Positions 1 through 64,000 of a stretch of 64,000 bases of DNA are shown here, one piece after another. A model generated the notes under the pieces. It did not search any database. It was given only the letters and a program-made list of their open reading frames with translations, and was not told where the DNA came from. Where the stretch lies: contig JAECUM010001811.1 of assembly GCA_016617855.1 (NCBI GenBank), forward strand, positions 62,001 to 126,000. The letters run 5' to 3'. Source of the stretch: Megalonaias nervosa (Eukaryota > Mollusca > Bivalvia > Unionida > Unionidae). A program made the position numbers and the translations under genes. Numbering within the stretch: position 1 is the stretch's first letter; each line of letters starts with the position of its first letter.

Positions 1-138
1 TGCTGGTAGCTTCTTGTGGGTTGGTGGTTCTTTCCGGGGTTTTCCCGGGTTCTTCCTCCACCATTTATACTGGCCGCCACGTATAGCCTATCTTGTGCTG
101 AAAAATGGCATCAAACCCTACAATAACAACAAAAAAAT
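1..138 (+). repeat. SINE-2, 3' half (truncated)
   Basis: This is the 3' part of a tRNA-derived SINE family (here SINE-2) that occurs several times in the window. It carries the conserved TCTTGTGGGT...TTCTTCC, GGCCGCCA..TAGCCTATCTTG and GTGCTGAAAAATGGC blocks and ends in an A/CAA-rich tail. The tRNA-like head is missing, either cut by the window edge or by 5' truncation. Confidence 0.8.
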
Positions 139-154
139 ACACCAGATTACCATT

Positions 155-345
155 TATACTGTCTTATATGTCAACTCCAAATGTAAACTGCATAGACCAA
201 GATCTGCACTGCACAATGCACCAGCAGATCTAGATCTATGCAGTTGCTTAAAAGCAATCAGTAGAACAAACAACATTGACCCTGATTTTCTGAGGTTTAT
301 GCTGTTAGTGGTTGGACTTGACTTATAATAAAGTATATATGGTAA
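155..345. repeat. Foldback MITE, diverged copy
   Basis: This is a diverged member of a palindromic element seen more clearly at 8475-8687 and 9196-9408. It shows the arrangement: start near a TATACT/TTATA motif, an 'AAACTGCATAGACC' block, paired GATCT segments, 'AATCAGTAGAACAAACAACA', and a closing TTATAA..AGTATATAT arm. No coding capacity is seen. Confidence 0.55.
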
Positions 346-1035
346 TTTAGAAACAAATTCTATTGTCCCCAGCCCTTTTGCAAAAAGCAGGGAACATACC
401 GGTAGTATGTTTATCTTCCACATGTTTGATTCTGCCCTGATTAAGAAGGTGAGACGATAAGAAATGCTACATTTCTATTAATATAATACATGCACATAGG
501 GCTTTAGAGATATAAGAATGGCATAGAAATGTTAACTAATTACTGACTTCAATATTTTTCTGATGACAAGTCCATACTTGATGATAATACTAACCTCCAC
601 TTAAAAAAATGTTAGAACACTTTTATGTTAGAAAAACAACATTCTATGATAAGCCAAACCCCAACTTTTCAATGATTTAATTGGTTGTCCACTGTGGGCT
701 AACTGCAGAAGTTCCATGGCTGGCCCTTCTGGGATAATTGCTGGAGAAATTCCGTGGCTTGCCTATCTGAGCTCATCATAGAAGAAATTCTTGCATGCAT
801 TGTTTCCTGCAGTTATTGAGTAAAGTAAAGACGCCAAAAGAAAATTTCTACACAAATTTTTAAAAGCCTGTATATCTGTATACATTGCAATTCATTAAAT
901 TCAATTTTTTTTTTTTTAAATAATAAAGCCATTTAATTTTCATGAAATTATTTGCTTATTTTATGCTAGCCCATGAACTAAGAAAGCAATTTTTTACTGC
1001 AGTTAATAAATACATTAAACATTAGGACCAAAAAT
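346..1035. other. Non-coding, no feature recognised
   Basis: AT-rich sequence with only short, unconvincing ORFs and a poly-T run near 907-917. I see no exon with matching splice sites here. It is probably intron or 3' flank of the minus-strand host gene. Confidence 0.5.
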
Positions 1036-1165
1036 TATCAGATGCGGGAGGTCACAGGTCTGAATGATTGAGATATGACTGAAAAACTGTTAAAAGCTAC
1101 ATTAAAAATCCAAGTCACACATAACACAAAATTGTTAAAGCTACATTAAAAATCCAAATCACACA
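1036..1165 (+). repeat. SINE-1 fragments (tail duplicated)
   Basis: A short tRNA-B-box-like piece (GATGCGGGAGGTCACAGG) joins directly to the SINE-1 3' end (GATATGACTGAAAAACTGTT...). The tail segment 'AAAGCTACATTAAAAATCCAA' is then present twice in tandem. This is a deleted and partly duplicated SINE-1 copy. Confidence 0.7.
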
Positions 1166-2579
1166 TACACACCAAAACTTTTAATGTGCCATGTTGTCAA
1201 TTATTTAGTCTAGTCATAAACATGGCAACCTGTCACACAAGAGTACCAGGTTTGAATCCCACAATGTGCAAAAAAATCAGTTTGGGGGTGGGGATTTTGT
1301 ACTTTTAACCTTGAAATAGGAAAAAAAAGCTATGTTATGACACATATTTTTGGTGCAAATATATACAAAACACAGCAGATCATACATAGCAAACAACTTA
1401 AATTATCATACAGAATACAGTAAGAAATCTGTTACTTCAACTTGTTATGCACTTTGTCTAGCCAATACGTTTGATCATAAAATAAAGAAACTTTGCTTGT
1501 TCTGAGTGAATAACATATATTTCATCTCATGGTAGAAAAACTCAAGTATTTTCACTGGCGGCTTCATGAAAATACTAACTTTTCTGGGATACCTATTTCA
1601 TGAAATATATCCACTATTCACCCTATACAAGCAAATATCCTCCATACGGTCAGAATGGACAACTGTACGAATCTTTTAAGACATAGAGCCACAGTAAAAT
1701 AACAGCATCATGAAATTTCAAAACAAGTACAATGCAACCTCCCATACCACTCACCTCCTTTAAAGAACTACCTCCCCTCTCCAGCCAGATCTAATTTTCC
1801 TACTGATGCCATAGCCCTTAAAAAGAACCAAATTAGTTCTTTCCCTTTGGTGGCTGGTAAAGAGAAGTTGCAGTGTACATATTGTACATTTTCCAATTTT
1901 AAGCAAAAAAAATGTATAATTATTTATGATGTCTATGGCATTTAACCTAATGTTCCATACATAACTGTTTTATTCAAACCACAAAATATTTATTCTATAT
2001 GTTGGGAATATTTTCTTTTCATTTAGTCTCACATGTATGTAGCTTAAATTAATGTACTTTATTCCTGTCAAAATTATTTAGTTTAATAAACTGGATGCAT
2101 GGTGAGAAATTTGCTTCAATAAATACATACCTGCCTCTACAATATTCCATCCCTACCCAATGATGGTGGTCTGTATCATAGTCTGAACTGAAAACAACCA
2201 TCACTGAAATTGCCTGCTATGTTAAAAGGGGCAAGTACTCTTACCTAACACATGAACAGTGACTAACACTGGTCATTATTCACATCTTTGTAGGATGACC
2301 TTGATATGCACCTAGTATGACTGAAATCCATCAATATCTTCCAGGCGAGTTGATTCTGTCATATACTGTATCCTAATGATGTAACTTAAGGTAGACAAAG
2401 TGCATGATCTTTTCCAGACATTATACGAGTACAATGACCAATCAACATCTGATGATAACCAGGACTAAGTTACTTATACTATGTTATCCATCAAACACTT
2501 TGAGACAAGTTGCAATCACAAGATTCTATCATACATTGCATTTACTGTAGATGCAAAACAGAAAAAGGAATAATTTTAA
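1166..2579. other. Non-coding, no feature recognised
   Basis: AT-rich, with no credible ORF. A stretch near 1755-1840 has minus-strand splice-like signals (a GTGAGT donor and a pyrimidine-rich AG acceptor). It is discussed under rejected items because it cannot be tied to a conserved protein. Confidence 0.4.
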
Positions 2580-3720
2580 GAAAATTTTTTTGGAGAAAAC
2601 GTGGCCTCTGGATGTGCACATTTTCAGATTTTGATCACAGTATGGACCAACTTTCATGAGGACCTATAGAAAACTGAGACTAGCTGCATTCACAAGATTA
2701 TGTCATACACTACATCAAGTGCCAAGTCAGAAAGGGCAATAACTCTAATACAAAGAGTTCCAAAAATGGCATACACTGACCTGATGTTTAATAGTCCTTT
2801 ATTTAGAAAACTTAAATTTCTGTGTAGAAACCTCTTTTCTATTTTTAGTCAGTGATCTTAACCTTGAACCTTTGACTCTGACCTTTAATCTAAAAGATGA
2901 CATGCTTCACCCCTGAACTAAGTGCAATCCAAGCACAAAGCTTTAGTCCAGTTATGTGATGTATAACTAACGTTATTATCTTGAAACTATCTGCATTCTT
3001 TCAGTCAGAGTGACCTTGAGCTTTTGACTCCAAAATCAATAAGGTTCCTCTTTACACCAAGTACAAGTCATTACACAAAGTTTGGGAACCACAGATGATG
3101 GAGAACTCACTATACTGTGTGAACATTGTTTCTTTTTGCAGTCACAGTTATCTGGACTTCTGACCCCTGATACTGACTGGGTTCTTTCTTACCCCAAGTG
3201 CAAGCTATTCACAAAGTTTGGTAACAACTGACAGTAGATAATTCAAATTATTGTGTGAAAACATTTTTAAAACTATTTTCAGTCACAGTCACCTTGACCT
3301 TTGTATACCGCTCCAGTGGCCTAGTGGTTAGAGCATCCGCCTCGGATGCGGGAGGTTGTGGGTTCAATCCCCAGCCGAGTCATACCAAAGACTTACAAAA
3401 ATGGTACTAACAGCTGCCTTACTTGGCGCTCAGCATTAAGAGGTCAGTGTTAGGACTGGTCGGCCTGGTGTCAGGATAATAGGACTGGGTGGGACATCAT
3501 GCTACATGTCTGCGGCATGATGCTCCAGTGCTAGACATCACTATAAACTGCCACACTGCAGACACTGTAGCGATATGACTAAAAAACTGTTAAAGCTACA
3601 TTAAAAATCCAAATCACACACACACCTTGACCTTTGCATTTATTTAGTTTTGAAGTCAATAGGGTTCTTCTGAAACCCAAGTGTAGATGGTGGACAATTT
3701 GAATTATTGTGTGGAAATGA
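2580..3720. repeat. Diverged tandem repeat, ~120-150 bp unit
   Basis: Several diverged units share the order 'CAGTCA.AGTGACCTTGA.CTTTGAC', 'AAGTGCAAG..ATTCACAAAGTTTGG' and 'GATGGA.AATTC..ATTGTGTGAA'. Three fairly clear units run from about 2850 to 3300. After a SINE-1 insertion at 3307-3623 the array resumes to about 3720. CTTGACCTTTG-type repeats are common in bivalve genomes (general knowledge, not checked here). Confidence 0.65.
3307..3623 (+). mobile_element. SINE-1, near full-length, with target-site duplication
   Basis: A tRNA-derived SINE. Its A-box-like GTGGCCTAGTGGTTAGAGCA and B-box-like GGGTTCAATCCCC flank an anticodon-arm-like CATCCGCCTCGGATG. A central body (GACTTACAAAAATGGTACTA, CTTGGCGCTCAGCATTAAGA) and a 3' end of TTAAAAATCCAAATC plus (CA)n follow. 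It is flanked by a 16-bp direct repeat, ACCTTGACCTTTG(T/C)AT, at 3291-3306 and 3624-3639. The family occurs again at 25922-26227 and in the 27.7-28.6 kb cluster. It would be mobilised by a LINE in trans. Confidence 0.9.
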
Positions 3721-3913
3721 AATTAATAACAGACACACAGATGGTCAACATCATAACATAATATGTTCTGCGTTTTGGCAGCATTTAAAAACTGCAGAAG
3801 CACAGTAATTTGTCAACATGCACATCATCAGATGATGAGCATAATATGTACCACATTTCATAGTGATCCATTCAAAGCTGTCAGACTAACTGCATTCACA
3901 AGATTCTGTTGTA

Positions 3914-4197
3914 CAGCTAACCCCCGACTTAACATGATAGTTGCATTCCCAAGAGTGACTGCATAAATCAAAACCATGGAACTCAAAACTCTGTTTCCAC
4001 TCCCTTTAACTTTCATTGAAAAATAAGTAATTAACTTTAATACCATTCATTTTATCCGTTTACGACTCATAATTGTATTTTTGTTTCTGACAAATAAAAT
4101 CATTATTTTTTTGTCTTCACAAAAAAATTTAATTTAAAAAAACCCTTCATATGAAATCGCATTAACGCAAAATTTGCACAAGTCAAGCAGATACCTG
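3914..4197. mobile_element. pogo/Tigger-like MITE
   Basis: Left end CAGCTAACCCCCGACTTAAC and, in reverse complement, right end CAGGTATCTGCTTGACTTGT form imperfect terminal inverted repeats, about 285 bp apart. A TA precedes the left end; the right TA is not cleanly placed. The internal sequence is AT-rich and non-coding. The CAG-start TIR and TA preference fit Tigger-type non-autonomous elements. Confidence 0.6.
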
Positions 4198-4255
4198 TGT
4201 ACTGCATTCAACTGCAAGACAACAAGGACAATGACTCTTATAAAACTTGAAGAAT

Positions 4256-4319
4256 AAAATAATTTGTCAATATGTGCATCTTCAGGCAAAATAATTTGTC
4301 AATATGTGCATCTTCAGGC
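4256..4319 (+). repeat. Perfect 32-bp tandem duplication
   Basis: Two identical adjacent copies of a 32-bp unit (4256-4287 and 4288-4319) containing TTGTCAATATGTGCATCTTC. No function is visible. The identity points to a recent local duplication. Confidence 0.9.
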
Positions 4320-4920
4320 AGAAAACTTACAAAAGTCATTGAAGCATGAAAAGCATGCCACACTGATGTTAAATTTTGTGCAAGGGTGTTGTATTCAACA
4401 AAACATTATCTATTCAAAAAGTGTTGTGACCATGCAAATAGGTTTGATTAATCAATAATTACAGCTTTTAGGTTAAGTCAGTTTGCCCACATCTTTTAAG
4501 TAGAAGCATACATGTTCAATTACCACAATTAAATTCATTTTAGAAATACATGTACAAATGTACAGTGTATACAATTATGTTTAAAAAAACTGTTTTCACA
4601 TTATTATGGACATGAGGTAACATGGAAGATCAGCTGATTAGAAAGAAGAAGTGCACATCCTTTACACACAAAACCACTAGTAAATAACATAAAAGAATTC
4701 TCTCTTCGCAAATTTGTGTAACATGGGGGAATATTTCATTAAAGGTAAAATATGCACATTCTTTGCACATGAAATCACTGTAATTAACTGGAAAAGAGTC
4801 CCTCAAAATAACTAATGCTCTAATGTCCAAAAAGACTTAAATGGAATTCAAGATTAGTCCATACCTTTTTTTAACTACGGAGTATCGAGTTCACCTCTGA
4901 TAATCTTGCACAATAAAATT
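4320..4920. other. Non-coding, no feature recognised
   Basis: AT-rich. The motif 'GTGCACATCCTTTACA' recurs loosely near 4650, 4750, 7150 and 7270, which suggests a weak dispersed repeat. No ORF here looks real. Confidence 0.4.
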
Positions 4921-5440
4921 TTTAAATTAGCCACTGTGGCAGCCATATTGGATCAGCACTATTTTCATTAAGGACAAACCAGACACCATTTGAAAACTTT
5001 TGGTGTGAACCTCATGCTGATATGACCATCTACTGAAGAGAATTTGCGACAAGATTTTCAATATTTACCGTGGCATCCTTATTGGAGATCAGATTGGCAC
5101 TATTTTCATTCAAAACCAACTAAATCTTATAATTAGCCATCTGGTGAAAACCCCAGGTAGATCTGACTTTTCATTTAGTGGAGTACCAAAACCAAGAGTT
5201 TCAAGATGGCTGCTTCAGTGGTCATAATGGATATCAAATTGGCACCATTCTCATTTAGGACCAACTAGACAACATAAGAAGTTTTTTAGTGAAAACTATA
5301 TGTTGATATGATCATCCATTCAGTTGGAGTATGGTAGCCATAACAATATTTCCAAGATGGCCACAGTGGTGACCATATTGGATGTCAAGGCAACTCAATT
5401 TTCAATTAGGAACAACTAGGCATCACAAGACATCTTTTCG
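4921..5440. repeat. Diverged tandem repeat, ~130-140 bp unit
   Basis: About four units share 'TCAAGATGGC.GC..TGGT..CATATTGGAT', 'TCA.ATTGGCACCATTTTCAT' and 'AGGACAAACTAGACA', followed by a gap of roughly 70 bp. A further unit lies at about 6903-7000, beyond the DIRS relic, so the relic may have inserted within the array. Confidence 0.65.
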
Positions 5441-5454
5441 TGAAAATGTAGTTT

Positions 5455-6900
5455 TTTGGGTGGGGTGAGGGTAAAACTAATTCTAATGATGTAAAACTTA
5501 CCTGCTGCTATTACACATCTCTTTTTCAGATGGAAAATACCTTGAACCATATAATGAGAATTCATCCTCCCATAGGGTGACTCCAGATTGTTCTGAAATC
5601 CAAACCATAGCTTCTGACCCATGTAAACAAGTCCTAATTCTTTTACAGGATGTAGCCTTTGACTAGTTGGTTTTCAGTGCAGAGAGGGAGGAGGAAATTT
5701 GATAATAGCAACAGGCAAATTTTAAATCATTAAAATCAGTTCCCCCCCCAAAAAAAATAACCCCCTACATTTCAATATCAGTAATACCTAACCTTTGCTA
5801 CCGCACAGCTAATTTTGCCAGTGTAGTGGGAAGTTGATGATCGCACAACTGGTGAAAAAAGCAAAAATGAATATTCACTTTCACTGCAGAAGTGAAAACC
5901 ACTGCCAGATGGTATCTGCATGGGCCATTTATTATGCTACAAAAATATGCCTTCACTTTGGTGAGATAACAAGCAATGGTAAAAGGAGAAGATCATGCTT
6001 TCATCACATCCTCCATAGATCAGTAAGGTAGAGAGATCTACGTGGCTACAATGACTCAAACTTCATTGGCTTTAATCTTCATGAATGAAAGTTTCCTCTC
6101 AGTAAGGGGCTGATAATTTCTCTTGAAGGTTATGGCAATCCCCCGTGCAATGGTGGAGCCTAAAATAACAACCGAGTCCCTGAGGAAAAGATGCTTCCTA
6201 CCCTTTCTTCTCCCTTTAGAAGCTGCCACATAAAAGCCTAAAGCCCTACCTTGTGTGTTTGAGGAAAGAAGGTCTGCCCCCTCCCCCCCCCGACCAAAAT
6301 TTGTAAGAGGAAGATGTTTGGAGATGGACTGCAGCATCAAACTCTCTATCGTTGGGCAAAAGGCCCTGTAGTCCATGACTGTATCACACTTTCACATAAT
6401 ACTTGCATAAAAATTATTTTTAAATCTTGTTTTCAGCATTTTCTTGCAGCAGTGTCTGAGCAGGATGTGAGGAGGTGGGAGCACAAGAAAACCCCCTTGG
6501 ACACCCACACCACCTGCCAAGTTTGTAGAGACTGCAAAAGGACAAATGGTTGTCCTTTGCAGTCTATGGTTGGATGAGGTCTTGTACCTCAACAAATGTA
6601 GATGAACTTGCAAAGGAAAGATGAAAGTACCTTTACCATCTTTCTCGCAAGTTTTCCTTCTCTAAATCTCTTGGGTCTCAGAGGAGGATTGGTAAAGTTT
6701 CTTCAAAAATGCTGACTGTTTTTGGACCCTTTCCAGGAGTATGGGGACCAGGATTGGGTTGAGACCCCCCTCACCCCATCTCAGGCTACTGCTTAGGACT
6801 GGAAATTGGTGTACAGAAGTCATTCTGGGGAAAGGCACTGGATTGGCATCCCATCCTTTCCAACAGTGTCACTAAACCTCTACAGTATGTGGGACTTTCC
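5455..6900 (-). mobile_element. DIRS-type retroelement relic A (3' region)
   Basis: This block aligns by eye with the low-coordinate ends of the relics at 32229 and 45396. Shared segments in order are 'ACTAA.T.TAATGATGTAA.ACTTAC', 'CCAGTGTAGTGGGAAGTTGATGA'-like, 'ATGCCTTCACTTTGGTG', and 'CTTCATGAATGAAA' followed by the end of a tyrosine-recombinase reading frame on the minus strand. Only the terminal untranslated region and the recombinase C-terminus survive. DIRS elements use a tyrosine recombinase instead of an integrase. Confidence 0.7.
6056..6310 (-). pseudogene. DIRS tyrosine recombinase, C-terminal remnant
   Basis: The minus-strand frame contains RALGFYVAASKGRRKGRKHL, which resembles the box-II-flanking segment of DIRS recombinases (helix, then a GRRKG-type basic turn and a hydrophobic strand). 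Upstream (N-terminal) sequence degenerates, and no catalytic Arg-His-Arg-Tyr set can be completed. The fragment is read as a dead 3' end of element A. Confidence 0.6.
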
Positions 6901-7628
6901 AATGCAGGGAACAAGATTTTCAAGATGGCTGTCATGACAGGCATATTAGACATCAGATCGGCACCATTTTCAAATAGGACAAACTAGACCTTGGGATGAA
7001 TGTGTGTGTAACGTTTCATGACAATTCTCCAAGTGATTCAGTATTGATAGCATTAATGACAAACTTGTGCCAATCATAAGCTCTTCTGGTAAAAAACCAA
7101 GCTAAAAAATGGTACATTTTCCATGGACTTGTAACATGCAAGATTATTCATCACAAGTAAAAAGTACAAACCCCTTAGATATGAAATCACTGAAATTACC
7201 CCCCAAAAAATGCTATCTTAACATTTTCCATGGACTTGTGTAACATAAATAATTTCATTCAAGGTAAAAAGTGCACATCCTTTACAGATGAAATCGTTAC
7301 AATGGTTTATCAAAATGGATAGCACTGGCTGCTCTACTAAAAAGTCAACTCTGGTTATGCAAGCAAACTAACTAGCTTCTTCAAAGCAGTTGGAATTTAT
7401 CTGAGTAAAATAAAGTACTATTAATTTAAAAATTTTCATGGGGTACCAATTTCATAGATTTTGTGGTTGCTACATGTCAAGAATTTAAAGACATAATGAA
7501 GAATGATCCTTTACGGGAAAGATTTGGACTTCTTTCCCCCTCCATGAATTTATGTACCAATTAAAAGGTGTTTTTTTTGGTTGCAAAAGTACAAAAATTG
7601 ATACCCTTGAAAATAAAGGAGTTCATCG
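6901..7628. other. Non-coding, one further tandem-repeat unit
   Basis: Begins with a copy of the 4.9-5.4 kb repeat (AAGATGGCTGTCATGACAGG, CGGCACCATTTTCAAATAGG). The remainder is AT-rich with nothing recognisable. Confidence 0.5.
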
Positions 7629-7630
7629 TA

Positions 7631-8469
7631 CAGCTCTCCCTCATTATAGTGCAAGCAGGAGTCTATTTTATTAATCAAATTCTGATATGGTTTGGGAAAA
7701 CTACCATATGGTCAATATCCATTCAGAAAACATCACTATTTCAATCACTTTCCTTCCATCGTATGTGATATTAACACAAACTGAATTAACCTGCAAAAGT
7801 TAAATCTATTATACATAAAAACTGCCTGGGATTTCAATAGTGGAAAACTGAACTTGTCTGCGTACATATTGCAGGTAACGAACTTAACTGAACTCCCAAG
7901 CTATATTGGATTTCTCTTCAGAGGGCACACAGTTTGAGCCTGTTTACCAGTATTACCAAATTGCCATTTTATTTGTATTGATTTCTTTTTTTATTCCTGA
8001 CATTTTTCACCTCCACACTGCAGTGACTGGCTGTATTGGAAGGTTACAAATACTTGTCTTTTCAGAGGAATCAAATTGGCAATTGTTTATTCACACCTGT
8101 ACTGTATCATATCTAAGGAGACTACATACTAAAAACTAGAAATGAGATTGGTGCTGTATGTAGAGCTCATTTGGCAGATCTGGTATATTGGCTTTGTTAC
8201 GATGGCTATTTCAGATGTCTTACAGCCTTGGATCAAATACAATCATGCTCAAAATAGTGAATAGTGGTGACAATAGCAGAATACAATAAATGTTAATTGG
8301 AAATAAATGCTGTTGCCCAACTTTAATGAAGTGGTTATATAAATATTTAAACTGATGAAAATTGGAAATAATATTTTTAAAAATTTAACTTTTGTATTTT
8401 GATCCATGCGGGATTGTGTTACATCCATAATTATTTTATAATGACAGGCACTATAATGAAAGAGAGCTG
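7631..8469. mobile_element. Non-autonomous Tigger-type element (MITE)
   Basis: Terminal inverted repeats are CAGCTCTCCCTCATTATAGT on the left and, read on the minus strand from the right end, CAGCTCTCTTTCATTATAGT. TA lies immediately outside both ends (7629-7630 and 8470-8471), the target duplication expected for the IS630/Tc1/pogo superfamily. No transposase is encoded. The ends match those of the large element at 19844-23720, including the 'TTACATCC..TTATAATGA' subterminal block, so this is a deletion derivative of that family. Confidence 0.85.
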
Positions 8470-8474
8470 TACTG

Positions 8475-8687
8475 TATATACTTGCTTATAAATAAAGTCA
8501 AACTGCAAAAAACAAAGATCCTGATCTGCCATAGCATAATGTGCCAGTTGACCAAGATATATGTTGTTGGTTCTACTGATTACTCATAACAAACTGCACA
8601 GATCCAAATCTGCAAGCACATTATGTGATGGCATATCAGGGTCTGTGCAATTTGCAGTTTGGTTCATCTTATAAGCAAGTATATATA
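8475..8687. mobile_element. Foldback MITE, clearest copy
   Basis: The arms TATATACTTGCTTATAA and TTATAAGCAAGTATATA are reverse complements at the two ends. Inside lie further nested inverted segments: 'CTGATCTGCCATAGCATAATGTG' is echoed by 'CACATTATGTGATGGCATATCAG', and AAACTGCA is echoed by TGCAGTTT. The whole ~213 bp could fold into a long branched hairpin. It starts only a few bases from the Tigger MITE's right end. There is no coding capacity. Confidence 0.8.
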
Positions 8688-8879
8688 GTAATTGATGAAA
8701 GTTGTGGAAAGCTAATAATAAGTGAAAGAAATAAAAATTAAAAACAAGCCAAGGGTAAAGGTTTAAATTTAGAGTGATTTATTAGTCATCTATTGACAGA
8801 GCCTAACATATTTCACGGAGCAGTTATGACTGCAGGAAACCTCCTGGAGTGGTTAAATGATTAAATGTAACCTGATGTG

Positions 8880-9141
8880 GGGGCCCCTAATGGCTGAATG
8901 GTCTAAAGTGCTCACCGTTACGGATCATTGCAATTTCACCTCTGTCTGCGTGGGTTCAAGTCTCAGGTTTGGCCAATGTGGGTATGTGAGAAAGCATGCC
9001 AGTAACTTCTCGTGGGTCAGTGGTTCTTTCTAGGATTTTCCCAGGTTCTTCCTCCCCCATTTATACCGGCCATCATGTATAGCCTATCTTGTGCTGAAAA
9101 ATGGCATTAAACCCTACAACAACAACAACAGGAAGAACAAC
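8880..9141 (+). mobile_element. SINE-2, full-length, with target-site duplication
   Basis: Reference copy of SINE-2. The tRNA-like head has an A box in GGCTGAATGGTCTAAAGTGC and a B box in GGGTTCAAGTCTC. The body contains GCCAGTAACTTCTCGTGGGT, and the 3' end is GTGCTGAAAAATGGCATTAA with a (CAA)n tail. Flanking repeats AACCTGATGTG (8869-8879) and AACCTAATGTG (9142-9152) are the target duplication. Confidence 0.9.
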
Positions 9142-9195
9142 AACCTAATGTGTGATAAAAAAATATGGTATTTATCCCATACTTTTGATTTTATA

Positions 9196-9408
9196 ATTAC
9201 CATATACATTCGCTTGTAAGTGCAACTGCAAACTGCACAGACCCAGATATGCTGGCAGATAATGCACTGGCAGACCTGGGTCTATACAGTTTGTTAAGAG
9301 TAATCAGTATTACACACAACACAGACCCTGATCTACCAGCACATTGTGCAATGGAAGATCAGGGTCTATGTTGTTTGAAGCTGACTTGAATTACAAGCAA
9401 GTATAGTC
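9196..9408. mobile_element. Foldback MITE, second good copy
   Basis: Same organisation as 8475-8687. A left arm near CATATACATTCGCTTGTAAG and a right arm TTACAAGCAAGTATAG enclose inverted AACTGCACAGACCC / GATCAGGGTCTATG-type blocks. Divergence from the first copy is moderate, so the family was active more than once. Confidence 0.75.
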
Positions 9409-9529
9409 TTATGTATATATTTTTGTATATGCTTTTTGGTATTCATAAAACATCTTCCTATGTAAATTTTATTATTATTATTATCTAAAATGAAAGAAAA
9501 CAGCATTTGTTTTTTTTTTTCAAATGAAC

Positions 9530-10400
9530 AAAAAGATCTTCAACTCACTCGCAATAATCTTGAAAGAAGGGCAATAACCACATTAAATACTGTATTAACT
9601 ATTATTGTTAATCAATAAGCAATTTTAGATATCAATAACACTTATTAGAAATGCTTTAACCTTACTGCCCATTAGACAGCAAGAAAATGGTCTTAATCTT
9701 CCACCATTACATGATACCTATCACAAAATGTATCAATGAAGTTAAACACATAGAATCCCATAAGCAAGAATGGTGCATCTCCCTACTGCCCAAATCTCGG
9801 TGGCACAAATTCAAAGGGACATTTGGCTGCATTAGAAATAATGGTAATGATGCATCCAAGGGGTCAAAATTTGATGGGCATGGGAACAAAGATTGCGAGA
9901 AAACTGTGCTTTAGGTGCCCAACCTTTCATTTCATTTCAAACCAATTGATAATTTTTGCAGTTAATGCTCCAGTGGAAAAAAGGTCTTTAAGTCACTTGT
10001 AATAATCCTGAAAATGGGCAATAATTTAATTAATACTGTTAATTATTAAGCAATCTTTGAGACAAAATGCAATGATACAAAAGTTTAAACCATCACATTC
10101 CACGCACCCACCCACCTACATCAGACAACAAAATGGTCCAGACTTTCCACCATCATAAGTTGCCTATCAAAAAGTGTATCAATGAAGTGTCAAACCTAGG
10201 ATCCAGTTAATTGGGGGACAATGCATGCCCCTGTCCCCAAAATCCAAGGAAGGATACACAAAAAATGTCAATGGGGCAAATAAATGTTTGCTTTAGAAGT
10301 GATGGTCAAAAAGTGTATGCAAGGGGTAAAATTTGACTGACATGGAGTCATAAATCGTCAGAAACTTGACTATCTCTTAACATAAAACTCTGGTTAGCTG
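9530..10400 (+). repeat. Diverged ~450-bp direct duplication
   Basis: Two adjacent units (about 9530-9950 and 9955-10385) share 'AATAATC.TGAAA..GGGCAATAA', 'GTATCAATGAAGT', 'TTCCACCAT.A..T..CCTATCA' and 'CAAGGGGT.AAA.TTTGA..G.CATGG'. ORFs in this interval are short and unlike known proteins. It looks like an old tandem duplication of repeat sequence. Confidence 0.6.
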
Positions 10401-11394
10401 ATTCACAGTTATCCTCCCAAAATTCTAATGATACATAATGTAACCACAACATATGAATTTTAAACTGTCAACTGAAACCAAATGACACCTACGAATAGGC
10501 TTAATACATATTAAGTCTGGGGGAGAGAGCATCAGTGGAACTTGATTTATTGTAAAGAAAACAAAATTGCACATTTTCACAGAAAAAAAGTGTAGCCTTA
10601 GACACTGACCTCAAAAAAACAACCCAACCAAATTATTGCCTTTTTAAATGTATGTGATGATCATCTAAACAGTTCCAGATTCAAACTGCCAGATAAAAAG
10701 CAAACTCCTAATATAAACTAATGTTTATCTTTGATCTCCTAACATCTGTATCAATGGATTGCAATCAATATTAAGACATCAGTCTGCTAGTAACACTGAA
10801 TAAAATATGACCCCAAGAAAACCGAGTCATCAAGCTGACTTTTTAATTCAACTACAATGACCTTGACCTCTGGCTGTTCTATTTTTCAAAGCAATAAGTA
10901 GTTTCTACTCAAAAGCAGGCTTCCTTCTTTGAATTTTGAACAGATGCTTATAACAGCTTGAGTTACCAACTGGGCATGTAGAGAATGGCAGAAAAACAGA
11001 TGCTCTAATCCTTGGATGCATTTAACAATAGTCTAATTTAAGTGAAGCACAAGGTCAGTTACCTAGTAACAAGGTCAGTTGCATAGTAACAAGGTCAAAT
11101 GCATAATAACAAGGTCAGTTACATAGCAACAAGGTCAATTCCCCAACTGACTAGAGATTCCAGCATTTAAACACAACTGAAACTTTGCTGATAATAATAA
11201 GGTGAGTCAATAAATTTGGTCAAATCATATAAATATTTAATGCAGAGAACTAAAATAAGAATGGATAGATGGTTGGTTAGAGATACATGTAGACAGATAA
11301 TACCAAACATTTCACCACTGTGCCTACAGCTAAAAAAGTAAGTCAACAGCAATAATTTGTTGCTAGAGGATAAAGCAGATATGTTTCAAGCAAC
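10401..11394. other. Intron-like sequence with a short tandem repeat
   Basis: The region is non-coding. Around 11051-11140 there are about five copies of a 22-bp unit, AACAAGGTCAGTTACATAGT-like. No other structure was recognised. Confidence 0.55.
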
Positions 11395-11468
11395 CTTTCA
11401 AAAAAGTTCACAGAGTGCTTCACACTTTTACCACCACTAGGCATATCAGGCCCTATCAAGAGTTTTTC
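11395..11468 (-). CDS. Host gene exon, duplicate copy 2 (candidate mutually exclusive exon)
   Basis: This 74-nt minus-strand exon candidate has a strong acceptor (pyrimidine-rich TTTTCTTCTTGCAG) and the donor AAAG|GTTGCT. It encodes EKLLIGPDMPSGGKSVKHS-type sequence ending in FFE. The exon is 74 nt and so is its neighbour copy at 11822-11895, and 74 is not a multiple of three. Including both would shift the frame, so alternative use is expected. A phase-0 start matches the phase-0 end of the exon at 23930-23970. The peptide's function is not recognised. Confidence 0.6.
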
Positions 11469-11678
11469 CTGCAAGAAGAAAATTACTACAATATAAATCT
11501 ATACTGAAATTCTTCTATACAATTTGTCAATATTTTTTAATTTAGGAAACATTCTTTTATAAGCCCACCCTTATCTTTAATAAAATTGAAAAGTTAGATA
11601 CCAGTAGCTCCTCCCCAGTCCAATGAAATGCTTTGCATTAGAGAAATATGGTATGTGTTCAAGATGAAAGCTTGTCTG

Positions 11679-11766
11679 CATGGAAGTAACCTGAGATGGA
11701 AGTCACTGCAAGCAGCTAAAATGCATGGAAGTAACCTGAGATGGAAATTGCTGCAAGCAGCTAAAA
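11679..11766 (+). repeat. ~42-bp tandem duplication
   Basis: Two adjacent copies of GCATGGAAGTAACCTGAGAT followed by GGAA.T..CTGCAAGCAGCTAA. It lies between the two duplicated exons. It is probably a local replication slip. Confidence 0.8.
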
Positions 11767-11821
11767 TAGTAATAGCATTCATCTGCTTGCCAAAAGAAAA
11801 AAATACATTTATCTGAACTAC

Positions 11822-11895
11822 CTTTCAAAAAAGTGCACAAAGTCCTTCACACTTTTACCAGTATTGGGATTATCAGGACCTACAGAAAGTTTTTC
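11822..11895 (-). CDS. Host gene exon, duplicate copy 1 (candidate mutually exclusive exon)
   Basis: A 74-nt minus-strand exon with acceptor TTTTCTCCTTGCAG and donor AAAG|GTAGTT. It encodes a peptide beginning EKLSVGPDNPNTGKSVKDF and ending FFE. It parallels the exon at 11395-11468 residue by residue: EKL..GPD.P..GKSVK...FFE is conserved while the middle differs. The intron flanks are also similar, which shows a ~430-bp tandem duplication. The phase fits the upstream exon at 23930-23970. Assignment to the PTP-PEST-like gene rests on phase and strand only. Confidence 0.65.
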
Positions 11896-11899
11896 CTGC

Positions 11900-13620
11900 A
11901 AGGAGAAAATTACTTCCATATAAATGTAAACTGCAACTGACCTTACGTGCGATAATAGATCGCTCCGCTTACCAAATCATGTGACATGACACCCTGCTAA
12001 CCTCCAACAAACATGCAGTATTTGGCAAAGAAATATGTTTCAGCTTAAGTGATATGTTTTTTGAAAATGATTTGTATTATTCTTAAAAATGTAAAATTTC
12101 AAAGTTGCATAAATTATACTGCAGTAGACAATATTTATATTTGTAATTTAAGTTCGTATAATAATAATCTTAGGTTTTTTTTCAGTAAATAATAAAATTA
12201 GATTTTAAAGCTGCTCGAGAACTTTTTCATGTACAAGAAATTCGCTCCAAAAGATGCTGATGTATTTAGTATATAATCTTATCCTTATTAATTTTATCTG
12301 GCTTATGTTCATGCTGCCTTGGAAGTAAATGAATTAAAATTAATAACAAAATCGTAAATATTTACTGTTTAGAAGTATACTGTTGTACACAATAATTTTA
12401 AAGTTCTACTATGTTCATCAGATGAAATTATGACCAATGATGTCTGTTGATGTAAGCATGTAAATGCATGCTTATTATATTGGTAGATAATTATCCGAAA
12501 CCATTGTTTTTGAATTTCTGTATTATTACATTTTTGTATCCCCACCCCTCCTTCAATCCAATGAGAAAGTAAAGAGTCACTCAACTGTCTGAAAAATAGA
12601 ATGATAAATCATTGTTTTTAGGACAAGCCAACATTAAAGTGTAAATTTTCAAACTTTAAAATAAATGTAGTTTGGGGTTCAGTGCTTCCTATACAAGAAA
12701 AAATAATATACATCAAAGCCCGAAAGTTAGAGGGTTCTCCACCCATGTTCTAGACAAGTTTATTTTTACACATATTTTTAAATTTTTTAATTTTTTTTTT
12801 TTTCCTTGAAGCCATCGACAGGATATGCTTTTCTATATAATTTTATGCAAATAAACATGTTGTAATTGCCATCAATTGTTTCCATACTCAGCTCATCATA
12901 CATGGGACCACAAAAAAAGGTCTTTATCCATCAAAGTTTTGTCTATCTTTCGGCAAAGGAACAAATCTAATTCCTCCATTAAGACAATTTGGATGTGGAC
13001 AGTCGGAATTACAAGGCTCCCACTGCCTTCATTTCACCCTTATTGATTGAGAAATCAACAAATTATTGCAAAAATTGTAATTACTTATCATAATCAATTC
13101 ATTATTGCCACAAGCAGCTTGTCGGAGGAAAATGGTGGACGTAAGCAATGCCTGGAGGTGTGTCTAATTTATGCTCATTGATTGGTCAATTGATCAGCAT
13201 GATTGACACGTGGTGATAGGTCAATCCTTACATGATAAGCCCAATCTGAATGATACAACAACTCCCAAATTTTACGCCATTTTGACAAAGTTTATACAAG
13301 AAAACTTGTATTTATGCTACATCTGATTTTCAAGAAATTTACAAGGGTGCCAAGCTTATCCTGGAAGCAAAATAATATATGTAACACATCAAAGCTTGTC
13401 AGCATGGAGGTAAAAAAATTCTGTAAAATGGTGACAAAGTTACAATTCAATAAACCTAGATATCAGAATTATGAATTTCAAGCTTCATCCTGAAAACAAA
13501 TTTGTTACCAGGCAGTCATTATTAACTCTTTAGATGAAAATAAAACTGGGACAACAGGCCCCACATACAAGCATACAGACAGACCCCCACCTCCCCCAGT
13601 TATTACAAATGTAACAATAA
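11900..13620. other. Non-coding, no feature recognised
   Basis: AT-rich intron or flank. Several poly-T stretches (12790-12802) and scattered short ORFs are present. None resembles a gene, and no exon with paired splice sites stands out. Confidence 0.45.
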
Positions 13621-13724
13621 AAGGATTAAGTTATTCACAGCCAATTACACTGGCAGATTTTGGCTGGTTTTTTAACAGCACTTTGAGCAAATATTGCCTA
13701 CACCATGCCAAGGAAAAAAATGTG

Positions 13725-13860
13725 TGCTAACTGTCTTTCTCAAGGACAAACCAAGGCAGCTGACATGGGCTTGCCTGAGTTGGTATCAAACCCATGAACC
13801 TTGGCTTGCAAGTCCAATGTTCTACCAACTGATCTAGCACAGTTCCCTCCAGTGACCATG
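13725..13860 (-). repeat. tRNA-Ala-like SINE head
   Basis: The minus strand has an A-box-like TAGATCAGTTGGTAGAACA, an anticodon-arm-like TTGGACTTGCAAGCCAA (loop consistent with TGC, Ala) and a B-box-like GGGTTTGATACC. The acceptor stem cannot be closed, so it is not a working tRNA. It differs from SINE-1 and SINE-2 and may be a third SINE family. Confidence 0.55.
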
Positions 13861-14667
13861 ACATTTGACTTCATCAATAGGGAGCTGCCCTTCCTCAAGA
13901 GTAATGTAACTATGATGTTGATAAAATCTGGTACAGGAAACATGAGGAAAGTGGACTGGTCATGTGGAACACAAAATAATAAATTTAGCTCCTGTGACCA
14001 TGTCCTTTATCCTCTGGGACCAAGAATGAATAAGAAGATGCCTCAGTCCAAATGCAGACAACCAATTAATTTTAATGGAAACTGGTTCCAGGAAATTTTA
14101 ATTATCATGTGGAAATTAAAAATAACCTGATGTTGACCTGGAACTTTCACCTCTATAGACCCTTAGCATCAAAAGCAAGCTGTTCATGCCCAAGTGTTGA
14201 AATATAGTTTGAAAATTAGACCAGTGAGCTTTTACTTATCATGTAAATGGGAAAAATCACCTTTTGAGCTCAAGTAACCTTGACCTTAGACCTAATAGCC
14301 CCATAATCTATAAGTTACTTCCTCTACCCAAGGAAAAAGGACATATGAGGATTGAGAATGAAAAAAAGACGACAGCAAGCTAAAGGGTTTTTTTTATGAC
14401 AGCAGAGGCAACAGTGTGAAATATTTGAATACTACAAATCATTAACAATTTATAAGAAGTTCTTGGAACAAGCAAAAGAATATTAAGGCGAGCAGGGTAC
14501 ATTTGAAACAGTTAAGTTCAAATCCTTTTCAACTGATTTTTTAAAAAATTTATTATACCGGTTATTATTTGTGTGTGTGTGTGTGTGTGTATGTGTATAT
14601 ATATATATAACTATATATAACTATATGTAACTACAGAGAAAGAATTATTTTTAAAAAAATTATGTTA
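13861..14667. other. Non-coding; (GT)n/(TA)n microsatellite
   Basis: Contains a (GT)n run at about 14571-14590 that passes into (TA)n. Otherwise there are only weak matches to the CTTGACCTT-type repeat near 14275. No gene is seen. Confidence 0.5.
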
Positions 14668-14944
14668 CTCTGAACATACTTACCTGATCACATTAGCATT
14701 TTGAAATAAATTACATTACCTCTTGGATCCAGCCCTCCTGTAATGACAAACATTTCATCATTCCATCTATACTACATACAAACAACGGGAAGAAACTCTT
14801 CCAAATTATCTCACCTTTCCACAACTTGATGGCTGCCCATATAGCAGCAGTTTAAGCTTGCCTTAAAAGTCAACAAGGATGCTTGCATTGCGGGGAGGTG
14901 TGAAAGAGCTTAACAGCTATGTGATCAGGTAAGTATGCTCAGAG
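14668..14944. repeat. 26-bp inverted repeat pair of a DIRS-like element
   Basis: CTCTGAACATACTTACCTGA... at 14668-14693 and its reverse complement at 14919-14944 (ending in GGTAAGTATGCTCAGAG) match with one difference. They enclose about 225 bp. Inverted terminal/internal complementary regions with ACTTACCTGATCAC-type sequence are what DIRS ends look like. The pair adjoins RT fragments on the same side, which supports that reading. Confidence 0.65.
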
Positions 14945-15811
14945 AAACATAGTTTACTAACAAATTTAATTTCTCAATTAAATACATTCCCTGATCTATT
15001 ACATTAGCAGAATAGGTGAGAGAAGGAAAGATTGAACATCCAACCTCTAAAACGGGTATCCTTAGAAGGAAATGTGGCTTAACCTCTCCCGTAATGACAA
15101 GGCAGTGCAACCAATGGTCAAAAAACACGTGACATCAATAAAAAGGTAATGAGAAATCCATGTGAATCAGGTAAAGCACTAAAACCGATGCCTTTTGAGT
15201 AGGTTGTGCTAATGTTAACTTGGTTTGGAGGTCATAGTCTGTTGCCATTGGAATCATGGGATTTAATTCTTGTCCTGCAATACTAAATCTCTGAGACAGA
15301 AAACTAGAGAAGGCTGGCTCTGCATGCCAGCTAATGGCTTCCATAATGTCTTCGATTCAAACATTGCATTCAATCAGAAGTTTTGCAGAGATTTCTTGAA
15401 TCTGAGCTGAAAGTTTCATAAGATCTATTTGGTTTTGTGAGACTTCAAAACACGCAGAGAATATGACCCACTTCAACCAAGCTATTAAGGCTTGCAGGGA
15501 TATATATTCTTTCCTCTGAAGAAAGAGGCATTGTTGGACTCTACAACTTTTGTCTATGCATTTCTGGTAGTACTTATGTGCATGGACCAGGTTTTGGAGT
15601 GCTGCCTCTCTTGACATATCAATCAAAAGAGAGCAGATGACCACTTTCTGGTTGCCCACAAATGATAACTGGCTTCTATCTATGAAAACCTAGCACCAAA
15701 GGTGTATTGTGGACCATGTCGAGTAAAAGAAAGTGACCACACAGTTGATGACATTTGTGAATGCTGACAGGCTGATGTTGAGACCAAATAAGAGTGCACT
15801 CATTTGATATA

Positions 15812-16126
15812 TCATCCCATGGAACCAAGACCAAAGAAACTTGTGTGATGAAGTTTACACAGGGACATGAAAAAAAATATGTCCTGGTAAGGTCTAAACT
15901 GACCAAATGTCATCCTTTTTATGGAATTCCAGATAGAAAGTGTAATCTCCATTTTAAACCTCAGTGCAGCTATGTACTTGCTGAACCAGCTGAGGTCTAT
16001 AACTTTCCTTAGTCTCTCATTAGTTTTGGGCACTAGAAACATCCTGGATTGAAACCCAGGAGAATTTAGACTGAACTCTCTCCACCAGTACTCATTTTGC
16101 TTGGATGCCTGGCTATGTTTTATCAC
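15812..16126 (-). pseudogene. DIRS reverse transcriptase fragment
   Basis: The minus-strand frame carries SPGFQSRMFLVPKTNERLRK followed by VIDLSWFSKYI and a RFKMEIT segment. This is the classic start of a DIRS/Ty3-like RT (S-x-FLVPK-x-x-x-LR-x-VIDL...LN-x-YI...FKME). The catalytic YLDD region is missing and the segment after FKME is degenerate. It is a dead fragment. Confidence 0.8.
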
Positions 16127-16130
16127 ATTT

Positions 16131-17397
16131 GTGAATGAGCAGGATATTTAAAGCAGTTTAATTATATCACTTACACAATAATATTTATAACAGCATTTGA
16201 TTGATCAATTAAATGAATTGAGTGAACACACGACCATGACTGCTAGCTTTTACACAGGTACGATTAGCATGCCTTTTAACTTTGCTTTTAATATTACACC
16301 CCATTTATTTGATTTGATATAAAAGATGCAAGTAATGTGATAATAAAAAGCAGATCTGCTTTCAGTTCAGTGCAACACTACAAATAAATACTTTCAGAAG
16401 TCAGATATCAAAACACAGTCTGCACTTGATTAGGTTCCTTCACTCCAGACATAGCTATTATGGTGGACTGACATATTTCACATTTGAATACCAGAGGGCA
16501 CATTACATTTATAATGATTACACTTAAACCAAACTAAAAGACAGCACTAAAACACACAGCATATTTAACTGGTATTTATTTATTAAAGTGCTGCCTCCAT
16601 AGGTGTTAGTGACATTTTCATTGATCAAAATTTTGTTGAATATTGTTATTTATGGTGTACTATGAATGTTGTTTGGAACGAAAATGTAACCAAATATATC
16701 ACTTCTTATTAAAGTTGAGAATTTCAAATTTCCAGGTATTATTCACCCTTTTCAACGATAAAACGAGCAATATAACAAAATTTCAGTTATAAATTTTGAT
16801 TGTGATTTCTTCACTTTCAACAAATAGGGCCCTACTTTTATGGTATTTACTAGTTTAAACAAATGGACCCAGGTCAAACTACATGTTATTAACAGGTTTG
16901 CAAGTTATTAGGGTGCAACTTATCAAAGCAGTGATGTGCTTTACAGAATTCAAGTACCAGGTAGTGAGATTTCAAAATGACATACTATGGACTTTAGGAC
17001 AGGTAATTTAACTGAGCTGAAATATATGTAAGAAAATGTTATATGATAAGGTTTGCATTTTTCATAATGGACAGAATGAGAAACTGATAAATATAGCTGG
17101 AGCATGCTTCCCTGTGTGAGAAAACTCCTTAAAATCACTCAAAACATGAAAAAAGGGCAAGTGATAAATGATTTGGTGAGGTATCCGTAACAGCAAGCTT
17201 TCTAGTATGAACTGAGTTAATAACTTAAGTATAGACTGGATTTAGCTCCAGTTCCTCTATACATTTTTTCTGACTTCCAGCTACATGGGTTGATGGCTTT
17301 CAGCACTTTTGATGCTCCAGATAAACTTGAGGGGGCTGGTTCTCCAAGTCAGCAGGTGTGGTCTTAATGTATTAGGATTAGGTAATGTATCTGAAGA
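16131..17397. other. Non-coding, no feature recognised
   Basis: AT-rich. There are no repeats I can match elsewhere in the window and no exon-like segment. Likely intron. Confidence 0.45.
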
Positions 17398-17410
17398 AGA
17401 CAAGAAGTAG

Positions 17411-17664
17411 TTGTTGTTGTTGTTGTTGTGGGGTTTAACGCCATTTTTCAGCACACGATAGACAATACATGGTGGCCAGTATTAATGGTGGAGGAAGAAC
17501 CCGGGAAAACCTGGAAAGAACCACCGACCCATGAGAAGCTACTGGCAAGCTTTTTCACATACCCACATTGGCTGAATCTGAGACTCGAACCCATGCAGAC
17601 AGAAGTGAGATGGCAGTGATCCATAATGGAGAGTACTTTACACCACTTGGCCACTCGGGGCCCC
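17411..17664 (-). mobile_element. SINE-2, full-length, with 13-bp target duplication
   Basis: Inverted copy. It starts with (TTG)n and GGGTTTAACGCCATTTTTCA, runs through TGGTGGAGGAAGAACCCGGG and ends with the tRNA-like head near CACTTGGCCACTCGGGG. The direct repeat AGACAAGAAGTAG lies on both sides (17398-17410 and 17666-17678), which proves retrotransposition into unique sequence. Confidence 0.92.
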
Positions 17665-17679
17665 CAGACAAGAAGTAGA

Positions 17680-19507
17680 CTGGTACCTGTACATAGGGCG
17701 ATAAGTCAATGGTGATTGTTGGGAAGCTTGGGAAAGGTGAAACTTCATTTCTATTTCCTGTTTATTATTCTGCCTCCAAGAGTGAGGACTCTGTTGAATC
17801 TGAAATTGGTTGTGATTGAGACTGCTGCTTTTGAGCAGAATCTAATCATCTGTCCCTCTGGATACAATCATCTATCTATTGTGGCAGAGTTTGAAGTGGG
17901 CAAGGAGAGCTGGAGGCACAGCTCTTGCACTCCTCATTCAACACATCCTCAATACAGCGGCCAAACAGCAACAATGAACCAAAGAGCAATATGCATTGAG
18001 CATAAGATTGATGTGGCTTCAGTGACAATAAATGGTGAAAGGCATCTGGTCACATTAAATCAAAACTGCAAGGAGCCATAAGGCTGTTGGCCTCAGAAAA
18101 ATGCACTACTCATTTAATCACTTTCGTGATGCTGACCATAAACTCCTAAACATGCTCACTGACAAATTTTTGGGCCGAGAGAAAAACTGCTAATGAGGTG
18201 AAAGGATGATGACTTAGGCGCCGTATTTTCAACATCAAACTTGGAAGCTTTTTCAGAAACACAAAAAAACTGGCCCTAATAGAAATGCAGGATTGACATG
18301 TTTACCACCAGTGTTCTTGCCAAAACTCAGACTGTCCTCACTGAACATGTCTCAGTGCAGGTGCCTGAGATGAAAGGTTGTGGTAACAGCCTTTGAATTT
18401 CCCAAGAACCAGATTTCATCTGAAAGATGACTGGAAATTTGACTTAATCCTCATTGTCTACAGATACCTTGACCTAATAGGTCTAGCAGCAGTTGGCATT
18501 GAGATGGAGCCTAGATATGGCAAATTTACTCAATTTCAGGTTAAAAGCAAATTCCATCCACTCCACCACTGGATCAGATGGAGGCAACAGATCAAGATTT
18601 TTTCCACATCCACTGTGAGGTTTTATTCTCACCCAGCATAACTTCCATGTTTACATATAAAATACCCAGAGGCATTATCCTTAGGTGTAAAACACAGTAT
18701 TTCTCAACTGGATCAAGCAATAACATCAGGCCAACTAGATGAAATGGATGAATGGTAGGATGGATGGATGGAACACTGACTCAGTGGTCAGCTGGAAAAT
18801 TGGTTGAAAAGATCTGTAAAAAAAAAAAAAAAATTAGATAGTTCACAATACAGTCCATGAAGAGAACTCACCTCTGGTTACTACTAAGTTAAGTATGGAC
18901 AGCTGGACAGCATCCAATATCACTGGATTATCCATATGGGGTCAGAACATGAAATAACTAATGACCTGGTTCGAAGAATGGTCAGAGGGGAAGGTGCAAT
19001 TTAAATATGGTGACAGTGACAGATGATGTGTTCAATGGAGACTTTTAATTTGCCATTCTCTCTCTCACTTCCTTTCAAACTTTTCTGCATTACCACAGAC
19101 ATGTCTTTTCAGACCATGAACTCCAAATGCTAACAGGTAATACTAGAATGCATTTTGTGCAAGCAAGGAATGTGTCATGATTGTCCATGCCGACTATAAA
19201 TTTCTTGCACCTGGTACATTTTGTCACCACTGTATATCTGAAAGAACAATCAACTACATGCAAGATGGGAAACAACAACCTCAATGTGCCAAAAGAATCA
19301 ATAAATGCAGTTGTTGTAACAATGGTTACCAAAACCATAAAGAAACTTTGATTGACAATATAGCTACATCTGTTTTGACTGATAGGTAGAATTAAAAATT
19401 ATCTTGATGGATACTAATGTCATATTATGTTGATTGTATGGCAATGAAAGCTTAAACTGGTAAACACATGGCATGTGGGCAGCTACATGGTTAGGACAAG
19501 TCTATAC

Positions 19508-19510
<3 letters not shown>
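17680..19510. other. Non-coding; degenerate ORFs
   Basis: There is one 121-codon open stretch at 17716-18081 (+) and a few smaller ones, but none has a recognisable domain or good flanking splice sites. A (GGAT)n-like patch lies at about 18755-18772 and a poly-A run at 18819-18833. The region could be old retroelement sequence. Confidence 0.4.

Positions 19511-19591
<81 letters not shown>
19511..19591. repeat. (TA)n microsatellite, ~81 bp
   Basis: Uninterrupted alternating TA. It is able to extrude as a cruciform and is likely to be length-polymorphic. Confidence 0.98.
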
Positions 19592-19593
<2 letters not shown>

Positions 19594-19843
19594 GAAGACA
19601 ATATTTACATCTTTTGGGAGTTCTACATTCAAGAGGTAGTGGAATTTATTTCCTAACATTAATGTTAACTGGGAAATGTTTTCAATGGAGAGAGCTGTGT
19701 GTGTAGTCAGATGGTATTGTTTTTAGACTGGAAAGTGAGAGATGATACACAGAAGTATGTTATGACAGTGTAAGGATGATAAAATACTATAGTTTTGTTA
19801 AAAGTGCACTGTAAATCTTGTAATGTTGATGCACTACAAAATA

Positions 19844-22800
19844 CAGCTCTCCTTCATTACAACATGGTAGCCAGGGTCCATAACCAATGACTGCATTATG
19901 TCATAAACTGTGTTATGTAAAGATCAGGGTATTGCCAAACCATGGTATAATGAGAAAAGTATTGTATGCTGAACTGCAGTAGGGTAAATGGGTCATATTC
20001 CGACCACTTTGGAGCCAACACTGCCCTATTAACATATCTGAATATAAGGCTTATGTCAAAGGGTCGAAGGTCAACTTTGTATAACACCAGCATTAAGATT
20101 AGACCACAAACATTAGTCATGGACAAGAAACAGCCACAGAAAATAAGATTTTATTCAGTCTGATCAATGGGGGTAATTCTGACCATGTCGTGGATAATTC
20201 CGTCCACAACACCTGGCTAATTCCGACCAGAGAAGGATAATTCCAATCAGCATGCGGGTAATTTCGACCAGCATATGGGCAGTTCTTACCAATGGGTATT
20301 CCCGAGTATCCATGTAGAACATATTCCACATATCTTTAATTCCATTATTTAATTAGATTCCGAGTAATGTGTTATTATCACATGAATTCCTGCAATTATA
20401 CAAGATATTTACAAATGTATATTTTCTATGCTTATACACACTCCATAGTAGCAAAGAATGTATATCAGCTACCCCACACCCAAGCTAGACTTATTCAATA
20501 GATTATGTAAGGTAACAGTTTTTTTAAAATTAAAGAAATAAACAGTAAAAAGAATAAAAGATTTTTTTTCAACAGAAAAATAGGCGCCTAGCATCAGTGG
20601 CAGTTTTGGGCGATTTAGTATACAAGGTGTATGCATTTCTGTCTGTCTTGTGGTTTAGTTTTGTCATACCTATATGTTTTAACTCTACTTCTTTTTAATT
20701 TTGTGTGTATTTATGTTGTATTGCTATATGTCTTGTATGGTGTTAAAAGGCAACATAATAATTATTATTGTTGTTATTATTATAGCTTTCGAAAGAGATC
20801 TTAATTTCAGTACATTTGGGTTAATAATTATTCCGGCATGAAATGTTAGCAAATTGGCCACAATTTAAAGGATAACAACGATCAATGTTTTTCTTGCAAA
20901 GACTGGAGACTTCTTAATGGGAGTATTATAGCATTCATCTGTTAAATACTCTCATTTCGCTTTTACCCTGCCCCCTTCCAAGTTTTCCTTATTCGTCAGT
21001 ATGTAGCCAAAATGCCTAATAAATATTTGCATGCAATCAAGAGACAGTTGTTTCAATGATCCAGAAACTAATTAGCTATTTATGGCTCTGATGTGGCATT
21101 ATTTAACATATTTCTAAGTACCTACGTTTAGGAAAGATACTCAAACAAACATACTGGTAGCACTTCAGTATAATAGGCAGCACAAAAAAGCATGTTAAAA
21201 GAAAATTTATTAAAACAAGCTATAAATTTCATTGCAATTGAGCTAATTCTGAATATACTTTCATTCCGCTGCTCCTAGTATTTCTCCTTCCTTTACAATC
21301 TTAGAGTTTGAAGTATTTTTATCTTCAGTCTTTTTTTAGCCTGTCTTTCTTTAGCCTTTCTTTTTCTATTTTCTTTCTCCGCTGCTTTTTTTCCTTGAGA
21401 ACGAGAGCCATTTTCTTCTTATAAATTATGTCATCACTCGTCAAAAGATGATGCGATGTGATGGCATGTTTCGACTTTGGCCTTTGTGTTCCATCTGCAA
21501 TGGCAGTACCAAAAATATTATCTAATTCGGAATTCCAAGATACTCCAACATCAAAATTGGTACTCTCGTCATCACTACTCACTGATGACAATGAAGTATG
21601 TGGTATTTCTATCTCTTTCTCATTCCCACCTTCAAGCAGTGATGTTCCATTTGCCAAATCGATAAGAAGTGTGCTGGCATCAAGCTTGTCATTGGCTGTA
21701 CTAGCCAAAAGCACGTCTGAGCCAATGATGTATGGAGAATGCTGAAGGTTTTCAACTCCCTCGCTGAGTACCTCTACTAAAATAAGTCCTTCGTGCGGTG
21801 TTGTTTCGGTATCATTGGAATCCTGAAATGTCATTAAGGCTGATGGGACTTTTGTGACAGAGACTGTGTTACATGCATTAAATGGAGAAGCTACAGGGTC
21901 TGAAGTTGTTGAATTAGATGGTATGTGAACGAGACTACTGATTGATGATGACGTTAAAAGGGCAGGCTCAGGCTGAGGTCTATCATATGGTACTGATGGC
22001 AAGAAAGCAGACTCTGGTATAGCTGCCCTAATGATTGGGAAAAGACCAGTTCCTTTGAAGCCACTTATTATATTGCTGGATATGAATGCGCTTGCCATGC
22101 CAGACGGAATGAGCTAGGCCATGTGACCTTATTGATAAGTAATCCAGGATTTTCTGTCAGGAACTCCGTGCATACCCTGTTGTAGGCTTTACTGAAAGGC
22201 CCGAAGACACTTCTATCTAAGGGCTGTAAGTAGTGGGTGGTGTGTGGTGGTAATGCTAAAATATGGATATTCTCTTTTTTTTTTTTGCCTCCTCTAGTAA
22301 TCCAGTGACTTCATGCGACCCATGAGAATCGAGGATCAAAAGCTATGGTCGCACAGGGCCACAATTCTTCAAGAAAACTCCCCCATAACCATTCTTCACC
22401 TAAAATATCGCACATCCAAGCTTTCTCCTGGTAGGTCCATACTGTACCAAAGGGGCATCCATGCAGTTAAATGACTGCAAACACTTCTTTATCTTCCCCC
22501 TGGCAATGCACATGGGAGGCATAGCTGTTCCTGCTGTATTGACACAGGCGAGGATTGTAACATTTTCTCTAGAGTTAGACATTCTACCAATCACACTTGT
22601 GGCCCCTTTTCTGGCACACACAGTTGTTGGAGTGTGTTCAAACTGTTTCCCTGTCTCGTAACAATTCCATATTAAATGAGGACTGCCATGAAGATTTAAA
22701 TCTGTAAATATTTCTTTGAAGATCTTCGAAGAATTTGTCAACAACTGTGGGGTTCATATAGAACAAATAGAATGTTAGCTGTTTGGATGGGTAGATGGAT

Positions 22801-23720
22801 GGATGGAATTATAATTATTGGAACATAAACTTGACTGAATTTGAATATTTGGAGAGAAAGTTTAAAAAATATGATCACAGTCTGATACATGATAAAAACA
22901 GCAGCCACATCTTAATACTTTTGTATATCAATAATTCAAATAAATATCGAATGATCAAACATTTAATTCATTGATCAAAGTTTATTGATTGATCTGACTG
23001 TCAGTTTACTGATGTATGCATAAAACTAGATACAACCAAATAAAGAGCCTAAATGATTTTATCATATGCAAGACTGGTCAGAATTACCCCTGGCACAGGA
23101 AAATATCATGGCTAATTCCAACCATTTTATTTCTTTGGAGATATTGGAAAAATATAATTAATTGGATATATACTTAAGTTTAGATTGCAAAGATAAAACT
23201 CTCTTTGTGAAGAAAAATCAATGATATACATTTATAATATGATAATACAAACCTGGCATGCGAATTGTGCAGACCCAAATCTTTCTTGATGAAACCTGAA
23301 ATTTCCCGCTTGCAACACGGGACAGGAATAGCACTTGACATATCTTTGCATTAGCACGATCTTGTGATCTCTGGTACCATTAGGGTAAACACTCCAGGTT
23401 AGAGATGCTTTTCTTTCATGGTATTTGTTAATATGCATCGGATATTTACTTCCTGTATGTTTGATACTATGATCATGAAAGTGGATGGAATTACCCCGGT
23501 GGTCAGAATCATACCTAGATACCCTGTAGCAGGAATGATCAAAAAAGTATTAAATAATGATGTTCTGAAAGAAAATACACCTACAAGGTTAAACTTCACG
23601 TTGTTCACTTTCAACCCCTGGTATCATATATTTGTTTGATTTGGATCATGCAAGCATAGTGGTACTATGTTATATCCAAAGCAGCATTATAATGAAACAT
23701 ATTTTAACAAGGGAGAGCTG
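19844..23720 (-). mobile_element. pogo/Tigger-type DNA transposon, 3.9 kb
   Basis: The left end CAGCTCTCCTTCATTACAAC and the right end, CAGCTCTCCCTTGTTAAAAT in reverse complement, form TIRs with TA directly outside both (19842-19843 and 23721-23722). Inside, on the minus strand, lies a broken DDE transposase. Arrays of a TAATTCCGACCA-like motif sit inside both ends (about 19995-20310 on the left, about 23070-23120 and 23490-23515 on the right), probably transposase-binding or subterminal repeats. The same TIR marks the MITE at 7631-8469. Confidence 0.85.
21326..22744 (-). pseudogene. pogo/Tigger DDE transposase (inactivated)
   Basis: The catalytic core can be read across frames on the minus strand. 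The first-Asp motif region reads LIWNCYETGKQFEHTP, where the family normally has D-E-T, so the first catalytic Asp is replaced by Tyr. VCARKGATSVIGR and SNSRENVTILACVNTAGTAM follow. The second Asp sits in LLILDSHGSHEV just after an in-frame stop near 22343. The third lies in THYLQPLDRSVFG near 22220. A frame change near 22098 leads into a C-terminal tail starting SAFISSNIISGFKGTGLFP and ending in a Lys-rich stretch. The N-terminal CENPB-type DNA-binding part is not evident. The stop, the frame changes and the D-to-Y change show it is dead. Confidence 0.85.
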
Positions 23721-23929
23721 TATGTGGATGATAAAGATGAATGAATTATGAATGATGCTAACACTGCCACATTTATTTTTGCCTATTTGCCATGGATATA
23801 CAAGACAAAAGCCCCACTTCTCACTAAGCAGCTTTGTTCTATAAAATGTCTCTGAACACATGAAAGGATGGAAAGTAACCAAGCCCTAATGAAAGAATTG
23901 TACTCCTCACATTGACTTCAAACTCTTAC

Positions 23930-23970
23930 CATTCCTTTTGACTTTTCTTTATTATCTGTTAGGGAGTTAC
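23930..23970 (-). CDS. Host gene exon (PTP-PEST-like tail)
   Basis: A 41-nt minus-strand exon with acceptor CTTTTGCAG and donor AATG|GTAAGA. It enters in the phase left by the exon at 29149-29212 (the split codon becomes Ser) and encodes NSLTDNKEKSKGM. It leaves in phase 0, which matches the duplicated exons at 11.4-11.9 kb. It lies just outside the right TIR of the Tigger element. The peptide alone has no recognisable function. The case rests on splice sites and phase. Confidence 0.55.
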
Positions 23971-25620
23971 CTGCAAAAGGAACAAAGATCTTAATACATA
24001 AATAAAATTAGGATAATTCAGAACATAACAAGAAGTCTTTATGCATCTAAAAATAAGAGCATGAATTTAAGCAAGTGTATAGTGTTTAATCTGTTCAAAC
24101 TACCATTGCCTTCAATGGTACATTGAAAAGTCCTTATCAATGGATAGTATTTGCAATTTTCTTGGAAACCAATTTTTAACAAAATACTCTGCAACAAAGA
24201 AAGTCCATATTAACAAGGACTTTTTCCATCAAATGACAAATATCCTGCAACCAAGATCTCATAATGAGGTCTACTTAGGTCTCATAATGAGGTCTACTTC
24301 TGCCAGAAACTATGAATCAAAGGTAGCTATATAGACAAAGTAGGGAATGAGGCTGCATTAGCTTTTTTGTGTGTTTGTCCAAGAACATCTACACTAAAAA
24401 GTCTGCATCCAGTATTCCCAAACTTGCATAATTATAAACTATTAGTAACTGACATAGTTAATTAAGCAAGTAAAAATTTGTGTCTTCCAGCAATAATGGT
24501 GAAATTTCTAACACACTCACATATAGGTGAATTTCAACAAATCAGATTCCTCAACTGGAATATTCTGTATGTACTTCATCTGTATTTCAGGAGATATTTG
24601 ACATTTTGTTATCAAAAAATGAGAGCTATGTAATACAATGGACCATCTCCCAATTATAGATCTTCCAAAAAATTTATGCAAGAATCAGAAAACAACACTA
24701 ATGAACATGATACAATCTTCATCAACATTGTTAACATGTACAATTGTGGATGGAGGTGCTAATTATGAGGACTTAATGAATATTTTCTATACAAACAATG
24801 AAAGTAGACTTCAAATATTATTTTGGTATTGGTCACTTGTAACCATTTTTCACTCCATGATTAATTATAAAAAAAGTTATCATTATCAAAACTATAGCAC
24901 ACTTGGACACAAATGCCATTTTATTGTATACCATGCAAAACAGGATCTTTCTCCATCTAAAATGATTATTCTACATCCAGGATGCAGAATTTGACTTTAA
25001 TGTAACCTCTAAACGTAGGAAAGAACAATGAATACTTAAACAGGAAAGGAAGAGAGCATGAATTCTGTGATCACTACTATTCATGGAATATGAATTTTAG
25101 TTAATTTGGTGGCTCATACAAAACATGAATTAAAAAATGCTCACTGAACAATCATTGTTCTATTGAAACAACTGTATACCTTCCTCAGTTTGTGAATTAT
25201 TTTACCATGAAAAATCATTTTGGGAAATCATGACAACTGTCACCATGAAAAATATATGAATTCACAGCTCTGAAAATATTACGGAACATTTGACAATAAT
25301 GAAGAGTTTGTTTACAGAAGAAAATGCTATGATGATACAATTAAAAACAATAAGCAAACTTCTAGCAAGGCCATACTAGACAGTTTATCTAAGGATGACA
25401 GTTGCACCATCCATTAATACAGAATTTTATTTACTTTTCTCAAATAATATATTCTACTGAGCTTTTAAATTCCACTTCTGAAAACAGGAAATATGTCCAG
25501 ACAACACGGATGCCTCTAACAATAAAAAAAAAAAACAACTGAAGAAACATAGGTTCAAGATGCAAACACAAATTTCCTAGTCAAACAGGGGCAAAATTCC
25601 ATTAATTTTCCAATTAACCA
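23971..25620. other. Intron-like sequence, no feature recognised
   Basis: AT-rich. A ~20-bp direct duplication (TCTCATAATGAGGTCTACTT) lies near 24257-24299. ORFs are short with AT-biased composition and are not credible. Confidence 0.45.
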
Positions 25621-25921
25621 TGAAATCTATCAAAAGTGTGCGTGCATGCAATTGTGCATGCGTGCGTGTGTAAGAGCATAAAATTATTTAGGATCTATAA
25701 ATATATGCTTATGTATGTGTAGACAATTTCTAATAATAATTTTATAAGACTTAATGATGACTCTGGCTTAATTTCTCATTGGCTGATGGGGTTTGGATGA
25801 TTTTACAAGAATTCAGTAATCTCCCTTGGTTGGGCTAGGTCACATGAATAGGAAAGTTCAAGATAAAATGAGTAGTAAGATCTGTCTCTGTGTGTGTTTG
25901 TGTGTGTGTGTGTGTGTGTGT

Positions 25922-26227
25922 AATCTGGATTTTTAACACAGCTTTAAAAAGTTTTCAGTCATATCGCTATGATGTCTGCAGTGTGACAGTTTATAGCGAT
26001 GTCTAGCAATGGGGCATCATGTTGCAGACATGTAGCATCATGTCCTACCCATTCACATTATCCTGACACCAAGCTGACCAATCCAAACACTAACCTCTTA
26101 ATGCCGAGCGGTTAGCGAGGCAGCTGCTAGTACCTTTCAGTAAGTCTTTGGTATGATTCGGCCGGGGTTTGAACTCAGGACCTCCCATATACAAGGTGGA
26201 TGCACTAGCCACTAGGCCACCAGACTA
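25922..26227 (-). mobile_element. SINE-1, full-length, inverted
   Basis: Begins with the (GT)n tail complement at 25891-25921, then GGATTTTTAACACAGCTTTA. It continues through AAACACTAACCTCTTAATGC and GAGGCAGCTGCTAGTACC to the tRNA-like head CACTAGCCACTAGGCCACC. It is about 305 bp, close to the other SINE-1 copies. No clear target duplication was found because the microsatellite tail obscures the 3' side. Confidence 0.88.
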
Positions 26228-27661
26228 GTCGTCATAAGGGGTATGATGTCATAGTAGAAGATGTATATAAGGAGAGAATTGAGCAATCAGAGTCATTCTC
26301 ATGTTGGAGTCATCCTCATTTCTTGTGTTTCTGTTCTAAGTCTGCAGATGTGTTTTATGTTGTACTTAGATATTATTCGAGAGGAAAAACATTTGTTTGG
26401 ACTGTTTAGTGAAAATAGAAAGTGCTCATTATTTGGATTAGAATGTTATTCTGGAACTATTGTGCATTATTCTGAGAAGTTCTGGACAATGCCATCTTGA
26501 CAAATGTCAAGATTTTTAGTGGACCAGTACACTTCCGGCTTTGAAATTTATACAGAACTTTTCATTCTTTTGGACTTTCATAGAACTTTAGAGGTTTGTT
26601 TTGGATTCACTTCATAATACTGTTCCTCTCATATTCTCATTTATAACACTGATAATTAAATTAGTTGTTTTACAAAACCTGTTTGTTTTGCTTCTTTCTG
26701 TTACTTAGTTTATGATCATGGAGTCATAACAACTGACAGTAAAGAAACTCGAGATGCATGGGCAAACTGCCAAATCAAAAAAGAACTATACCTCAGTCTG
26801 TGGTGAACAAAAAGTAAAAGTCAAACTTAACCCTAGTCATCTTATTATAAGCAAAGATTCTTTATTATGTTTTTGGACACATTTTCTTGGTTAGAACATT
26901 TGAGTTTAATTTCTCCAGCCAAATTCCTAATTACTATGTATTCCAACGGTTTTATTATAACATTCTTTTGTTGCAATGTTTAATTGGTTATATCATCTGA
27001 TTTGTGTGGTCTTCCCAGGAAAATTAGCTCAGCTGTAATTTTTTTCCCCCTAATCTGCCAAAATCAGATAAACAATAGTAGTAATTTAAATAACAAAGAT
27101 TTAACATCAAACGCACCAGGTAACAAAAATGTGATAATCACATATCATTCACAATCAGTAAATAACAAAGGCTTAATAAAGGTGCCAGGTAACAAAAGGT
27201 ATGGTTTGTACACCTCATTCATAATTGTTACTTTAGAACCATAGGCTGCCAGTGCAATGAAATTTAAGGATGTATTGGGGTTTTTTAATACTAAATAAAT
27301 TAAAAATACCCTTTAGCTATCATACTATACCTTATGTTGACTAAGTACAGTTTAATAAAATACACAAGTATTGATATTTACTTTCCATCCAATTAAATAG
27401 AGGACTAATTAACTAGTTAAGTTACACATAAAAGTGATCTGTATGATTCACCAAATGCTAGACAAATGTTGACATTTTCCTCAGATGGTAGAACTTACTG
27501 GTTTATCTTTTTTATCCCATGATAACATGTATTTATATACATGTATGTTTGTTTGAAAATTATAATATGATTATATACAAGTTCTGACAGTAATCATACC
27601 AGTATAAATTGTTTGCTACATGTTATGTCCAATGTTGTCATGGAAAGTATATAAACATTTT
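26228..27661. other. Non-coding; possible solo LTR near 26.25-26.74 kb
   Basis: From about 26249 the sequence reads TGATGTCATAG, with a TATA-like GTATATAAGG, and ends near 26733 in GGAGTCATAACA. That layout (TG...CA-type ends, TATA box, poly-pyrimidine 3' part) resembles a solo LTR of about 485 bp. No target duplication or internal domain was seen, so it is only a suggestion. The rest is AT-rich with no gene. Confidence 0.3.
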
Positions 27662-27835
27662 TCTGACCACTCAGGTGGCTTAAGTGGTTAGAACATCTGC
27701 CTCGGATGTGGGAGGTCGCAGGTTCAAACCCTGGACAAGTCATAACAAAGACTTATAAATATGGTACTAGCAGCTGCCTCTCTTGGCACTCAGCTTTAAG
27801 GGGTTAGTGTTATGACTGGTGAGTCTGGTGTCAGG

Positions 27836-28083
27836 TTGTTGTTGTTGTAGGGTTTAATGCCATTTTTCAGCACAAGATAGGCAATAGATGGTGGCCAGTA
27901 TAACTGGTGGAGGAAGAACCCTGGAAAACCCTGGGAAGAACCACCGACCCACGAGTAGTTACTGGCAAGCTTTCTCGCGTACCAACATTAGCCGAGTCTG
28001 AGACTCAAACCCATGCAAACGGAGGTGAGATGGCAGTGATCCGGAATGGTGAGCACTTTTGACCACTCGGCCACTCAGGGCCC
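27836..28083 (-). mobile_element. SINE-2 inserted into SINE-1
   Basis: Inverted SINE-2 from (TTG)n to CACTCGGCCACTCAGGGCC. The host SINE-1 sequence GAGTCTGGTGTCAGG precedes it (27821-27835), and GAGCCTGGTGTCAGG follows (28084-28098). This is a 15-bp target duplication with one change. Confidence 0.9.
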
Positions 28084-28133
28084 TGAGCCTGGTGTCAGGA
28101 TTATAAGACTAGGTGGGACATCATGTTACATGT

Positions 28134-28449
28134 GAGTGATTTAGATTTTTAACATAGCTTTAGCAATTTTTCAGTCACATCACCACAATGTCTGCATTGT
28201 GGCAGTTTATAGTGATGTCTAGCAACGGGACATCATGCCGCAGACATGTAGCATGATGTCTCACCCAGGCACATTATCCTGACACCAGGCCGACCAGTCC
28301 TAACACTAACCTCTTAATGCTGAGCACCAAGCAAGGCAGCTGTTAGTACCATTTTTTTAAGTCTTTAGTATGATTCGGCCAGGGATCGAAGCAGAGTGAC
28401 CTCCCACATCTGAGGCAGATGCTGTAACCACAAGGCCACCAGAACGGTC
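28134..28449 (-). mobile_element. SINE-1 inserted into SINE-1
   Basis: Inverted SINE-1 starting GATTTAGATTTTTAACATAG and ending in the tRNA-like head near CCACAAGGCCACCAGAACGG. Flanks CATGTTACATGT (left) and GATGCCACATGT (right) are a diverged duplication of the outer copy's target. Confidence 0.82.
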
Positions 28450-28565
28450 GATGCCACATGTCTGCAGCATGATGCCCCAGGCTAGACACCACTATAAAAA
28501 CTGCCACACTGCAGACATCTTAGTGATATGACTCAAATTGTTAAAGCTATGTTAATACTCCAAAT

Positions 28566-28590
<25 letters not shown>

Positions 28591-28596
<6 letters not shown>

Positions 28597-29148
28597 AAAA
28601 TAAACAATGAATTTGGATGTAATGTTTCCCTGTCATAATGTCTGAAAATCCCATCACCTTGTGAAACATTATACCGGCAAATAATCTTTACTCTATGCTT
28701 TTGCCATGGATGAAGTCCTTTGAAATTTTTGAGTGCAACTTAAATATATGATGCAAGTGCAAACTTCAAATAAAAAATGTGGTGGACAGGGGTGGTACAG
28801 CTTGGTAAAATTTGGACAGAAAATGTGAAGATGGAGCCTAAACTAAATCTCTCTCTCTCTCCCTCTCTCTCACACACACACACACACACATGCACGCACA
28901 CGCACGCGCGCTACAAGTATGACACTGACAATGAGCCTCATACATTGCGGGTATCATTCCATCAAGCCCTTCAAAAGTGACTGAACAAAACTGAAATTTG
29001 TGCAGACAGACAAGGGCAACATTATATGTCCAATGCAATAAAATATGGGCAAGAGCATAAAGCAGAAAAGAGAAACTGTTTCACAGGCTATAACCATAAG
29101 ATTATCAAAAACTAATATTTGCTCTGAGTGCAATCTCACACAACTTAC
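28591..29148. other. Intron-like; (CT)n/(CA)n microsatellites
   Basis: (CT)n at about 28849-28870 passes into (CA)n at 28871-28890. The remaining sequence, up to the exon at 29149, shows nothing recognisable. Confidence 0.55.
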
Positions 29149-29212
29149 TTGAGATTGGCTTTGGGGGCTCATCCATGTACCCTCTATCTGGAATTGAAGG
29201 TGCTTCATCCTC
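29149..29212 (-). CDS. Host gene exon (PTP-PEST-like tail, Pro-rich)
   Basis: A 64-nt minus-strand exon with acceptor TTTTTTCCCAG and donor TCAA|GTAAGT. It begins in phase 0, matching the phase-0 end of the exon at 39792-40783. It encodes EDEAPSIPDRGYMDEPPKPI and leaves one base for the next exon. The PSIPDRGYMDEPPKP stretch looks like a short Pro-rich linear motif with a Tyr, of the kind that binds SH3 or adaptor domains in signalling tails (inference). Confidence 0.65.
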
Positions 29213-30704
29213 CTGGGAAAAAAAAGGGTTGAATAAATGTATGTCAGTATCTTATTCATTCAATAATTCAACTGAATGACTGTTACACAAACCTACAAAT
29301 TTCTCTTTAGGTCAATCAATCAGGCCATTCATATTCAAAATAATTAAAATATCAGTCTTTCTTCACGAGTTTTCATATCGGGATATGAGTTATGTGCTGT
29401 AAAATTTCCTAGGCTTCTTCTGAAATGATTTATATTGCCTCATCTCATTTTGTGACAGTTTTCTTTCTTAATACTGTTGCTTTGATCAAGCACATTAGCT
29501 AGGACTCATTTATACACAACTAAAATAGAAAATCACATCACTTGTATCATTTTTAAGGATATTCAAAAAAGAGTAATTCAGGTCCACTTGTGCATTTAAA
29601 GGAACAATGTAAGTGATAATACAATTAGTGTTCATACATGCTTGAGCACATGCTGTTTTTGTACCAATGATAGAAATGGGTGCAGTACAAACAGTGTAGA
29701 CTGACATTTTTACCACTTTGGCATTCATTGCCATCATGTAATAGGTAGTTTTTTGTTTTTTTAAAATCTATTTAAAACTAGTTTCAGGTCATACCTAATA
29801 TTAAAACAAGATATAACTAATATGTTGTTGTTTTAGCCTATTTTGGATTTTATTTAATATACAAACATGAAAATATAAAGTCTTTAATTCATAAAGGCTT
29901 GAAGTCCAAAGTAATCCAAATGAACTTTCAAGTCATTTCACTTTGCTAATTTGTGGTTATACTGAATAAAATAAATGATTCTTATCATGTGGCCAACAAA
30001 ATATTATTTTGTGCTTTTCTCAATGAAATCTGTGAAATAAACTGAATAATTTAAATCTTTTTATTTATTATGACTTTTAAAAAATGGCTCATCTCATTTC
30101 ATGACTACCATTTCAAATGTGCACAAATGTAAAACTAGTATATTGAACTGTTAGTTTAAACAAAACATGGTTTGCAGGTCAAACTGATTTTTTTTAAATT
30201 AAAATAGTTTGACTGAGATGACTGAAATATGATAATAAGAAAAATCAAACATTCCCTTGACCTTTATATCTCAAATACCACAAAGTCTTTACCAGACCAT
30301 TTTTACACAACAGATAATTATCCTTATTCCAGTAAAATTGGTCTCAGAAGACATCCCCATATCAGGGACACCTATTCATAAAAGACAATATTACCGGGAC
30401 ACATATTTATAATAATTCTGACCTCTATATCACAGACACCTGTCTATAAATGACAGATTCTGGGAGTCCACTGAGGTCCTCTACAGACAGGTAGACACTT
30501 TTTATTGTATTTGAAAACAAAACAACTGTAAAGTGAAAGGTTCTGTTACAAGTTTACTATGCAAATTCAAATGTGTAAGAACTATCAAGTTTGTTTGTTG
30601 TTAAGCTGATAATGTGGAATACATGATCACAAACCTTTGCATGTTTCTTCCATCAATGTTACTAGTGCCTGAATATGCCAGTATAAACAAACAATTTTTA
30701 ATCA
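29213..30704. other. Intron-like; possible degenerate foldback repeat
   Basis: Around 30288-30490 there are repeated 'GGGACACCTATT.ATAA' and 'GACACCTGTCTATAAATGACAG' motifs. They echo 'ACACCTCCATATAACAGATACC' and 'AACAGACATCTGTCTAATG' near 41170-41280, which suggests a low-copy dispersed repeat. No ORF is credible. Confidence 0.4.
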
Positions 30705-31566
30705 GACCCTAACATATGACTACAGACCACAACATCTGACTACAGTCCACATCTGATTACAGACCCTGACATCTAACTACAGACCACAACATCTGACTAC
30801 AGACCACAACACCTGATTACAGACCCTGACATCTGATTACAAACCCTGACTATAGACCCTGACATCTGACTACAGACCACAACATCTGACTACAGACCAC
30901 AACACCCGATTACAGACCCTTACATCTGACTATAGACCCCAACATCTGCCTACAGACCACAACATCTGACTACAGACCCTGATATCTGACTATAGACCCT
31001 GACATCCGACAACAGACCACAACATCTGACTACAGACCACAACACCTGATTACAGACCCTTACATCTGATTATAGACCTTGACATCTGGCTACAGACCAC
31101 AACATCTGACTACAGACTACAACACCCGATTACAGACCCTGACATCTGACAATAGACCTTGACATCTGACTACAGACCCTGACATCTGACTACAGACCAC
31201 AACATCTAACTACAGACCATGACATCTGACTACAGACTCTGACATCTGGTAACAGACCACAACATCTAACTACAGACCACAACATCTGACTACAGACCAC
31301 AACACCTGATTACAGACCCTGACATCTAATAACACACCCTGAGTTCTGACTATACACCCTGACATCTGGCTACAGACCACAACATCTGACTACAGACCCT
31401 GACATCTGGTAACAGACCCTGACATCCGACTACAGACCCTGACATCTAATTACAGGCCACAACATCTGATGACAGACCACAACATCTGACTACAGACCAT
31501 GACATCTGGTAACAGACCCTGACATCTGACTATAGACCATGACATCTGACTACAGACCATGACAGA
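30705..31566 (+). repeat. 20-bp minisatellite, ~43 copies
   Basis: Tandem array of ACATCTGACTACAGACC(A/C)(C/T)(A/G). Two main unit variants, ending CCACA and CCCTG, are interspersed, with higher-order patterns. Some units carry small deletions. No reading frame stays open through it, so it is a non-coding VNTR inside an intron of the host gene. Confidence 0.95.
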
Positions 31567-32228
31567 CTATTTATTCTTGAAGCTTAAACCCTAAAATCCA
31601 ATAAGGTACTCAAGATGCACCTACTCATCAAAATTAATGGCTGTCTGTGGGACACAAGTTAAGTAAATAACAGCAGTCTAAATGAGGGATGCAAGTTACA
31701 TAAATAATGTCAGTCTAATAGTGGGATACAAGTTAAGGAATTATGACAGTTCTGTTAGTCTAACTCCACTGTAATTAAAGTTAAAGACTGACAAAGTTTA
31801 CAAACTCTTGATGCTTGCAGCTCAAGTTTAACTTTCTTGATAACAATGCTGAATACAATCTCACACACTTACTGAAGTCTTTGTCTCAAGATTACTGCAA
31901 TTTCTCGCACACAAATTCCAACTTAACTCAAAATTCTGGATTGGTCAGTGATTTGGTGTTAGCTAATCAGATGTCAGACTTCGTCAAATTCAGTTGAGTT
32001 TGAGTTGAGGGTGATAGTTTTTCTAATCTTAGTGCCTGGTAAAATCTACATGTATGAAAATCTAGAAAATATACTTCTTTATTATGACGTAACCTCAAAC
32101 TACTTGATCTTCATTTAATTTTTACCACTAGAGGCAAGCTCCGACTTTGATGATAACAATGCTGCTGCAAATGCTGCAGTCAATGGCAAAAGTAATAATT
32201 ATGTCTTGTACTTGAAAAGCAATATATA
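31567..32228. other. Non-coding, short repeated motif
   Basis: Three loose copies of 'AGTCTAA...GGGA..CAAGTTA..TAAAT' lie between 31640 and 31750. Nothing else was recognised. Confidence 0.45.
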
Positions 32229-33089
32229 GTTTTGGGGGGAGGGGGGATGAAACTAACTTTAATGATGTAATACTTACGGTACATGTTGTTATTGCTTAGC
32301 TTATCCTTTCGGGGATGAAAATTACCCTTATTAATTATGATGAGAATTTATCTATACAGGGTGACATCCAAATGATTCTGAAATTGACCCTATGACCTGG
32401 CATATGCCCAGTAGTCCTCATACTTTTTCATGGATGTAGTTCATCACTGCAGGACAGCAGTGCAAATTAGGAGGATTGAATCTCGCAAGCACAACAAATA
32501 AGTATTCCATTATTAAAATTAGTTTTCTTACTCCCTACACACAAAACGCCTAAATTTTGATATCAGTAATACAATACTTCTTGTTATTGTGTAGCTGAAT
32601 TTGCCAGTTCAGTAGAAGGTTGATGACCCCTCAAACTGGACAGGAAAACCAAGTAAATACTTGCCCTAACAGTAGAAGTAACCACTACTGTAAGATGGTA
32701 TCCACCTGGGAACCTTTTGTGCTAACAATGGGCCCTGAACAAAAGATGCCTTCACTTTGGTGCACCAAAGAGCAAAGATAGAAGGTGAAGAAGGTAATGT
32801 GAGATAATCATAATGCAGCTTTCATTGCATTTTTAAAGATGAATGAGTTAGATAGGCCTATGAGGTAGTAATGACTTGAACCTCATGGGTTTGAATCTTC
32901 ATGAATGAAACGTTGAAGGATAAATAAGCTCTTGGTTGTTATCAATAATCCACCTTGAAATTGTGTAAGCCGAAATATCAGCCGAAATCTAAAGCCCTAA
33001 CAGGATATAAAAGTCGATCTTAATCATCCCCACCACAGATACAACTGAGACTGGTGATCTGTAATAGTGGAAGCTGGGGTATTTTTCTC

Positions 33090-33464
33090 TTAAAAAACCC
33101 TGGTTGGTAAAGGAATGAAATTGACTTGTATTTGCCGCTTAGCTGCAGACAGCCTGGTTTTATGGACTGAAGCTCGCTCATTTGTCTCACTAACTCTAAG
33201 GAAAGCAAGTCTTGAGGGAAGATTCTCGAAAGAAACAGTGCCTAATGGTTCAATAGGGGGGGGGTTCTTTGTTAAAAACCACAAGATATGCAATTCCATC
33301 CAGGCATAAGAGTGAAACACTGGTCTCTTCAACTCAGAATTCCTGATCAAGTCTGTAATATGAGAATTCAAACCAATGGCTGGGCTTTTTGAATATTTGA
33401 GTGTGTTGGAAAGTGAAGCTCTAGAACCCTGAACTGAATTAGGCACTTTGGCAACTTTGCTCAA
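33090..33464 (-). pseudogene. DIRS tyrosine recombinase remnant
   Basis: The frame reads WFLTKNPPPIEPLGTVSFEN, then LPSRLAFLRVSETNERASVH. This corresponds to the DIRS recombinase segment 'L-x-x-PP-x-EPL...TL-K-x-AFL-x-A-x-A-x-RR-x-SE-x-x-A', also seen better preserved at 46375-46713. The expected catalytic Arg region is altered and the downstream half is missing. Confidence 0.6.
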
Positions 33465-33782
33465 AAACTTGTCTTGGTAGACAGATCAGTTAAGATGAGC
33501 CAAGTGTGAAGGTGGAGAAACTGTGGGCTGTTGTGCAAGACAAAACCCCTGTGCTGTAAGAGAAGGTCCCTCCTCTGGGGGCAATGTCCTGGGCTGGTCT
33601 AACAGCACGTCTGTGTTGAACAATGGTTATCGAGGCCATAAAGGAGTTATCAAAATGAACTAAGCAGTGGAGGTCCTTCTTTTTGAAGTTCTTGTGAGAT
33701 CATCCTGAAAGTTGGAAGGTGTAAGCAAACAGAAGATCCCACTTCTGACTAAAAGCACCAGCTGCAGTAACTGAGAGCTTGT

Positions 33783-34550
33783 TTAGCCCTTCCACCACTC
33801 ACCTCCCCAAAAGACAGAAAACAGAATTTGCATCAGATTGGTGCAGAAACCATTCCATGAGAACCAGCTTGTCCCTAATGAATAGACACTCTGCCAAAAT
33901 ATTCTTTTTGCCAGGAATGTAGCAAACTCAGATGTAATCCCTTCTGAAGTTTTAAACCTCCATGCAGAAAAAAATGGCTTGTGTCCTCCTTGTTGCCTGA
34001 GGTATGCTGCCACTGAGATGTTGTCAGAGAAGATCATCATGTGACTTCTTATCTTGTCAATGCACCCCCTGATGGGCTAAAAAGATTACCATCATTTCAA
34101 ATTGTTGATGTTGAGGGTGAGTTCTTCTCAGTACCACTGAAGAATTAGCCCTCTTGTCTCCAGATGAGTGCCGCACCCAGAACCTGATACGTCTGTAAAC
34201 ACATATGAGGGAGGCTTCAGGGCACTCATGGAGACTCTGGCCCAAAACTGGTTCCAATTTGTCCACAAATTCAGATGATGATGGGAATCCAGTCCAAGAG
34301 AAATCTCAACTGTCAGAGAATCCCTGTGCGATTTTCAGTTCATTATCAGAACAAACTTGAGCAGGCGCATGTGCAATATGCCTTGGGGAACCAGGTCCAC
34401 CATGAAGTTCAAGGTTTCCAGAAGGGATAGATATAAGTAAGTCAATGATGTCTGGCTTCTCAGCACCATCAACAGGGCAGGGATTCTGTGTACTATGTCC
34501 AACAAGACAGTGACTAATCCTTTGTTTGTGACAAAATTCATCCCCATGTA
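33783..34550 (-). pseudogene. DIRS RNase H region remnant
   Basis: Minus-strand pieces include MIFSDNISVAAYLRQQGGHK, the usual 'x-x-x-SDN-x-x-xx-xYL-x-x-QGG' Asp-containing strand of DIRS RNase H. Further upstream is LLETLNFMVDLVPQGILHMR, which has a counterpart in relic C (LLGTLNFVSDLVSLGRLHVQ). Frames change between them. Confidence 0.7.
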
Positions 34551-34652
34551 TACCAGAGATGGAGATGGAACAGCTCCAATTTCTCTAGGTTGGATTGAAT
34601 GCCCAACCTGGTGACTATGGACCAGCAGTAAACTGTTCTTGTCTTAGGTACT

Positions 34653-35213
34653 CTAATCAACCATTGTGGACCAACCAATGATCAAAATACTCAAGGACAG
34701 AGATCCCATTGATCTCAAGTGGATGGCAATTACTGCTATGATTCTGGTAAAAGCTGTTGGTATCAAAGCTAGATCAAATGGTAGAGTGCAAAATTGGAAA
34801 ATCTTCCCATCTAAGCTAAACAGGAGGTGCTTCCTGTGAGGAGGAAAGACCAAAGCTGTGGTCTCCATCTTGAAAGGTTCCCCTTTTAGAAACTTTCCAG
34901 CCATCTTAGGAACCTGGAAAATCCATGAGTAGAAAGCCAGAGATTGGACATTAACACCCTCTCTACTGCACCCTTCTGTAGCAGGGAGTTTAACTCTTTC
35001 TTTAAGCACACTAGATTCAAAAGATGGAACCATATGGGGGGCCTGACCAGAAAGATATTTTCCAAACTGAAGCTGGTATCCTCCATTGATGATTGAGAGG
35101 ACCCACCTAGATTCAAAAGATGGAACCATATGGGGGGCCTGACCAGAGAGATATTTTCCAAACTGAAGCTGGTATCCTCCATTGATGTCTGAGAGGACCC
35201 ACCGATCACCCAT
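34653..35213 (-). pseudogene. DIRS reverse transcriptase remnant
   Basis: The frame contains LAFYSWIFQVPK (RT motif 1 region), FKMETTALV, then HRKHLLFSLDGKIFQFCTLP followed by FDLALIPTAFTRI and a decayed YLDDW-like site (LSILIIGWST). These match in order the fingers/palm of DIRS RT. The catalytic DD is lost. The N-terminal side holds a ~93-bp tandem duplication (see 35020-35205). Confidence 0.85.
35020..35205 (-). repeat. ~93-bp tandem duplication inside RT pseudogene
   Basis: The segment GATTCAAAAGATGGAACCAT...TCCTCCATTGATG is present twice in tandem with only a few differences. It encodes the repeated peptide SMEDTSFSLENI.LVRPPIW. It is a local duplication after, or shortly before, element death. 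Confidence 0.9.
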
Positions 35214-36369
35214 TATGCTTGACTAGGCTTCTGAAAGCAGAATAGTCTGGTACCTACAGGAATCAAAAGGAGAGGGAGATATTGCAGGAGAGGGAGCAAG
35301 TCCAAGGGATGATACCTGCCTACTTCATTAGGAAAGGGAAAAGAACCCATGAACTACCTCCCTTGGCCTCTCCAGTGACCACTGCCAAAGTGTTACTGCT
35401 CAGGGGGAGGTCTGAATTTGGGTTGCTTTTTGGACTGGGGCTGCAAAGTGGGAGGTTTAAGTGGCCAGGTAGGCTTGTAAGACTTTGATGTAGAGGGGCA
35501 AAAGACTACCCTCTATACTGCCTAGCGAATATACAGATTCAATCCTGCTGAGACCCAAGGGACTCGGTGATGGATACTAATTACTTTACTTCCTCTCATG
35601 GGCCTTGTACATCTCAAAGAGCATGATCCAAATGTGTGATGGACACTTTATTTCATCCCTTCGGAAGGATACCATGGACCTCATGCATCTTCAAAGAGAC
35701 CAATCCAATCCTACCCTGTGATGTGAGGGATTCTACAATGGAAAACCTATTTCCTCCATTAGGATGGACCCCATGGGCTTTATCTGCTCTGCCACACCAT
35801 GTCTCTCAGATAATGCATAAAAGAAAAACTATGAAGAAGAACAATAATCTTATACAATGAATGTAATACCTGAGAATTTGCATGAAACTAGATTGAATGC
35901 AAATTAAAACAGCAACAATTTACATGCCCTATGAGTTTCTATATAATATAAATTAAAACAACAACAAAACTGATGATTATTAGAAGTTTCCTTTACTCAG
36001 AGCATAAATATCTTAGAGTTATAAATGTTCAGCAATATCACACGGCCTTCACCAGTGACTACTGCTGATCACTTGACTTATAATGGTGCTTTTTTTGAAG
36101 GATGTCATGAAGATACACTGCCACCACTGCCAATGAGATCTGCCATGAGAGAGAGACAACACATTTGCTGATCTTGGTGAAACCTCACTGACTGATATTG
36201 AGGCAGAATGGGAGAGTATGAAATTGGTAAAAGGTTCCTTAGAAACTAAACCAAATGAATTTATGGATGTATTTATTGGAACATAACAGTATGCATCTGC
36301 AAACAGCCGTCTTACTGAAAGTCTGACTGACCCATTCTTAACCTTGGTGTGGTTATGTACTTGTTCAGC

Positions 36370-36592
36370 TGGATTAGGTCTATAGTTGGTTTGAGACTCC
36401 TGCTGGTCTTAGGTACCAGAAAGAGTCTGAAGCAAAAGCCCCAGAGTTCATTTTGAGAACTAACTCCAATGCCTGCTTGTTGAGTAGAGGCCAGACCTCC
36501 TTCTGTAAAACCCCTGTCTTCTCCTGATTGGACAGCAAACCTGTCATGGAAAGAGAAGTTGAAAGGGGCAGCAGTGGGACATGAAAAACCAT
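36370..36592 (-). pseudogene. Second DIRS RT N-terminal fragment
   Basis: Reading a minus frame through about 36370-36450 gives FCFRLFLVPKTSRSLKPTID then LIQLNKYIT, the start of RT. It is preceded in another frame by EKTGVLQKEVWPLLNKQALE, equivalent to the 'EV-x-x-LL-x-KGA-I-E' segment that precedes DIRS RT. It lies upstream of a complete RT remnant, so it belongs to a second copy. Confidence 0.75.
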
Positions 36593-36846
36593 GTTTCCTT
36601 TCTCCTTTGCAAAACTGCCTCTGGAACGGAGACTTCTGTTGCTGACTAAAACTGGATTGAGGACTGGCCTTTTATTCCTTTAACAGTGAACATTTCCTAT
36701 GCTGTAGCTGAGAGTGATTCTGCCTGGAAGAGGTGCTGGTGGCATCATGAATTATAGTGGCAGTTCTTGTGATGCCTGCTTTCATACTTCCTCAATTCTT
36801 TTGCCAAACAGAAGTGGCATGCCAAAAAGGTGCTAAATGCACAGAA

Positions 36847-37141
36847 AAGGCATGATGTGGCTTTAAGGAAGACAAACACAGACAGGCATCCTGTAGCACA
36901 AGATTAAGGCATGATGTGGCTTTAAGGCAGACAGACACAGACAGGCATCCTGTAGCACAAGATTAAGGCATGATGTGTCTTTAAGGCAGACAGACACAGA
37001 CAGGCATCCTGTAGCACAAGATTAAGGCATGATGTGGCTTTAAGGCAGACAAACACAGACAGGTATCCTGTAGCACAAGATTAAGGCATGATGTGGCTTT
37101 AAGGCAGACAGACACAGACAGGCATCCTGTAGCACAAGATT
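36847..37141 (+). repeat. 59-bp tandem repeat, 5 copies
   Basis: Five head-to-tail copies of a 59-bp unit, starts at 36847, 36906, 36965, 37024 and 37083. Each contains AAGGCATGATGTGGCTTTAA and ends CCTGTAGCACAAGATT. Differences are few (GTGTCT in copy 3, AGGTATCC in copy 4), so the array is young. It lies within DIRS-like sequence. Confidence 0.97.
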
Positions 37142-38100
37142 AAGATAAGTCTATGCCATCAGGGAAATAGCCATCACGTGATGCATGGCCCTATTAATCA
37201 CTTTGACAATGCAGGGCATGGATACCCATCCAAAATCACTACCTTCATTTTTTGGCCGGTCAAAAACAGCCAGTGAAGCCAAACCTAGAACAGAGGAAGT
37301 AGAAATCATTTTGTACTAACTTGGATGTGGCATGTAAGGCATTTTTGTCAGCCTTAAAAAACAGAAGGATGGTTGCAACAACTGCCACAATTTTTAAATC
37401 CACAGACAGCATCTGAATGCTGATGGTCAGCAAATGTGTACGATACCAGCATGGTAGTTGGCTTTCTGCAAGAAAGTCTTTGAATTGCCCAATTGCATGG
37501 ACAGCCCAATGCTTGGCTGGATTGCCAGTTCAGTAAATGCCTGGTTGGTCAGTATGGTGAAATGGTCAGACTGGCTAACTGAATCCTGTATGGCTCCATA
37601 TAACCATGTGCGACTGGCTGATATGTGGCATGGCTCGATGAAGTGATGGATTCCTGGTCACCAACTAGTGACCATGACTGGAGTGGGTGGACAGCAGCCC
37701 GAATAGTGTCATATGGACTGGACTACTGGCTACATGGCTCATCCACTTCAGACAAAACCCCATGCACCTAAAGTTTTGAGTGCTAGGACCAAGTACCAGC
37801 GGGGGGTGGGGGTGGCCAGGTTGTCAACTATGAAACAGTCATATCATCTGCAACTCTAACAATGCCAGTTAAGAAAACAGGGTGACAGGTCCTCAACCCA
37901 TTTTTCGTTCAACTGGAGCTGACCTGATGTAGCTGTCATTGTGAGCACTGTACGCAGCACTTTAGGACCATCAAAGATGTCCTCTATTATGCTGGCAAGT
38001 GATGATGTCTTTGAATGTAGACATAGTACATTGTAGTCCTTTCCTCTGGACTTATTATGCTGGTATTTCATTCTTAGTCCCCATCATAGTACCAAGGACA

Positions 38101-38610
38101 AGGTAGTTTCAAATCACAGTTTGCACATGCTGCATGTATTTGTTGATGAACATTTTGTATGTATCTTCATTTGCTTTAAACTTCTTGCATTATGGGCATT
38201 TTGGCAGCATGATCTTTTATTATCTGAAAAGACAAGAATGAAAAGTTTGGGGAAATAACTTAATTTGTTTCTGTGCACATATGACACCAATTACTAAATA
38301 AATTAAGAAATATCCAGTTTTTTCCCTTCACCTATATAGAATATGGATGGGAATAATGAACCTTTTTGTCTTTCTGTGATATCTAGATTCCAGAGGTAGT
38401 AGAGCATCTTCCTAACATTAATGTGACAGGAGAATGTATTCCAAGGAGAAATATTCTTTGCATGTTAAAATCAATGCTCCTTAACTTGTCCTTGGAAACT
38501 TTAAAAATTGCCCAGTTAAAAGGAGTAATTTAAGGTTCAGTGCCAGAATTTAACTGCTTTTGTAGCACCACTTAAGTACCATACATTTTTTAATTCAATA
38601 AGGCTAAAGC
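38101..38610. other. Intron-like, no feature recognised
   Basis: A link between the DIRS relic and the tandem array at 38.6 kb. The short motif 'TTCCTAACATTAATGT..A..GG.AATGT' also occurs near 19655, hinting at a dispersed repeat. No coding signal. Confidence 0.45.
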
Positions 38611-39400
38611 ACTGGAAATACACTTTGCAACTGTCAGAAATCTGTAGCAGCCTCACTCACTTTGCATTTCTGTCAGAAATCTGGGATAATATAACAGCCT
38701 TGTTCACTTTGCACCCCCTATAAGAAATCTAGGATAACCCAATGTAGCAGCCCCACTCACTCTACAAATCCCATCAGAAATCTTGGATAACCAATCAGCT
38801 GCCTTGTTCACTTTGTACCTTTCATAAATCTAGGAAATTACAACTGTATCAGTCCTACTCTTCAACCTGATTCAAAATCTCGGATAACCCACCTGTAGTA
38901 GCCCATTTTATGTTGCATCCTGACACAAATCTTTAATAAGCCAAATGCAGCAGCCTGTCTCATTTGCATCCACCATCAGAAATCTTGGATATTCCACCTG
39001 TACCTTCCCCACTCACTTTGAAATCCTGTCAGAAATCTAGGATAACCCAAATGATGCAGCCTCACTCACTCAGCAACCCTGTCAGAAATCGATAACCCAA
39101 CCATAGCAGCCCCAATCACTTTGTGACTCTCTCAGAAATCTAGGATAACCCAACTAAAGCAGCTCCACTCACTCTGCAACCCCATCAGAAATCTGGGATA
39201 AATCAAATTTAGCAGCCCAACTCATTCAATACCCATCAGAAATCTGGAAGAACCCAATGTAGCAGCCTCAATCATTTTACACCCCATCTGAAATTTGGGA
39301 GAAGCCATCACAGTAGCCTCATTCATTCCGCTACCCTGTTAGAAATCTGGTATAATCCAACTGTAACAGCCTCCCTCACTTTGCATCCCAAAATGCCTGG
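38611..39400 (+). repeat. Diverged ~50-58-bp tandem repeat, ~14 copies
   Basis: The repeat consensus runs CCCTGTCAGAAATCTAGGATAA, CCCAA.TGTAGCAGCC and TCACTCACTTTGCA. Copies differ by substitutions and small indels, so this is an older satellite-like array sitting next to the large coding exon. Confidence 0.85.
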
Positions 39401-39791
39401 TAATATCCCTGGTTTCTGCACATACAAGAGTAAAAAAGGCTGACCATTCATGGAAGGTGGTTACCCTGACATCCACATAAAACTGAAAACTGAGTCAACA
39501 TGAGTGCTGTATATGTTCTTAAGACATAAAAATAACATTACAATGAAGGAACAAAATAAGAAGCTTAACTTCAGCTAAGAGAATAATGATTTTAGAATAC
39601 AACTGAAAAGGTTGCTTCCTTGCTCTGGATAGTTCATGATCATTAGTAATTTCCCATGATAAAGGCAGGGTGATACTGCCGAAAATTTAAAACTCTAAAG
39701 ATATTTGTTCTTAGCATTGGAAATTACTAAAGATAATGATTTTTGAGCTACAATGCAAATAAGCACATTCTGTAGATGTAATGGTTCTAAC
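39401..39791. other. Intron downstream of the large exon
   Basis: Starts on the minus strand with the donor CAG|GTTAGA at 39791. Nothing else is recognised. Confidence 0.6.
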
Positions 39792-40783
39792 CTGTATTCC
39801 TTCTTCTAACCCAATTTGCACTGTTTCATATGGATCATCTTCATTAAATCGTGTCCAAGCAAGTTTTTTACTTTGAGATGCCTTATGAACAGGAGTGTAG
39901 AGATCAGCAGCAGATGAAGGTGGGGCACCATTCTGTGTTTTCTTCACAGAAGAGTAGATATTATTCCCAGCAGATCCGATACTATTTTCTGTCTCTTGGC
40001 TCCCAACCATATCCACTGAAGCATATGAATATGAATCAGAATCCTTTCTGTCCAACATGATCAGATCTGCCGAAGCATATGCATATGCACCAGCATCCTT
40101 TGTGTCCAATGTGATCAGATCTGCCGAAGCGTATGCATATGAATAGGATCCCTGCGAATTCAATCTGCCATGTGACTTGTCAGCTGCATCTGATGGAATT
40201 GGTTTAATCTCTGGAGTCAGGGCTGGCTTTGCACCTACTGTTATTTTTGTTACATGTTTTCCATTCTTGTTTTCACTTGATGTCAAAAACAAGTTTTGTT
40301 TGTTCATGTAGCTATTAGAAGCAGTCAGTTCCTGAGGGACTGGCTTAGGCTGCAAGTTTTCAGGTTTCCAAGGGTCTGTGTAAATTGAACCTTGAGCTTT
40401 TACTAACTGATCCTTTCCAAGCTCAATATTGCCAGTATCGGCCTGGAGAGGATGTTGTGGCTTGGCTCTTAATGGCGTTGGCAGTGTGGAAGGTGGAATT
40501 TTTGTCTGCATCCTCTCAAACATTTCCATTGTTGAATTCATGTGTGCATTTCCTTGATGATTCTCATTCACCTTTCTTGGTTCAATACTTTCTTTAATTG
40601 GAGGCTGATGTTGTTCAAATAAAGCTCTTGTGGCTTTTAGTGATGGCTGAGATTTTTCTTCTGCTGGGACAGAGACTTCTGTTTGTAGGCCATAGTTGTG
40701 TAAGGCTTCTTGAATTTCTGGGACTATGGAGTGTTTGCGACGTTTTTCTCCACCTGTGATTTGTGGTTCACTTTCATCATCAA
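39792..40783 (-). CDS. Host gene large exon: low-complexity tail of a PTP-PEST-like phosphatase
   Basis: A 992-nt exon with acceptor ATTTTCTCCAG and donor ATACAG|GTTAGA. It is open throughout in one phase (about 330 codons) and starts with VDDESEPQITGGEKRRKHS. The sequence is rich in Pro, Ser, Gln and Lys, without a globular domain. Near its end are three Tyr-rich repeats, each with Y-S/A-Y-A-S-A/V-D-L/M (SYAYASADLI, AYAYASADLI, SYSYASVDMV), plus NNIYSSV, AADLYTPV and DPYETV, all plausible phosphotyrosine or SH2/PTB docking sites (inference). It joins in phase to the 19-nt exon at 44754-44772 and to the exon at 29149-29212. PEST-type phosphatases carry a long unstructured tail after the catalytic domain, which fits. 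Confidence 0.8.
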
Positions 40784-42671
40784 CTGGAGAAAATGACATG
40801 GTATTAAAAGATACTATCAAAATTCGAAATTAAGCAAGCCTTGAAATTAAGCCTACCTCAACAATGCCATTAGTCTTGAGTTCTGCAAATTCCTACAAAG
40901 CTTTACAAATTAGATGCCAATAATATTTAAGGTATAAAGGGTGGCTATTTGAATGTGTGATGCATTTTGAATTTTAGGCTCTTTAACAGTTTTCTGACAT
41001 GTGACATGTATAAAATGAATGACAAACAATTAAAATAATTCTACAACTTTCAATCAGAGGGAAAATGATATCTGAAATCTAAATTTCCACACAAAAAAAC
41101 ATCTAAAAACTTATTCACAGTATATGTTGTGACTATATAGATAGTTAAAGTATATTCTGCCTTAGCTGACACCTCCATATAACAGATACCTGATTTTAAT
41201 TAACACTTTTGGCAATCCCCAGTGAAAATCCTATATAAATGTCCTTTATATAACAGACATCTGTCTAATGCACACAGTGGACATGTTTTAGGGTCAATAA
41301 AAATTGCAAATAATGGATATCATGTGCTAGCATGTGCAGATTTGCCTCCCTTGCAGCTTGCCACAGGCACTAACAACTGTACAGAGATTGGTGAAGCCCA
41401 GCTTGTCCTGATATTTAATACTCAGTGAACAAATACCATTTTCCACTCTACCTCATTACATTATAAATTCACTTAGCACTGATTTCATGATTGATAATCT
41501 CTTCATTTTTATCAGAATGACAAGAGTGCATTTATAGCGATCAGTACCCTGCTGTCAAACAAATTGCAAACTCTATATATCTTGTAAATTAAATAGCTGA
41601 CAGTGAGTATAGATTTGGCTTAAATTATCCCCACCAATGACACAACTGAAGGGAAAACTGCAAAGTCAAACAGGAACAATAACTATAACAAATTCTGTAA
41701 TAAAATGGTGAAATTAAAACTCAGGTGGCACTCTACAGATTTGCATTTTGCATAAAGTTAGATTTTACAAGAGAAAGAATTTCCCCCATTTTCTCACTGG
41801 TTATGCTGGCTATTTAAAAAAGACCTTGTATATCTTAAGTACTGTTACAAGAATTTTAAATTCACTTTATGTCGGCGTATGACTGATATGGTTTGTAGTC
41901 TACAGCCTGGCCTTACTTCAGATGTGCACCTATCAAAAATCTGCTAGCTCCGCTTGTTCCTTTTCACTTCCTGAACTAAAGTAAATTGTATTCAAAAAGG
42001 GCATATAACTCTTTTTACATTTTATGTATTTGGTAATTCATTCATTGCACTTTCATGAGCTGGTACTGGCAAAATTCATTTTCCCTATTTTAATAACTGC
42101 TAAATATATATACTTTGGACTATTTCAGGCTGATTTTTCAAACACATGGGAGCAGTCATTTTGGCTAGCTGTGTGCTCAGATCATGTACAATTTCCACAA
42201 GTACAAGATGCAAAGAAATGTCAGCCAAGAAAGTAACACAGACCTATGCCAACATTCTCTCCAATGCGCATGTTGCAATGCAAACAATTTCACTTTACGC
42301 CGATCATTCTCTCAGAAGTTCATAGTATCTGTAGAGGACACCCTCAGCCTACTAGGCCTTAAGTTATTTAGCAGAAACTGAATTTACAATGGCTGGGATA
42401 TGATGTGACATATGACATTACCGTATTTCATGTAATTTTTCATACACCAAAAAAATAATTATTAATTTCAGTGTACGAAAAATTATATGTAAAATACATA
42501 ATTATCATTTTGTGGTACTGACCATGTACAAAAAATAATGGGAAATCATACCCGAACAAATTCTATGGATCACACACTACTAAACAACCCAACGGTAAAA
42601 AAAACGAACAAAATAAACATATATTTTCTGTCTCATTCTGCTCTCAACTCAAGAATCCAATTACAATAAAG
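40784..42671. other. Intron sequence, no gene
   Basis: Lies between host exons. A possible dispersed repeat (ATAACAGA.ACCTG...GACATCTGTCTAATG) lies at about 41160-41290. A near-palindromic AT-rich segment at about 42440-42500 (TGTAATTTTTCATACA and TGTACGAAAAATTATATGTA) could form a hairpin. No ORF is credible. Confidence 0.5.
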
Positions 42672-42805
42672 AAGCTTCTTGTGGGTCGGTGGTTCTTCCC
42701 GGGGTTTTCCAGGGTTCTTCCTCCACCATTAATACTGGCCGCCATGTCTAGCCTATCTTGTGCTGAAAAATGGCGTTAAGCCCTACAACAAACAAACAAA
42801 CAAAC
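42672..42805 (+). mobile_element. SINE-2, 5'-truncated
   Basis: The 3' half of SINE-2, from CTTCTTGTGGGTCGGTGG to CCCTACAAC plus (AAAC)n. The short direct repeat CAATAAAGA on both sides suggests a target duplication, so truncation occurred during reverse transcription. Confidence 0.85.
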
Positions 42806-44429
42806 AATAAAGACAAAAGTACTCAAAAAGATTTTTGTTTTGTTTTTAGAGAGTGAGAGCATAATGTCTCAGTGTGCAAGCTCATCTGCATTTAGAGCAT
42901 ACTTCTTTGTAGCTGTTATGTTGTGTAATGTTGGCAAAATAATTAAGATGGCCTGAACATGTATGGGTATTATTTATTGGTAAATTATACGCAACAATTA
43001 GACCAACAAATAGGTCTCCGCTGTCAGGAAGAAAAAAAAACAGAGACCTACTTGTAGGTCTACACAACGATCAGAGTCCACGTTGTCAAGAAACTAAGTA
43101 CAGCTTGTATTCTTACAGCAACAACCTCATTTTCAAATTACAATAAAAAATATAAAGAACTTAAAAACAGGTTTTAGTTAATACGTGCGAGCAAGTGTCT
43201 GAGAGAGAAATTTTTTCAGTGTACAAGACCGTATTTATTCAGTGCAGTTTTTAATTGTAGCTTTTGCAAAGAGAAAAAAGACTATTTCCAGTTACCTGAC
43301 AATTGTGATAATCCTCATTTATTAGGACAACTATATTCTATTATCAATAAACACCTCTATATCAACAATTTGTTCTTGTTTTAATTACAATATACATTGT
43401 TACAATAACCACATGGCTATGCAGTGTTATTTACACGCTAATTAAATATGCTTAAAGCTTTGGTTATTCCAGTTGAAACCAGATAGAGGGCAAGATTCAA
43501 CAGAAGAGGTCAAATCAGCAAGGCTGCCAGTCAGTAGGGAAATGAGGCTCTCTTTAGGGAAATGAAAATCTGTTAATGAGCTATCGTGGCCATTGTCCAT
43601 ACAGCAGATGTTGTAACGACCAGCGATCACACACATTACTTGTTATTCAAACTCACCAATAAAGATAACAATAGAAGGGTATATAGTAGAATAGATTCAT
43701 AACAAAATGTTAATTATATCCAAGTCAAAACAGTACAAGCACTTAAAAGACTGTATATGTATGAATCGATTTAACGTGACTTTCAAATTGACGATAGAAA
43801 ATGACAAGGTTTTTATAATTTATTTGTGTATGACTAAAATGAAACAATAAGACTAGTTCATCATTGGTCTGTGGTCTTCACTTTAGCATGTACTCAGATA
43901 TAGTTTTTGTTGGATAAGAAAACATGACAGGGCTTTCGAACTCATTTTAAAACACATGTCGTGTTTTGTTACAGTGGCGGACTTAAGAAGAACTAATTAA
44001 CGATAATTAAGGATTATGTTCTGTGAAGGCCTTTGTCCAGTTGTTAATAACACCAGTAGATATTATAATGACAATATGAGAGCTTACAAAATGGCTAAAC
44101 GGTATCTTCGATATTTTTTTGCAAACGTAAATCTTCTTAGTAGAAATGTTATGTCCTGTAATTTAAAGGATTTTTCGAAAAATTCAAAGTGATATGTACA
44201 AAAAAATATGATACATTTAAATAATTATTAGTCTGATAACTGGACTGTGTACGAAAATTTAAAGGGTATAAAAAAATACATGAAATATAGTACATGGCAG
44301 ATGGATCCTCCATGTATGTGGCCAGCACAGAGAATAATTCCATAGCCTAGTTCCCATGAATTGACAGTTTACCTACAGTTATCATAACTAAATTACTTTA
44401 CACAGCTGGACTATGTAATTTTTGATTTT
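42806..44429. other. Intron sequence, no gene
   Basis: AT-rich with slightly higher complexity near 43900-44050, but no exon with paired splice sites and no recognisable repeat. Confidence 0.45.
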
Positions 44430-44610
44430 TGGAAGTTTAACACCATTTTTTGCACATGATTGGCTATGGATGCCAGCCACTATATCTGGTGGTGGAAGAG
44501 CCTCAGATGTTTTCTGCCATACCCATATTGGTCAAGCCAAGACTTGAATGCATGTGGACAGGTGAGATGTGAGTGACCAGTAAATTGAGTGCCTTCAAAG
44601 ACTCAACCCT
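44430..44610 (-). repeat. SINE-2, old degenerate copy
   Basis: The SINE-2 order is kept on the minus strand (TTTAACACCATTTTTTGCAC, GGTGGTGGAAGAGCC, then the remains of a B box in AGACTTGAATGCATG), with many substitutions. It is much older than the copies with intact target duplications. Confidence 0.7.
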
Positions 44611-44753
44611 CACTCATAATGTAACAAGCAGTGTATCAACTGACATTGTGGAATACCTTGCAGCAGAAATATCATTTAATACGTTTCTCTTTGTCTCTTA
44701 AATTTTAAATATCTTCCTATTACAAACAGCCCATTCTTCCTAAGCACACTCAC

Positions 44754-44772
44754 CCTCTTCCTTGCCTGGATC
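44754..44772 (-). CDS. Host gene microexon (19 nt)
   Basis: GATCCAGGCAAGGAAGAGG lies between an acceptor (CTTATTTTTCAG) and the donor GTGAGTG. It begins in phase 0, matching the end of the catalytic exon at 52133-52231. It encodes DPGKEE plus one base that completes the Val codon at the start of the exon at 39792-40783. The perfect phase fit on both sides is the main evidence. At 19 nt it is unusually short. Confidence 0.7.
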
Positions 44773-44871
44773 CTGAAAAATAAGAAATACCACTAATGTG
44801 CACCGTAAGTTTATCAATATTATACATGTATTCTACATTTTCATGTATCTCTGTAAACAGTCACTAATTTA

Positions 44872-44995
44872 CCGTACATATTCACTTATAAGTTGAGTCC
44901 AAAGAGCAAAGAATCTGATTTGCCTTCACATACTGCACTGGCAGATCAGGGTCTTTCTTTGTTCCACTGATTACTCCAACTTAACAGACTGGCTT
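44872..44995. repeat. Foldback MITE, truncated copy
   Basis: Left arm CCGTACATATTCACTTATAAG and internal ACTGCACTGGCAGATCAGGG / TGTTCCACTGATTACTC-type blocks match the copies at 8475 and 9196. The right arm is missing. Confidence 0.65.
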
Positions 44996-45911
44996 TCTTA
45001 CAATGATGAAAAAGCTAATAGAAAACATGAATTGTCCATTGGAAAAAAGTACTGGGGAGTATCGCTTGAACATGGTAGTATCCCACATAAATGCAGTAGT
45101 TGTACAGTGGAATCCCACATGAATACAGTAGTTCTACAAAATACAGTATTGAGAGAATGATCAAAAGTTCAATTAATGCATGTACAAGTGTGTGTATGGG
45201 GGGGGGTTACAACAACAACAAATCAAACTCAAAGTAATAATTTTAGGATCTGATTTTTTTTATACGTAGCACTTTTATGCAAAGTGCTTTATACTAGTTA
45301 CCTAACAGTACAATCAACATTAGTAAAAATCATTAAGTGGTCTGCCAAGACCCTCATCAACATTCAATGGTCTGTGAAAAATAAGTTTGGGAACTTCTCT
45401 ATGAAAATTAATCATCGCTGTGTTACCTGTCACTATTATTAAGGTTCACCTTTCCATATGGAAAGACCATGACCATACAAGATGCACCAACTCCATGTTC
45501 TAGAGATTTCTTAAAAAATGTGCATCAGCCCAAGTCTGATCTGTGTCATCATCACATGTTCTACTGAGTGTCCTCATTCTTTTCACGATGTGTGGCTAAT
45601 GAAGGACATCAGCGTGGGGTGGGAGGAGGGCATCCAATACTGACAAGTATAATCAAAATTAGTTTTTCTTCCTCAAAAACTATATTTTAATGTCAGTAAT
45701 AGCCTACCTGTCACTATTATTAATCTGAATTTGTCACTAAGGAGGGTGGCTGATGGACTCTGAGAAGAGTAAAATGTGGAAAAATTACTCACCTTCTAAT
45801 CCAAGCAGTCAACTGCAATTATATGCAGCAATTGTCTGAGTTGCAGATTATGCAGCTAAGACTGGACCCAGCGAGAAAATACCTTGGCTCTGGTTTGCTA
45901 ACAACCAAAGG

Positions 45912-46089
45912 CTGTTGTTGTTGTTGTTGTGGGGCTTAACACCATTTTTCAGCACACACTAGGCTATACATGGCGGCCAGTATTAATGGTGGAGGAAGAA
46001 ACTGGGAAATCTGCGGAAAGAACCACCGACCCACGAGAAGCTACTGGCAAGGTTTCTCACATATCCACATTCGCCGAATCTTAGACTCG
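45912..46089 (-). mobile_element. SINE-2 inserted in DIRS relic C, 12-bp target duplication
   Basis: Inverted SINE-2 truncated in its tRNA-like head. It starts (CTG)TTGTTG... and ends at CGAATCTTAGACTCG. The 12-bp sequence AACAACCAAAGG is present on both sides (45900-45911 and 46090-46101). Confidence 0.95.
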
Positions 46090-46374
46090 AACAACCAAAG
46101 GTAAAAGGAAGAGAAAGTCGTGCGTGATCACCAAAATGCAGCCTTCATAATATCATATAAAGATGAATGGTTGAAATATGCCATAAAATAGCAATAGTCT
46201 TGACTTCATTGCCTTTGACTTTCATGAATGAGGAGTCTCTTTTTGTGAGAGTCACATAATCTCTCTTGATGGTGAGCGAAATCCATCAAGAGATAGTGTA
46301 TGCTGAAATATCAGCTGAACCACTTAAGGGGAGGGAAAGCCTTTTCCTATCCTTCTTTCACCCTGTAGCAAAGT

Positions 46375-46713
46375 CTACACTGAATCTAAGTACAATCTAA
46401 CTAGGCAAAAAAGTCGATAAAGATCATCCCAAACATAGATGCAACTCAGGACTGGAGATTTTAATCGGGGATGGAAATACTGATGGAAGTAGATTTTTGA
46501 AACCAGGCTGGCATAACAGGAAATGGAGCAACAATTCCCACTGAAGCATAAACATCCTTCCTCAATTGATAAATCATGTACTTCACTTCTTCTCCAGGCT
46601 GATGCAATGGCCTGAAGAAAAATGGGTTTAAGGGCAACATTTTCAAAAGAAACCTCACTCAAAGGTTCATAAGGTGTTTTTGTCAGTGCCACAAAACACA
46701 TGAAAGGTTCCAT
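46375..46713 (-). pseudogene. DIRS tyrosine recombinase (catalytic start)
   Basis: The frame reads ALTKTPYEPLSEVSFENVAL, then KPIFLQAIASAWRRSEVHDL. The A-x-A-x-RRSE-x-x-L segment carries the first conserved Arg of the tyrosine-recombinase active site. The remaining His/Arg/Tyr boxes are in broken frames toward 46370. It has the same family and orientation as the recombinase remnants of relics A and B. Confidence 0.8.
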
Positions 46714-47070
46714 TTTTATGTCAACGAACGAGACACAGTCTCCATAGCTTGAAATATTTTATATGATCAGATAAGTGAGGTTTGAACCAAAGGAATGACC
46801 TTTGGGAAATTTAAGAGTGTTTGAAAGGGCAGCCTATAAACTTTGATTGTAGAGGCTGAACAAGATCTCTCCCCAAAAAGAAAATAAAAAAAATCTACTA
46901 TTGCAGTAAGAGAGAGTTTGAAAGGATTAATGCATTTCCTAACACACCAATCACTGAAGAGTTTCCACTTTGCATCTTAAGACCTTGAATGTAGAACATC
47001 ACTGGGCCTGTACAATGCAGTTGGCAACTTTGCTTGAAAACATTGCTAACTGATCAATCATTGGTGATGA

Positions 47071-47707
47071 CTAAAGCTTGAAGTGGACAATCTGGGGATT
47101 GGTATGAACCACAGTACCTCTGTGTTGTGAGAGAAGATTGTCCCAAGGAAGTAATAACCTTGGTGTGTCAATCAACAGGTCACACAAGTCACTGAACCAT
47201 GACATTTGAGGCCACAGACTTGCAATCAAGATGATCCAGGTGGACATCCTGATCTTGTTCAATACTTGTGGAATCAAAAGAAGGGTGAGAATGTGCAAGC
47301 AGACAGTCCATCTCAGTTTAGACTGAAGACATTCACTGCCCAGACTGCCTGGTCTGGGACTGGGGAGACATAAAATAGGAGCTTGTTGTTGAGTTTTGTT
47401 GCAAACATGTCCACTAGAGGTAGCTCCAACAGACTGAACAGAGACTCCACAACTGCTTGATGATGACACCATTTTGTTAGGACTATCTTGCCTGTTCTGG
47501 ACAGACTGTTTGCCAGAATGTTTTTCTTCCCTGAAATGTAATAAATTCTGAGTGTAATCCCTTCTGACTGTGCTCAACAAAGAAGGTTCCAGACTTCCCA
47601 TACAGAGAGAAGGAGCATGAGTACCTCCTTGTCATCTGAGGTACACAAACACTGAAGTGTTGCCTGAGGAGATCGTGATGCAATGCCCTTTGACGTGTTC
47701 TATGCAC
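47071..47707 (-). pseudogene. DIRS RNase H and downstream domain
   Basis: Two overlapping frames together cover the RNase H end. One includes HSEFITFQGRKTFWQTVCPE, a decayed form of the 'A-x-H-I-PG-x-x-N-x-x-AD-x-LSR' signature. The other includes SPRPGSLGSECLQSKLRW and LLLIPQVLNKIRMS, then ILIASLWPQMSWFSDLCDLL. The last pieces match the region after RNase H in DIRS ('PP...L-x-P-x-VL-x-KI...L-I-A-P-x-WP-x-Q-x-W-F-x-D-L'). A frame change near 47500-47600 splits it. Confidence 0.8.
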
Positions 47708-48454
47708 CTTTTTAGGGTGAAGAACACAGCTTTCATGTCTAAATTATTTATGTGGCAGAGACTGTCTTCCTGTGACTAATGACCATGAAGAAGTACTTCC
47801 TCGGGCTCTAAATAAGCCCCCCAAACTGAATCTGAAATGCTGGTGTGCAGATAGGAGAGGGGTTCTGGGACATGCAGAGGAACTCCTCTCCGAAATATAT
47901 CTTGACTGTACCACCATTTTAGGGTGGTACTGAAACGCCAACCCGAGAGAAATTTGAACAGGGATCCCTGTGGTGTTTCCAATCTACCAACAGAAGAAAC
48001 TGAACATGAAGCCTCCCTAAGGATACCAGGTCTGAAACAAAATTCAAGGTTCCCAGAAGGGGGGGAGATACAGACAAACCGACAACGAAGTCTTGGTCTG
48101 TACCATTCTTAAAAGTTCCATGATTTTGTGTATCTTCTCTGGGGGAACACAAACCTGGCCCAGGGAGGCAAGGAAATTCATTTTTATGTCAAGAAGTCAT
48201 TAGAGGGAACAAGTTCTCAATTCTCTAAGTTTGGAATCAGCCCAATTGTGTTACCACAAACCAACAGCAGGTCATATGGCTGCATAAGGACTGTTTGTTT
48301 GTGTTGAGTAGCAGCCACTCATAAAAATACTAGATTAATGAAATCACCACAAATCTCAAGTACACAGTTGTTGCTCCCATTACTCTAGGAAAGATCCTGG
48401 GAGCTGAGGATAGACCAAATGGCATAGCTCAGAACTGAAATACTTCCTGTCCAA

Positions 48455-48733
48455 TCAAGAACCAGAAATGTATTTTTGCGGAAGAAAAATTAGGACGTGG
48501 AAGTAGGCCCAGTCAGCATTCCGAACTGAAGTTGCAGTTTCCATCTTTAAAGTTTCCACTTGCAGAAATTTGTTTAATGGGGAAAGGCAACAAGCCTCAC
48601 TTTTCTGTTCTTTTCTTCTTTTAATTTGAAAACGTTTGATTGATGGAACAAGACAAGTGTCCTTGCAAGAGGAGGCAGTTCTATTAAGCATAGATATGAA
48701 CCTTCTGCAAACTGTGGCTGATCCAAAGCTCAA
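48455..48733 (-). pseudogene. DIRS reverse transcriptase core fragment
   Basis: The frame reads LSPLNKFLQVETLKMETATS then VRNADWAYFHVLI, corresponding to the RT motif 'DL-x-x-LN-x-x-L...FKME-x...D-A-YFH-I-x-I'. A short deletion removes the residues between DWA and YFH that normally carry the first catalytic Asp. The downstream YLDD region is not intact. Confidence 0.82.
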
Positions 48734-50210
48734 TCAGGATGTATGCAGGCACTGGCCAGTTTTGACTGACCAGCAATTGATGCAGGGGACCTATGCTGAT
48801 GGTCCTAAAATCCTGAGAGGCAGTAGTGGGAACACCAAATAAGGTATCTGAATCCAGCGGTGCAGCCCTCAGAAGATTTTTGCTATGTTCAAGCAAAAAC
48901 TTTTAAGAGTCTAAATCTACATCTGAATGTAGATGAAGAAGCTCTGCTACAGTAGACGACCCTTTATTATGTCTTGCCGCTTCTTGATCTTTGCTCAGCC
49001 ACTTTGCAATTATGCTAACGAATGGAGAGTGAGCATGTAGCAGCTAGTCTAGTGTGGGCATTGCTCCTGACAGTTTCTCATAACAAGAGAGAATCTTAGT
49101 GTCACTTAAAAACTTTGGTTTTGGGCACGTATCAAGGGGAAGAAGACAGTAGATTCCATTTACAGCCATGTTGAATGACCAGGTCTCTTCCTCCTCAACC
49201 ACGTGAGATGATGGTGGCAAGGGGTTTAGAGAACTTCGAAGGGTGGAGTACACCCTATCCTCTGGAATTTCAGTAAATTCTTGAGAATCATCTAGAATCC
49301 ACAAGGCATCATCTCCCTGTTCCAAAGCTTGGTTGGAAACAGGAAAAATGTTACCTGAAAGATCCCTCTGCATGGAAGGCTGGAGGGACGTATCTATTCT
49401 GTGTTACAGCACTGGGAGTGAAAAATTGTCCTCCATCGGTGTTGTGTCCAGAGATTACAAATTTTTCTCTTCTCTCTTTGGTCTCTTAGATGGAGGGGGA
49501 TTAACCCTCAGCTCCCTTGATGACCTTTCCTGCAGAACTTGTGACTTGAGATAAGCTCCATATAACAAAAGGACTGAAAGGGTACATGTGAAAGGAAGGG
49601 ACATTGGTCCAATTTCCTAGTCTGGAAGCATGTCTAAATGCACACTGTGTCCCTGTGGTGTAACAACTAGGTAATGTTGCGAAAGGGGGTAGTCAAGCCT
49701 ATTCCTAGCACCTGACCTTGATTCAACACATGTTTTGCAGACCTATACCCAGTTATCTCATATGTCTGTATCCAGTGATAAGTGGTCAGGCAATGACCTG
49801 TCACTTACAGTCAATGGCAATCTAAATTTGAGAGAACTTCCTTCAAAACTAGAAGTGTTTAGAATGATGGTTAAACCTCTTGGGTTTGTGTGATTTATTC
49901 TCCACATGACCTTGGATAAGATGCATTATCATGTCTCAGGAAGGTGCTGCTCCTGCCTTTTTTATTAGGGGGAGCGGACTCAAACCCTTCAGAAATGTAT
50001 GTTGCTATCTCACATGTAGTAACACTATTTCTCTCCTTGAAGACGCTATCTCTCTGTTTTAAATGGGGAGATGCAGTCAATTCCATCTTGTCTAGGGAAG
50101 GTACCACTCCTCCCTCATTTGTTTTGGAGAGTGCACTCGATCCCTTTAGAAACATCTGTTGCTACCTCACAGGTAGCACCAGTAATTATTTCTATGTGAG
50201 ATTTAATTGA

Positions 50211-52132
50211 TCCAGAAGAGGAAGAACATGCTTCCTTCCTATTCAGTTACATGTGACGCTTTCAGCAAGGTCCCAGGTGCCGTCTGACCACTGGCAACAT
50301 ATAGGACATCCATCTATTTGCGTACATTTTGTACATGATAAACAAATTAAGTGAGTGTCCCATGGGTAAAACTGTTGTAACTGGACAATTTTCGAGAACT
50401 CAAATTAGTGAGTACTTTTTACTGCCACAATGTCCCATGCCCTTTACGTTAGGAGAATGGGTGGGTGGTTCGTTGTGTGAACAATGCACTGCTGAAACTT
50501 ATCAATGTTGATCTTACCAATGTTACAAATTTGATAAGTACACACAATGGTTTAAAGTTCACTATAAAGAACTATTAATGACAGGCCTTGGTTACTAGCA
50601 TGAAACCATTGCACTTGTAGACATTTTCTCTTCATAGTGTTTCCATGTGTTGACTCAATGACTGTCTGGAAAAGAACGAGGATGCTCTATAAAGCATGGG
50701 CTGATGATGTAGATCAGACTTGGTTGATGCATGTGTTCTAGGAGATCTCTAGAACAGGAAGTTGGTGCATCTAACACAGTTGAGGCTTTTCCATACAGAA
50801 CGGTAAGCTTAATAATAGTGACAGGTTGAGCTATTAGTGACATTAAACTATGGGTTTCTGAAACTTAACTGATTTATTTTTTACCTGTTCCTAATGATTG
50901 GCTGAATTTTTCTGAAGTATTAGGGAATAAGTGATGTCAATGATGAAAAATTGGGAGCCATGACACAACCATGCTACTTCCTAAATCATGTTATAGTGAG
51001 GCACATTACAGTAGGTTTATCCTTTATTTCTCGTTATCTAAACAATCCACCTGTTGTACATGTTTTTGCATAGCCACCTCCTCTACACAGCCAGTTTTCT
51101 CAGCAGTTAAGTTTAGTACTCCTAGTGGGCAGCTACCCCTCTGATGTGGCATCGGCAAGCATATTAGTAAAAAAAATTCAAATTTACCCCTCACAAGCAG
51201 CCACTTTTTATCTACTATATCTTTAAAACCAATTTTTAATTCATACTGTAAGCTAAGTAATCCTATGATCTTTTCCAACGTCTGTTTCAAGTTATTGGTT
51301 TTCGTTACCAAGATAATTGTTGGCTGAAGCAGATTATAACATATACGATTACAGTTAATATCATAATCTACAAATGCTGACAGTTAAAGGAAATGGGATC
51401 AACAATGTTGTGAAAGGGTTTGATCACACTGCTGTTCTTTTCTTTGATGATTATGACTGAAGGTAACTGTCATGAATATAACTAGACCAACAGAGGTTAA
51501 ATATAGTTTGTGGATTCACACACAATAAGAAATGAATATTGAACAAAATAGGGTATCAGGCAAAGATTTTAAAATCACATTGACACTTCATTTATAAACA
51601 AGATGAAATTGCAGTACAATAAGCAACATATAAATAAGGCATTACAAAAGTTTCACATATCACAACATAAAAGGAACATTCTTAATTTAGAAAAAACAGT
51701 TCAAGTTATTCAACCCAATGAGAGTGGTGAGAGTTCAAGAGTTCTTGATGTTGGAAAGACTCAACTAAACAACATCATAAAAGACAAGGAGAATATTCTG
51801 CAGCACTTGGAAAACTGAAGAGTGAAAGAAGAATGATTCTGAATGCCAAGCGATGTCTGTACCAAGATTTAATGACAAAGTTCTGAATGGTTTTGCACTG
51901 CATATGCCAAGAACATCCCACTTACAAGTCAATTCATTCAAGAAGAGGCAACCATTTTATCAGTTTAAATAGAATAAATACTTTATGCTTAGGCATTAAG
52001 AACTATTAATGTATGTTCACTATTCTTACAACAAAAATAATCTTTTGATAATTAATGTTACTTTTAAATGAAATTATTATCATACTCCACCTCTATCTCT
52101 CACATGTCATATATCATGGTTACAATATTCAC
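50211..52132. other. Intron sequence, no gene
   Basis: AT-rich intron between the DIRS relic and the catalytic exon. Short ORFs lack splice support or motifs. A small direct repeat (TGATGTAG..CAG) is not meaningful. Confidence 0.5.
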
Positions 52133-52231
52133 CTGACCAAATTGAAAATTTCCGTAATCGTGGTCTTGAATCATGTCGAGGTGTTCCTTGAACAATTGCT
52201 GTGTGGCCTTATACACCATCTCATATTGATC
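52133..52231 (-). CDS. Host gene exon: end of PTP catalytic domain (PTP-PEST-like)
   Basis: A 99-nt exon with acceptor TTATTAACAG and donor GTCAG|GTGAAT. It is 33 codons in phase 0: DQYEMVYKATQQLFKEHLDM then a short acidic tail. The pattern Q-Y-E-x-V-x-x-A-x-x-QLF-x-x-x-L is the last helix of the PTP catalytic domain, and QLF-x-x-x-L in particular is typical of the PEST group (PTPN12/18/22). The Cys-containing HCSxGxGR loop would lie in an upstream exon; I find none between here and 55.1 kb, so it is beyond the viral-type insertion or outside the window. The product would be a cytosolic phosphotyrosine phosphatase. Confidence 0.8.
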
Positions 52232-53392
52232 CTGTTAATAAGCAAACAAGTTTTAACAATTAGAAAAACAAGACAATGTAATGCAATTTAAACTGGCATT
52301 GCATCCCTGCAAAACAGATACTCTTGGCAACATTATGCTGCCGAAAGGTTAAGTCCTGTGTCAAACATGGCAATATATCTGTACAATTTTACTGGAAAAT
52401 GGAGAAAATTGAACTTGATCGAGGACTTTTATATGTAAGCCTAAAATCAATCCTGAAACATGAAGTTCTTCAAAAGTTAAAGGACTGAAATGAAATTCCT
52501 AAAGTTTATGACATGACAGGATGTGATGTGATAAGACAGACAGACATAGGTTAACACTATATGCCCATCCATAGATATGGAGGCACATAAAAAGCCTTCT
52601 CTGGAAATGTAGAGTCCTTTTTCTTATTTGTGACATTTTGATTTTGCAGGTTTCTGATCCAATTTATTTCTGATATTAAACCTATAGGTTTATTTAGAGA
52701 GGGTCTGTCTGTCTGTCTGTCTGTGTGGGTGTCTGTGTGTTTGCATGCATGCATGGCACATCAGGACAATCCTGGTCATATAGTAGAGAATAAAAGTGCT
52801 ATGAATGCTTTAAGAAAACTTGAGAACATAAACTCTTCCAAATAAATGTAAACATTTAGTCCTAAAAGAGAAAAGATAAAGGAAAATATGTTAAATGCTT
52901 TAAAAGGTATTAAAATAAAAGATAAATGTACACAAATATAAAATCCTTAAAACATGAGGTCCAAATTTCTTTCTGCATTCTTAAAAAAATCCCCTAGATT
53001 TTCTCTAGTGGTAAAGCATCCAAAAGCTTCGTCACTGAGTTTACATCAGAATCTTCCACCTGATTTAAGTTATTAAACTAAACTGGTATTTTCAATTTAA
53101 TTGGCAAAATAAATTTTGTGGACCTGTAAATTTCATCATTAAGCCATTACCTTTTGCAGATCTGATTTTACTTGTATTGTTTTTTTTTTATAAGGAAAAC
53201 ACATTTGCAGAAATCTAAATCTGCAGGCAAGTTCCTTCATAAATTCCACAACAAAATAGCATGTGTAAAAAAACTGTTTTAGTTTCAGTAACTTGTATTG
53301 TAACAGTCTTTAAAATAAATTACTTCCAATTAAGTAAATTGTTAAAGCTTCTCCTGCATCATCTGTCATGAATTCCATTGTAATATATTATT

Positions 53393-53397
<5 letters not shown>
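52232..53397. other. Intron or flank, no gene; (TGTC)n tract
   Basis: (TCTG)n at about 52702-52724. The rest is AT-rich without exon-like segments. Confidence 0.5.

Positions 53398-53429
<32 letters not shown>
53398..53429 (+). repeat. (CA)n microsatellite
   Basis: Uninterrupted CA dinucleotide run of about 32 bp. Confidence 0.97.
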
Positions 53430-53433
<4 letters not shown>

Positions 53434-53809
53434 TAACCAGTTATTTACTGACCCTTAAACTCAAATACATGTACCTGCAGGACTAATTTTGCACAAAGCT
53501 AACACCTAATACAACACAGCCAGACTGAGCGAAAGAGAAAACTGCAAAAAGTAAATGATACAAAACTGACTTCAACCTTATATTTTCCGACCCTAGAAAT
53601 GGAGAACCACAATCTCTAGATACAGAAAACACAAAAGGGTAAAACAAAATCTGGATTAAACAAAATCTGGATAAAACAATCTACCAGGACTAAGAAGAAC
53701 TTGTGTCTAGAAATACTAACAGTGTCCTTGAGGTTTTATCGTATTTACTGCCTAATATAATGCAGTTTATGCATTTAATTTATGTATATGCCACAAAGTC
53801 TTAGAAAAA

Positions 53810-53876
<67 letters not shown>
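53810..53876. repeat. (TA)n microsatellite
   Basis: About 66 bp of alternating AT, self-complementary. Confidence 0.97.
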
Positions 53877-53879
<3 letters not shown>

Positions 53880-55147
53880 ATCCACTCTTTCAAAATTTAC
53901 CAAATGAAAAGGAACTATTTTGGCCCCTTCTGGAAAACTTATCTTGGTAATTAATCTGGCATTAAAAATGATGGATAACATAAAATGTACATGAAAACCA
54001 TCTGAATTTTACCACACTTTAATTTTATGACAAATTATTAAACAAGCTATATGTATCATTATTGTGACATACATTTTTTTATGCAAATAGGGCAGGCCAT
54101 AGCAATAAACACCTGTGAATAGAAGTATTACTTTAATCTAAAGCATATGTTTAGCAGAATTCTTTAAATTTAGCAAGGCTGGGTCTTTTACCACAATTTC
54201 TAAATGTGTATATGGTATGCAGTGTTCACAATGATACCTTTTGATTGAACCAATTCAAAACTCAATGTATGCTCAGATCTACACATCTGACTTACAGCTG
54301 ATGGCTATTTATATGTATGCCACTGAAAATTTACATGCTGTACCTTGCTCAACTTGTTATTGTTTCATTTGCTGTACCTTTTTATTTAAAACCTCAAATC
54401 ATGACAGGATTCAATTTGTAATACATGTCATTGTTCAATATACCCAAAACTTTTGGCAAAAACATCCTTGGGAACATCATAATATTGTTTTGTACAGATA
54501 TACATGGTCTAAGTCTTTTAGACAAAACAGAGCAGGTAATATATACAGGTGCAGCGTGGCACACGTCTTGCTTTATGAACTCAGAGTGTAGGTACAGAGC
54601 TACATGCTATGAAAATTTATATGTAAAAAGGCACACATGGCAGCCAATGCAACTAGAGTAGTGGAGCATCACTAATAATACTTATGAAGTGGATGCTAAA
54701 ATAAAAGTTACCTATAGGAAAGGCCAACTGACTGCCTGTACAGGTAAAATCACTCAAACATCCCTTATAGTAACTACGAAGTGGATGCTATGACCAAACT
54801 ATGCATTGAAAACTTACCTGCATGTATCCAACTGCGCCAGAAACTATACAGGTATAATATCAATTGTAAGATAGTGTTACCAGCAGGAAAGGCTAAATGA
54901 CTGCCTACTGGTGCCAATCCTGTATCAAGTGGAGATCACTCTATCTAAATTTCACTTTGGTGGAGAGATCATTTTTATCATTGTAGCTAAAACTTTTAGC
55001 CAGTGAGAGCTAGATTTGTAAGGTTGTAATAGTTCTCCTGTAATGATTGGGTAACATATCTGAATAAAATGTGGAAGTATATGTCTTAACTGGAATTAAG
55101 TTCCTGCATCACTAACAGTCATGTACATATTAATTTACACAGTAACA
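53877..55147. other. Non-coding flank of the viral-type element; low-copy repeat
   Basis: Within 54660-54920 the phrase 'GAAAGGC.AA.TGACTGCCT' occurs twice, as does 'CTA.GAAGTGGATGCTA', so this is a small diverged tandem repeat. One 116-codon ORF (54241-54591) has no recognisable motif and overlaps another frame. It is probably chance. Confidence 0.5.
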
Positions 55148-55425
55148 GCAGCAGGCAGGGTGAACAGACAACTTGTGTTCCTGGCCTTATTTTACAAAAA
55201 TAAAGGTTCCTACAGGGGCTGAAAAATAAGGTCAATAACGCTAAACCGAACCTCCTAACTTTTATTATTACCGTATAGTTTGAAAAAACGGATAATAAAT
55301 CATTTTTGGTTAGCTCATTTTTATTATTTTATTTTTGACTTTTTTGTTTTTTATGTTATAACGCGTTTAGTTTACTCGCGGGTCAATTAATTTTTGTCGG
55401 CCGCCCTGCCTGCTGCTATAACTTA
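55148..55425. repeat. Inverted repeat pair near the left edge of the viral-type element
   Basis: AGCAGCAGGCAGGG at about 55148-55161 and its exact complement CCCTGCCTGCTGCT at about 55404-55417 enclose about 240 bp. The enclosed part holds another stem (ATTATTACCGT with ACGGATAATAAAT) and a GC-rich patch (CTCGCGGGTC). It could be a border structure, a short MITE, or part of the element's terminal region. No matching copy was seen at the right side because the window ends. Confidence 0.5.
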
Positions 55426-55434
55426 AACAGCCAG

Positions 55435-55442
55435 TATAAATA
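55435..55442 (+). promoter_or_regulatory. TATA-like box before the structural gene cluster
   Basis: TATAAATA sits just before the first long open frame, in sequence that otherwise has no coding. Position and sense fit a promoter for the cluster. It contains the stop codon (55437-55439) that closes the frame upstream. No initiator motif was identified. Confidence 0.35.
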
Positions 55443-56801
55443 TTATTAATAAAGGTCGTCATTGGCGAACCACATTCAGCTAGATTAGCAAGAGAGCGAC
55501 TAGAAGCAATTAGAAAATATTTACCTGTTCGTGATGCTGTCAAGCAACAATTACAAGAATGTCAGGAATCTCATGTTGAATTTGAAGAGGATACAAAACA
55601 ATTATTTAAACCTATTACAGAGACAACTAAACCTCTTCTTCCTGTTTTAGAGAAAACTGCTGAAGCAACTGGAAAAATAGCAGAAAGAACAAAACAGACA
55701 AAAAGACTTTTACGAGAACTTCCAATAGAAATAGCTGCTGCTCAGCCACCGAGGGATATACCAGAATTAATTGAAGGTGATTCGAGTGTTCCCCTTGTTA
55801 AACCAAAAACATCAAGAAAAAAATATGAAAAAAAGCCAGTAACCAAACTTTCCGCACGGGGTCTTATGTACGCTAGTGATGATCCTACTGGAGTCGCTGC
55901 TACAGGATATGCTTATCGTGATCTTTTTTTAGATCCGGATACTCCTGATATTCCAAGAAATAAATGGAGTTCTTTTATATTTCGAACCATTAACAAAATA
56001 ACCAAAATCACCGGTAAACATCGAAATAATTTTAAAAAATTTGAGGATGATGTTAAAAAATATGAAAAGGAATTTATTCGTAGAGGTATCAAGGATAGTG
56101 AACAGAGAGCAATATTGGAAAGAGAATTAAAAGAATATAAAGAAGAAGAAGAAGAAAGAGAAGAATTGTATGAAGAACAACAATCACCATCGCCACCACA
56201 ACAACCATCATTATCATTACCACCGCCATTACAACCAACACCAGCGGAAGCAGCAAAAGGACGAAAAGTAAAAGGATCAAAATATTGGTCGCCAGCCTCA
56301 CAGAAAATTCTGGAAGAACAACAATCATCTGAACCTGCGAAGGTATTAGAAAGAGAAAAGGAAATTAAAAAATTAACTGGCAATGCTAGATATTATAAAG
56401 AAAATATAGATTCAATAAGAAAGAGTAAATTCTTCCTTTCAGAACCCTTTAAATCAGGAATTGAGAGAAATATTGATATCCTAATGAAAATTAGAACCAA
56501 ATTATTTGAATTAAGAGTACCAGAATCTGAAATCGATGAAATTATTCCAATATCCTATTTAAGAGTTATTGGAAGTGGTCTCTCTACTGGAGGTGATTTT
56601 ACTCTATGTCCAAATAACGTCATTGCTGATGTTGAACGTCTGGAGATTCTCATCGGAGGAAAACGAGCTGGTAATAATTCTCCAGAAATAATTAATGAAG
56701 CGGCCGATATTTGTAGACGATTATTTACTGGCGGTATCATGGACGTTGATGTTTATCAGTCTCTTATTAATGAAATTGCCGATGACTACTACAGTGACTA
56801 A
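55440..56801 (+). CDS. Helical, Pro-rich structural-type protein, start unclear
   Basis: The frame is open from 55440 to the stop at 56799-56801 (about 453 codons), but the first ATG is only at 55866 (311 residues). The coding character clearly extends upstream of that ATG: an Arg/Glu-rich helical region begins near VIGEPHSARLARERLEAIRK, followed by LLPVLEKTAEATGKIAERTK. So the gene is either 5'-truncated or starts by splicing or a non-AUG codon. After the ATG come MYASDDPTGVAATGYAYRDL, a Lys/Glu coiled-coil-like stretch, a run of acidic Glu, a PPQQPSLSLPPPLQPTP linker and a C-terminal helical domain. No enzyme motif is seen. Its place first in the structural cluster suggests a virion or assembly protein, but that is inference. 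Confidence 0.6.
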   Translation: MLLIKVVIGEPHSARLARERLEAIRKYLPVRDAVKQQLQECQESHVEFEEDTKQLFKPITETTKPLLPVLEKTAEATGKIAERTKQTKRLLRELPIEIAAAQPPRDIPELIEGDSSVPLVKPKTSRKKYEKKPVTKLSARGLMYASDDPTGVAATGYAYRDLFLDPDTPDIPRNKWSSFIFRTINKITKITGKHRNNFKKFEDDVKKYEKEFIRRGIKDSEQRAILERELKEYKEEEEEREELYEEQQSPSPPQQPSLSLPPPLQPTPAEAAKGRKVKGSKYWSPASQKILEEQQSSEPAKVLEREKEIKKLTGNARYYKENIDSIRKSKFFLSEPFKSGIERNIDILMKIRTKLFELRVPESEIDEIIPISYLRVIGSGLSTGGDFTLCPNNVIADVERLEILIGGKRAGNNSPEIINEAADICRRLFTGGIMDVDVYQSLINEIADDYYSD

Positions 56802-56832
56802 GTACGTAATTAAATACAATTACTATAATAAA

Positions 56833-57279
56833 ATGATTGTACATAGTACTCAACGTGGACCAACCACAGTCAGGGTAATAAATTCACGATTACCAGTATA
56901 CAAAACAACCTACGGAGATGGACTAGGTGATGTTGTTCAGGGTCTATTTAGAAGGATAGCCCCAAAAGCAATACCGATCGCAAAGCAACTGGGTATGAAA
57001 GCTATTGATGTTGTTCGTGAAAAAGGTATTGGTGCTGTTGGTGATGTTGCCAGTAAAGCATTTTCAGCGATCAAAGATAGACTAGCACGATTAATACGAC
57101 GAAAACCTCAACCACTAAAATTACCTAGTACTGAAGCAATACCTGCAAATGTCAGTAAAATAATAAATCAAGTTGCTAATCAAAAACTAGCAGAGTTGGC
57201 TGATGTACCAATGTCAGAAAAAGAAAAAAATATAACCGCTAGTCTGATAGCAGGAAGTGGTCTTCGTTTTAGACGATAA
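56833..57279 (+). CDS. Small basic amphipathic core/minor-capsid-type protein
   Basis: 148 residues from the ATG at 56833. An upstream in-frame ATG at 56695 would overlap the previous gene by over 100 bp, so the later start is preferred. Near residue 30 is GDGLGDVVQGLFRRIAPKAI, a Gly-rich amphipathic helix. Repeated Val/Ala helices with Lys/Arg follow (AIKDRLARLIRRKPQ), and the C-terminus is GSGLRFRR. A GLFR-containing helix of this kind is a recurring component next to the capsid gene in invertebrate integrated elements of this type (recalled), and it resembles adenovirus-style membrane-lytic or core proteins in character. The spacing to the capsid gene is 14 bp. Confidence 0.65.
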   Translation: MIVHSTQRGPTTVRVINSRLPVYKTTYGDGLGDVVQGLFRRIAPKAIPIAKQLGMKAIDVVREKGIGAVGDVASKAFSAIKDRLARLIRRKPQPLKLPSTEAIPANVSKIINQVANQKLAELADVPMSEKEKNITASLIAGSGLRFRR

Positions 57280-57293
57280 TAATTATAATAAAA

Positions 57294-58626
57294 ATGTTCA
57301 AGCGCATATCTGATCCAGCATTCGACATGGACGCACCAGTACTCAAAGATGAGTCTGTGCGTGATTATCAATATTATTCTTATGACGCTCGAATTCCAGA
57401 TCAGCATGGACGAATTGAACTACAGGTTCAGGATACAAGTAGGTATTTCCTACCCGCTGAGGCTTTTATTGAGGTAGAAGGTGAAATTTTAAATAACGCT
57501 GCTCCTGCAGCACCAGTAGCATATGGAGCTGAAGTTAGGGTTGGTTTTGTTAATAATGGCATCATGGCGTTGTTTGATAGTGCTACGTACATGATTGACG
57601 GAAAAAATATTGAATCAATTCAAAAGGACGTTGATGTTGCTACAACGATATTAGGTCTTGCAAGATACAGCAACGATTATTCAAGATCAACCGGTCCATC
57701 AATGATGTTTGTAAAGGATACTTCTAACCACCCTGATAACAGACGATATAATTTAGTACAAACACCGCGTGTTACTGCATCCGATCCACAACCAGCAGGA
57801 ATGATAGCACGGCCTGTTGCTGATTTTTTGTTATTGCAAAGTGTTAATCCCAATTTCAACTTAGGATTTGCAGCACGTAGATCAATGTTAAAAGGTGAAA
57901 GAAGAGCATTTTCATGTGCCATTCCACTATCACATATCTTTGGATTCTGTAGAAATGTCAGAAAAGTCATTTTTGGAGCCAAACATATGGTTGTACTTGT
58001 ACGAAAAGCAACCAACAACGATGCATTATGGAGACCCATTGGTGATGCTGGTAGAGTAATTCTGACAAAACTTTCATCATGGATGCCGGTGATGACTCCA
58101 ACAGTATCTGAAGAAGATCGGTTACTTGCTTTTATGAATCAAGGTGGTAAATCAGCGTTGTCATGGTTAACAATGACCACAGATGCTATCCAGAGTAATA
58201 TTAATGGTTTATTTACATGGCAAATAGCTTATGATATTTGACAATCTTGGTGTTTCCGAGGTTTCTTTAAGAATAAATGGACATCAAGAACCATCTGAGG
58301 ATATTTTACTGAATTTTGAACAAAATCATGTAGCACGTGCATATCATCGTCTGATGACGTTCATGGGACGTGATCAAAATATTGATACTGGTTTACAAAT
58401 ATCACAGTTAGATTTTACAACCCTATATCCAATTTATTACTTTTCGCTCGAACATTTAGATTTAACCAGACAGTCAGTAGTCGATGTACATTTTCGAGCT
58501 CGTGTGACAATAGGAGCTATTGCCAATTACAGAGCAATTGCTGTCATACTCAGCGATAAATCAATGTTACTTGAAGGTGTTGGTGGACGAATGAGAGTCG
58601 TTGATGCTCCAGTAGAAAACATGTAA
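57294..58626 (+). pseudogene. Jelly-roll-type major capsid protein candidate, frame broken once
   Basis: The first frame runs 57294-58241 (315 codons) and the second 58231-58626. The break falls within 58231-58241 at a short T run. Together they would be roughly 440 residues. The N-terminal part has alternating hydrophobic strands (YYSYDARIPDQHGRIELQV, YFLPAEAFIEVEGEI), then NNGIMALFDSATYMIDGK, FSCAIPLSHIFGFCRN and VRKVIFGAKHMVVLVRK. The C-terminal frame includes LYPIYYFSLEHLDLTRQS and IGAIANYRAIAVILSDKS. Strand-rich content, size and position before the protease fit a double-jelly-roll capsid, and the strand order matches proteins I recall from invertebrate integrated elements. The fold is inferred, not computed. 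Confidence 0.7.
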
Positions 58627-58649
58627 TTAGATCGTTTATGAATATTATA

Positions 58650-59529
58650 ATGTCGTGTAATCACGTTAATGTTAGTCTGACTCCTGATCAGATTAAAAGG
58701 ATACAATCAGCATCAAATAATAACTGGATTAAAAATATTGCTAAAGAAAGAGCAGATGAGCGGTTCAAATAAATTATCTCTTACAGAACGTCAGCTCAGG
58801 CATTTCGATGAAGCCAAAAAATCAAATAAAGGTACAAAACTTAATCTTTCTGCGGATGCCATTAAAGACATCATTAAGACGGGTGGTATATTTCCACTTC
58901 TTGCTGCTATACCAGCATTAATAGCCGCTGCAGCCCCTGCTGCTGCAAAAGCAGCTGCATTAGGCGCTGTTGGAACCGCTGCTGGAATGGCATTAAAGAA
59001 AGCAACAGGAAAGGGAATCAAAAAAAAAGGGAAGGGGTCTAAGATTGCCAGGGACTCCACATTCATGGTACGGAAAAGGCCTGAGATTACCAGGGACAGT
59101 TTACTAATATCTCCTATGTCCAATTTTGATTTACTAGATGCTGCTAAAAAATTAAAAATAAAAAATTTTAGAGGAGTTTTTATGCATGATCAATTACCAA
59201 AACAACCAAACAATATTGAAACCGGTATTATTAATCTCGATGAAAACTCTGGTCCAGGCACACATTGGGTCGGATATGCAATTGATCCACGTGGAATTAT
59301 TTATTTTGATTCATATGGACGAGCTCCACCAAAAGAATTCTTAAAGTATATTAGCGGCTATCAAAGTACTCCAATATGGTATTCAACGTTACCAACACAA
59401 ACATTAACTGATCCACCAGTATGTGGTCGTGAAGTACTTAATGTACTTGATGCTGTATCAAAATCAACAAAACCACCTCACAAAGTTGTACATGAATATA
59501 CTACGACGTCACATTTAAACAGACATTAG
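58650..59529 (+). CDS. Membrane-active segment fused to adenain-type cysteine protease; 5' end frame-shifted
   Basis: The main frame starts at ATG 58756 and ends at 59529 (about 257 residues). A short upstream frame (ATG 58650, stop 58770-58772) encodes SLTPDQIKRIQSASNNNW, which parallels SLTERQLRHFDEAKKSN in the main frame, so the true N-terminus probably lies upstream of a frame break near 58750-58770. Residues 40-75 of the main frame are hydrophobic and Ala-rich (PLLAAIPALIAAAAP...ALGAVGTAAGMAL), followed by basic KGIKKKGKGSK: a likely membrane-penetrating or core peptide. The C-terminal domain has GTHWVGYAIDP (catalytic His), IYFDSYGRAPP (Asp at the acidic position) and PPVCGREVLNVL (nucleophile Cys followed by Gly). 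This matches peptidase family C5, which matures capsid proteins. The triad looks intact. Confidence 0.8.
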
Positions 59530-59537
59530 TAAATATA

Positions 59538-60623
59538 ATGGTGGATATTTATGGAAGATCTTCTCGTGGTAAAGGTCAGCAGCAAGCTGATTTATCTAAA
59601 TACGCAACTCTCAATCAGCTCAGAAATGAGGTTGATGATTTATTAAACATAACCAGTGTGGATCAAAACGAAGTAGTTGTTTTTCAGGATAAGGAAGGAC
59701 AATTAAAAACTAGTAATATACAACTGCCAGATGTACTCATACGAGTTCCTAATGCGATGGTTAATAATATAGTTACTTTTACTGATCAGGGTAAAATACA
59801 AGATTCCGGTATGTCAGTCAGCGATTATATTAAGAAAGCTGGTGATTCATTCAGGGGTAGCATTATTATGAATCAAAATAAAATTATAGACCTTGGAAAC
59901 CCAACCGCAGATACAGACGCCGCAACAAAGAAATATGTCGACAATCAAGAATCTAAGTACGTATTGGCCAACGACGGTATAATGCGTGCATTTCTCAACA
60001 TGAATAATAATGGCATTAATAATCTTAGAACACCGGAATATGATTTTGATGCTGCAACGAAAAAGTATGTTGATGATAAGGAAATTCCTATTTCAACTTC
60101 GTTAAAAACAATCGGTGATGAAATTACTACACTGAATGGTACTTTTTCTAGACATGTAGAAACATTCTTAAATTTTCGTAGAAATGTAAACAAAACCATT
60201 AAAGAATTTTTTGGGGAACAACCAACCGTTGACATAAAACTCTCCGACGTTAACATGAAACTCAATGATATTGTCAGTGGAATACCTAATATTGTTCAAA
60301 AAACTAATCTGATTAAAATTCCACACGGACAAATTAAAAATATCGTATATACAGTAGCATCAGGATTAACAACATGGTCACAGCAAAATAACACTATTAA
60401 ATATACCGCAGAAGTTACTGGTGTTTATAGACTATCTATATTCAGCTCTGCAAAGTTTAAAATTTATACTACAACATTTCCGTGGCGTCATTCAACAGAT
60501 GCTTTCTCTGGAGTTGTATCTATAGTGTTAAATAAAGATGCTGAAGAAATATTTTTACTGGAAGCAGATGATCAAACAATAACCGCAACGTCCTTACTGG
60601 TGGTGTTTGGAATTTGTAGCTGA
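59538..60623 (+). CDS. Trimeric fibre-like attachment protein
   Basis: 361 residues, starting 8 bp after the protease stop. The N-terminal tail (SSRGKGQQQADLSKYATLNQ) is followed by helical shaft. Two repeats then appear: MNQNKIIDLGNPTADTDAAT plus KKYVDNQ (about residues 111-136), and MNNNGINNLRTPEYDFDAAT plus KKYVDDK (about residues 154-180). The 'M-x-x-N-x-I-x-x-L-x-x-P-x-x-D-x-DAATKKYVD' unit is the well-known trimeric repeat of phage tail fibres. The C-terminal ~90 residues are strand-rich (WSQQNNTIKYTAEVTGVYRL...) and could form a trimeric knob of C1q/TNF-like type (inference). The likely role is receptor attachment at the virion vertex. Confidence 0.75.
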   Translation: MVDIYGRSSRGKGQQQADLSKYATLNQLRNEVDDLLNITSVDQNEVVVFQDKEGQLKTSNIQLPDVLIRVPNAMVNNIVTFTDQGKIQDSGMSVSDYIKKAGDSFRGSIIMNQNKIIDLGNPTADTDAATKKYVDNQESKYVLANDGIMRAFLNMNNNGINNLRTPEYDFDAATKKYVDDKEIPISTSLKTIGDEITTLNGTFSRHVETFLNFRRNVNKTIKEFFGEQPTVDIKLSDVNMKLNDIVSGIPNIVQKTNLIKIPHGQIKNIVYTVASGLTTWSQQNNTIKYTAEVTGVYRLSIFSSAKFKIYTTTFPWRHSTDAFSGVVSIVLNKDAEEIFLLEADDQTITATSLLVVFGICS

Positions 60624-60655
60624 AACACCGCAATTAGTCACTTAATATAACAATA

Positions 60656-61194
60656 ATGGATCAACCTCAGTCTCGCATCGACGTTCAACGTTACAGATGC
60701 AATCAGATATGTGAGCGTCTGACTAAACTAAATAATTTTATTGATTATTATAACACGAAAATAAAAAAAATACAAAAGGCGTATAGTTGTTATTGATGTA
60801 GTTGTTTACTCGGTTTCTGCTGTTATTGCTGGAACAGGATTATTATTATCAACATTGACGATGACAGCACCTACTGTTATAACCATCATTGTTTCAGCAT
60901 CAACGACTATTGCTGGTGTTCTAGGTATTATAGCCAAAAAAGATAGATACCTGTACAAATGCTAAATTGCACGATTATATGATTAAATTACATACAGTGG
61001 CAGAGGCATGCTCTAAACTATCTTTGTACATTTCTTCGTGTGTCAGTGATGGTGAAATATCTGATACTGAATTCGCGATGATGATGAAAACCTATGATGA
61101 CACTTTTAAGGTGATCGCTAATGATTTTAATGAATTAAATAATAATGATAATAATAATGACAGACAGGGAGTTACTTCAGCAGATCGTCACTAA
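60656..61194 (+). pseudogene. Two-TM SLATT-like protein, frame broken twice
   Basis: Three frames follow one another: 60656-60796 (N-terminal helix with CERLTKLNNFIDYYNTKIKK), 60783-60965 (two hydrophobic helices, VVVYSVSAVIAGTGLLLS and TVITIIVSASTTIAGVLGII, separated by TLTMTAP and followed by AKKDRYLYK) and about 60958-61194 (long helix, HDYMIKLHTVAEACSKLSLY, with an Asp/Asn-rich end). A helix, a tight TM hairpin and a long C-terminal helix is the layout of SLATT-type 2TM proteins, which act as pore effectors in prokaryotic defence systems. Similarity here is architectural only. The breaks fall at an A-run near 60769-60785 and at about 60955-60965. The role in the virus-like element is unknown. 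Confidence 0.6.
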
Positions 61195-61939
61195 TACAAC
61201 TCCGTCAAAAACTACTATGATATCGTTAAGTTCGACCAATCCTGAATTTAGTGTCAATTTTCCAACATCAATTCCTGCAAAAGAAATAGCATTAGCGCAA
61301 TTGCGAGTTTATTATAGCTGGCCCAATATTAGATCAAAACCATTTGGTGGACTACAGCCAAATAATTCATTAGTATTCGCCAATAAGAATAAACCTGATG
61401 GAACTCCTGATTGGCAAGTAGTTGCTATTCCAATGGGCAGTTATCAGATTAATGATGAGTTCCAACGCAGAATTAAATCTATTACAGGAAAAGAATCAAA
61501 AATAGCAATTACTGTCTACGAACCGACACTATCTGCGGTTATTGAAATAAATTCCCCTGATTATTCCGTAGATATTTATCAAAGTTCGATTAAATCAGTA
61601 TTAGGATGGCCTGAAGTTCCACAGGTTTATCAAGGACCACCAGAACCACAACGATCTGATTTCGTCGTAGATGTTGAAAAATTTATAAAACCTCCAGAAT
61701 ATCGAAAAACTTATCCATTTATAGAGACTCCGGATGCTTATCGTGGTTATGCACAGTATAATCATTTTATAGATTTCGTTCGGGGTAAAGGTACAACAAG
61801 AATAGCAACAATTAATGTTGAAGAAATTAACTCAAAATCAAGACCAATTAAATCTGAACATGGACGTGTACTTAATGATCTAAGAAATTTATTTTCCAGC
61901 ATCAACACTTTTTATGACGATGATTTAAAAATCAAATAA
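61157..61939 (+). CDS. Penton-like minor capsid protein candidate
   Basis: About 260 residues from the ATG at 61157; another in-frame ATG 12 bp upstream is possible. It overlaps the end of the 2TM gene by about 38 bp. The start, MTDRELLQQIVTN, leads to TMISLSSTNPEFSVNFP, then IALAQLRVYYSWPNIRSKP, NNSLVFANKN, GSYQINDEFQRRIKSITG and AVIEINSPDYSVDI. This is a regular strand pattern with 'Y-x-S-x-PNI' and 'I-P-x-G-S-Y-Q-I' motifs that I associate with a single-jelly-roll vertex protein of invertebrate integrated elements. The second half has basic and aromatic patches (FIKPPEYRKTYPFIETPD). No break is seen. Its role as penton is inferred from size, fold type and neighbours. Confidence 0.65.
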   Translation: MTDRELLQQIVTNTTPSKTTMISLSSTNPEFSVNFPTSIPAKEIALAQLRVYYSWPNIRSKPFGGLQPNNSLVFANKNKPDGTPDWQVVAIPMGSYQINDEFQRRIKSITGKESKIAITVYEPTLSAVIEINSPDYSVDIYQSSIKSVLGWPEVPQVYQGPPEPQRSDFVVDVEKFIKPPEYRKTYPFIETPDAYRGYAQYNHFIDFVRGKGTTRIATINVEEINSKSRPIKSEHGRVLNDLRNLFSSINTFYDDDLKIK

Positions 61940-62298
61940 TTGAAACAATACAACATTTGAATCAAGTTGCATCAGACTTAGAATATGTAAGTATGTATTG
62001 ATGCATCTTTTGACTCTGATAACCTTAAATTCACGTCGGTTTATACAAGTGCGTTGAATTACAAATCAAAGTTATTTTTAGCTCTTATAACACATGTATT
62101 TTGACCTAACGAACGATAACTCATACAGAAAATATAATATGCGATTATTTTATGAATTATGTTTGAAAAATTGAAGTAAATTCACGCTACAGTTCTACAA
62201 TAACTGATTTTATTCTATTAGTAAATACAAGTCCAGAGTAATCACATGTGAGACAGTGCAAATAGTTATATACTTAAATTTAACTATATATTCATAAG
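61940..62298 (+). other. AT-rich spacer after the structural genes
   Basis: About 360 bp without ORF or repeat. It starts the long non-coding block between the structural module and the downstream genes. A 3' end for the structural transcript would be expected here, but no clear poly(A) signal pair was identified. Confidence 0.5.
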
Positions 62299-62375
62299 AG
62301 ATGCGGTGGCCGAGGTGTTAAGGCGTTTGCACGCAGATCAACTTCTGTAGACTCGCTGTGTGTTCGAGTCTCCAA
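62299..62375 (+). other. tRNA-like sequence (pseudo-tRNA, Ser/Leu-like)
   Basis: GCGGTGGCCGAGGTGTTAAGGC is a strong A-box/D-arm match to tRNA-Ser/Leu, and GTGTTCGAGTCTC is a good B box. The acceptor arms do not pair and the anticodon stem is poor, so it is not a working tRNA. It may be a decayed tRNA, a SINE head, or an RNA polymerase III promoter remnant. Confidence 0.6.
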
Positions 62376-62424
62376 AATGCTAAAGATATATTATCTTGCA
62401 TTCGGCGAGGGATGCTATTTATAA

Positions 62425-62560
62425 TTGGGGGTACGAAACCCAACAGAAAAATAATACACTCTCCCACCATGTAACCACGTGGAGGGTGTACTTTTGCACT
62501 CTCCATGGGGTTATCATGGAGAGAGTGTATAAAATCTGTTGGACGCAGGTAAATCCCCCC
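62425..62560. repeat. Large foldback with two inner hairpins
   Basis: The outer arms TTGGGGG...CCCAACAG and CTGTTGG...ATCCCCCC are complementary, as are the next arms ATACACTCTCC and GAGAGAGTGTAT. Inside are two hairpins, ACACTCTCC..GGAGGGTGT (62456-62489) and CACTCTCCATG..CATGGAGAGAGTG (62497-62528), that share the ACTCTCC block. The result is a cruciform-like three-way structure of about 135 bp. It could be a MITE or a functional site of the element. Confidence 0.75.
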
Positions 62561-62578
62561 GTTGTATTCCGTCAATAG

Positions 62579-62826
62579 TTAAGTTTATGTTTGTTGTTAA
62601 GTTTATGTTTGTGCTGTCTGCAAAAATCAAAATCAAAATCATCACCATTTGTATATATTCATGTTCATACAATCATATGTTCATTAGGATAAGTTTGGAT
62701 AAGTTTACGTTTGTTGTTAAGTTTATGTTTGTTGTTAAGTTTATGTTTGTGCTGTCTGCAAAAAATCAAAATCAAAATCATATGTATATATAATCATGAT
62801 CATACAATCATATGTTCATTAGGTTA
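62579..62826 (+). repeat. Tandem ~120-bp repeat with 18-bp sub-units
   Basis: TTAAGTTTATGTTTGTTG repeats as a short unit five times or so. It lies within a longer duplicated block that ends GCTGTCTGCAAAAA(A)TC, AATCAAAATCAT, then CATACAATCATATGTTCATT. Two long copies (about 62579-62689 and 62700-62826) are nearly identical. Non-coding. Confidence 0.85.
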
Positions 62827-62875
62827 AGTTTATGTGTTGTGTTTGTGTCGTTAATAAAAATTACGGATCACCCTC

Positions 62876-63068
62876 TGAACTTTCTAGGATGTTGCTTGAC
62901 AACCTAGGAGTTCACATGGGGGTTGAGTCTGTATAAATGTGTTTCGTCTAATTTCGAATATCCTCTGAGCTTTCTAGGATGTTGTTTGACAACCTAGGAG
63001 TTCACATGGGGATATATTTCGAATGCCCCTGAGCTTGCTAGAATGTTGTTTTGCAATCTAGGAGCTCA
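62876..63068 (+). ncRNA. Three homologous 39-nt stem-loops with compensatory changes
   Basis: Stem-loops lie at 62876-62914, 62966-63004 and 63030-63068. Each has outer stem TGA(A/G)CT...AG(T/C)TCA, inner stem CTAG(G/A)..(C/T)CTAG and a GTTG-loop-CAA apex, and each is followed by CATGGGG or TATGGGG. Copy 1 has A-T at one stem position, copy 2 G-T and copy 3 G-C. A second position changes from G-C to A-T in copy 3. Pairing is thus kept while sequence changes, which argues for selected RNA or DNA structure. It sits just before the ORF at 63136. It could be a terminator, an RNA element or a protein-binding site. Confidence 0.7.
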
Positions 63069-63135
63069 TATGGGGTTGTGTTGTGATTATATGTTTTGTA
63101 AATATTTTTTATTTTAAAAAAATATTTATTATATA

Positions 63136-63579
63136 ATGAACTATGAAAACATCAATGATATTATTTCTGCTATTAAAAAATTAAAACATGACGGAATAAA
63201 AATATCTGATAATCTTGATCCTCAGAAAATTATGTGTGATTTTGAATTATTACAACAACGAAAATTCGAGAATAAATACACATTGCCATCCAATTATAAA
63301 TTCGTGAAATTAATTTATCAGTCTATGTTAGAATCCTTGACAATGGTCAACGACACACAGGTGAAGCTATTTGCACCTCTTGCACGTTCAATCGAAAAGA
63401 TTAGATCCGAATTGTCTCACGAGTACGAAAGAAAAAAGATTGTGGACAATCGTGTAATGCAACTAAGAAAAATTATTTTATTTGATTCTGTCAAAAGTGA
63501 AAGTGACAGTGAGAGCAGCGACAGTGAAGGTGGACCCCTGACAGAGTCAGGGACTAAACAAAACCCCTGGCAAAATTGA
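63136..63579 (+). CDS. Unknown 147-residue protein with acidic Ser-rich tail
   Basis: ATG at 63136, preceded by an AT-rich leader (AAAAAAATATTTATTATATA). The protein is mainly helical: MNYENINDIISAIKKLKHDG, then FELLQQRKFENKYTLPSNYK, KFVKLIYQSMLESLTMVND and a long basic helix (SHEYERKKIVDNRVMQLRKI). It closes with SVKSESDSESSDSEGGPL, an Asp/Glu/Ser stretch that looks like a CK2-type acidic tail. I do not recognise the family. The position after the structured region and the opposite orientation of the next gene suggest an accessory or early gene (inference). Confidence 0.6.
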   Translation: MNYENINDIISAIKKLKHDGIKISDNLDPQKIMCDFELLQQRKFENKYTLPSNYKFVKLIYQSMLESLTMVNDTQVKLFAPLARSIEKIRSELSHEYERKKIVDNRVMQLRKIILFDSVKSESDSESSDSEGGPLTESGTKQNPWQN

Positions 63580-63641
63580 CAGAGTCGAACTATACAGTAA
63601 AAAAATATTTATTTATTCTGTTTTTTGTTAAGAATACAGAG

Positions 63642-64000
63642 TTATCTGACATATTCAAATATTATCCGCTGATTATATTTTATTGAAAATGCAGATTTGT
63701 ATGTTTTATTTGCAACAAATTGTACTGATTGGTGATGTGTGCCAAAATGTTTGGCAGCTGCATTTATTGATGGAAAAGTTATTTCTTGGCCTGTTTCTGT
63801 ATTTATGGCTTTAATAGCTCTCTTTTTAAATACTTTACACCTTCCTGTATTTCCACGTGCAGAATTCTGACTATGTGTAATAGCTTGCAGGTTACATAGA
63901 TGATTATTTTTGGGATTTCCATCAATGTGATCAACTACAAGTCCATTTTTAATCAATCCATAAAAACATTCGAATATGAATCTATGTGAGAAATAATCGT
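63642..64000 (-). CDS. HNH endonuclease with NUMOD-like C-terminus, 5' end beyond window
   Basis: The minus-strand frame is open to the window edge. It contains YFSHRFIFECFYGLIKNG, then VVDHIDGNPKNNHLCNLQAI: the DHIDG-x-x-x-x-NN-x-x-x-NL core of HNH nucleases, with the conserved Asp-His and Asn. The C-terminal ~60 residues (KAINTETGQEITFPSINAAA, then KHFGTHHQSVQFVANKTYKS) resemble NUMOD DNA-binding modules of homing endonucleases, which place a helix-turn-helix after a short strand pair. Such genes are common cargo of large DNA viruses and integrated elements. Whether it helps mobility of this element is unknown. The terminal part appears intact. Confidence 0.85.
   Translation of the reverse strand, partial: DYFSHRFIFECFYGLIKNGLVVDHIDGNPKNNHLCNLQAITHSQNSARGNTGRCKVFKKRAIKAINTETGQEITFPSINAAAKHFGTHHQSVQFVANKTYKSAFSIKYNQRIIFEYVR

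Follow-up and report, generated by a model that had tools for sequence, protein, structure and literature searches.

A decayed structural gene module, very probably from an endogenous double-jelly-roll virus of the Polinton/adintovirus assemblage, in a bivalve genome

Terminal inverted repeats and a target-site duplication are features of Polintons/Mavericks, as are a protein-primed PolB, an rve integrase, an FtsK/HerA-type ATPase, and a single-jelly-roll penton. The Polinton genes named in PMC4028283 are PolB, integrase, ATPase, protease, capsid, and penton, with capsid and protease among the conserved ones; the penton gene is placed there directly upstream of that for the capsid or at a distance of one gene. 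PMC10294476 lists Mavericks for every mollusc genome that it analyzed, and the presence of such elements in mussels is therefore no surprise. Adintoviruses and MELD viruses are animal-associated and carry adenovirus-style virion genes; the Adintoviridae are described as having a hexon that is recognizable to references by BLASTp, a PolB with an OTU-like domain, and an integrase with a chromodomain, and the same source describes pentons with helical inserts in a surface loop (PMC11071296).

A window of 64,000 nucleotides (the whole stretch of DNA that was analyzed) was compared with these systems. The structural module at positions 55440-61940 is a viral run of genes, all on the + strand, and very probably represents what decay has left of the structural half of a double-jelly-roll (DJR) DNA virus of the Polinton/adintovirus assemblage, an endogenous virus that became fixed in a bivalve genome, most likely that of a freshwater mussel. 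The features of the module and of its right flank are as follows:

55440..56801, + strand: long open frame (453 aa between stops; 311 aa from the first ATG, at 55866)
56833..57279, + strand: small basic protein, inside the ORF 56695-57279
57294..58626, + strand: major capsid protein gene, predicted double jelly roll, broken into pieces in two different frames (57294-58229 and 58231-58626)
58650..59104, + strand: remains of the MLP gene (our own label; a small hydrophobic protein), spread over three frames
59065..59529, + strand: adenain/S273R-type cysteine protease, 154 aa, frame open, 84% identical to the relative P0036
59538..60623, + strand: fibre gene, 361 aa, with two phage tail-fibre-type repeats (PHROG families), frame open
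60656..61194, + strand: probable small membrane protein gene, over three frames (from hydropathy)
61145..61939, + strand: penton candidate, 264 aa, N-terminal part kept and C-terminal part missing
62427..62560, no strand: imperfect hairpin of 134 nt (DNA fold), outside the module
63136..63579, + strand: open frame, 147 aa, no family match
63642..63998, - strand: HNH homing-type endonuclease (Pfam HNH_3) with a NUMOD1-like part; the frame extends past the end of the window

The module resembles Polintons/Mavericks in combining a DJR capsid with an adenain-type protease in a host genome, and these are the two of the six Polinton genes listed in PMC4028283 that were recognized in the window, next to a candidate for a third, the penton. 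It differs from them in that a Pfam scan of 35 ORFs from the window (the longer frames, which to the left of 49.9 kb means those of at least 125 aa) recognized no PolB, integrase, or packaging ATPase, and in that four genes separate the capsid gene from the penton candidate downstream of it. Any remaining part of the element would lie past 64 kb, where the original prediction places the polymerase, integrase, and ATPase. No convincing pair of terminal inverted repeats was present in 53500-64000 (25 of 27 inverted pairs inspected), and the other end of the element may have been lost or lie outside this region. The adenovirus-style virion genes are shared with the adintoviruses and MELD viruses, but the module also encodes a phage-type fibre, which is not mentioned in sections 14 and 16 of PMC11071296.

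In 55440-62000, the + strand holds all of the five longest stop-to-stop frames (453, 375, 322, 282, and 266 aa), each of which is longer than the longest frame in 500 dinucleotide shuffles of that region (198 aa; the median of the maxima was 107). Database searches with three of the five (capsid, MLP/protease, and penton candidate) returned homologs, and the fibre has matches among phage families, which, together with the shuffles, argues that the gene run did not arise by chance. Six stop-to-stop frames of at least 125 aa occur in 1-55000, and the dense + strand run follows. The original prediction of a compact run of co-directional ORFs that forms a virus-derived structural module in an invertebrate is supported by the frames, the DJR capsid, the adenain/S273R-type protease, and the kin in unionid mussels. 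Its span of 55440 to 64000 stands only as far as 61,940-62,000, approximately the right end of the module, beyond which the sequence up to 64,000 is repeat-rich with two further ORFs. The gene set that it named is real and viral but not intact, as the capsid and MLP genes contain frame breaks and the penton candidate is shortened. Judged from its reading frames, the window copy is dead, a fossil copy; the protease and fibre frames are still open, unlike those of the capsid, MLP, and penton candidate. The first frame of the module (55440-56801) is charged and, judged by eye, perhaps coiled-coil and, given its position, possibly encodes a core or surface protein; it has no family match in Pfam or PHROG (searched with the 311-aa part) or in a further family scan of the whole frame.

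The major capsid protein gene changes frame between 58229 and 58231, where residues 319-346 of the full-length relative P0001 have no counterpart (a loss of approximately 28 residues). The capsid candidate matches the Pfam DJR-like family PF21738 above the cut-off (E = 1.1e-7; 31.8 bits, cut-off 27), and a fold model of P0001 (pLDDT 73.0) matches the capsids of PBCV-1, Sputnik, mavirus, and PRD1, with the adenovirus hexon lower in the list. The two results place the protein in the broad DJR assemblage, with the fold itself predicted on the relative, and bear out the jelly-roll capsid that had been proposed from the sequence. The model matches double-jelly-roll capsids and not the HK97 fold of tailed-phage capsids. 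An adenoviral hexon of about 900 aa is likewise not a fit: the aligned capsid relatives (n = 14) are 426-526 aa long and the matched hexon chains 894-950 residues, so that the window capsid has about half the hexon length, and the repeats of the window fibre are of tailed-phage type in contrast to those of adenovirus. The virophages Sputnik and mavirus differ from the module in that its kin are found in mussels and not in protists, and the capsid identity to them is 8-12%.

The best PDB rows for the P0001 fold include the capsids of PBCV-1, iridovirus, EhV, and ASFV, and among the BFVD fold matches (adintovirus, MELD-virus, virophage, and adomavirus proteins) the capsid of an abalone asfa-like virus ranks third. 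These rows, along with ASFV S273R as the best protease match and an HNH endonuclease nearby, would fit a fragment of a larger nucleocytoplasmic virus (giant or asfar-like) inserted in the genome. This origin is very improbable, given a small capsid (426-526 aa across the 14 relatives) encoded with protease, fibre, and small core-like genes in a compact 6.5-kb run, and given virophage and adintovirus proteins that rank equally high in BFVD. Furthermore, the identity of the capsid to the listed solved folds is 5-12%, and the ranking of those folds is therefore no guide to kinship.

Upstream of the capsid gene, the small basic protein (56833-57279) is possibly a core protein similar to adenovirus pVI/pX. 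The Potamilus relative P0023 has 88% identity to 56869-57111 and then matches the start of the capsid gene, which indicates that the small basic gene and the capsid gene form a collinear pair in Potamilus in the same order as in the window.

The protease carries the full catalytic set that had been predicted, with His encoded at 59263-59265, Asp at 59308-59310, and Cys at 59422-59424. These residues (H67, D82, and C120, numbered from 59065) are invariant across a 16-row alignment consisting of 15 of the 49 homolog hits and the window sequence. A profile search with the protease matched ASFV S273R (E = 8.5e-6), whereas the match of the same profile to adenain was not significant by itself (E = 0.056) and Pfam Peptidase_C5 scored below its cut-off (14.5 vs 21.3 bits). 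The invariant triad and the S273R match identify an adenain-type cysteine protease of the kind found in Polintons/Mavericks. In the distant relative P0081, phospholipase-A2-like and adenovirus protein-X-like parts (all below the Pfam cut-offs) are joined to the protease.

The protease had originally been read as a single ORF of 263 aa, and this reading was rejected. Among 49 homologs of that ORF, 20 match the protease alone, 25 the MLP alone, three both, and one the protease with another N-terminus, and the MLP relative P0060 matches 58650-58724, 58723-58986, and 59021-59104 in frames 3, 1, and 2, respectively. The ORF therefore represents two genes joined by frame slips, an accidental MLP/protease fusion in which the protease proper spans 154 aa (59065-59529). 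The MLP tail at 59021-59104 (93% identity) lies in a different frame from the protease and overlaps its start. The MLP is 147-189 aa long in the 25 MLP-only hits and in most cases terminates in GKGLRLPGT-type repeats. Three of the 49 relatives (P0049, P0058, and P0072) also read from the MLP into the protease in one frame. An A-run is located near 59020 (59020-59045), at the MLP/protease junction where the frames switch. A programmed frameshift at this run was considered, but a simple slip is the plainer reading since the copy is visibly decayed.

The fibre was correctly described as phage-style. Its PHROG matches fall within residues 39-212 and include head-decoration (E = 7e-10) and tail-fibre (E = 1e-9) families, with the best five between 7e-10 and 2.5e-7, and residues 95-194 share 39.6% identity with tail fibres of Synechococcus phages (all four matches in phage genomes, including phage S-B28). 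The repeat module is all that the window fibre has in common with the tail fibres of these and other phages. No portal or terminase family was found among nine ORFs scanned with PHROG. A scan of IMG/VR with the fibre returned one contig (L001) that carries the fibre repeat and is tailed-phage-like in appearance, so that the repeat alone says nothing about kinship. Downstream of the fibre, a protein with two transmembrane segments had been proposed. Hydrophobic blocks are present at 60765-60965, but in a single 66-aa frame with apparent neighbours in other frames. Hydropathy and frames together point to a probable membrane-protein gene that is split over three frames; neither 60765-60965 nor 60934-61194 has a Pfam family match.

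The penton candidate has 21 homologs, with relatives of up to 451 aa, and aligns to residues 7-281 of a relative of 429 aa, which is also annotated as partial. Four of the 21 homologs are from Potamilus or Sinanodonta (61, 76, 62, and 61% identity). There was no credible profile match, no fold match with the poor structure model (pLDDT 50.5), and no PHROG family below E = 0.012. The candidate owes its name to its position and to an analogy with the pentons of PMC11071296.

The named relatives of the module come from Potamilus streckersoni and Sinanodonta woodiana, both members of the Unionidae, and are annotated as hypothetical proteins; these two genera account for three of the 35 capsid hits. 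In a capsid tree of 23 rows (the first capsid piece of the window and 22 of the 35 hits, the 13 shorter ones being omitted) the window copy belongs to a 16-row group (support 100/100) together with P0018 from Sinanodonta and P0023 and P0026 from Potamilus, and its exact place inside the group is poorly supported. The window most likely derives from a unionid or a near relative. Most relatives are database proteins on short contigs, as might be expected if the module were a contaminating or free viral sequence instead of a mussel insertion. Contamination is nevertheless highly implausible, as the module is preceded in the same contig by 55 kb of DNA that is rich in A+T and devoid of long open frames, the module itself is decayed, and the named relatives sit on mussel contigs of up to 165 Mb. 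The large protein homolog searches were conducted with the capsid, the protease (MLP/protease ORF), and the penton candidate. Scans of IMG/VR with the capsid, the distant capsid relative P0035, the penton candidate, the protease, and the MLP gave no confirmed relative, which is weak evidence because a sequence is picked up in such scans only where it fits a short degenerate pattern exactly. Nothing was found in prokaryote genomes scanned with the capsid alignment or in phage records searched by tblastn with the first capsid piece. The open-access literature searched contained no paper pairing "polinton-like" with "freshwater mussel", and the name F54H12.2 was absent from it.

If the module derives from an endogenous DJR virus, the capsid protein would have formed the shell facets in the working virus, with the penton candidate at the vertices and the fibre on the shell for attachment. 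The protease would have cut virion proteins during maturation, and the small hydrophobic and basic proteins may have served as core or membrane-active proteins. We infer that the element was integrated by the virus's own machinery. The type of replicase should not be assumed, since adinto-type virion genes pair with other replicases in PMC11071296, including in a clam dataset. There, a contig from the clam Tegillarca combines a papillomavirus-like replicase with adintovirus-like virion genes, and a chimera of adinto-type virion genes and a different replicase, comparable to this clam-associated AdintPa adomavirus, would also agree with the adomavirus proteins among the BFVD matches of the capsid. 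Such a chimera is unlikely, as Pfam recognized no replicase of any kind in the 35 ORFs of the window.

The endogenous DJR virus seems to be a decayed further member of a known broad kind of virus, although its own gene set appears to have received little description and may define a little-described group. More tentatively, and with a low probability, it may belong to a distinct lineage of freshwater-mussel viruses that combines a DJR shell, a compact adenain of about 154 aa, a tailed-phage-type fibre, and a penton with an optional helical insert, in which the protease and the tail of a core protein overlap in different frames, and which perhaps replicates by means other than a Polinton polymerase. 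The Polinton/adintovirus assemblage would gain a freshwater-mussel lineage. If an animal DJR virus does carry a phage-type fibre, this would indicate gene flow between phages and viruses of animals. The capsid, protease, and fibre sequences can serve as queries for finding related copies.

Several minor features flank the module. The hairpin at 62427-62560 (-33 kcal/mol and a z-score of -6.28, equalled by none of 200 shuffles) is possibly a foldback element of the MITE type. It is followed at 62567-63075 by several families of short direct repeats, three 50-nt copies of which hold an inverted repeat by eye. A tRNA-like stretch at 62300-62375, a possible SINE head, was also seen by eye; it was reported near 62305 neither by ARAGORN nor by Rfam, and one below-cut-off miRNA row in the Rfam scan covering that region was taken as chance. 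At 3310-3382, a tRNA match in Rfam (32.7, gathering score 29) was absent from the ARAGORN output. The ORF at 63136-63579 has no family in Pfam, PHROG, or a further family scan and no confirmed IMG/VR relative in an exact short-pattern scan. The ORF at 63642-63998 matches Pfam HNH_3 (E = 2.5e-14), with NUMOD1 below the cut-off, and shows 31.5-39.6% identity to phage HNH proteins in the best 8 of 181 records. Its match to endonucleases of group I introns stays below the cut-off. The ORF is a phage-type HNH in DNA that looks like that of an animal. To the left of the module, a CENP-B N-terminal DNA-binding domain at 51573-51818 (Pfam, 21.4 bits, cut-off 21.2) is probably the remnant of a pogo/Tigger-type transposon, which fits a eukaryotic transposon near the module.
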